A DNA stretch of 32,414 nucleotides from a virus: IMG/VR virus record IMGVR_UViG_3300014501_001242, positions 1 to 32,414 of that record. One strand, 5' to 3'. The notes under the pieces were generated by a model. The model had not been told where the DNA came from. It worked only from the letters and a program-made list of their open reading frames with translations, and made no database searches. The position numbers were made by a program, and so were the translations under genes. Below, piece by piece: positions 1 through 32,414 of this stretch (position 1 is its first letter; the number at the start of each line of letters is the position of its first letter).

Positions 1-905
1 TTGTCCCGTCGCTCCGCTGTAGCCAGAGTAGCCAGAATAACCAGAGTAGCCAGAGACGCCGCTGAAGCCAGAATAGCCAGAGACACCGCTTCCGCTGTAT
101 CCGCTGAAGCCAGAGTAGCCGCTTATGCCAGAATGGCCAGAGTAGCCGCTGAAGCCAGAAGGGCCAGAATAGCCAGAGAAACCGCTGAAGCCAGAGTAGC
201 CGCTTGTCGATGCTCCGCTAACGCCAGAGTAGCCGCTGTACCCTGAGTAGCCAGAGTAGCCGTTGATGCCGCTATGACCGCTGAAGCCAGAGTAGCCGCT
301 TATGCCACTGAAGCCAGAGTAGCCAGAGACACCGCTGAAGCCAGATACACCGCTGAAGCCAGAGTAGCCAGAGTAGCCAGAGTAGCCGCTGTAGCCGCTT
401 CTACCACTGAAGCCAGAGTAGCCAGAGTAACCGCTGAAGCCAGAGACGCCAGAGTAGCCGCTGAAGCCAGAGTATCCGCTTATACCGCTAACGCCAGAGT
501 AGCCAGAGTAGCCGCTGAAGCCAGATACGCCGCTGTAGCCTGAGTAGCCAGAGTAGCCGCTGTAGCCGCTATGCCCGCTGAAGCCAGAGTAGCCACTTGC
601 GCCAGAGTAGCCAGAGTAGCCAGAGTATCCGCTGAGGCCAGAGTAGCCTGAGTAGCCAGAGTAGCCGCTGTTTCCGCTATGACCGCTGAAGCCAGAGTAG
701 CCAGAGTAGCCGCTGTAGCCAGAGACGCCGCTGAAGCCAGAATAGCCAGAGTAGCCAGATACACCGCTGTAGCCAGAGTAGCCAGAGAAGCCGCTGTACC
801 CGCTTTTGCCGCTGAAGCCAGAGTAGCCAGAGACGCCGCTGAAGCCAGATATACCGCTAATTCCGCTGACGCCAACTCCGCCTGCTGCTGGAATCGGAAC
901 GAATT
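1..905 (-). repeat. 9-bp tandem repeat tract coding for the fibre triplets
   Basis: Nine-base units of the type GGC-TAC-TCT or GGC-TTC-AGC (coding sense) run tandemly through the fibre gene. Phe codons are nearly always followed by AGC, whereas Tyr codons are followed by either TCT or AGC, which gives an irregular 18- to 27-base higher order. Such tracts are prone to slippage and recombination and could change fibre length in steps of three residues. The frame never breaks in the 304 codons seen. Confidence 0.85.
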
Positions 906-912
906 GACCCAT
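1..912 (-). CDS. Gly-X-Ser (collagen-like) triplet-repeat tail fibre, C-terminus outside window
   Basis: The minus strand is open from an ATG at 912 to the window edge, 304 codons with no stop. After a start MGQFVPIPAAGGVG the protein is almost only Gly-X-Ser triplets, about 100 of them, X being mostly Tyr or Phe and sometimes Val, Ile, His, Asn, Lys or Arg. At about 204-215 the Gly spacing breaks once (GASTSG), and at the edge the repeat changes to GYSGATGQ, so a different segment begins outside the window. Collagen-like repeats are common in phage tail fibres. This one lacks Pro and is rich in aromatics, so a true collagen triple helix is not assured; a polyglycine-II or low-complexity fold is possible. 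It is the last visible gene of the late operon, behind a terminator and the glycan-modifying cassette. Fibre role is inferred; the reading frame is certain. Confidence 0.85.
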   Translation of the reverse strand, partial: MGQFVPIPAAGGVGVSGISGISGFSGVSGYSGFSGKSGYSGFSGYSGYSGVSGYSGYSGFSGVSGYSGYSGYSGFSGHSGNSGYSGYSGYSGLSGYSGYSGYSGASGYSGFSGHSGYSGYSGYSGYSGVSGFSGYSGYSGVSGISGYSGFSGYSGVSGFSGYSGYSGFSGRSGYSGYSGYSGYSGFSGVSGFSGVSGYSGFSGISGYSGFSGHSGINGYSGYSGYSGYSGVSGASTSGYSGFSGFSGYSGPSGFSGYSGHSGISGYSGFSGYSGSGVSGYSGFSGVSGYSGYSGYSGYSGATGQ

Positions 913-916
913 AGTT

Positions 917-957
917 TCCTATTGAAAAATTAACCTATATGGCTACTTTCAATAGGA
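917..957 (-). promoter_or_regulatory. Inverted repeat over the fibre gene ribosome binding site
   Basis: Perfect 11-bp arms TCCTATTGAAA (917-927) and TTTCAATAGGA (947-957) are separated by 19 bases. In the fibre mRNA the proximal arm contains the AGGA that serves as Shine-Dalgarno, five bases from the ATG at 912. A closed hairpin would hide the ribosome site. It could also be a dyad for a DNA-binding protein. The arms are seen directly; function is inferred. Confidence 0.6.
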
Positions 958-974
958 GACTGTCGGTATCCTTC

Positions 975-1010
975 AAAAGAAAAAGCCCCTACGGATAACC
1001 GTAAGGGCTT
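975..1010 (-). terminator. Rho-independent terminator downstream of the coiled-coil gene
   Basis: On the minus strand the stem (arms 983-994 and 999-1010, one G-U pair, 4-base loop) is followed by TTTCTTTT. It lies just after the stop of the gene at 1042-1581, so the fibre gene downstream needs its own promoter or read-through. Confidence 0.8.
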
Positions 1011-1041
1011 ATGAGACTATTAAATACTGTCGCTCTTATCG

Positions 1042-1581
1042 CTACTTAGCCCAACTATACGCGGTCGATATCCCCTTGCCGTGTCTCGTTACCTTGCCCT
1101 CATTGACAAGCGTAACAAGAGCCGGCGTTACCGGGCTTCCGTTGGTAGCATAGACCTGCAATTCCTTCGATGGTATTGGCCCTTCTGACTTCCGCTTTTT
1201 AAGTTCCGCGTAGATAGCGTCACCATCTGCTAGAATCTTTTTCGCATCTTCGGCTAACTGTTCCGCCGTGCGTCTGATCCTTTTGCCGCCAGAAGTCTTA
1301 GTAGGCTTCGCCGCTTCTGGCTTCCGACCTTCCGCCTTGGCAAGAAAGGCTTCGATACGCACTATCTCGGCAACCGCCGCGTTTCTTTGCTCGTAGGCTT
1401 TGGCGAGTTTCGCGACGTGCGGAGCAAAGAACTTCGCCTTGAGTTTCGCCTTGAGTTCCTCTTGCTCTTCCTGATATTTCGCAAACAGTTGCTCATCATC
1501 CGCGAGAAGCGACTCCTCTACAATAGCACTCGCGACAATAGCACTCGCGATTTCAGCTGAAGCCAGATTCTTCTTAGCCAT
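1042..1581 (-). CDS. Hypothetical protein, coiled coil plus winged-helix-like C-terminus
   Basis: A 179-residue protein. The N-terminus is Ala/Glu rich with a perfect 15-bp tandem duplication at 1520-1549 giving ASAIVASAIV. Residues of about 30-80 are charged and helical (likely coiled coil). A basic segment (SGGKRIRRT) follows. The last 60 residues read like a winged helix, with a probable wing LVNEGKVTRHGKG. It sits between the sulfotransferase and the fibre, closing the late transcript before a terminator. Possible roles are a fibre chaperone or a DNA-binding regulator; I do not recognise the family. Codon use matches its neighbours. The reading frame is convincing, the function is not known. 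Confidence 0.75.
   Translation of the reverse strand: MAKKNLASAEIASAIVASAIVEESLLADDEQLFAKYQEEQEELKAKLKAKFFAPHVAKLAKAYEQRNAAVAEIVRIEAFLAKAEGRKPEAAKPTKTSGGKRIRRTAEQLAEDAKKILADGDAIYAELKKRKSEGPIPSKELQVYATNGSPVTPALVTLVNEGKVTRHGKGISTAYSWAK
1520..1549 (-). repeat. Perfect 15-bp tandem duplication inside the coiled-coil gene
   Basis: ACAATAGCACTCGCG occurs twice head to tail (1520-1534 and 1535-1549), adding five residues in frame. Confidence 0.9.
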
Positions 1582-1659
1582 AACGCAACTCGATTCTGCC
1601 CGGTTAGGGCGGTAAGGTTTTCGTGTCTTACCTCAATAGCGGTTATCGTGTCAAGCTCA

Positions 1660-2274
1660 TTATGGAAGCGGATAGCCAAATAGCATGTAGTCGCGTCTGT
1701 AAAGCCTGCTAGCCGCTGCACAAACGAACGGCGTATAATAGTCGCGTCTTTCCCCGATCTTAGCCGATTCGTTGATCCTAGGCAGTTCTAGCCCTATCCC
1801 TAGCCCTTTGGCAATCGTTTGCCAATCGGCGGCTATCCTTTCGTGCCTCGCAACAAAATCGACGGCTTCCGGATTGCTCAAGAAATGAGACTGCGGCAAC
1901 CAACCCGGCTGCTTCAACGCCGTAGGATCGGCCAGCAGCAAGCGTAAGCAGTCGTCAAGGCTCTTACCCTTGACGAGCTCGTAATCGCAATGCCTGTCGC
2001 CATGTATTCCATCTGGCGACGGATTTAGATTGTCGTGGTAATACGATTTGTCCATCTGCGAAAATTCATAAGTAGAAATCAACCGCTCGATAGGATCGCG
2101 GACAACCGCGAACTTATAGTATGTATCCCATTCAACCCCATAGGTAGCCTTTGTTTGCTCCAAGGTCCAGTGCGCATGGTTCATACTAAGCAAACGCTTG
2201 ATAGAGGTTCCGGCGTTCTTAGGGATATGAATAAAGATTGCCTTGAGTTGATGATTGATATTGGTAGTAGACAT
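1660..2274 (-). CDS. Sulfotransferase (Sulfotransfer_2-like)
   Basis: A 204-residue enzyme expected to move a sulfuryl group from PAPS to a glycan hydroxyl or a tyrosine. The 5'-phosphosulfate loop HIPKNAGTSI (residues 16-25) and the 3'-phosphate-binding segment VVRDPIERLISTY (57-69) are both present and intact. These are the two diagnostic motifs of the Golgi-type carbohydrate sulfotransferase family. The length is short but adequate for a single catalytic domain. The start overlaps the upstream stop as TAATG, so it is translationally coupled to the methyltransferase fusion. No signal peptide, so it acts in the host cytoplasm on virion protein or nucleotide-linked precursors. Family assignment is firm; the acceptor is unknown, and the adjacent Tyr/Ser-rich fibre is an attractive candidate. 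Confidence 0.85.
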   Translation of the reverse strand: MSTTNINHQLKAIFIHIPKNAGTSIKRLLSMNHAHWTLEQTKATYGVEWDTYYKFAVVRDPIERLISTYEFSQMDKSYYHDNLNPSPDGIHGDRHCDYELVKGKSLDDCLRLLLADPTALKQPGWLPQSHFLSNPEAVDFVARHERIAADWQTIAKGLGIGLELPRINESAKIGERRDYYTPFVCAAASRLYRRDYMLFGYPLP

Positions 2275-3746
2275 TATTTAGCCCCAAAGATAACTATATG
2301 GTGGTCCTCTTTATCGCCGCTATCCAATACAGAAGTATCTAGCAAATCAAAGCGGCTAACCCCGCGTTGGCTTTGCAGTACGTTCGGGCAGACAAATACT
2401 TTCGTAGGCTGCCAATACTCTCGCAAGATATGCCATACAACCGGATCGCCATTATCCAAGCAACGCCGACCTATTACGCATAACTTGCTAGTCATCTTGC
2501 TGAACTCTGCTACGATACCTTTTAGTTCTTCCGCGCCAATATGTTGCAACACCAACGAACATATAATAGCGTCGTAGGTCTCTGCCCGTAGATGCTCCCA
2601 CGAACTTACTAAAGATAAACGCCCCCGACGTATCTCCGATTGTAAACCAAACTTCTTGTAGCCTCTTTCGAGCATAATCGGCGTATCATACGCCGTTACT
2701 TGCCAGTTGGGAGATAGGCTCAATAGGCCGGCTGTATTGCGGAGCATACCGCAACCAAAGTCTACTATCTTAAGCGGCAACGCTGTATCTAATTCAAATT
2801 GCTTAAGCGTTACAATATCCGGGGCAAAGTCTTCCGGCTTTGTATTGGTTAACTGACGGTGCATCAAATGCGTATCAGTAGCAGAGTTATCAATAATCCA
2901 ATCAGATTGCAAACCTTTTAACTCGCCTATGGTAATAGTTGGTTCTACTATTGGCTTCGGTATCTCTATTTTGCAATGCTCAAAAACTAACTCTCTTATT
3001 TCCTTTGCTTGGAGCGGCCACTTGAACCACCTATTTATGCCAGTATGAGCAATGCCATAATAGCCGTCGCGGTATTCTATCTCGGTACGCTCGGCTATTG
3101 CGGCGTTTATTCGGTCTTCCTGCACCAACTCTATAACAGGCACGTTAAACAGCGAAGCCCATACGCGATGGAAGGATAAGCCGGCAACAACACAAGCGGC
3201 ATGTTTTGCAAGCCAAGCAGTTTCGGGCAGCGTCGTTTTGCCAGTTAGATTTATATTGCTAGGTATTACATTTGAGTCTGTCCACGGTCTATCTTCGCGT
3301 TGCTCATCGCGTCCTACTTTGATAATTGGCAAGCCGGTTGAATGGAGCAACTTAAAAATCTCTGTATCATTTAAGCAACGCTCTAACTCTCCGCCTGATA
3401 CTTCGCTAAAGAGAATATAACGCTTAGGTATTGCTACCAATGGTTGTCGAGTGGGAACGGATAGAGGCTGTATCTCGGTAGGTTCTTTAAGGTCTATTGC
3501 GTGCGTCCATCCATCTACATACTCTCTTGTTCTTTGCGGCAAGCCTAGAGCGTCAAAGAGTTCTATAGCCGCCGGATTGCCGCCATCTCTTACGATAGCA
3601 ATTTCTTCGATAGTACCATTAAGATAACCGTGTACCATTCTGGCTAATGCAATAGAAACAGGGTTAGGCTTAATGTAGTTTAACAGGCTAAACTGATTAG
3701 CAAGTATATCGCCTAACCCGGCTTTGATATTTGTATATACTCTCAT
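2274..3746 (-). CDS. GT-B glycosyltransferase-like domain fused to SAM methyltransferase
   Basis: A 490-residue bifunctional protein. The N-terminal half resembles GT9-type GT-B folds: GLGDIL at residues 10-14, then TGKTTLPETAWLAKHAACVV (168-187) followed by SFHRVWASLFNVPVIEL, the usual nucleotide-sugar side with the conserved acidic/His motif weakly kept. The C-terminal third is a class I SAM-dependent methyltransferase with motif I VDFGCG (328-333), an acidic end to beta 2 (TAYD) and YDAIICSLVLQHI as motif IV region. The start overlaps the previous stop as ATGA. It probably adds a sugar and methylates it, or methylates a product of its neighbours. Domain calls are by motif only; substrate unknown. 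Confidence 0.75.
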   Translation of the reverse strand: MRVYTNIKAGLGDILANQFSLLNYIKPNPVSIALARMVHGYLNGTIEEIAIVRDGGNPAAIELFDALGLPQRTREYVDGWTHAIDLKEPTEIQPLSVPTRQPLVAIPKRYILFSEVSGGELERCLNDTEIFKLLHSTGLPIIKVGRDEQREDRPWTDSNVIPSNINLTGKTTLPETAWLAKHAACVVAGLSFHRVWASLFNVPVIELVQEDRINAAIAERTEIEYRDGYYGIAHTGINRWFKWPLQAKEIRELVFEHCKIEIPKPIVEPTITIGELKGLQSDWIIDNSATDTHLMHRQLTNTKPEDFAPDIVTLKQFELDTALPLKIVDFGCGMLRNTAGLLSLSPNWQVTAYDTPIMLERGYKKFGLQSEIRRGRLSLVSSWEHLRAETYDAIICSLVLQHIGAEELKGIVAEFSKMTSKLCVIGRRCLDNGDPVVWHILREYWQPTKVFVCPNVLQSQRGVSRFDLLDTSVLDSGDKEDHHIVIFGAK

Positions 3747-4489
3747 AGTAACTTCCTAAAGCCTTCGCGATATTCTTCTAGAGATCGTTTATTAGCCTCA
3801 TAAAACTCGGTATACCAATAGGGGTTTATACCTTCTCGAAGTTCGGGATGCTCCACTAACCTAAGTAGTAATTCGGATGCTTGCATTGCTTTACGATGGT
3901 TCCTGCCGGGTAGGGCCAGATTACTATAATGGTAAATCTCTAACGCTGATTTATTAGCAACCGTTGATAGATTCTGGCCGCTCGGTAGAAAAAGCTCTTC
4001 GTGAAGTAAACCCTTCCAATGGATACCGATATTGTTTTTGAAAAGCCGTATTTGTGGATCGGCTACGAACTCTGATTCCTGTTTAATTTGCAATAGGTTA
4101 TCGAGCGTCCAATGGGGTTTAGCCGCTGTAACCATTGTAAGCCGTCGAAAACTTACAGCGGTTTCCGCTCCGCTTATTGCGGCTTCAATATCGTGCCTGC
4201 TGGCCTCTAGGATTTCATCGGCGTCTAACCAGAGTATCCAGTCGCCGGTGGCATATTTAACAAGTTGATTACGTAACGCTGCAAAGCCTTCTCTGTAAAT
4301 TATATCGTTGGCAACTGTAACAATATGTAATGGGACACCTAAGTATAGTAAATCTAACCATTCCTTACAACCGTCGCCGGAAGTATCTACCCCTACTATG
4401 ACCTCATCGGCTAGGTCTAAAATGTTAGAAAACCAATAAGGCATATAGTTCAACTCATTATGAAACTGTACCATTATAGATAATTTCAT
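3743..4489 (-). CDS. Family 2 glycosyltransferase
   Basis: A 248-residue GT-A enzyme. It has the N-terminal strand MKLSIMVQFHNE, DEVIVGVDTSGDG (28-40) and the metal-binding DxD in WLDADE (88-92), with a later HWKGLLHEEL segment typical of the SPO53/WcaA-type branch of GT2. No transmembrane helix, so it is cytoplasmic. The start is coupled (TAATG) to the upstream GT fusion and its stop overlaps the next start (ATGA). It most likely adds one residue from a nucleotide sugar to the glycan built by the cassette. Family confident, donor and acceptor unknown. Confidence 0.85.
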   Translation of the reverse strand: MKLSIMVQFHNELNYMPYWFSNILDLADEVIVGVDTSGDGCKEWLDLLYLGVPLHIVTVANDIIYREGFAALRNQLVKYATGDWILWLDADEILEASRHDIEAAISGAETAVSFRRLTMVTAAKPHWTLDNLLQIKQESEFVADPQIRLFKNNIGIHWKGLLHEELFLPSGQNLSTVANKSALEIYHYSNLALPGRNHRKAMQASELLLRLVEHPELREGINPYWYTEFYEANKRSLEEYREGFRKLL

Positions 4490-6510
4490 TACGCCGCTTT
4501 CTTTCTCTTACAACCACAACCGCTTTCTTTAGGAGCAACTGCCGCAACTGTTGCTATGGGCTTCGCTGCTCTACCGGGGATATGAAAGAGTTTATCAATA
4601 GCGGCCACAATAGCCATAGCGTTGCTGCTATCTGAATACGTCAGTCTCTCTATCCAATGGCTGCGCCGCGCAGATTGCCCCCACGTATCTGTATCATCTG
4701 GATCTCTAACTAATGCTATAGTCGGTACTCTATTGGCATTGGTTAGATGCAACGTTGAGGTATCTATCGAGATAACCAAACAGGCACGATCATAAAGCCC
4801 CATAAGGTCTATAATCCGCTTCGCTTTGACAAACGCTAAATCCAATATCTGAAAATAATCACCAAACTCTTTAGCCAATGTCTGCCTTAAACCGTCGCCA
4901 AACTTGTAAGGGCTAGAGTTGCCGATTGTATTTAGCAGTATCAAAGGTCTATCGCCTTCTATATATTTATCTATTAAGGCTTGCTCGGCTACAGAGTTTC
5001 TATTATCTAACTCTAAAGGTAGAACGTCGTAGAGGTCTATAGGTACACCGCTACGTATCCAAATGTCGGTAGACCAACTGCCGCTAACTCTAGGGTCTTT
5101 AACGTAGCCTACTTGAGCTAGTCGCGGTACTCCGCCAGACTCGGCAAGTAACATAGCCTTCTTATATTCTTGAGCCTTGCCTTTGAACGGTATTACGTTC
5201 AACCATTCGTGCCCGCTCGCAATCGAAGCGTACTTCTCATTGACCACCAATGAAACTGTTTTATCTCGCGCCAAATATTTCAATGCGGGCAATAGGACAA
5301 GAATATCTCCGGCGGCTTCTATCTGTACAACCGCAACAAACTTGCCGCGTATTTGTCGTAGGTCTTCTAGGGCTTTCCAACAAAAGGATTCTAGTGGTAT
5401 CAAGTCGTTACGCTTATCGCCGACTTGGCCAGTAGAGTTGAAATACTCTGATCCTATCGTGCCTGCCAAATGAAACTTACTGACGCTTCTATGAACAAAT
5501 AACGGTTGCCCCTTGAAATCGTGTTGTATCATACAAGGCAAAGCCGGGAAGCCTACCCACCGCTTTGACGGTTGCGAGTAGTCTGTACCTAGCAATCTAT
5601 GCGCAAGATGGAATGTTTCCTTATCTCCATGAACAACTCCGAAAGTATAATCTTGATGCTCGCATAGCAGTAGGGCGGTATGCAGCTCTCTATGGTTTCT
5701 ATCTTTGTCAACGTATATCTCGCCGGATTCAAAGCCGGGTTCGTCTTTATATTCTAATCCAAACGCTGCCCATTGTTCGGGCCTGAGGTCATAGCCGGCG
5801 TCATCGGGGAAATAGATTGCTCCTTTCGCCTTGTATTCGTCGCTGTCAAATAGAGATAGGAAATCAGAGCGGCAAGGGTAAGCGTCGGCATCAAGATATA
5901 GACAATCTTTCCAATTCTCGTTATAGCCATAACCGCTATGCAAGATTGCGTAGGGCTTCAGCGTCCAAGGGTGGCGGATAACAGCCGGATACTCTTTCAG
6001 TACATCTTCAGCGTTGACAATCTTGACCTCAAGACCTTCAAGGGCTTTAAGATGCCAGTTGTAAACTTCAGCAGCGTTGAGCGCCCAAAGTTCTATTTTG
6101 CCCTCATAGCCCAAATGCCGCAAAACTCTGATCGTAATATATGCCGAGTCAAAGTATCTGCCCATTCCCACGATACAGACGCCAGAGCCTTCGTAGGTCG
6201 GTTTAGAGGGCAGTAGAGCGATTGCTTCCCGAAATAGGGCAATATACCGCCCTTTGCGGTTCCGCTTCTTGTTGCCTAAGGGTTGCTCAAACATCTTGAG
6301 CGGACAGACTCCGCTCTTGGCGGCAGTAACGCAATCTCTGCCATCTATCGTGCATACCGCGTATTGCCCCTGCTTTGGATCGGTTCTAAAATCGCAACGA
6401 CTACAATGGGCAAAGCAAGTATCATAGCATTCTGGCCGCTCTGGCGATGGTTGAACGTCAAAGGGCTTATGGGCTTTGATCTTATCTAATGCAAATTGCG
6501 GTAATTTCAT
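4489..6510 (-). CDS. Two-domain glycosyltransferase: GT71-like mannosyltransferase plus GT9-like domain
   Basis: The protein has 673 residues from the ATG at 6510, which overlaps the previous stop as ATGA; a TTG at 6519 is less likely. Residues 28-70 are Cys-rich (about seven Cys, zinc-binding-like). Residues of about 105-350 resemble the MNN1/GT71 alpha-mannosyltransferase family: LYLDADAYP (DxD at 206-210), GAIYFPDD, ESGEIYVDK and HGDKETF in family order. Residues of about 385-640 look like GT9 (heptosyltransferase): AAGDILVLLPALKYL and SIDTSTLHLTNANRVPTIAL. It ends with a Cys/Lys tail, SGCGCKRKKAA. GT71 enzymes are best known from fungi, so a phage fusion is unusual. It begins the cassette next to distal tail genes, which suggests virion glycosylation. 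Confidence 0.8.
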   Translation of the reverse strand: MKLPQFALDKIKAHKPFDVQPSPERPECYDTCFAHCSRCDFRTDPKQGQYAVCTIDGRDCVTAAKSGVCPLKMFEQPLGNKKRNRKGRYIALFREAIALLPSKPTYEGSGVCIVGMGRYFDSAYITIRVLRHLGYEGKIELWALNAAEVYNWHLKALEGLEVKIVNAEDVLKEYPAVIRHPWTLKPYAILHSGYGYNENWKDCLYLDADAYPCRSDFLSLFDSDEYKAKGAIYFPDDAGYDLRPEQWAAFGLEYKDEPGFESGEIYVDKDRNHRELHTALLLCEHQDYTFGVVHGDKETFHLAHRLLGTDYSQPSKRWVGFPALPCMIQHDFKGQPLFVHRSVSKFHLAGTIGSEYFNSTGQVGDKRNDLIPLESFCWKALEDLRQIRGKFVAVVQIEAAGDILVLLPALKYLARDKTVSLVVNEKYASIASGHEWLNVIPFKGKAQEYKKAMLLAESGGVPRLAQVGYVKDPRVSGSWSTDIWIRSGVPIDLYDVLPLELDNRNSVAEQALIDKYIEGDRPLILLNTIGNSSPYKFGDGLRQTLAKEFGDYFQILDLAFVKAKRIIDLMGLYDRACLVISIDTSTLHLTNANRVPTIALVRDPDDTDTWGQSARRSHWIERLTYSDSSNAMAIVAAIDKLFHIPGRAAKPIATVAAVAPKESGCGCKRKKAA

Positions 6511-7331
6511 GGCGTACAATCAACAGAAGTATCTATCGTAACATGCCCGCCAAACGGAGTACCCGGCGGTGGGCAAGGAATTGTAGGAAAAAAATACTGG
6601 CCACAACCACCGGGGTTTTTATCAGTAGTATATTCGTAGCCAGTTAGCGGGTCATAAGTTGCCGTGTAGTATTCGTAGTAGGTTTGCTCATTGTCTAATA
6701 CCAACGTTCCGTCGCAAGGAACATACTGATACGTCGAATAGTCGCCGTATGTACCGGCTTCCGTTCCATCCGCATAAAAGATAATTGTATCCAAGCCAGT
6801 AGCGAGGTCTAATCGAGAACACGGATAACCATCTGTATCATCCGTAAAACAGGCGTAGATAGTTGGTAAGCCGCCATAGCCGGGTATCCAATTCAGTTCG
6901 AGCGTTATCTGTAATTGAACTATTTTAGTTAGCGGGCAATCGGTTAAGTCGGAGGAATAGTTTGGACAGATACAAACGGTATTCATCAATGGGCCGCCCC
7001 ATATATCCATCTCGGCAGTTACTGTCGCCTGCCACGTACAAGTACCCTCTACTTGCTGTAAACAGAAAGTACCATTGATAGGAGCGTTGACATAAACCCA
7101 ACTGTGGGAACTGCTATTGCCAGCTTCAAGGATTATCGACCAAAGGCATTGCGTTGGTACTACTACGTCAACGAAAGTTACTTGAATAGTAGAGGGATAC
7201 GTTTGCGATTTATCGGTAGAGCAATAGCAAGTGCCGCAACAAGGGGCTTCGCAACCTACTGTCCAAATTGCCCCGGTAGTTTCGTCTCGGTTTAACGCTC
7301 CGGTTATTGGATCGCGTAATAGAATAGCCAC
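6507..7331 (-). CDS. Cys-rich distal tail protein
   Basis: A 274-residue protein with 17 cysteines, five of them clustered at residues 27-37 (GCEAPCCGTCYC). It is otherwise beta-rich with many Thr/Tyr/Gly. It has no signal peptide or transmembrane helix. Its position after two tail proteins and before the glycan cassette makes it a likely tail-tip component. Cysteine density suggests disulfide cross-links outside the cell or bound metal. Not recognised as a named family. Confidence 0.7.
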   Translation of the reverse strand: MAILLRDPITGALNRDETTGAIWTVGCEAPCCGTCYCSTDKSQTYPSTIQVTFVDVVVPTQCLWSIILEAGNSSSHSWVYVNAPINGTFCLQQVEGTCTWQATVTAEMDIWGGPLMNTVCICPNYSSDLTDCPLTKIVQLQITLELNWIPGYGGLPTIYACFTDDTDGYPCSRLDLATGLDTIIFYADGTEAGTYGDYSTYQYVPCDGTLVLDNEQTYYEYYTATYDPLTGYEYTTDKNPGGCGQYFFPTIPCPPPGTPFGGHVTIDTSVDCTP

Positions 7332-7340
7332 GATATCCCC

Positions 7341-7838
7341 TCAACAGTTTTGATATCCGAACATTAAGCCTAGATAGCAGGAAGACTTATTGGTATCGTC
7401 ACCGTAGCCAAAGGGTATAGCGAGAACGATAGCTCCCGCTCCTAAGTCGTAATGATTTGTATCTGTATTTGATTTGTATAGTTCTTCTATATTGATAAAC
7501 CATACCGCGTTATCCGTCGTTCCTACCTGCTTCCCTAACGTAGAGAGCGGCAACGTCGCTCCGGTAATCCCCGTAACTTGTATTGGCGTAGTAGGCGTAA
7601 AGGGTAATGCCTGATACGTTCCCCATGCGCCAGCGGTGTTCTGGCTAGTAATTTGTAGGACGGTTAAACCTGCCGCGCCAGTTATCCATAACTGCTGTCC
7701 AAGAGACGTACTCTTATATGTCGCCCCATATATTCCCCAGTTCCCTTGACGGATTAACTCATCGCGTAGCGAGTTAAGCCAGTCGGCGGTTATTAAATCG
7801 CCCTTGTTTAGTTTGGGTATTTTTGATTGAGAGATCAT
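7341..7838 (-). CDS. Hypothetical distal tail protein
   Basis: A 165-residue protein beginning with ISQSKIPKLNKGDLITADWLN, a pattern common at the N-terminus of phage tail-tip and fibre-adaptor proteins. The rest is beta-rich with Thr/Gly turns. Its start overlaps the previous stop (ATGA). Position and composition support a tail role; exact function is not recognised. Confidence 0.7.
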   Translation of the reverse strand: MISQSKIPKLNKGDLITADWLNSLRDELIRQGNWGIYGATYKSTSLGQQLWITGAAGLTVLQITSQNTAGAWGTYQALPFTPTTPIQVTGITGATLPLSTLGKQVGTTDNAVWFINIEELYKSNTDTNHYDLGAGAIVLAIPFGYGDDTNKSSCYLGLMFGYQNC

Positions 7839-8647
7839 AGGAGTGTTGATCCTGCTATACCTAATACGCTAAAGTCGCCAGAATTGTAGATATAATTATT
7901 TCCGTTGATGGTGTTAACTAATTCGAAGTCGCCAGTCGCTTTGTTAAACTGTTGTCGTTGGTCTACCGGGCTACCGAGTAGCCGATGGGTTATTTCGAAT
8001 ACTTTGCCAGCTAAGGTAAACTTTTCATCTATATCCCATCCAAGGTAGAGTAAATGACCTGCTGGCCAAGTATGCCCGCCAGTACCTACTACATTAAACG
8101 GAGCGGCGTTCACGGTATTTTGAATCGCGGCGTAAGCGTCCTCATTGACCAAAGGTTGAAAATGCAAGGTGACTTCTATATCGCTCATAGGAAGAAAGAC
8201 AGGGGTTATATCTTGGATTGTATCGCCAGAAGTATATTGTAAAGTATTACCGGGTATGATAATTGTCTGAGCGGATGCTTTAACATGTACTTCCTTAAAG
8301 TCGGTAGGATCGAAAGAGAAGTTTTTATAGCCTATCTCGATATGAGCAAAGGGCCAGCTGCGATAGCCGAGAGGCGGGCCGCTCGGCTTCATATTAAAAG
8401 TCTCGGCGAACATCCAAGCAACGTCCGGATGCTGTTGATTCTTAAAAGCCCCCATAAGGTCATAGCGGTCTTGCCAATCGCAACGTACTATTAGGGTAGC
8501 CCCTATACCTAAAGTATCCGGACTCCAATCGTAACTCTCTACGCCACTATCCTTATTAAGTTCGTTATACCAAACTTGCGGGCCACCATTGGTTTGTATA
8601 CTTTGTTGATAGAAGTATGTAGGATCGTTTTTACTTACTTGTGCCAT
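7835..8647 (-). CDS. Distal tail protein following the tape measure
   Basis: The protein has 270 residues from the ATG at 8647, which overlaps the tape-measure stop as TAATG and has GAGGGCGG upstream as ribosome site. An ATG at 8665 exists but lies inside the previous gene. It is soluble and beta-rich. In siphophages the genes directly after the tape measure encode the distal tail hub, which fits, but I see no diagnostic Dit motif. The name is by position. Confidence 0.65.
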   Translation of the reverse strand: MAQVSKNDPTYFYQQSIQTNGGPQVWYNELNKDSGVESYDWSPDTLGIGATLIVRCDWQDRYDLMGAFKNQQHPDVAWMFAETFNMKPSGPPLGYRSWPFAHIEIGYKNFSFDPTDFKEVHVKASAQTIIIPGNTLQYTSGDTIQDITPVFLPMSDIEVTLHFQPLVNEDAYAAIQNTVNAAPFNVVGTGGHTWPAGHLLYLGWDIDEKFTLAGKVFEITHRLLGSPVDQRQQFNKATGDFELVNTINGNNYIYNSGDFSVLGIAGSTLL

Positions 8648-10623
8648 TATGCCGCCCTCGCCCATCCGGGATTAGATGCCATCTTGCCGGTATTAGCCGC
8701 TATGCCTTGTAAGATCGGCGTCTGTTTCTGATTTTCCACTAACGCCGCTTTTGCAACGTCTATCTGACTATTCATATCGCCGCTACCACCCATCATCCGC
8801 ATAGCCGCCATTCGCTTAAATGTCTCGCCAATATCTTCCATCTTCATATCGCCAGTAGCAACGCCACGATTAGGTCTTAGATTGCCCTTACCGCCTTTAT
8901 TGGCTTCGTCTTTGGCTTTCGCCTTGAGGTCATCCGCCTCTTTCTGTATACCGTCCAGCAACTTCTGAATACCGTCCAAGCCTACTCCGCTCTTAATCTT
9001 GTCGTAGAGTTTCTTAATGTCATCCGTCAGTTTCGGCATAGCATCTATCTTTGCCATACCGTCTTTCAGGTTCTTCTGTCTGGCTAACTCGGCATCTGCT
9101 AAATCCTTGTTGGCTTGCTTGTCATTTGCCGCTCGGTTGTCTTGACGCTTCTTTTGGCTCTCATCGCGGGCCTCTCCGAAACTACTCTTGATAGATGCAC
9201 TGTTTTTATTGTAGTCGCTGTCGATAGCGGCTTGATCTAATCCGTATTGTTTATTTATGCCAGCGTCACGGGTTGCTCGTTCTTTCTTCTTATAGTCTTT
9301 TGTAAATTGCGTTTCTTCACCGGCAAAGGCATCGGCTATCATATCGCCTAGCGATGTAGTCATTGCCGACCAACTTGACACAAACCAATTCATAAACTCT
9401 TTAGCGGCAGTCTTAAGCGTATTCCATGCCAGATTCATTCCCTCGAAAGCATCCCACCACGCAGTAGAGATTCCTTCCGCCAGATATTCCCAACCATCCA
9501 AGAGATAGTTTTTAAGGTTGACCCAGCCCTCTAGGAGATACGATCCCATCTGATCGTATAGAATCTCCACGCCAGTCGTAAACCCCTTCCACGAGCCTAA
9601 TAGATGGTCTAGGAACGACGCCATTTGCATAAAGCCGTCAATAGTCTTATCTACCGCTGTCTTTCCAACACCGATGAAATAAGCGAATGCGGTAGCCATT
9701 GCGCCAATGCCAAGTATGACTAGCCCAAAGGGCGCGAGCATTGCCGCGCCCATAACTTCGCCAAGAGCAATAACGGCTTCAATTATGCCGCCGATTGTCG
9801 CGATTATGATCTTGCCAAAGGCGACGAACTCGGGAGCAAGGCCAATGACGCCGGCGATTGCCGCTCCTATTGCTACCCATTTTACAATCGATTTAGTCTG
9901 CACGGGGGTTAATTGCTCTATCTTGATTGCAAGGGCTTCAAACCATTTAGCCGCTTCTTTAAGATACGGCAATAGATGCTTGCCGAACTGCTCGGCTACT
10001 TCCCCTAACTCATGCCAGAGTTCGGATAATGCCTTTGAGGTACTATCTACGTCCTCTTCCTGCTGAAAGCCTTCTAGGCCGGCTCGTTGTACCAGAGACA
10101 GTTGAGCGTAAGCGTTGGTTGTATATCTTAGTTGCGGTATAAGTTTTTGCAGCTCGCGAAAGTTGCCGTTTGTGGCTAACGCCGCTGCTCTCATCCCCTC
10201 TCGCAATTCGCCGCCAAAGAACTTTTTGGCAAGTCCAATTCCGACTTCAGTAACTAACTTCATCTGATCGGCTTGAACGCCGAGTTGAGCGGCATAGGTA
10301 ATACCTTGCTCAACGGCATCCTTGCTGTAGCGAGTTATCATCTGTAGCGATTTAGCGTACTCTTCCAGCTCAGTGGCGGCTTTATCGTCGTGTAGAGCGG
10401 TCTTCATTTCTTCGAAAGCATCAGATGCTTCCATTGCCTTTGTAGCAACGAATACCGCTGCTCCAGCAATAGATAGAAACGCGGCTTTACCGATAGTCGC
10501 TATCTTTGACCATTTGAGCTCGAAGTCTTTAAGGGATTCGCCGATCTTGCTTATAGATTCGAATAGAGCGGTGTCGTGCGCCCCAAACTCCACAAAGGCT
10601 TCCGCTAATGCAAAATCGCTCAT
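8647..10623 (-). CDS. Tail tape measure protein
   Basis: A 658-residue protein that sets tail length and is ejected with DNA. Residues 40-220 match the tail-length tape-measure domain: helical, KAMEASDAFEEMKTAL, then a helical bundle. Two hydrophobic Gly/Ala segments at about 245-320 (AIGAAIAGVIGLAPEF and GEVMGAAMLAPFGLVI) follow. The C-terminal 200 residues are charged coiled coil, Lys/Asp/Ala rich. At about 0.15 nm per residue the tail would be near 100 nm. Its ATG overlaps the TGA of the frameshifted chaperone, the classical arrangement. Siphovirus type is supported by the absence of sheath genes. Confidence 0.93.
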   Translation of the reverse strand: MSDFALAEAFVEFGAHDTALFESISKIGESLKDFELKWSKIATIGKAAFLSIAGAAVFVATKAMEASDAFEEMKTALHDDKAATELEEYAKSLQMITRYSKDAVEQGITYAAQLGVQADQMKLVTEVGIGLAKKFFGGELREGMRAAALATNGNFRELQKLIPQLRYTTNAYAQLSLVQRAGLEGFQQEEDVDSTSKALSELWHELGEVAEQFGKHLLPYLKEAAKWFEALAIKIEQLTPVQTKSIVKWVAIGAAIAGVIGLAPEFVAFGKIIIATIGGIIEAVIALGEVMGAAMLAPFGLVILGIGAMATAFAYFIGVGKTAVDKTIDGFMQMASFLDHLLGSWKGFTTGVEILYDQMGSYLLEGWVNLKNYLLDGWEYLAEGISTAWWDAFEGMNLAWNTLKTAAKEFMNWFVSSWSAMTTSLGDMIADAFAGEETQFTKDYKKKERATRDAGINKQYGLDQAAIDSDYNKNSASIKSSFGEARDESQKKRQDNRAANDKQANKDLADAELARQKNLKDGMAKIDAMPKLTDDIKKLYDKIKSGVGLDGIQKLLDGIQKEADDLKAKAKDEANKGGKGNLRPNRGVATGDMKMEDIGETFKRMAAMRMMGGSGDMNSQIDVAKAALVENQKQTPILQGIAANTGKMASNPGWARAA

Positions 10624-10868
10624 ATCCCGTTAACCCCTTGCCGCTTTAACGCCGCTCTTTCTTCTGGCGTTAACTTCTCTAACTGTTTCAATCCTAAGCG
10701 GTGTATCTGCTCCGAACTGGCTTTCTGCTTAGGCAGCATTACCCTTATTTGAGCCGGCGTCATCGCGTCGAGCATTGGCGGAGTAATCGCGTAATTACTG
10801 CCCTCTATAACGCTACGATATAAGCCCTCAATATCCCACGGTTCATCTATTTCTTCTTCTTCTCCACA
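10620..10868 (-). CDS. Frameshift extension of tail assembly chaperone (T part of G-T)
   Basis: This is an 82-codon open frame with no usable start of its own. An in-frame TGA lies just upstream of the slippery site and there is no ATG, GTG or TTG before its middle. Reading enters by a -1 shift at CCCTTTT (10868-10874) and continues as CGEEEEIDEPWDIEGLYRSV to a TGA overlapping the tape-measure ATG. With the first 143 residues of the upstream gene the fusion would be 225 residues. This is the conserved G/G-T layout of siphophage tail chaperones, where a few percent of ribosomes shift. The product would bind the tape measure during tail assembly. Confidence 0.88.
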   Translation of the reverse strand, partial: CGEEEEIDEPWDIEGLYRSVIEGSNYAITPPMLDAMTPAQIRVMLPKQKASSEQIHRLGLKQLEKLTPEERAALKRQGVNGI

Positions 10869-11296
10869 AAAGGGAGTTCATCTGCCCCTTTGAAGCCGGC
10901 CAGTTTCGTAAGTACCTTCATAATCTCATCGCGACCATTAGCCAATACTTCAGCGTCTAGCAATTCTTCCGCCTTGTCATAATCAATATCTTTATGATTA
11001 TGGCGAAGCGTTAGATAGAAGATTTGATAAACTCCACCGACGGACATCATGGCCTTGTCAAAGGCGACAGTACCCGGCGAAGCGGCATCCGCTTTCTCTT
11101 TGGCTTTATCGAGTAGGCGGCTGGCCAGTTCTAAATCCAAGCCAGATACAAACGCTTTGGCTTCGTTATAGATAGATTGCCGCACCCAGTCTTGTATGCG
11201 GATAATATCGCTCATCGTGAGCGGAGATAGTTCGTAAGCAGTACCTTTGATGGTACGCGAAATTGGTGCGGCAATATGCGCAGTAGTATCGCTCAT
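10847..11296 (-). CDS. Tail assembly chaperone (G part)
   Basis: A 149-residue helical protein between tail tube and tape measure, the position of lambda gpG analogues. It starts behind AAAGGAAA and ends VEKKKK-stop. A canonical X-XXY-YYZ heptamer lies seven codons before the stop, and the -1 frame is open from there to the tape-measure start. It should coat the tape measure before tail tube polymerisation and be absent from virions. The role is assigned by position and frameshift rather than by sequence family. Confidence 0.85.
   Translation of the reverse strand: MSDTTAHIAAPISRTIKGTAYELSPLTMSDIIRIQDWVRQSIYNEAKAFVSGLDLELASRLLDKAKEKADAASPGTVAFDKAMMSVGGVYQIFYLTLRHNHKDIDYDKAEELLDAEVLANGRDEIMKVLTKLAGFKGADELPFVEKKKK
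10868..10874 (-). promoter_or_regulatory. -1 ribosomal frameshift site CCCTTTT
   Basis: In the zero frame the codons are C CCT TTT; slipping back one base gives CCC TTT, so both tRNAs re-pair fully. The AAG-AAG-AAG-AAA tract downstream does not allow good -1 re-pairing, so the shift site is the heptamer. It links the chaperone to its extension. Confidence 0.85.
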
Positions 11297-11323
11297 ATGT
11301 TTCCTTTGTTAAAAAGTTCCTAA

Positions 11324-11722
11324 TTAGGTAGGCGAAGTATATGTACCACAACTTTCGAAGTTGCAAGTATAAGTAACTACGCCGTTGACCGAGTTTTCTG
11401 GTTCAAGGCTAACGATATAGGCCAGCGTGAAAGTCCAGCCAATAGTATTAGCAAGGTTGACGTAACAGACCAGATTAGCAACCTTAGTACCTTTGGCGAA
11501 TCCTTGAGATTGCGGTGTAGTAGTCGCTAACCACTTGGCTTGGAACGATCCGGTTGCTTTATGAACTCCGCCTTGCGGCACGTAGTAGCCGCCATCGGTC
11601 GTGGCGGTAACGTCCTCTCCGCCAGCAGTATCGGTTATCTTCCAGTTCTGAATAGCAACAACCGTAGCCCCTACGGATAAAGACCCGTCTTTGCCATGAA
11701 AATATGTATCTGGGTAACTCAT
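11324..11722 (-). CDS. Major tail tube protein
   Basis: A 132-residue beta-rich protein (SYPDTYFHGKDGSLSVG, then a GGEDVTATTDGGY stretch). Length and pattern fit siphophage tail tube proteins that form stacked hexameric rings. It has a strong ribosome site (AAGGAG, nine bases from ATG), as expected for a highly expressed virion protein. It lies between the tail terminator and the chaperone pair in the usual order. Family assignment is by length, position and TTP-like N-terminus. Confidence 0.82.
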   Translation of the reverse strand: MSYPDTYFHGKDGSLSVGATVVAIQNWKITDTAGGEDVTATTDGGYYVPQGGVHKATGSFQAKWLATTTPQSQGFAKGTKVANLVCYVNLANTIGWTFTLAYIVSLEPENSVNGVVTYTCNFESCGTYTSPT

Positions 11723-11793
11723 CTATTTAATCTCCTTAAGATTGACAGTAGATGAGTTATTATTACGACAGGAGCGGGCTACGTTCCTTTATC

Positions 11794-12195
11794 TTATCTC
11801 GGTAGCGTCTCGGCGGTTAACACATAATACTTAACGTAGCCATGAAATACCTTGTCATCTAACGCATAAACTCTAACTGTACGGAATTGGCAAATAACGC
11901 ATTGCGAGTTATTGAGCGGCAGTTTGATAAAGTCGAAAGCAGCACGGATATTGTCGGTAGCCGTTGCTACGATAGTTCCATCTGTACCAAATACGTTGAA
12001 AACAATCGGCTGATAGATAAGTATATCCAACCCAGTTTCCCGCTCGGCGTCTTGCCCTTCCAGAATATCCACCACGCAATAGGGGGTCAAAGTCGCATCC
12101 TTTTGCCGGGAAGTAGCCAGAGAACCTAAGACGGAAGTTAACGCAGTAGCGGTATTCCAAGTAGTTTGCAGAGATTGTATCAGGTCTAATATCAT
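11794..12195 (-). CDS. Tail terminator / tail completion protein
   Basis: A 133-residue protein resembling the DUF3168-type tail terminator: LIQSLQTTWNTATALTSVLG, a conserved PYCVVDI strand, and a final strand YVKYYVLTAET. It would cap the tail tube and bind the head connector. Its ATG overlaps the previous stop (ATGA). Position between gp10-like neck protein and tail tube agrees. Confidence 0.75.
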   Translation of the reverse strand: MILDLIQSLQTTWNTATALTSVLGSLATSRQKDATLTPYCVVDILEGQDAERETGLDILIYQPIVFNVFGTDGTIVATATDNIRAAFDFIKLPLNNSQCVICQFRTVRVYALDDKVFHGYVKYYVLTAETLPR

Positions 12196-12548
12196 TCCAT
12201 CTTCCCCGCTAATATCTGCTTAAGTTCCGCTCTATTGGCATTCAAGGTAGGTTCAAGGAAGGGTCGTGGCGACATCTTATCCGTACCTAATTCGAGATAC
12301 TTGGCTACTTCGCTATTGCTGCCGACTCTGGCCGTCTTAGTCTGCTTATCTATTTCGTGGGATATAGAAGCCCGCAACGTGCCGGTATCTTTATGGGGCG
12401 GTTGTCCCGGATCGGATACTGGCGGAGAAGGATCGCTGATCGCTTCTTTGACTTTGTTCTGTAGATAGATAGCGGCGGCTTCTAACCGCTGTTCCTCATT
12501 CTTACGGATAAAGTTCTTGAACTCTTCCCCTCGCCAACGTAAAGCCAT
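12192..12548 (-). CDS. HK97 gp10-like neck protein
   Basis: A 118-residue protein with the gp10 pattern: an N-terminal helix (EEQRLEAAAIYLQNKVKEAI), PPHKDTGTLRASISHEI, then VGSNSEVAKYLELGTDKM and RPFLEPTL. These segments are characteristic of the HK97 gp10 family. It acts at the head-tail joint. Coupled by TAATG to head closure upstream. Confidence 0.88.
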   Translation of the reverse strand: MALRWRGEEFKNFIRKNEEQRLEAAAIYLQNKVKEAISDPSPPVSDPGQPPHKDTGTLRASISHEIDKQTKTARVGSNSEVAKYLELGTDKMSPRPFLEPTLNANRAELKQILAGKME

Positions 12549-12955
12549 TACGTACCGCCTTTATAGGGCTTGCGTATGCAATCTACTTGTAATAATTGCC
12601 CCATTAAATCAACGTCACAAACACTCTCTAATTGGTAATAGCCTATAGAACCATCTGACAGGGCGATAGCAAACGAGTAGGTTATTGTCTTAATATCTAA
12701 ATCTATCGTAGTACCATTGGCGTCTGTAACCGGATAGCCAGCAAAGTAAAGACGGTACATATTGGTAACGTCTAACTTCATATACAGTACCGCCGCGACA
12801 TCGGGCTTTAGTTTCTCGATACGACAAGGCACGTTAGTAGCAACAGAAGTACCCGGCGTAGAAGGTTGCGGAAAACCGTTGTTGCTGCTATTCGATGAAA
12901 CGTATACGCTGCAAGTAGAGTTGAGCAACCGTTTTCCTTGGCTTATAGACCTCAT
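12548..12955 (-). CDS. Head-tail stopper / head closure protein
   Basis: A 135-residue small beta-barrel-type protein in the classical place between connector and gp10. It contains VPCRIEKLKPD and MYRLYFAG, consistent with phage head-tail joining proteins of the SPP1 gp16 / HK97 type. It would close the connector after packaging. Overlaps the connector stop by ATGA. Confidence 0.7.
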   Translation of the reverse strand: MRSISQGKRLLNSTCSVYVSSNSSNNGFPQPSTPGTSVATNVPCRIEKLKPDVAAVLYMKLDVTNMYRLYFAGYPVTDANGTTIDLDIKTITYSFAIALSDGSIGYYQLESVCDVDLMGQLLQVDCIRKPYKGGT

Positions 12956-13884
12956 AGCGGTTGATCCTGATAACGATTAAGCACTTCTTGTATCGCATAG
13001 TCGCCGCTAATAACGGACGCCGCATTAAGGCTGTATTGCGCCTGATAATCCCCTACCTTGAGATTAGAGGCTAATAGGTCGGTTCCCCTTTGAATGTAGA
13101 GCAACTTGGCTATAGAACCGCAACAGAGTTGTAAGTTAGCGGGGATAACTCCATAGCCAGATGAATAGGTGACTATTATATTTTGGATACCATAAGGGAA
13201 AGCCGGATAGTAGGACGGATTATTATAGCCAATAGCGGAGATAATGCCCGCCGCCGCGTCTAACGTATAATACTGTCCGCTGACAGTTACCGGGTTATTG
13301 GTATTTGGATAATACGTTACGCTCGTTAGAGCGGTAACGGGGAACTGTCGTAGTTTCAACTTGCGAGTTCCCAAGCCATCGTACGCATCTGTATAAGTTT
13401 GATTAAAGAAATCGCGGCGGCAATAATGCTGTATCTCGGCGGTCGCGGCGTCTATGAGAGACGAAATAAAACCGTTGTCTATAGAAGCCTGAAGCGCGGA
13501 AAGATTCATTAGCGAGACAGCATAGGCAACGGAGCATAGTTGGTTATTGGAAGGCGGAGTTACTTGGCCAGTTCCGTTCCAAACTATCGTGCCTGTACCT
13601 ATTTCTAAATCAGACGTAACTGGCGTACTGCCTGCTCGGCGAAAGATAACCGCTCCATAGGTGCCGGCTACTTGGATGCCAACGGGAAAGTTGCCGACAT
13701 AATAGCCGCTTCCGGCCGGCGTCTCGGTAAGAGTAACCGCATAATTTGCAAAGTTGGCTACTGTAAATGATTCGAAGGCAACTGTAGAGTTATTCCAAAC
13801 AAAGTCGCGGTAATCGAAGATAACCGCATATACGTTAGCCCCTTGGATGAGCGGTACTGTCTGTATATTGATTTCTGAAGCCAT
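12952..13884 (-). CDS. Head-tail connector with extra N-terminal beta domain
   Basis: A 310-residue protein. Residues of about 115-310 fit the gp6-like connector: helix LMNLSALQASIDNGFISSLI, then AEIQHYCRRDF, the strand RKLKLRQFPVTALTSV, and the YSSGYGVIPANLQL motif. Residues 1-105 are an added beta-sandwich-like domain rich in Thr/Val/Gly. Ordinary gp6 proteins are near 100-200 residues, so this is a fusion. The extra domain may decorate the neck or bind the host surface. Connector assignment is firm; the N-domain role is open. Confidence 0.8.
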   Translation of the reverse strand: MASEINIQTVPLIQGANVYAVIFDYRDFVWNNSTVAFESFTVANFANYAVTLTETPAGSGYYVGNFPVGIQVAGTYGAVIFRRAGSTPVTSDLEIGTGTIVWNGTGQVTPPSNNQLCSVAYAVSLMNLSALQASIDNGFISSLIDAATAEIQHYCRRDFFNQTYTDAYDGLGTRKLKLRQFPVTALTSVTYYPNTNNPVTVSGQYYTLDAAAGIISAIGYNNPSYYPAFPYGIQNIIVTYSSGYGVIPANLQLCCGSIAKLLYIQRGTDLLASNLKVGDYQAQYSLNAASVISGDYAIQEVLNRYQDQPL

Positions 13885-13897
13885 TTAAGCCCTTATC

Positions 13898-13945
13898 GCA
13901 ATAGGACGGTAGAGAACAAAGAATAAAACCCTACCGCCCTATTGC
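13898..13945 (-). other. Long hairpin in the leader between capsid and connector genes
   Basis: Arms 13898-13912 (GCAATAGGACGGTAG) and 13931-13945 pair over 15 positions with one G-U in the minus-strand RNA, with an 18-base loop. It follows the capsid terminator and precedes the connector ATG at 13884. It may protect a processed 3' or 5' end or help set the capsid-to-connector expression ratio. Confidence 0.6.
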
Positions 13946-13966
13946 ACAGCACACGAGCAACAAGAG

Positions 13967-14003
13967 AGAAAATACTCTCTAGGAGCGTTAGCCCCTAGAG
14001 AGT
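13967..14003 (-). terminator. Terminator after major capsid gene
   Basis: The minus-strand stem ACTCTCTAGGGGC / GCTCCTAGAGAGT (arms within 13974-14003, one G-U pair, TAAC loop) is followed by ATTTTCT. It ends most capsid transcripts while partial read-through supplies connector and tail genes. Confidence 0.75.
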
Positions 14004-14015
14004 TGTTAAATACTA

Positions 14016-15371
14016 TTAGGTACGAGTAGCCAATGTAACGAATGGTGACATCAACTTCGTGTTGTTGTTCTTCAACTTGAGCGGAGCATTAAGCCCCGGA
14101 CGCCCGTCGCAACGGATCGTGAATCTTAGTGCAGTCTTATCTTTATCGAACCAAAGATGTACAGACTGAGCGGCTTGTACGCCCTCTTGTCCGGCTTTGG
14201 TGACAAAGATATAAGCCCCCATATCGGCAAGGATAATGTCTCCCTTAGTGCCGAAAGATTGGCAATGGTCGGATACTACGATAGGAATACCCATCAACTG
14301 CCCATACGGAGCATTAGCGATTTGTCCGCCAGCAGAAGGAATAAACAACGAGCGACCGCTATCATCCTTCAAATCCCAAACAGCGGGCATACTGTCATAA
14401 CCAATAAACCATACTGGGTTGCTCTTGCCTTGAACCTTACGGAAGGCTGCAAGCATATTACGCATATCCTTGAAAGAGAAGCCTACCCCGGAAACGTATT
14501 CGTCGGTAGTATCAGAGACGACTGCAATCGTAGCAGCAGAACCGACAATACCTTGAGGTTGTCCGCTACCAGTTCCGTTAATTATGCAGTCGTTAACGTT
14601 AAACACTATGTCGTACATAGCCTTGCGGTCTACGATAGTTGGCAACTGTACATTTTGATCTCCAAGCATTTCGTCAGAGACACCAACCAATGTCATATAC
14701 TTATTAAGAGAGAACGAAATCTGATTAGCAATGCCGCTACCTTTTTCAGTAGCCTGATTGCCGTCATAAGGGCTAACGCCACCACCGCTCGAAACCCATC
14801 CGCCGGTTACGGCGTTAGTACCGATAGTCACCAAACTATCAATATCAAGTTTGAAGGTTTCTGTGTTGGTAGGTAGAGGGTAAGCCAGATTTGCATAGTA
14901 ATCTTCGCTATTAAGGATTGCGAAGAACTGATCGGAGTATTGAGTAGGAACTAATACGCCGTCTGTCTGTTCAACGATACCAGCCTTTTGAATAAGTTTT
15001 GCATTGTCGGTATCTTTGCCCATTGCCTTATCAACAACAGCGGCGGCAAACCTACCGAAACTCTTAAACCCGGCAGTAGGATCAAGAGTAATGTTGTCTG
15101 GCCCAACGACGATATTTCGACGCTTGCCTAGACCCTTATTGACTTTCTCGATTGTCTTCAGAGCGGCTTCTGTGGAGATTTTCTCCACCATGCCGTCTGT
15201 CATTTTATTGAGGTTATCTTCGATAGTCTTAGTTGCTTCCGCAATATAATCTACCTTGACCTCTTCCGCGAAGCCTTTATCAACTAAGTCTTTGGCTTCT
15301 ACAGCGTCTGCTACTTCTACTTCATTACCGGCAACGTAGCCGTATTTATTTTTGAGAATCTTTACTTTCAT
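14016..15371 (-). CDS. Major capsid protein, HK97 fold
   Basis: A 451-residue protein with a scaffolding-like N-terminal delta domain (about residues 1-115, helical and charged, ATKTIEDNLNKMTDGMVEKI). The HK97-fold body follows: EQTDGVLVPTQYSDQF, LVGVSDEMLGD, INGTGSGQPQGI, and YGQLMGIPIVVS. The delta domain is expected to be cut by the neighbouring prohead protease. It follows the protease, in the usual order, and is followed by a terminator. Confidence 0.93.
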   Translation of the reverse strand: MKVKILKNKYGYVAGNEVEVADAVEAKDLVDKGFAEEVKVDYIAEATKTIEDNLNKMTDGMVEKISTEAALKTIEKVNKGLGKRRNIVVGPDNITLDPTAGFKSFGRFAAAVVDKAMGKDTDNAKLIQKAGIVEQTDGVLVPTQYSDQFFAILNSEDYYANLAYPLPTNTETFKLDIDSLVTIGTNAVTGGWVSSGGGVSPYDGNQATEKGSGIANQISFSLNKYMTLVGVSDEMLGDQNVQLPTIVDRKAMYDIVFNVNDCIINGTGSGQPQGIVGSAATIAVVSDTTDEYVSGVGFSFKDMRNMLAAFRKVQGKSNPVWFIGYDSMPAVWDLKDDSGRSLFIPSAGGQIANAPYGQLMGIPIVVSDHCQSFGTKGDIILADMGAYIFVTKAGQEGVQAAQSVHLWFDKDKTALRFTIRCDGRPGLNAPLKLKNNNTKLMSPFVTLATRT

Positions 15372-15531
15372 GTTCGGTTATCCCGTTAAAAACTATTGGA
15401 TATTTCCGAACAAGATTTGCTACGCCGTTATCTCTATGCCCCTTGACTCGCGTTGGTAGTTCTACTCCTAACGTCGATAGATAAGCACTGATAAGTACAA
15501 ACGCTAACCTTGTTCTGTCGGTACGTTAGAT

Positions 15532-16218
15532 TTAATTCCAACGCGCCATTGCGGCAGTTATCGCTTTGTCAATATCAACGCTGATCTTGACATTGCGGGC
15601 CGCATCGCGAATCGACTTACTAAAATCGACTTGCGTATTATCGTGTTGTTCTGGCTTAGGCGGTTCTATCCCTTTATTTTCATTACCGCCGAGTAGTTTG
15701 ATAATACTATCGCTATAGCCCTTGCTAATCGCTAATGCAACTGCATCAGGGTTAGCTGGGACAGTTACCACCGAAAACTCTAAGAGCTCCCAGTCGCGGT
15801 GTATCATCTTCGCTTGCTGTAACTCTGGCCGCTCGTTAATCTCTTTCGTAGTAGGCTTGCTCGAATGGTTAGATAGAAACGACAGAGAATGACTGGTAAG
15901 GATACCCTCTTTCATCAAGTCGAATACTGCTCTACCTTGCTCCGTCTTGTCAGTTATCTTGTATTTTGCTTTGATAACGCCTCTGCCGCTATCGTCAATA
16001 TCGCTCTTAATCCAAAGGGCTTTGCCGATGGGTAGAGAACTCTTATCGTGGTTGAATAGAACGATAGGATTAGCAGAGTATGTCTTTTTGTGCATACCCT
16101 TTGGGCTAACTACTTCAGCATCGCGGTCTACAGAATCAGAAGATATAACCGCCAATACAGTTCTTGAGCCTTCGTCAAGGGTAAGGCTACTATCGTAGGA
16201 TTTAATTACTGTTAACAT
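15532..16218 (-). CDS. HK97-family prohead protease
   Basis: A 228-residue serine protease that matures the prohead. Core motifs are SSDSVDRDAEVVSPKG (about residues 27-42), the catalytic His in VLFNHDK, the Ser segment GILTSHSLSFLS, and LEFSVVTVPANPDA, which closes the U35 peptidase domain. It starts behind AAGGGG. Its start overlaps the small basic ORF upstream by 17 bases. Target is the delta domain of the capsid protein next door. Confidence 0.9.
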   Translation of the reverse strand: MLTVIKSYDSSLTLDEGSRTVLAVISSDSVDRDAEVVSPKGMHKKTYSANPIVLFNHDKSSLPIGKALWIKSDIDDSGRGVIKAKYKITDKTEQGRAVFDLMKEGILTSHSLSFLSNHSSKPTTKEINERPELQQAKMIHRDWELLEFSVVTVPANPDAVALAISKGYSDSIIKLLGGNENKGIEPPKPEQHDNTQVDFSKSIRDAARNVKISVDIDKAITAAMARWN

Positions 16219-16360
16219 TCTGCCCCTTCTTGTTCTTATTCTTGTACTTTGCTTTAGCGACCTTCTGCCAGTAGGTTAGTTTATTATCCTTAATCCACTT
16301 CAAGCCATTACGCGCGGATACTTGCATAGCCTCAAAATAGTTAGTAGGTTTATTGCTCAT
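16202..16360 (-). CDS. Small basic protein between endonuclease and protease
   Basis: A 52-residue protein starting MSNKPTNYFEAMQVSARNGL with a Lys/Asn-rich tail. The ATG at 16360 has a GAGGA upstream and overlaps the endonuclease stop by 11 bases; an upstream start at 16390 lies inside the endonuclease gene. It may have been split from an original neighbour by insertion of the endonuclease. Function unknown. Confidence 0.55.
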   Translation of the reverse strand: MSNKPTNYFEAMQVSARNGLKWIKDNKLTYWQKVAKAKYKNKNKKGQNVNSN

Positions 16361-17078
16361 CGCTGTTATCCTCGCTATCGCTATTATCACGGGCCTCTAT
16401 GGCTTCCGCTAACGTATTGAAATATCCTAAGAACTTACGTACCCCATTAACCGGCTTAACTACGGAATACCTTCCGCCCGATTGTTTAACGTACCGTTCG
16501 CCGGTACTACTTTGTATAGTTGGTTTAGCGGTTAATGTTCCGAAGGCGAGTTGATACTTAACCTCTGCTCTACGCTTTTCGGCTTCTTCATAAGTTGTAA
16601 ACGTGCCAAAACTTCGTTGCTTACCATTAACTTTGAAATGTACGTTATAGTTGTTACCTATTTTTCGGATATTGATAGAAGCCTTATTATGACTATTCTG
16701 GGCGTAGGTCGCTATGCGGAGATTGCATCGGCGATTATCTAACTTGTCGCCATTTATATGATCTATAACCATGCCAGTAGGTGGCTTCATGATATAGCGA
16801 TGTAGAAAAACCATCTTACGATCTTTCCCTTTTCCCATGCCGCGTATGTAACCAGTTATGTTTCTAGTCCAACTTATATCTCTTAAACGAGAAATGTCGC
16901 CCTCATCAATCTTGACTTCCGTAATATCAATAAGGTTCCCGCCTATCCATCTATTAGATAAGAAGTCATCAATCGAAGTAATATCTTCGTTGATAGTAGC
17001 CCGATTGTCATTGATCCCGATAATAAGTAATCTCCATTCCCCGCTAACTTTTAAATAGTAATTCTGATAAACTCTCAT
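16350..17078 (-). CDS. HNH homing endonuclease with two AP2-like DNA-binding repeats
   Basis: A 242-residue protein. The HNH core is intact: FLHRYIMKPP (91-100), VIDHINGDKLDNRRCNLR (104-121). Two AP2-like DNA-binding modules follow at about residues 136-170 (GTFTTYEEAEKRRAE) and 200-231 (LGYFNTLAEAIEARD). This is the free-standing HNH-AP2 homing endonuclease architecture. It is inserted in the head operon between portal and protease, a common place for such selfish genes. A good TGGAG site precedes its ATG. Active centre residues look complete. Confidence 0.9.
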   Translation of the reverse strand: MRVYQNYYLKVSGEWRLLIIGINDNRATINEDITSIDDFLSNRWIGGNLIDITEVKIDEGDISRLRDISWTRNITGYIRGMGKGKDRKMVFLHRYIMKPPTGMVIDHINGDKLDNRRCNLRIATYAQNSHNKASINIRKIGNNYNVHFKVNGKQRSFGTFTTYEEAEKRRAEVKYQLAFGTLTAKPTIQSSTGERYVKQSGGRYSVVKPVNGVRKFLGYFNTLAEAIEARDNSDSEDNSDEQ

Positions 17079-17109
17079 TGAAACTCCAAGTAAGAAAATA
17101 AGTTCTTAC

Positions 17110-19575
17110 TTATGTTTCGTCTGTTTCTTCCTGTTCCCCTTCATCCCTTAGTAGTTCTTCCAAAGAGCATGTACAGTTCGGGTGTAGAGGCACTGCCCCA
17201 TCGGCGTCTACTACACCGCTATCATCGTAATCAGCTAAATCTATTTGCTGATCGGCGTACTCTTGACAGACTGGGCAAGCATCAGCAGAGATTAAGTATT
17301 GGAAGCCTCTAACTATGCCGCTGGCCTTTGCCGCCGCGACTTGGCCAATATGGGTTGCCGCTGAAGTTTCTGTACGAGCTATCTCGTCTGCTTTCCATTC
17401 CGCCGCGTCATCGAAGAATTCCCCGATACGATCCTTAAGCTTGCCGATACTGTCGCCTTGTACAATGCCATCTAATATCGCTTGCTTGATTTCTTCAACA
17501 GCGTTGACAACATGATCGCCAACAGTATCGAGCGTTGACTGAGCGAGCCGTAAGGATCGCTTATTGGCGTACTCGCCGACTTTGGCGGGCAGAACGCTGA
17601 ATGCGTCTGGCGATGCCCCAGCTCGCTCCAGCGTCGTTTGTTTGCCGTTGGCGGCTTCCCGTATCCCCACTTCAATCAAAGGCTTTACGCGGTACGCCAG
17701 GTCATCTGGCGTCTTTTTTAGATTCCTTGCCCACTGCTGCATATCAACGAAAACATCAGGCACGATTCCCGTATCTGATTTGGTAATACCGCCTCTATAG
17801 GCTTTACCGATTATCCCATTGGCTTGAGCCTTAAGGTGTCTGAAGTAGGACGCTGCTGCGTCTTTAATCTTTCCTTCTGTTGTCTCTAGCGTAACCGCCG
17901 ATTTGGACGTTATACAGTTGTTGCATTTGCAAGCGGCTATCTTTTCTATTGGATGCGTAACCAATTGTTTGGCATCTTCATAACCTAGCCGCTCCGCCAA
18001 ATTGATAGCGATTGCACGAGGGATATTGCCTTTAGCGACTTCTTTATTTATCTTCAGAAGGGCCGCGAACTTCTTTTGCTTGCCGCCTACTACCGCTTCA
18101 TCAGCATCTAAATCCGCTTCATCGTCTACCGGCTCATTATCATCTGTACCTTGCTCGGTAGGCTCTTCTGGCGTATTATCATCTAACTCCGCCAGACGCT
18201 CCGCTCCCCATTCCTCTAACCCTAGACGGCTTCGCATTTCGTTTGGATCAATTACATCGGGGTTAGCGACTAATACCGCGATGAATAATGCATCAGATAC
18301 CTTCTCTTGCTCCAAAGCAAACGCGGCATCTTCTGGAATAGGATTATCAAACGCAAAGAAAGTCTTTCCGCTTTTATCTACGCGCGGCAGAATATACTTG
18401 TTGATTCTGCCCTCTATCAGCTTAACGAGCGGCAGTATCGTGCCTCTTTGCCAATGCTCTTTCGAGTTCTCTAAGTTGCTGTATTTTGGATCATCGCTGA
18501 CTAACGCGGGAGGTATTCCCAAAACGTTGCATACCGCTGTACGTACTTCGTCGTTAATCTCTAGCTGGGCAAGGTCGGTAGGGCTATAAGAGATAGGGGT
18601 AAAATGTACTTTCTTACCATCTACCGTCAATACGCCACCATTGCCGCTCGCGCCAAACTTGTTATTAAAATCTAATTCTACTCTTGTACGTACCGCCGGA
18701 TCGGCGTCGTCCACGGTAACTATGCCGTCAATACGTGCCCGGTTATTGAGCGTCCGATTCATCCATTCAACGAACTTATCGTTGACGGCTATTTTCATAT
18801 AAGCGGCGCGAAGGGGACTATCTCCGCCGGCGTATGGATCGCTAGGCGACGGCCAACGGAAGTCTACTATCTCTTCTCTTGATAATTCGATACGTTCATA
18901 GGTCTGCTTGCCGCCCATTCCATAGTAGATATTGGTATAGAAGTAAGATACAACGTTGCCGTCTATATCTCGAAAAGGAAATACCAACCAAGGCTTTAAG
19001 ATACGAATACCTTCTAATTGCGAGGTCGGCGAATCTTGCAAGAGTTGCCAATAGGAGCGACCACAAATCTGTAAATAGGTAACGGTAAGGCGAACCATAT
19101 CCACGTTATTTAAATCTTCTGTGTCATTTTCGATTATATCGAATAGCGGGTGTTGCAGATGCTCTACGATGCTATCTATATCTTTACGACGAAAGCGACT
19201 ACCCATTGACTTTTTGCGGGCTTTGCAAAGAGCCTTTGTAACCGACTGCTTGGCGTTAGCATCTTCGCTGTATACGCCGTAAGGGAGAGACGCAACCGCA
19301 TTAGCATTGAGGGCTATACAAGTATGAACGATATCATCGTTGACGTAGGTAGCCAGTAATCGGTAATCGTCGGCTATAGTTCGGTCGTAGCCAATGCCGC
19401 CGCCGATATCGCTTAGCGATTCCCAAAAAGATTTATCAGTAAAAGACGCCTTAACGTACTTCTCATAGCGAGCATCATTGTCGGCTACGATCTTACGCGC
19501 GTCGGCGTAGCCGTAACCCTTGCTGGTAAGAGATTCAATCTCTCTATTCAAATCCTTAACAATTTCGATAGGCAC
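17110..19575 (-). CDS. Portal protein fused to SPP1 gp7-like minor head protein
   Basis: An 821-residue fusion that starts with GTG at 19575. Residues of about 40-440 are an HK97/SPP1-type portal (IADDYRLLATYVNDD, ALNANAVASLPYGVY, NVLGIPPALVSDD, ENSKEHWQRGTILP). An acidic linker (about 455-490) follows. Residues of about 580-800 are an SPP1 gp7 / Mu gpF head-morphogenesis domain: ADEIARTETSAATH, CPVCQEYADQ and HPNCTCSLEELL. Portal and gp7 are usually separate adjacent genes, so one copy of the minor head domain would be attached to each of the 12 portal subunits. Role: DNA packaging channel and internal head protein. Confidence 0.9.
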   Translation of the reverse strand: MPIEIVKDLNREIESLTSKGYGYADARKIVADNDARYEKYVKASFTDKSFWESLSDIGGGIGYDRTIADDYRLLATYVNDDIVHTCIALNANAVASLPYGVYSEDANAKQSVTKALCKARKKSMGSRFRRKDIDSIVEHLQHPLFDIIENDTEDLNNVDMVRLTVTYLQICGRSYWQLLQDSPTSQLEGIRILKPWLVFPFRDIDGNVVSYFYTNIYYGMGGKQTYERIELSREEIVDFRWPSPSDPYAGGDSPLRAAYMKIAVNDKFVEWMNRTLNNRARIDGIVTVDDADPAVRTRVELDFNNKFGASGNGGVLTVDGKKVHFTPISYSPTDLAQLEINDEVRTAVCNVLGIPPALVSDDPKYSNLENSKEHWQRGTILPLVKLIEGRINKYILPRVDKSGKTFFAFDNPIPEDAAFALEQEKVSDALFIAVLVANPDVIDPNEMRSRLGLEEWGAERLAELDDNTPEEPTEQGTDDNEPVDDEADLDADEAVVGGKQKKFAALLKINKEVAKGNIPRAIAINLAERLGYEDAKQLVTHPIEKIAACKCNNCITSKSAVTLETTEGKIKDAAASYFRHLKAQANGIIGKAYRGGITKSDTGIVPDVFVDMQQWARNLKKTPDDLAYRVKPLIEVGIREAANGKQTTLERAGASPDAFSVLPAKVGEYANKRSLRLAQSTLDTVGDHVVNAVEEIKQAILDGIVQGDSIGKLKDRIGEFFDDAAEWKADEIARTETSAATHIGQVAAAKASGIVRGFQYLISADACPVCQEYADQQIDLADYDDSGVVDADGAVPLHPNCTCSLEELLRDEGEQEETDET

Positions 19576-19578
19576 GTA

Positions 19579-21099
19579 TTATTGTCCCGCTTCCAGATTT
19601 ATCATCCGATTAAACCACTCTGAATACTTCTGTTTCGCTTGCCGCTCCACGGTATCCTTCAAATCTTGTTCGTTAAGCCCGTAACGCTCTATCTTCTGAC
19701 TATGGAGTTGAGCTGATAGTTCAGCGGAGATAACTATTTCTAAAGGCTCTGGCGTCTTGCCGTACATCTGACTACTTACGCCATACCGGAGCGCATCGCA
19801 CGCGTGGTTATTCTTCTCGTTAGGCATATCTTTCGTCTCGCCCTTGCGGTTCTTTTGCCAAGCGTAGCCCTTGGCTTCTCTGATAAGGTTCTCGCAATTA
19901 GGATAAACCTTTAAGCGGCCAGCCCTGAACCAACTATCCACAACCGCAATAGAACCGAGTATGTCGTCTATCTTCTTTTTTCTTATAGAAATACCGAGGG
20001 CACGAAACGTGCCCATATGCTCTGGACGGCTAGTATCTGTCCAGCAAGTCGTATAAGCCCCTTGAGCGAGAGAAGCGTACTTAGAATCTTGCTTTAATGC
20101 CCATTTATCAATTAAGGCTCTAACTCTACGAGCATACTCATCGGGGGTTATCTCTGTACCGTAGATTTCATCCACAGCGTATATAATGCCATCTTCACAT
20201 TCGGCAAATAAGATATGCGCAGCTGGGTCTGGCGAATATCCCCAGTCGTTACCGCTGAAGAACCTAACAGGTGGCGAGATAAGCCGCTTGTAAGGATCGG
20301 CCTTAACTACCGGGTACTCTGGCGATTTCTCATCAGAGAAACATGGATAACATAAGCCTTCTAACGTAGCAAACTTGCCCTCTATCATACGGGCATAGCG
20401 AGCGGGGTTTAATAGCTTTTCTTCTCGCTTAACGTCAAGAGTAGATACTGTCGGATTATCTAACTTGCTCCAAGTTCTTACATAGTAATCCGTATCGCCA
20501 CCGTCGTATGCTTGTTTAACGTTGTATATCCAATTATTACTGTCGGGGGTCGTTACGCCGAGTAGCGGGCCGTTAGCGTTGGATACGCGGCGTCTGGCCT
20601 CTTCCCATACTTCTGGCGACATAACATAGCATTCATCGAGAGCGGCAAAATCATATTGCCCGCCTCTAATCCTATTGGCGTCATCTTCAGCGGTTTTAAC
20701 AACTATCTCTCCGCCAGTTTTAAGTACGTAGGTTTTATATTTCTGCCGCCACTCGCCTGCAAAAGCGGTATCCGAGAACGTCTCGATAATATGCCGCTTC
20801 AGTTCGCTATCCTGATAGATACGCTCGGTAGGCGAAACAAGTAGAGCTCTAGCCCGTGGGTTACGTTGGAAGCATTTAAGCATCCAAAGCGGCACCAGAA
20901 TCGTCTTACCGCCGCCGGAGCCGGCAAAGGCAAAGGTGAACTTGGCTTTGCTGCGGAGAATGTCGAGTTGGGCTAAATGACAGGGGAAGATTTTATAGTT
21001 GCCGACCGCTTCGCCCCAGTCAAACTTTTCTTTCTTAGCGGCTTCTACTAATGCTTTAGGCGGCTTCGCTCCATCTATAATCGCTATCTGTAATATCAT
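19579..21099 (-). CDS. terL: Terminase large subunit
   Basis: A 506-residue packaging motor with ATPase and nuclease. Walker A-like GSGGGKT is at residues 60-66 and Walker B FAALDE at 151-156. The nuclease domain contains GNDWGYSPDPA and an end motif NHACDALRYG. Its start overlaps the small-terminase-position gene by ATGA, and the portal follows after three bases. Length is normal for the family. Confidence 0.95.
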   Translation of the reverse strand: MILQIAIIDGAKPPKALVEAAKKEKFDWGEAVGNYKIFPCHLAQLDILRSKAKFTFAFAGSGGGKTILVPLWMLKCFQRNPRARALLVSPTERIYQDSELKRHIIETFSDTAFAGEWRQKYKTYVLKTGGEIVVKTAEDDANRIRGGQYDFAALDECYVMSPEVWEEARRRVSNANGPLLGVTTPDSNNWIYNVKQAYDGGDTDYYVRTWSKLDNPTVSTLDVKREEKLLNPARYARMIEGKFATLEGLCYPCFSDEKSPEYPVVKADPYKRLISPPVRFFSGNDWGYSPDPAAHILFAECEDGIIYAVDEIYGTEITPDEYARRVRALIDKWALKQDSKYASLAQGAYTTCWTDTSRPEHMGTFRALGISIRKKKIDDILGSIAVVDSWFRAGRLKVYPNCENLIREAKGYAWQKNRKGETKDMPNEKNNHACDALRYGVSSQMYGKTPEPLEIVISAELSAQLHSQKIERYGLNEQDLKDTVERQAKQKYSEWFNRMINLEAGQ

Positions 21100-21734
21100 G
21101 CCGTTCCGTCGTCTGTAGGAGCGTCTGTAGTTTCTTCTTCAGAAGCATCTATAACATCCTCTTCGCTCGCATCAAACGCTATTGCCCCGGCCCCATTCGT
21201 GCCCGGTAGGATATTGAGTATCGTAGAAGCCTGACTGCCGCTCCATCCAAGATTCCGATTGCACCATTCGAATAAACTCTTAGGGTCTGTCCTAGCCATT
21301 TCGAACAGTTGCTTAAACAACTCTATCCTAAAGTCTTTTCTGATTACTATATTGCGGGCGATAAGGTCTACTAACGGTACTGCCGCGTCTGGCCGTACCA
21401 TTCCATCCTCATTACATAATGGGCCTAACTCTGTATTAGATATTGGATCGGCTTGAGAGTCATAAATTAACTTAAGGGCTTCGTCTTCTTTGATCTTGCG
21501 AGGGCTATAAACTATCAAGCCGTTGCGGCCCATTTCCCGCTGCTCGTCGATTGTCCAATACGTTTCGCCCTTTGATAGTTTGGCTTTCCATAAAGCGGTT
21601 ATAGCCGCGTACTTTGCCCGATAGTCTGTTTCATCTAGCGGTCGGCAAAAGAATTGCGCATATACCAATATGCCGCCGAGACGCTTAACCTTGCCAATAC
21701 TTATCTTCCAACGTTTGCCTTGTTTTCCTGCCAT
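21096..21734 (-). CDS. Protein in small-terminase position
   Basis: A 212-residue protein directly before TerL and first in the late operon, where the DNA-recognising small terminase usually lies. I see no clear HTH by eye. The middle is helical and the C-terminus is an acidic Glu/Asp/Thr tail (DASEEDVIDASEEETTDAP). Start MAGKQGKRWKIS is basic, with no clear Shine-Dalgarno. The assignment is by position. Confidence 0.6.
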   Translation of the reverse strand: MAGKQGKRWKISIGKVKRLGGILVYAQFFCRPLDETDYRAKYAAITALWKAKLSKGETYWTIDEQREMGRNGLIVYSPRKIKEDEALKLIYDSQADPISNTELGPLCNEDGMVRPDAAVPLVDLIARNIVIRKDFRIELFKQLFEMARTDPKSLFEWCNRNLGWSGSQASTILNILPGTNGAGAIAFDASEEDVIDASEEETTDAPTDDGTA

Positions 21735-21836
21735 ATACAGTAACTATTGATTCGTACAGCGGTTCGTACCTTTTAATTTGTACGAATAAACGTATTCTTC
21801 AAAGGTACAATAAGCGACTATTTGGAATAGGGGGGT
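21735..21836. promoter_or_regulatory. Divergent control region with TTCGTAC operator-like repeats
   Basis: Between the late operon (minus) and a plus-strand gene lie TTCGTAC at 21751-21757 and 21763-21769 (12 bases apart) and the inverse GTACGAA at 21780-21786. A GGTACAA follows at 21804-21810. Spacing near one helical turn and the inverted copy suggest binding of a dimeric regulator. A TACAAT at 21806-21811 could be a plus-strand -10; I find no convincing -35. Confidence 0.5.
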
Positions 21837-22259
21837 ATGTCTACACTTTTAATTGCTACCGGCGTTCAAAATAATCAAGCGGATACTGCCGCAACTCCTA
21901 ATACAATTCCCCTACGAGATAACCAAGGTGGGATTACCCACGCAAAGGTTACTTGCACAGGCATCGTCGTTAACGGAGTCGAGTATGTTCAGGTGTCTTC
22001 TATTTCGACTACGACCACCGCAAGCGGCAACAGCGTCTATCTATGCGACTGTACCTCTTTGGGCTTTACGCTGACGTTGCCTTCCGCAACGGGTAACAGC
22101 GGTATGCGGATAACTATTAAAAAAATCAACTCCGCTAATACCCTTACAGTTGCTACTGGCGGGGGTAATATTGACGGAGCGTCTACAAAGACGCTTACAA
22201 CGCAATATACTTTCTTTACCGTTGTTGCCGATGGAACTAATTGGAATGTAACTGGCTAA
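21837..22259 (+). CDS. Beta-rich fibre/decoration-like protein
   Basis: A 140-residue protein behind a strong AGGGGGG site. Its second half has the pattern seen at the ends of phage head-fibre and tail proteins: LTLPSATGNSGMRITIKK, then TVATGGGNIDG and FFTVVADGTNWNVTG. Thr/Ser/Gly rich, no signal peptide. It faces away from the late operon, so it may be expressed separately, perhaps as a decoration or lysogenic surface protein. Fold assignment moderate, role unknown. Confidence 0.75.
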   Translation: MSTLLIATGVQNNQADTAATPNTIPLRDNQGGITHAKVTCTGIVVNGVEYVQVSSISTTTTASGNSVYLCDCTSLGFTLTLPSATGNSGMRITIKKINSANTLTVATGGGNIDGASTKTLTTQYTFFTVVADGTNWNVTG

Positions 22260-22272
22260 TTGACGATAGATA

Positions 22273-22353
22273 ATACAATAAGCCGGCTATGATGCGTAGG
22301 GAGAACCTACTGCTCCTACTTACGATACCGGGCATGAAACACCGACTTATTGT
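22273..22353 (+). other. Structured intergenic RNA candidate
   Basis: An outer inverted repeat ACAATAAG (22273-22280) / CTTATTGT (22346-22353) encloses an inner stem GTAGG-GAGAA-CCTAC and a short CGG/CCG stem. It ends just before the next start. It is tRNA-sized but lacks a T-loop, D-loop GG and CCA, so it is not a tRNA. It could be a leader or small RNA. Confidence 0.35.
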
Positions 22354-22358
22354 TTAAT

Positions 22359-22613
22359 ATGGATAACCCCTTAGACTTTATAGCCGCCTATCGCAACCGC
22401 AATAGTTGGGCAACTGCCGAATTAGCAGAACTCGGCATAGAAGATATTATCCCTCTAGGCAAAAAGGCGATAGGAATTAAGTTCTGCGGCATTGATAACT
22501 ATTGGACATACCGTATAGAATATGGTTGGCCCAATAAGATAGATTTAGCAGATATGAAACAACTGATACAGGAGAACAAATGGAACAATCGAGGAACGAT
22601 GAGAGAGAACTAG
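22359..22613 (+). CDS. Small hypothetical protein
   Basis: An 84-residue protein from the ATG at 22359 (MDNPLDFIAAYRNRN); a TTG at 22350 is the alternative. It is soluble and mixed alpha/beta with several aromatics (FCGIDNYWTYRIEYGWPN). No clear Shine-Dalgarno. It overlaps the next gene by 34 bases. Function not recognised. Confidence 0.6.
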   Translation: MDNPLDFIAAYRNRNSWATAELAELGIEDIIPLGKKAIGIKFCGIDNYWTYRIEYGWPNKIDLADMKQLIQENKWNNRGTMREN

Positions 22614-22858
22614 ATAACCCCGACTTCGTGCCCCATACTTTCCCCGTTGTCAAGAAATGCCCTACAGTTGTCCCTAACGATGTAGATCGCTATATCGTGC
22701 CCGCTGAGCAATTTGTTCCATATTACCGTAAAGACCTCTACGGTACGCTTGTTATGGTCGTAGATGAATGGATTATCATCGGCGAAAATGGCGATGAGTT
22801 TACTGTCGAGTTAGCAGAGAACGGCGATAGGGTTTATACAAGGAACAAAAAGCAATGA
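22580..22858 (+). CDS. Small hypothetical protein
   Basis: A 92-residue acidic protein (MEQSRNDERELDNPDF) with a strong CAGGAGAACAA ribosome site. The C-terminal half is beta-rich (TLVMVVDEWIIIGENG), like a small SH3- or OB-sized domain. Part of the plus-strand cluster; overlaps both neighbours. Function unknown. Confidence 0.7.
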   Translation: MEQSRNDERELDNPDFVPHTFPVVKKCPTVVPNDVDRYIVPAEQFVPYYRKDLYGTLVMVVDEWIIIGENGDEFTVELAENGDRVYTRNKKQ

Positions 22859-22917
22859 ACATCGCAAGTATCGCTGCCAGCGTCATATTTTTTATCATAA
22901 GTGATAAGCAACGATAG
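22855..22917 (+). CDS. Possible 20-residue hydrophobic microprotein
   Basis: ATG overlaps the previous TGA (ATGA) and an AAGGAA lies 12 bases upstream. It encodes MNIASIAASVIFFIISDKQR, a short hydrophobic helix with a basic end, of membrane-peptide type. Coupling supports translation; the tiny length keeps this tentative. Confidence 0.3.
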   Translation: MNIASIAASVIFFIISDKQR

Positions 22918-22999
22918 AGGCGTTAGAAGCCGCTAAACCCTTATCTGATAACGGCTAACGCTATAGCGATAGCTTCTATAACAATCTCACGATTAGCTA

Positions 23000-23028
23000 T
23001 TGACATACGCGGCATCTATCGGTTATCT
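23000..23028 (+). promoter_or_regulatory. Sigma70-type promoter giving a leaderless transcript
   Basis: TTGACA (23000-23005), 17-base spacer, TTATCT (23023-23028). The ATG at 23037 is eight bases after the -10, so the transcript would start at or next to the start codon. Confidence 0.6.
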
Positions 23029-23036
23029 TGCCGCGT

Positions 23037-23276
23037 ATGAAAAATCAACTCTTTACTGGCCACTGGTTAGAGGGGCAAGAGCCTCATAAAATGATCGGCA
23101 ATAAGACCGAAATTATTGCTGAATTCTCGATCTTTCTGGATACTCCAGATGAAATGGCGGATCTAGTACATTTTCTGAATACCGCTGAGCCTGGAAATAA
23201 GTGGGTTGCCAAAGGTCGTTTTACTATTGTCTGTATGGCTGGTGGAAAACTTCACGAAAACGGTGCAGATTTATGA
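23037..23276 (+). CDS. Small hypothetical protein, probably leaderless
   Basis: A 79-residue protein from the ATG at 23037 (MKNQLFTGHWLEGQ); a TTG nine bases upstream overlaps the -10 element and is unlikely. Alpha/beta, about neutral: EFSIFLDTPDEMADLVHFL then GRFTIVCMAGGKL. No Shine-Dalgarno; the promoter ends eight bases before the ATG. Function unknown. Confidence 0.65.
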   Translation: MKNQLFTGHWLEGQEPHKMIGNKTEIIAEFSIFLDTPDEMADLVHFLNTAEPGNKWVAKGRFTIVCMAGGKLHENGADL

Positions 23277-23662
23277 GTACGCCTATGAAAAATCAAATCA
23301 TTAAATGTAATGTTTGCAGAGATCGTAAATGGGTCTACAACGCAAAACGGAGCATGGAAGTACCTTGTCCGAATTGTGCAACGCCTAATAGTATAGGAGA
23401 TATCATGACTGAATTCCCATCAAGGGTGTACTATCAAGTTCGATATAAAACACCCACATCTAACAATCAATTCAGGAAGGTTACTTTCGATGGGCGTGCG
23501 CCAAATAATCTATCTGACGCCGACCGAGAATTAAGTAATATAAAGAATGAATTAGATAGAAATCCAAATGCTTTTTCTAAGGTGGAATTAGTTGAAATCA
23601 CCGAGCGTGTACTTAAGACTTTAGATACCGCTATGCCAGATAAAACTCAATTGGAACAGTAA
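23273..23662 (+). CDS. Zinc-ribbon protein with possible internal second start
   Basis: The protein has 129 residues from the ATG at 23273, which overlaps the previous stop (ATGA). The first 40 residues carry CNVC and CPNC, a zinc ribbon of DnaJ/topoisomerase-like spacing. An ATG at 23405 in the same frame (MTEFPSRVYYQVRY) has a strong AGGAGATATC just before it. A shorter 85-residue product without the zinc ribbon is therefore likely too. The C-terminal part is helical and unknown. A strong terminator follows. Confidence 0.7.
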   Translation: MSTPMKNQIIKCNVCRDRKWVYNAKRSMEVPCPNCATPNSIGDIMTEFPSRVYYQVRYKTPTSNNQFRKVTFDGRAPNNLSDADRELSNIKNELDRNPNAFSKVELVEITERVLKTLDTAMPDKTQLEQ

Positions 23663-23691
23663 CCGCCGCCTCTACATCCTAACGCATTGCA

Positions 23692-23716
23692 CCCCGCTCA
23701 TTGAAGCGGGGTTTTT
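23692..23716 (+). terminator. Strong rho-independent terminator of the plus-strand cluster
   Basis: CCCCGCT (23692-23698), 6-base loop, AGCGGGG (23705-23711), then five T. The following 100 bases up to the recombinase stop hold no gene I can see. Confidence 0.9.
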
Positions 23717-23815
23717 CATTGGTTCTATAATGGCTTCTATTCGCTCTCTACAGCGTCAGAAGCCGCAAAGGGTCTATTGAGACGTTTGGAGCGGCAAAAT
23801 GAATCGTGGGGCAAA

Positions 23816-24430
23816 TTAGACGGCTTCAGCGGCAAGGTATGAGTACACCGTTGTTCGCGTCAAGCCGGTTGCTCTGGCAATCGCAGATACACCCTTGCCG
23901 TGGGCTTTCAGGGCCGCTATCGCTTCTATCTGCTCTGGCTTCGCTCGCAAAGAGGTTTCCTTGCCCTTCTGACTTCCGCCCCATCGCTTACCTTTAGCAA
24001 TCGCGACCAGTTGGCCCGCCTTGACTCGCTCCGCTCTAACTTCAGTTTCGTATTGTGCGACTGAAGCCAATACGTGCGCCATGAGCCTGCCGGCTGGCGT
24101 CAGAAGGTCTATACCGTCTTTGAGGCTAACAAGGTTTACCTTGCGAGTTAGCAACTCATCGAAAAGGGCTGTCAAGCCCTTTGCGGTTCGCCCTAATCGA
24201 TCCAAACGCCAGCAGACGACGCTAGAGACTTCGCCGAGTCTTACGGCGTCCATTAGCCTTTGCCAACCGGGCCGCTCCATCGTCTTGCCAGTTACCGCGT
24301 CGGTGAACCAAACGACGTTACCGCCATTGGCAGCAACCCATCGTTGAAGGTCTGGCATCTGACTAGCGGTATCCTGTTGCGTCGTACTGATACGGGTATA
24401 GAGGGCGATAGTTTTGCTTTTGTCGCTCAT
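23816..24430 (-). CDS. Serine recombinase (resolvase/invertase family)
   Basis: The protein has 204 residues from the ATG at 24430 (MSDKSKTIALYTRIST). The catalytic Ser is in YTRIST (residue 15) and the family motif CWRLDRLGRTAKG is intact. The helix E region (QYETEVRAERVKAG) and a C-terminal HTH (GVSAIARATGLTRTTVYSYL) are complete. Length is that of small resolvases and invertases, not large integrases. An upstream ATG at 24466 is in frame but lies inside the inverted repeat and the -35. It may invert or resolve DNA at the repeats just upstream, or be a domesticated regulator. Confidence 0.92.
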   Translation of the reverse strand: MSDKSKTIALYTRISTTQQDTASQMPDLQRWVAANGGNVVWFTDAVTGKTMERPGWQRLMDAVRLGEVSSVVCWRLDRLGRTAKGLTALFDELLTRKVNLVSLKDGIDLLTPAGRLMAHVLASVAQYETEVRAERVKAGQLVAIAKGKRWGGSQKGKETSLRAKPEQIEAIAALKAHGKGVSAIARATGLTRTTVYSYLAAEAV

Positions 24431-24437
24431 AAAAGCG

Positions 24438-24466
24438 ACTGTAGCGCCAGCAGCAATAGCTGTCAA
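24438..24466 (-). promoter_or_regulatory. Recombinase promoter, leaderless
   Basis: On the minus strand, TTGACA (24466-24461), 17 bases, TACAGT (24443-24438), then seven bases to the ATG at 24430. The -35 lies inside the 13-bp inverted repeat, which suggests autoregulation. Confidence 0.65.
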
Positions 24467-24553
24467 GGTTCAGTAATAATGAACCGCTACAATAAAACCC
24501 ATCAAAGCCGATCTGCTGGCCGCGATAATTCGCAGCATATTGAACCTTGACAG
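24460..24553. repeat. 13-bp inverted repeat upstream of the recombinase
   Basis: CTGTCAAGGTTCA (24460-24472) and TGAACCTTGACAG (24541-24553) are perfect inverse copies 68 bases apart, with a further TGAACC at 24480-24485. Each arm carries an outward TTGACA. It may be a recombination site, an invertible segment or an autoregulatory operator. Confidence 0.8.
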
Positions 24554-24592
24554 TTTATAGGTGTATCATTCGAGTAATACAGTTAGCCAATA

Positions 24593-24641
24593 AGCGTTAT
24601 ATCTTGCCGAGCATAACGCTAAGTGATTACAGTTGTAATCA
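24593..24641. promoter_or_regulatory. Two further dyads in the intergenic region
   Basis: AGCGTTAT (24593-24600) / ATAACGCT (24613-24620), then the near-perfect palindrome TGATTACAGTTGTAATCA (24624-24641). Both lie between the recombinase and the zinc-ribbon gene end and look like operators. The rest of 24554-24705 shows no gene. Confidence 0.5.
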
Positions 24642-24705
24642 GTTAGAGGCTATTCCGCGCGAGAACTGGTTGAGGTTACACGTTCTGTTGTAGATAGTAA
24701 TTCGC

Positions 24706-24933
24706 TCATTTGCATACCTCTGATTGTTGATACTTTAATAATTCTCTTGTTGCAACTCGTTCCGTCATATGAGACGTAACGAGGTCGGCGGATAGATCGC
24801 TATAGCATTGTTGGCAATAGACTGGCGGATACGTGCCAGAGTAGCCAGTCTTCATGAATAATATCATTATAGTTTTATTGCATTCTTTGCAATTAAACTT
24901 CTTCTCTACTATCTCGTTATAGTCGTCTTCCAT
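24706..24933 (-). CDS. Zinc-ribbon microprotein
   Basis: A 75-residue protein with CKEC (about residues 15-18) and CQQC (about 40-43), a two-knuckle zinc ribbon, and a helical end. It is the last gene of a four-gene minus-strand operon and its ATG overlaps the upstream stop (TAATG). Possibly a transcription or sigma-binding regulator; no family recognised. Confidence 0.7.
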   Translation of the reverse strand: MEDDYNEIVEKKFNCKECNKTIMILFMKTGYSGTYPPVYCQQCYSDLSADLVTSHMTERVATRELLKYQQSEVCK

Positions 24934-25115
24934 TATTTACTCTCCATTACTGTGCTACCTAATACTATGTTTAATTTATTTAAGACGCCACAATAATCGC
25001 ATATAAAGTAAATACTTTTACGAGTCTTGTCGCCTTCTATTGATCCCCTCAAAATAGTTTGCTTTTCTTTGCATTTGTGGCAATCAGTTTTATAGTAGGT
25101 TTCAATCAATTTCAT
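24933..25115 (-). CDS. Zinc-ribbon microprotein
   Basis: A 60-residue protein with CHKC (12-15) and CDYC (39-42), a compact zinc ribbon. ATGA overlap with the upstream HTH gene shows coupling. Two adjacent different zinc ribbons suggest related regulatory or RNA-binding roles. Function unknown. Confidence 0.7.
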   Translation of the reverse strand: MKLIETYYKTDCHKCKEKQTILRGSIEGDKTRKSIYFICDYCGVLNKLNIVLGSTVMESK

Positions 25116-25291
25116 TTGTTCTCCATTAGATGTTTATAGTTATCTATTTCGCTCTTATCCCATTGACTACGGCCGGTAGGGGATTTCTGCGGAGCGGGGA
25201 TTATGCCTTTAGCGATCCAATTATGGATCGTCTGTACAGATACACCGTATAATCGGCTAACGTAGCCGCTGCCAACTAGTTGTTCAGGCAT
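25112..25291 (-). CDS. MerR/excisionase-like HTH protein
   Basis: A 59-residue protein. It starts MPEQLVGSGYVSRLYGVSVQ with a GCAGGAGGTCGC ribosome site of near-consensus strength. The helix-turn-helix (YVSRLYGVSVQTIHNWIAKG) followed by a wing with SPTGRSQWDKSEID fits MerR-type excisionase/DNA-binding domains (HTH_17). Expected role: excision directionality factor or regulator of the early operon. ATGA coupling to the next gene. Confidence 0.8.
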   Translation of the reverse strand: MPEQLVGSGYVSRLYGVSVQTIHNWIAKGIIPAPQKSPTGRSQWDKSEIDNYKHLMENK

Positions 25292-25321
25292 GCGACCTCC
25301 TGCGGGGTAGCGATATAGGCT

Positions 25322-25441
25322 TCAGCGGCTTCGCGGGTAGTAAACAATCTCGTATGCTAACTGTTGCTCGCGTTTGGCTTTCCTATCTAATGCCCTATAG
25401 GCTTCTTTAACGGCTGCTCTTTCAATCCATGTTGCTTTCAT
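25322..25441 (-). CDS. 39-residue basic protein
   Basis: First gene of the operon, MKATWIERAAVKEAYRAL and a basic helix to a stop at 25322. A strong AAGGAG site lies nine bases before the ATG. Highly helical, rich in Lys/Arg/Ala. Too short for family recognition. Confidence 0.55.
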   Translation of the reverse strand: MKATWIERAAVKEAYRALDRKAKREQQLAYEIVYYPRSR

Positions 25442-25456
25442 AATACTTTCTCCTTG

Positions 25457-25490
25457 TTATTATCTATTTCGGCTAAGTGGACAATTAGCC
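25457..25490 (-). promoter_or_regulatory. Promoter of the HTH/zinc-ribbon operon with operator dyad
   Basis: On the minus strand, TTGTCC (25484-25479), 16 bases, TAATAA (25462-25457). The -35 sits in the loop of the dyad GGCTAA (25471-25476) / TTAGCC (25485-25490), a good place for a repressor. Confidence 0.5.
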
Positions 25491-25496
25491 CTCTAT

Positions 25497-25525
25497 TTGA
25501 CACGAAAGATTCTAAGAATTATTTT
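25497..25525 (+). promoter_or_regulatory. Promoter of the membrane protein gene
   Basis: TTGACA (25497-25502), 17-base spacer, TATTTT (25520-25525), divergent to the previous promoter. A second TTGACA lies about 30 bases downstream without a clear -10. Confidence 0.55.
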
Positions 25526-25592
25526 GTTGACAAAAGTAAGGCGGTAGATTCCCGTGGCGGCTTAACAGCCGCATAGCGGCAGAAAGGTCGTG

Positions 25593-26006
25593 ATGAACAA
25601 GATAGAAGGTTGGCTACTGGAGCATATGTCGGTTAGACGCTGGCTAATGGCTTCAGCAGGAATTGCCGTACTGGGTACAGGCATTGGCTATTGGCAAGGG
25701 ATACACGCGAAGGGCAAAGCCCTTGCTGACGTAATGTTTAACGATTTGAGGGGCAAGGTAGCCGAAATGTCGGCAACTAATCCCTTGATGGCAGCAATGC
25801 TATCTGAAGGCATTACAAAAGGACAGTCTCGCGTCAATGACGCGATAGCGGCGGAAGGGCTTAGCCAGCACGAACAGCATCTAGCCCTTTTCCGGCGGCT
25901 TAAAAACGAGTTCCCTGATGCTGACGCTCCTACTGCAAAGGAATATCCTGATCCTGCTGATTTACAGGAAGCCCTTGCGGTTTACCATGAAGTCTTTAAG
26001 CGATGA
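25593..26006 (+). CDS. Single-pass membrane protein
   Basis: The protein has 137 residues from the ATG at 25593 with GAAAGG upstream. Residues of about 18-36 (WLMASAGIAVLGTGIGYWQG) form one transmembrane helix after a short basic N-terminus. The rest is a soluble helical tail (about 100 residues) likely in the periplasm or cytoplasm. It stands alone between divergent promoter and hairpin, which suits a superinfection-exclusion or lysogenic-conversion gene. Single-helix proteins of this size can also be spanins or holins; no motif decides. Confidence 0.7.
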   Translation: MNKIEGWLLEHMSVRRWLMASAGIAVLGTGIGYWQGIHAKGKALADVMFNDLRGKVAEMSATNPLMAAMLSEGITKGQSRVNDAIAAEGLSQHEQHLALFRRLKNEFPDADAPTAKEYPDPADLQEALAVYHEVFKR

Positions 26007-26060
26007 CTTGTAGTTGTCATAATCTTGCTACGCCCCAATAAGTATTGCCACGGGGGAATT

Positions 26061-26100
26061 ACGACTTAACATCCATCCGAGCGGATGGATGTTAAGTCGT
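26061..26100. terminator. Bidirectional hairpin between convergent genes
   Basis: A perfect 18-bp inverted repeat, ACGACTTAACATCCATCC (26061-26078), loop GAGC, and its inverse (26083-26100). T-runs are short on both sides. It separates the membrane gene and the convergent initiator gene. Confidence 0.7.
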
Positions 26101-26123
26101 TTATGAGCAAACCTAAAACCATA

Positions 26124-26873
26124 TTAGTCGTATAGGTCGTGCAAGATATTGGCTATCGCCTCATCCAATTCATCAGGTTCTGTATTTTCTGGTTTTGTAT
26201 TAGACAGAGATATGTCCTTTAGGACAGGGGTGTTTATATTGGTATTCTCCATTAGGTTTACTTTTTGCTGATTTACTTCTCTTGCTCTACTTTGTACGAC
26301 ATCCGTTGCCACCTCGATGGGACATCCGTTGCCACCCAATGGGACATCCGTTGCCACCTCGATGGGACATCCGTTGCCACCTATGGGACATCCGTTGCCA
26401 CCATTTTGACGTATCCGAGAGACAGTTCTCCTGTTGATTCCAAGACATATAGCGAAGTATCTATTTGTACATTTCTTTTTTGTGCCTGCTACAAATGCTT
26501 TAGCGACTATCGCCTTCAGGCTGCCACGTTCTGTCCATTCTATTTTGCGGAAACTGCAATTACCGTCTACGCAACGAAAAAGGTTTTCGTGTTTCTTGTA
26601 TGGCTCCATCTTGCTGTCGAGATATCCTTTTGACGTTAAAATAGATAATTTAGATTTAATGGTTGTATCTCGGAAGCCAGTTGCTCGGCGCACGCGTCTA
26701 ATGGTTACTGGCTTGTAGCTGTACTTAGGATTCTTGACTGACTTATAATTGATGAATGCCCATTTCCAAAGGTAGCTGTAGATGATCCGGCTGGCGAGGT
26801 CTAGCGATGGGTCTTTTATGAGCCGAAAATATAATCGGCGTAGTTTTGGTTTGGCAAGGCTCGTTGTCTCCAT
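26124..26873 (-). CDS. Replication initiator, lambda O-like, with embedded origin
   Basis: A 249-residue protein with two winged-helix/HTH stretches: residues 56-86 (TIRRVRRATGFRDTTIKSKL) and 137-155 (RYFAICLGINRRTVSRIR). Residues 157-192 are low-complexity (NGGNGCPIGGNGCPI, EVATDVPL) because they are encoded by five DNA iterons. The C-terminus is acidic. This matches the O-protein plan: N-terminal DNA binding, origin inside the gene, C-terminal helicase-loader contact. The ATG has AGGAG seven bases upstream. No helicase or polymerase gene is in the window, so it probably recruits host DnaB. Alternative: a replisome-organiser or regulator of other type. Confidence 0.75.
   Translation of the reverse strand: METTSLAKPKLRRLYFRLIKDPSLDLASRIIYSYLWKWAFINYKSVKNPKYSYKPVTIRRVRRATGFRDTTIKSKLSILTSKGYLDSKMEPYKKHENLFRCVDGNCSFRKIEWTERGSLKAIVAKAFVAGTKKKCTNRYFAICLGINRRTVSRIRQNGGNGCPIGGNGCPIEVATDVPLGGNGCPIEVATDVVQSRAREVNQQKVNLMENTNINTPVLKDISLSNTKPENTEPDELDEAIANILHDLYD
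26298..26402. repeat. Five 16-bp iterons within the initiator gene (putative origin)
   Basis: GACATCCGTTGCCACC occurs exactly at 26298, 26321, 26343, 26366 and 26387 (start to start 23, 22, 23, 21). That is two helical turns apart. Spacing is not a multiple of three, so the copies are translated in two different frames, GNGCPI and VATDV. An AT-rich tract lies at about 26180-26295. This is how iteron origins are built. Confidence 0.85.
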
Positions 26874-26928
26874 TCATTTTCTCCTAAATAAAATGACCAT
26901 CGCGAGCCTTGCCAGATTCGCGATGGTC
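26853..26928 (-). promoter_or_regulatory. Initiator leader: hairpin and pseudoknot-capable complement
   Basis: Stem 26895-26905 / 26918-26928 (GACCATCGCGA) with a 12-base loop. The 11-base segment 26903-26913 (loop plus stem base) is perfectly complementary, in RNA, to 26853-26863, codons 4-7 of the initiator. The two structures bracket the Shine-Dalgarno (26881-26885) and ATG. They exclude each other partly or form a pseudoknot. Confidence 0.65.
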
Positions 26929-26935
26929 GGAGAAA

Positions 26936-26941
26936 ATTATA
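26936..26941 (-). promoter_or_regulatory. Initiator -10 element TATAAT
   Basis: A perfect TATAAT on the minus strand, seven bases before the leader hairpin; TSS expected near 26929. The -35 at 17 bases is poor (TAGTCC), so an activator may be needed. The rest of 26942-27120 shows no gene. Confidence 0.45.
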
Positions 26942-27120
26942 CGGGGCTTGCACCCTACGGACTACTCTTACATTCTATATTATCGGTTAAATGCCTTGAA
27001 ATCATTTGAAGTACACGATCATATAATTTTCTTGACCCGCTTATCTGGCAAAGCACGGAGTCACCTAGTCTGTCGGCTTCCGCCGCTATTTATCAATACA
27101 TCGTGAAAAGATTCACAATG

Positions 27121-27333
27121 TCAAATGTCCACGAACTCGTCTGCCTGCTTCTCATCTGCTGACGCTGCTATGGCCTTGCATTGGCATCCTATCTCTATCA
27201 AGATTCGTGCCTGCTCAAAGGTCGCTAGGGCTACGATCCAATAGGGGAAGCCCATTCGATGGAGCGAACGTCTCTGGCGTTTGGTTGCCCATTCCCCGCC
27301 GCCCCAAGCCTCTAGGTCTACCAGCTCAGCCAC
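27121..27333 (-). CDS. Small hypothetical protein
   Basis: A 70-residue protein with a GTG start at 27333, overlapping the upstream stop by eight bases. N-terminus acidic, then a basic WATKRQRRSLHRMGFPYWIV. Reading frame, coupling and codon use support it. Function unknown; early gene before the initiator. Confidence 0.6.
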   Translation of the reverse strand: MAELVDLEAWGGGEWATKRQRRSLHRMGFPYWIVALATFEQARILIEIGCQCKAIAASADEKQADEFVDI

Positions 27334-27901
27334 GACCCGCTCTTATGCCGTCTAAGCCATTTATAGTTAGGATCGCGTCTCTGATCTTTATGGCTTCCGC
27401 CAGCGTCTTGGCGGATTTGGTAAACATCTTACCAGCGACCTTGACGGCAACGTTGTAAGTGCCGCATTTGTTTTTATAGATATTACGGTAGCCGCATGAC
27501 TTGTTCGGGTTATCTCCCGGCCTAGATGGAATAGGTAGGAGATTTGACCAACTCCCATAACGGGGTCTATGCAATAGTTCCGTCTGCGAGACTTCCATTA
27601 GATTACTCTTTCTACAATCGTTATATTGGTTATTCTTGAATGTTATTTTGTTTCCGCGCTTAGTAGGCCCGTAGATAATTTGCTGTAGTAGCACAGTAAT
27701 CTTCTTATTGCCTTGCCAGCGGCTAGAGCCTATATAGCGTAGTCCTCTGCCTTCTACAATTCGCCAATAGCGATAAGGGCTTATCTTGTTAAAATCTTCG
27801 GCATCGATTAGGGCTTTGATAGTTTCTCCGTCTCGGCGGTTGATGTAGACAGTAATTATTTTGCCGTCTTTTGTGGTCTTGTTCTGTATCGATTGTTCCA
27901 T
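27326..27901 (-). CDS. Degenerate HNH-AP2 protein
   Basis: A 191-residue protein with the HNH-AP2 layout. The HNH framework is kept (ITVLLQQIIYG, then NQYNDCRKSNLMEVS at 91-105), but the catalytic histidines are lost: the LHR motif is LQQ (Q73) and the usual DH pair is TF (87-88). The AP2-like C-terminal module is intact (about 136-182, CGYRNIYKNKCGTYNVAVKV). It looks like a former homing endonuclease kept as a DNA-binding protein. ATG overlaps a second ATG (GAATGGAAC). Regulation of the early region is possible. Confidence 0.75.
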   Translation of the reverse strand: MEQSIQNKTTKDGKIITVYINRRDGETIKALIDAEDFNKISPYRYWRIVEGRGLRYIGSSRWQGNKKITVLLQQIIYGPTKRGNKITFKNNQYNDCRKSNLMEVSQTELLHRPRYGSWSNLLPIPSRPGDNPNKSCGYRNIYKNKCGTYNVAVKVAGKMFTKSAKTLAEAIKIRDAILTINGLDGIRAGRG

Positions 27902-27966
27902 TCATTCTCCCTTGTTAGTTTGTATTTGGCGGATGCCGTTAGAGATTCCTTTTTAATTATAGACGT

Positions 27967-27997
27967 AAAAAAAGCCACCGCATCCATACGGTGGCTT
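27967..27997 (-). terminator. Strong terminator upstream of the degenerate HNH gene
   Basis: Minus-strand AAGCCACCG / CGGTGGCTT (27972-27980 and 27989-27997, 8-base loop) followed by five or more T. It ends the transcript of the small early genes to its right. Confidence 0.88.
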
Positions 27998-28016
27998 CTC
28001 GCGCATTAAGTTGCAT

Positions 28017-28190
28017 TTATTGCAGATACTCCTCCCGCTTCTGGTAATACTTTTCCGGGTTGGTGAGTTTGTCTAAGATTGTTAGGTGTTTGGTGACTAT
28101 ATCGAATAGTCGCTGTCGCCGCTCCTCATCTTCTATATGAGCGACAAGTAATAATGCACGAAGTTCCGGAGAAAGGTTTTCGGTGAGCAT
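28017..28190 (-). CDS. 57-residue helical protein
   Basis: Starts MLTENLSPELRALLLVAHIE and continues helical and charged (EDEERRQRLFDIVTKHL) to a stop at 28017. A CGGAG site lies nine bases before the ATG. A terminator follows. Function unknown; last gene of the early block. Confidence 0.6.
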   Translation of the reverse strand: MLTENLSPELRALLLVAHIEDEERRQRLFDIVTKHLTILDKLTNPEKYYQKREEYLQ

Positions 28191-28237
28191 GGAGCATACT
28201 CCGATTTAATACGTGCCTGAAGGATTACTTTACGCGG

Positions 28238-28540
28238 CTAATAACCGCTCTCGTCTGCCGACTTGACATATATAGCCACGATCTTTGATACGTCGCCTAT
28301 GCCTGTGGTAATATAGTTCTCTATATCTCTTTCGTCGGTATCGCCGCAACTAAAGTCACTTACCATCCGCTCGCCCGGCTTCAGCGAATCGCGAAGCAAC
28401 TTATCGACTTCTCCCGTACCGAAAATGTCTAAGTCAGTATCGCTACTAACTACTATTCCAGTGTCGTCAGAAACGTCCAATGTAAACCCGGCGGCTTTGA
28501 AAGCCGCTGCTAACTCTTTTGCTCTTGTTTGTTCGTTCAT
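28238..28540 (-). CDS. Hypothetical early protein
   Basis: A 100-residue acidic protein: MNEQTRAKELAAAFKAAGFT, then DVSDDTGIVVSSDTDLDIFG. An 11-mer CAGGCACGTAT lies directly before its ATG and serves as weak ribosome site. Acidic DNA-mimic-like composition is suggestive only. Function unknown. Confidence 0.65.
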   Translation of the reverse strand: MNEQTRAKELAAAFKAAGFTLDVSDDTGIVVSSDTDLDIFGTGEVDKLLRDSLKPGERMVSDFSCGDTDERDIENYITTGIGDVSKIVAIYVKSADESGY

Positions 28541-28562
28541 ATACGTGCCTGCTATTGCATCG

Positions 28563-28853
28563 TTAGATTAGCCAAGTTGTTTGCCCGTACCGCTTTTCGT
28601 GCCTACTGTTGACGATAAGCCGAACTTCGCCGCGTTGGGCACGCTTCTGGATTCCTTTCATCCATTGTCGTACCTTGGGTATTGGAGCGGTTAGGCACAA
28701 CTGTTGAGCGGCTAACTGCTCCTTTTGCGTATCAAATCCTACCAAAGCCTGCGGTATCGGAGATACAACTACAGTATCCCGTAATGCGACCGGGCTTGCT
28801 GTACAACTGCTTCCATTGATAGCGATCCAAAAGTAAGTTTTAATTGGTTCCAT
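28563..28853 (-). CDS. Hypothetical early protein
   Basis: A 96-residue protein (MEPIKTYFWIAINGSSCTAS). C-terminal half basic (RQWMKGIQKRAQRGEVRLIV), possibly nucleic-acid binding. AGGA precedes its ATG by 9 bases. Function unknown. Confidence 0.65.
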   Translation of the reverse strand: MEPIKTYFWIAINGSSCTASPVALRDTVVVSPIPQALVGFDTQKEQLAAQQLCLTAPIPKVRQWMKGIQKRAQRGEVRLIVNSRHEKRYGQTTWLI

Positions 28854-28871
28854 TGTATTTCATCCTGTAAA

Positions 28872-29180
28872 CTATATGGGTGTTAGTTCGCTAATCGGTT
28901 CTGTGGGCAATGAGATGTCCTTACCCATCTCTTCGATAATCTTATTTCCTGCGCGAGTAGGGATATCTATCGTGTAGACATCGCCGGCTTCGAAATAATG
29001 CTTAAATCCGGGGACGACATGTAGACCATCGCTGATTTTCCAATAGCCATCTTTGCGGCACTCTTTATCGTCGCCGTCATGGAACACAAGCACACCGATA
29101 TATTCGTATACGTGTCCGTTTTCCGCTATTGGCGTATTTAACTTGACGCCAACAATATGTCCATCTGTGTAAAATAACAT
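28872..29180 (-). CDS. Hypothetical early protein
   Basis: A 102-residue beta-rich protein (MLFYTDGHIVGVKLNTPIAE) with two His/Asp-rich turns. Strong AGGAGA site. Preceded by a leader with a nested hairpin and promoter. First gene of the early block 29180-28017. Function unknown. Confidence 0.65.
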   Translation of the reverse strand: MLFYTDGHIVGVKLNTPIAENGHVYEYIGVLVFHDGDDKECRKDGYWKISDGLHVVPGFKHYFEAGDVYTIDIPTRAGNKIIEEMGKDISLPTEPISELTPI

Positions 29181-29202
29181 CTTATCTCCTGTACCAATTA
29201 GA

Positions 29203-29245
29203 ATCGGCGGTTGCCCAGTAATGCTCTACTGGACAATCCGCCGAT
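29203..29245 (-). other. Nested hairpin in early leader
   Basis: Outer arms ATCGGCGG (29203-29210) / CCGCCGAT (29238-29245), inner arms CCAGTA (29215-29220) / TACTGG (29227-29232). It lies 22 bases upstream of the ATG at 29180, so it could regulate translation. A TACTGGACAA copy recurs at 29430-29439. The 29246-29415 stretch holds the promoter and no gene. Confidence 0.5.
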
Positions 29246-29314
29246 CCGGAACAAACAAATGTAAGCCGGAAGCCTGTCAGGGCTTTTGCATCGGCGATAG
29301 TAGTATTTTACTTG

Positions 29315-29342
29315 CTTAAAAAGCACTACCAAGCTAATTCTC
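29315..29342 (-). promoter_or_regulatory. Early promoter candidate
   Basis: Minus-strand TTGGTA (29342-29337), 16-base spacer, TAAAAT (29320-29315). It would drive the early genes 29180-28017 with a leader of about 130 bases. Confidence 0.4.
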
Positions 29343-29415
29343 GGATTTATTTAATTACACTACAAATTGTTTGGGAATACGTGCCTGACGACTTTTACGG
29401 CTACTGTAGCCATAG

Positions 29416-29793
29416 TTATCCAGTTGGCGTACTGGACAACTTAAACAGGGGACGTGCGGCATTAGGACGCCGCTCTACCGTGCCTGCCGCTACTAATTGC
29501 TTAAGGGCGGCTAACGCTGTAGGAGCGTCTATGCCGGCCTTAGCCGCAATACCACCGCTATCGCGATGATATTGGAACTCTGTAGTCATTACGGCTAGGA
29601 TAGCCGCTTTGGTATCCGCCATATTTGGCGACATAATTGCTCGCACGCGCTCGGCTACATCTGGCTTAGGAGCGGCTACCTTTGGGGCTTCTACTCTTTC
29701 CCCGAACTTCACCAACTCGCTCTGCGTCCATTGCAGCAACTCCGTTAGTTGCTGTCTGTACAACTCTCTCGTTTTGTTGACTTCGCTTAGCAT
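29416..29793 (-). CDS. Winged-helix-like protein with helical N-terminus
   Basis: The protein has 125 residues from the ATG at 29793 (MLSEVNKTRELYRQQLTELL), which overlaps the Dam stop and has GAAAGG before it; a start at 29823 is less likely. C-terminal 65 residues form a wHTH (ADTKAAILAVMTTEFQYH, then a recognition helix with APTALAALKQLVAAGTVERR). N-terminal helix likely dimerises. Probably a transcription regulator. Not assigned to a family. Confidence 0.7.
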   Translation of the reverse strand: MLSEVNKTRELYRQQLTELLQWTQSELVKFGERVEAPKVAAPKPDVAERVRAIMSPNMADTKAAILAVMTTEFQYHRDSGGIAAKAGIDAPTALAALKQLVAAGTVERRPNAARPLFKLSSTPTG

Positions 29794-30677
29794 ACTACTA
29801 CCTTTCTTTGTAGGGCGTCCCATCCTTGAGGGTTAATCCAAATACACTCTTCGCGGTACTTTATACCTTTGTTTTGCGTCCATTGGGCAGCAGCAGAGAT
29901 TAGCGGTATATGTACGCTATACCAACTGCTTAAGTAATCTCTATAGAGCGTATTAGGTATATTGTACTTAAAGTTAAAGTCATAGCCAGATAAAACTACA
30001 TAGCCCTTTAGTTGTAGTAGCATCTTAAGCATTTGCTCATGTTGTTCATCTGTAAGTTCGGGATCATAAGCCGATGTTCCGCTGCTCCGCATATCTTTAT
30101 TATATGGCGGATCATTGTAATGTAGCGTAGTAGGCGAATCATATTTAGTTAGCAAACTACTGAAGCATTGATTGCTAATGACTACATCCCTCATACGTTG
30201 GCTATAGAGCGGTATCTTTTCTATCTTACTATGATAAGCGGCTATCTTTTGCCTTTTATGTTCTCCGTTTACTATCCCGCAACAGGGGTTTACTGTACGG
30301 AATGTTTCGCCATTGTAAGATAGCCGCTGTCGTACATAGAACATAGCCGCTGACTCGATAGGATCATCGTACTCTGTATTGACAGTTGCGTAGAACGCTT
30401 CCGTCGTTGGGACTATCTGCCGCAATCGAGACTGTAATTGCAACGGATTACTTTTTACTATCCGCCAAAAGTTAGCAGCGAGCGGATTTATTTCGTTGTA
30501 GATTTCTACTTCTGATCTTGGTCTAGCCAGCGTACAGACTCCACTGCCGCCGAACACGTCTACCCAAGTCGTATGCGGGGGCAGATAGGGTCTGATACGC
30601 GGCCAGTATTTTGACTTTGCTCCGTACCAACGGAGCGGGCTACTGCTGACGTTTGCCTGTTTTTGCCCGAAATTCAT
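29787..30677 (-). CDS. D12-class adenine-N6 DNA methyltransferase (Dam-like)
   Basis: A 296-residue enzyme. Motif X LRWYGAK (15-21), motif I FGGSG (42-46), catalytic NDPPY (188-192). Order matches the Dam/D12 alpha class that methylates adenine in DNA. No partner restriction enzyme is near, so it is an orphan methylase: protection from host restriction or control of replication and packaging. AGAGGA lies close to the ATG. Recognition site unknown. Confidence 0.9.
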   Translation of the reverse strand: MNFGQKQANVSSSPLRWYGAKSKYWPRIRPYLPPHTTWVDVFGGSGVCTLARPRSEVEIYNEINPLAANFWRIVKSNPLQLQSRLRQIVPTTEAFYATVNTEYDDPIESAAMFYVRQRLSYNGETFRTVNPCCGIVNGEHKRQKIAAYHSKIEKIPLYSQRMRDVVISNQCFSSLLTKYDSPTTLHYNDPPYNKDMRSSGTSAYDPELTDEQHEQMLKMLLQLKGYVVLSGYDFNFKYNIPNTLYRDYLSSWYSVHIPLISAAAQWTQNKGIKYREECIWINPQGWDALQRKVVVC

Positions 30678-30732
30678 GTCCTCTGTTGCCGCTCATTTTT
30701 CAACAGTACTAGCTCGTGTTAGGATTCCGGAC

Positions 30733-31047
30733 ATGATTCGAGAAGCCATTTTGACGCGGATGGAAGAATTGGATTGGTCGTATGCTCGGCTTGTAAGGGC
30801 TTGCGAAGGCGAAGTAGGACGGAGTAGCGTCTATGCGTTCCTGCAAGGCAAGAGTAGCCTTACAGCGGATTCTGTAGACGTTCTATTGCGGTATCTTCGA
30901 TTACGAATCGTGCCTGATGATAGACCGCTATATGGTCCAGAGCCTGATCCTAGGCCGGAAATCCGTTACAAGGAAAGAAAAGCCTTAGAGCGGATTGCTA
31001 TATTGGAGAGGATTGCTGTAATGCGGGAGCGAAGACATAAAAAATAG
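30733..31047 (+). CDS. Xre/Cro-like HTH regulator
   Basis: The protein has 104 residues from the ATG at 30733 (MIREAILTRMEELDWSYARL), with AGGA eight bases before it; the longer frame from 30676 would overlap the Dam start. The HTH core (SYARLVRACEGEVGRSSVYA, FLQGKSSLTADSVDVLLRYL) is Cro/CI-like. The tail is basic and helical (RYKERKALERIAILERIAVM). Divergent from Dam with about 55 bases between. It may be the lysogeny repressor or an early regulator. Confidence 0.8.
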   Translation: MIREAILTRMEELDWSYARLVRACEGEVGRSSVYAFLQGKSSLTADSVDVLLRYLRLRIVPDDRPLYGPEPDPRPEIRYKERKALERIAILERIAVMRERRHKK

Positions 31048-31067
31048 CCCCTTGCAAAAGGGGCTTT
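31046..31067. terminator. Bidirectional terminator between regulator and integrase
   Basis: AGCCCCTT / AAGGGGCT (31046-31053 and 31058-31065). On the minus strand six T follow; on the plus only TTT. The next 80 bases to the integrase stop show nothing I can name. Confidence 0.75.
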
Positions 31068-31145
31068 GGGTTAGGTGACTCAAGAGCTGTAGAAAAAAGT
31101 TAGACCATTCTTAAAAGACATTGCCAATATATTCTCCACCATCTA

Positions 31146-32414
31146 TTACGGCTTTTGCCCCGTCTTATCCTTTGCAAAGTAAGCAGCGTATACGGCATCG
31201 CAGCAGGGTTTGACGATCTTCGGGTTACGCAGAACGTATCTGTCATCCATGCCGCTACTATGCCCCACAAAGATATTACTCAACTGCGATTGTATATTAG
31301 CGGCTACTGCTTCTGTATATGCTCCGTCTCGCAATTGAGAGCCTGTTACCGCTACTTCTGCTTTCTTGGCAATTCGCATAAACCGCCGATGTCCACCACA
31401 TTGCTTCAATGCTTCGCCAGCGTAACTAACAAATATCTCATCGCGGTTATGCGGCAAAGCGTTTAACGCTTCTATCGTCTCTGGCCATAATACCGCCGCT
31501 CGCAACTGTCTGCCTGTTTTGTTTCTTCTAGTCAGTAGACAATCGTTATTGATTTCATCCCATCGCAAACCGATTACTTCCTTAACATATAACGCCGCGT
31601 TGAGCATTAGTAAAACCATCGCTCTATCTTGTGGGTCTACAGCAGCGTCCAGTAGTTTATGGAAGTCGTCTACGTCTACTGGCTTAGGATTAGATACTAC
31701 TGTTTCTTCGGAAGGATGGAGCAACTCGGGGGCAATATAACCTTGTATACGAGTTATAGCGTCAACGGCTACCGCCCTGCCCTTTGCGAGCGTAAAGACG
31801 CGGCGTATACCGCCGATTACATGCGATTGCGTCTTAGGGCCGTAGGCTTCGTGCAATGTATCGCGAAACGCAACAACCAACTCGGGGTCTATCTCATCAA
31901 GCGTTTTTAATTCTATCTCTTCCACAAAATAATCCCAAGCCTTGAGAACTTTCTTCTTTTGCTCAACTGACTTTTTGTAATGCGTTTCGAAGAGGCTTCG
32001 AAGTTCTGCGGGCTTTGGCAAGGGCTGTTGCGGCTTCGCCAGCGGCAGATAAGCCAGTCGCTCTACGCCAGTCTGCTCCGCCATCCATTGCGGCTTGGTG
32101 CGTATCTGTTCGCCTATCCAAGCGAAGAAACGTTTTTCATGGAATACGGCAAACCCACGATTGAGCTCAATCCATTGCGTGTCGCTGCTGAAGATGCCCG
32201 GATCACGGAGAACATTGGTGGGCCGCTCGTACTTGGCTTTGATGTCCGGATTTTTGAGTTCGCGGAACTTGGCGATTGCTTTGGCTTCGTCTGGTTCGGA
32301 GAACCGAATTGACGTGCCAATGACTCGCCAGCGTCCATCGGGTTGCTTGCTCAATCCGACAATAGGATTTCCATCGGCGGCTATATGATGTCGCTGTTTT
32401 CTGCCTGTTTTCAT
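31146..32414 (-). CDS. int: Tyrosine recombinase (integrase), divergent catalytic set
   Basis: A 422-residue integrase with the ATG exactly at the window edge; whether it is the native start cannot be checked. An arm-type/SAM-like N-terminal half (about 140-240 core-binding) is followed by the catalytic domain. Catalytic positions: box I Arg replaced by Tyr276 in ALYVKEV; Lys299 plausible; box II His replaced by Ser359 and Arg362 kept in SQLRDGAY; His385 in VGHSS and the nucleophile Tyr393 kept. I recall similar box changes in planctomycete integrases. It should integrate the phage, if the changes are tolerated. Confidence 0.88.
   Translation of the reverse strand: MKTGRKQRHHIAADGNPIVGLSKQPDGRWRVIGTSIRFSEPDEAKAIAKFRELKNPDIKAKYERPTNVLRDPGIFSSDTQWIELNRGFAVFHEKRFFAWIGEQIRTKPQWMAEQTGVERLAYLPLAKPQQPLPKPAELRSLFETHYKKSVEQKKKVLKAWDYFVEEIELKTLDEIDPELVVAFRDTLHEAYGPKTQSHVIGGIRRVFTLAKGRAVAVDAITRIQGYIAPELLHPSEETVVSNPKPVDVDDFHKLLDAAVDPQDRAMVLLMLNAALYVKEVIGLRWDEINNDCLLTRRNKTGRQLRAAVLWPETIEALNALPHNRDEIFVSYAGEALKQCGGHRRFMRIAKKAEVAVTGSQLRDGAYTEAVAANIQSQLSNIFVGHSSGMDDRYVLRNPKIVKPCCDAVYAAYFAKDKTGQKP

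Follow-up and report, generated by a model that had tools for sequence, protein, structure and literature searches.

The four coupled enzyme genes at 1660-6510 may form a phage-encoded cassette that decorates the virion, most probably on its Gly-X-Ser fibre, with a glycan that is methylated and sulfated, and we give this reading as a whole an even chance of being correct. Within it, glycosylation of the virion is likely, and the fibre is a moderately likely target.

The window, by which we mean the whole 32,414-bp viral record, carries its structural genes and the cassette on the minus strand. Its capsid protein is of the HK97 type (TIGR01554, 1.8e-35), and family searches also recognised a portal, a terminase, a prohead protease and a tyrosine integrase; given the integrase, the phage may be temperate. 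No close relatives of the capsid protein or of the tail protein 8665-7835 were found among viral contigs. The features of interest are as follows:

1..912, minus strand: collagen-like Gly-X-Ser fibre gene, 5' part only (304 codons), running off the contig (95 triplets; PF01391 Collagen, 1.2e-43)
983..1010, minus strand: terminator-like hairpin between cassette and fibre (12-bp stem; -21.8 kcal/mol, z -4.2)
1042..1581, minus strand: 179-aa protein between cassette and fibre, no significant Pfam or PHROGs match
1660..2274, minus strand: sulfotransferase of the Sulfotransfer_2 family, 204 aa, with PAPS motifs (PF03567, 1.5e-15; phrog_3347, 1.4e-16)
2274..3746, minus strand: N-terminal domain without a family fused to a SAM-dependent methyltransferase, 490 aa (Methyltransf_25, 2.6e-6, residues 327-418)
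3743..4489, minus strand: GT2 glycosyltransferase with a DAD motif, 248 aa (PF00535, 3e-10; PF13704, 2.7e-7; phrog_13126, 6.7e-10)
4489..6510, minus strand: GT71-like domain with a DAD motif fused to a GT9-like domain, 673 aa (PF11051, 8.6e-14; TIGR02193, 5.7e-7)
6507..7331, minus strand: distal tail-region gene, ATGA-coupled to the cassette, downstream of the tape measure gene
8647..10623, minus strand: tape measure protein (phrog_1272, 3.3e-12)

The cassette genes are codirectional (6510-4489, 4489-3743, 3746-2274 and 2274-1660), and the TAATG/ATGA junctions by which the first-pass annotation had described them as coupled were confirmed. In addition to what that annotation reported, the first cassette gene overlaps the upstream tail gene 7331-6507 by ATGA. 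This coupling, and the position of the cassette among the structural genes, favour decoration of the virion. The tail gene itself matched no family in Pfam or PHROGs. Its product is rich in Thr and Tyr.

Pfam searches bore out the assignment of a GT2 enzyme, a SAM-dependent methyltransferase and a sulfotransferase with intact PAPS motifs. Two glycosyltransferase fusions had also been proposed, and one of them stood, the GT71-like/GT9-like protein of gene 6510-4489, in which the GT9-type heptosyltransferase I match covers residues 570-619 and scores under the curated cut-off. The other is unproven, as in gene 3746-2274 the first 269 aa matched no GT family and no Pfam family up to E 0.01. Comparison of this domain with the GT9-like family of fibre cassettes described below gave E 0.48, and the single-sequence fold of the methyltransferase fusion reached a pLDDT of only 32. 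Among viral contigs, neither the GT71-GT9 gene nor the methyltransferase-fusion gene had close relatives, and searches of these contigs found no second copy of the cassette.

None of the four cassette proteins (0/4) has a likely membrane segment, the highest 19-residue hydropathy, where the GT9-like domain begins, being 1.88, and no flippase, polymerase, sugar-nucleotide or PAPS gene was recognised in the window. The donors would therefore be those of the host, and the lack of recognised membrane segments, flippase, polymerase and sugar-nucleotide genes also supports decoration of the virion. In a different explanation, the enzymes alter LPS, capsule or a teichoic-type polymer of the host during infection or lysogeny, leading to superinfection exclusion or serotype conversion, and their location beside the fibre simply reflects easy insertion into a variable region of host interaction. 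The tyrosine integrase of a possibly temperate phage and the resemblance of the GT9-like domain to LPS heptosyltransferase I are in its favour, but we judge it unlikely, since the cassette sits among the structural genes, joined to a tail gene by an overlap, and, unlike gtrABC-type converting cassettes, which differ from it in their membrane segment, flippase and polymerase content, it shows none of these.

The sulfotransferase assignment was supported by a PF03567 match of 58.5 bits against a cut-off of 22, spanning profile positions 3-252 of 252. Across 30 aligned viral sequences, the PAPS loops IHIPKNAGTS (5'-PSB) and RDPxxRxxS / RxPxxRxxS (3'-PB) were invariant or almost so. The structure model was confident (pLDDT 91.9), and its best PDB match was a heparan sulfate 6-O-sulfotransferase, a weak match at E 1.3e-3 that is only suggestive of a carbohydrate as the predicted sulfate acceptor. 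Uncultured phages encode proteins of the same phrog_3347 / Sulfotransfer_2 family, one of which was 36% identical to ours by tblastn; the function of phage sulfotransferases has been termed unclear in the literature (PMC10580990). The genes near viral Sulfotransfer_2 relatives encode, in 14 sampled loci, proteins such as 2OG oxygenases, glycosyltransferases, FkbM methyltransferases and nucleotide-sugar enzymes. That viral relatives of the sulfotransferase sit amid genes of polysaccharide type (GT1, GT10, GDP-mannose dehydratase) and lack Gly-X-Ser fibres nearby is a further point for modification of the host surface.

We then considered the fibre as the target of the proposed virion decoration. 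About 100 Gly-X-Ser triplets with X mostly Tyr or Phe had been claimed; the part on the contig has 95 triplets with two short breaks and Gly at every third residue, and the contig end cuts the fibre there, while the dominance of Tyr and Phe held (Tyr 46, Phe 19 and Val 11 at X in the 92 Gly-X-Ser triplets). Ser, which had been placed in every triplet, is third in 92 of the 95. Both TCT (47) and AGC (38) serve as Ser codons, and because these alternate and are not one substitution apart, selection at the protein level is suggested to keep Ser in place. With one Pro in the 95 triplets, formation of a triple helix by the unmodified chain is uncertain.

The abundance of Tyr (46 of the 92 Gly-X-Ser triplets) would suit direct action of the sulfotransferase on the tyrosines of the repeat, with the glycan enzymes not involved. 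We regard this as very improbable, because the enzyme belongs to Sulfotransfer_2, its fold best matches a heparan sulfate sulfotransferase, and these are mostly carbohydrate-active enzymes; moreover, other such fibres have Tyr at X just as often (38%), and Sulfotransfer_2 was not found there.

The cassette had been described as standing between the tail genes and the fibre. This order is correct, but the 179-aa gene (1581-1042) and the terminator-like hairpin, directly followed by the T-rich tail TTTCTTTT after 1010-983, intervene, and therefore cassette and fibre are probably separate transcripts. Such a terminator ahead of the fibre, together with the coupling of the first cassette gene to tail gene 7331-6507, would also fit decoration of another virion protein (the major tail protein, the capsid or the Thr/Tyr-rich product of 7331-6507) in the manner of mycobacteriophages, the fibre being a bystander. 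There is known phage precedent for this, as mycobacteriophage virions bear glycans on the capsid and tail tube (Freeman et al. 2023, described in PMC12619734). Those glycans resemble the ones proposed here in being carried by phage structural proteins, whereas they sit on the C-termini of capsid and tail tube and not on a collagen-like fibre, and sulfation is unmentioned in PMC12619734. We consider this explanation distinctly unlikely, because the comparative link described below points to the fibre itself, which offers 92 equivalent Ser sites.

To place the proposed fibre decoration in a wider context, we compared other Gly-X-Ser loci. A degenerate pattern of three Gly-X-Ser triplets with aromatic X retrieved 120 viral stretches, 100 of them with a real Gly-X-Ser ORF. 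Fifty fibre-pattern records were searched, 41 of which counted as real Gly-X-Ser (at least 15 matches to a looser pattern), and 50 viral records picked via an arbitrary 14-mer served as the random control. The results showed that GT2 was present in 32 of the 41 real Gly-X-Ser records compared with 9 of the 50 random records (Fisher p = 1e-8), and in 1 of the 9 records with few pattern matches. For records up to 80 kb the values were 24/33 and 5/44 (p = 4e-8). The GT2 genes of fibre records mostly lie near the fibre and on the same strand.

The largest non-fibre gene cluster at fibre loci contained 117 ORFs from 43 loci, comprising methyltransferase, GT2 and GT9-like genes. Adjacent members overlap in 65 of 71 pairs (stop-to-stop frames), and 116 of the 117 share the strand of the nearest fibre. 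Across these loci, which are metagenomic fragments related in part and not fully independent, 92/117 cluster ORFs lie at most three genes from the fibre compared with 257/497 other ORFs (p = 8e-8). Searches with one profile per family detected at least one of the three in 44 of 100 fibre loci and all three in 28, and the cassette GT2 proteins formed 12 clusters at 50% identity. Multi-domain GT2/methyltransferase/GT17 proteins also occur in other fibre phages, several of them adjoining the fibre. Pro and Ser content showed no clear split between fibre loci with and without a cassette. A run-rich Gly-X-Ser frame was found in 19 of 118 cellular loci versus 100 of 120 viral loci, the cellular pattern matches being mostly due to chance. 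The enrichment of GT2 and the presence of methyltransferase/GT2/GT9-like cassettes near other Gly-X-Ser fibres support the fibre as the target, and GT2 enrichment at such fibres over many phages counts against modification of the host surface.

The cassette of the window and this common fibre cassette share functional classes, codirectional arrangement and proximity to a Gly-X-Ser fibre, in the window across a probable terminator. Homology between them was looked for, but no significant profile or phmmer match to the three families was obtained. Because the enzymes are not detectably homologous, the two are linked by analogy, and those of the window would be a convergent version of the common cassette. 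In the literature searched, which for the most part lay outside subscription journals, we found no paper linking Gly-X-Ser fibres with such cassettes.

The first-pass annotation had envisaged an O-glycan on the fibre, methylated and sulfated, and had suggested looking for conserved co-occurrence of Sulfotransfer_2 with triplet-repeat fibres. Sulfotransfer_2 was found in 0 of 50 fibre records by a search that was positive in 5/5 controls, and neither a Gly-X-Ser nor another long Gly-triplet run lay within 10 kb (less at contig ends) of any of 78 viral Sulfotransfer_2 relatives, unlike in the window. Sulfotransfer_3 was no commoner at fibres (3/40 fibre records versus 3/50 random). A general linkage of sulfotransferases to such fibres was thus rejected. 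Since glycosyltransferase/methyltransferase cassettes recur at these fibres, glycosylation and methylation have comparative support, but sulfation does not; from gene order in this one genome, sulfation of the fibre is plausible. To our knowledge, no sulfated glycan has been known on a phage virion before, and that of the window would be the first, if true. The probable intervening terminator and the 179-aa gene, the link to other fibre cassettes by analogy and the lack of association of sulfotransferases with fibres all weaken the case for decoration.

If the virion is decorated as we propose, fibre Ser, or Tyr at X, would receive an O-linked glycan built up by soluble glycosyltransferases in the cytoplasm, one of its sugars would carry a cap from the methyltransferase domain, and host PAPS would be the donor from which the sulfotransferase adds sulfate; the acceptor, the linkage and the order of steps are those we infer. 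Glycans on the third-position Ser may steady the triple helix or hydrate the rod, besides altering its surface, and because the fibre is nearly free of Pro, they could stabilise it in place of proline. Glycosylated Thr is a known collagen stabiliser (Bann et al. 2000, cited by PMC3368898), and the stability of a non-glycosylated prophage collagen has been suggested to result from its many prolines (PMC3368898). Mimivirus L230, which together with the mycobacteriophage glycans is a precedent for this reading, glucosylates viral collagen and, like the proposal here, involves a virus-encoded enzyme and glycosylation of the virus's own collagen-like protein; it differs in that it comes from a eukaryotic virus, is bifunctional as a lysyl hydroxylase/glucosyltransferase and modifies hydroxylysine, whereas the fibre of the window offers Ser and Tyr (PMC4691112). 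A bolder generalisation, which we hold as doubtful, is that Gly-X-Ser phages routinely O-glycosylate and methylate a Pro-poor fibre through adjoining cassettes, with glycans replacing proline, and that the phage of the window also sulfates its own into a polyanionic, glycosaminoglycan-like fibre. If the link between Gly-X-Ser fibres and these cassettes is true, a widespread class of phage fibres would be glycoproteins, which would change studies of host binding and stability.

The cultured Methylophilaceae phage P19250A (KX815270) makes the idea of fibre glycosylation directly testable. Like the window, it has a Gly-X-Ser fibre gene adjoined by codirectional methyltransferase, GT2 and GT9-like genes, whereas its cassette lies downstream of the fibre and its enzymes are not detectably homologous to those of the window; tblastn with the window's sulfotransferase did not retrieve this phage. 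The fibre, gp23, has 223 triplets and is followed directly by the methyltransferase/GT2/GT9-like cassette gp24-gp26. In the existing annotation of P19250A, gp23 is named a tape measure protein and the cassette products are hypothetical proteins.

The Gly-X-Ser fibre of the cultured Methylophilaceae phage P19250A is encoded by the following gene:

L438:7759-11364 (KX815270 21390-24995), P19250A gp23, labelled in the database as a tail length tape-measure protein

Despite this label, gp23 is a collagen-like protein of 223 Gly-X-Ser triplets, and gp24-gp26, annotated as hypothetical, are a methyltransferase, a GT2 and a GT9-like protein, respectively. In 23 fibre loci (for example, L183:6295-6789), another conserved protein, roughly 160 aa long, is encoded, often with the fibre gene immediately downstream. 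It had no match in Pfam, and P19250A gp22 matched 23 ORFs of this type.

Other modifying enzymes were found in phages with such fibres. At L181:5684-6835, a gene for a 2OG-Fe(II) oxygenase is found close to the Gly-X-Ser fibre; with its relatives in four other fibre loci it forms a cluster present in five loci, which recalls the collagen hydroxylases. In a virus record of 494 kb, several GT2, GT17 and methyltransferase domains sit together in one 2,500-aa frame (L446:6128-13627); the Gly-X-Ser fibre of this phage is encoded elsewhere.

Sulfotransfer_3 genes were located on the same strand as the fibre and about 5-8 kb from it in two phages (L481:17544-18365 and L482:5006-5863), and their frequency in records with Gly-X-Ser fibres was no higher than among random viral records. 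At L022, which comes from a 167-kb virus record, some 13 kb of a single viral contig hold six Sulfotransfer_2-like genes.

The window itself contains further genes, among them:

16350-17078, HNH_3 endonuclease, located within the structural module, with the portal on one side and the protease on the other
29787-30677, D12-class adenine DNA methyltransferase (PF02086, 1.2e-17)

A second protein, at 27326-27901, seems by eye to be related to the endonuclease.
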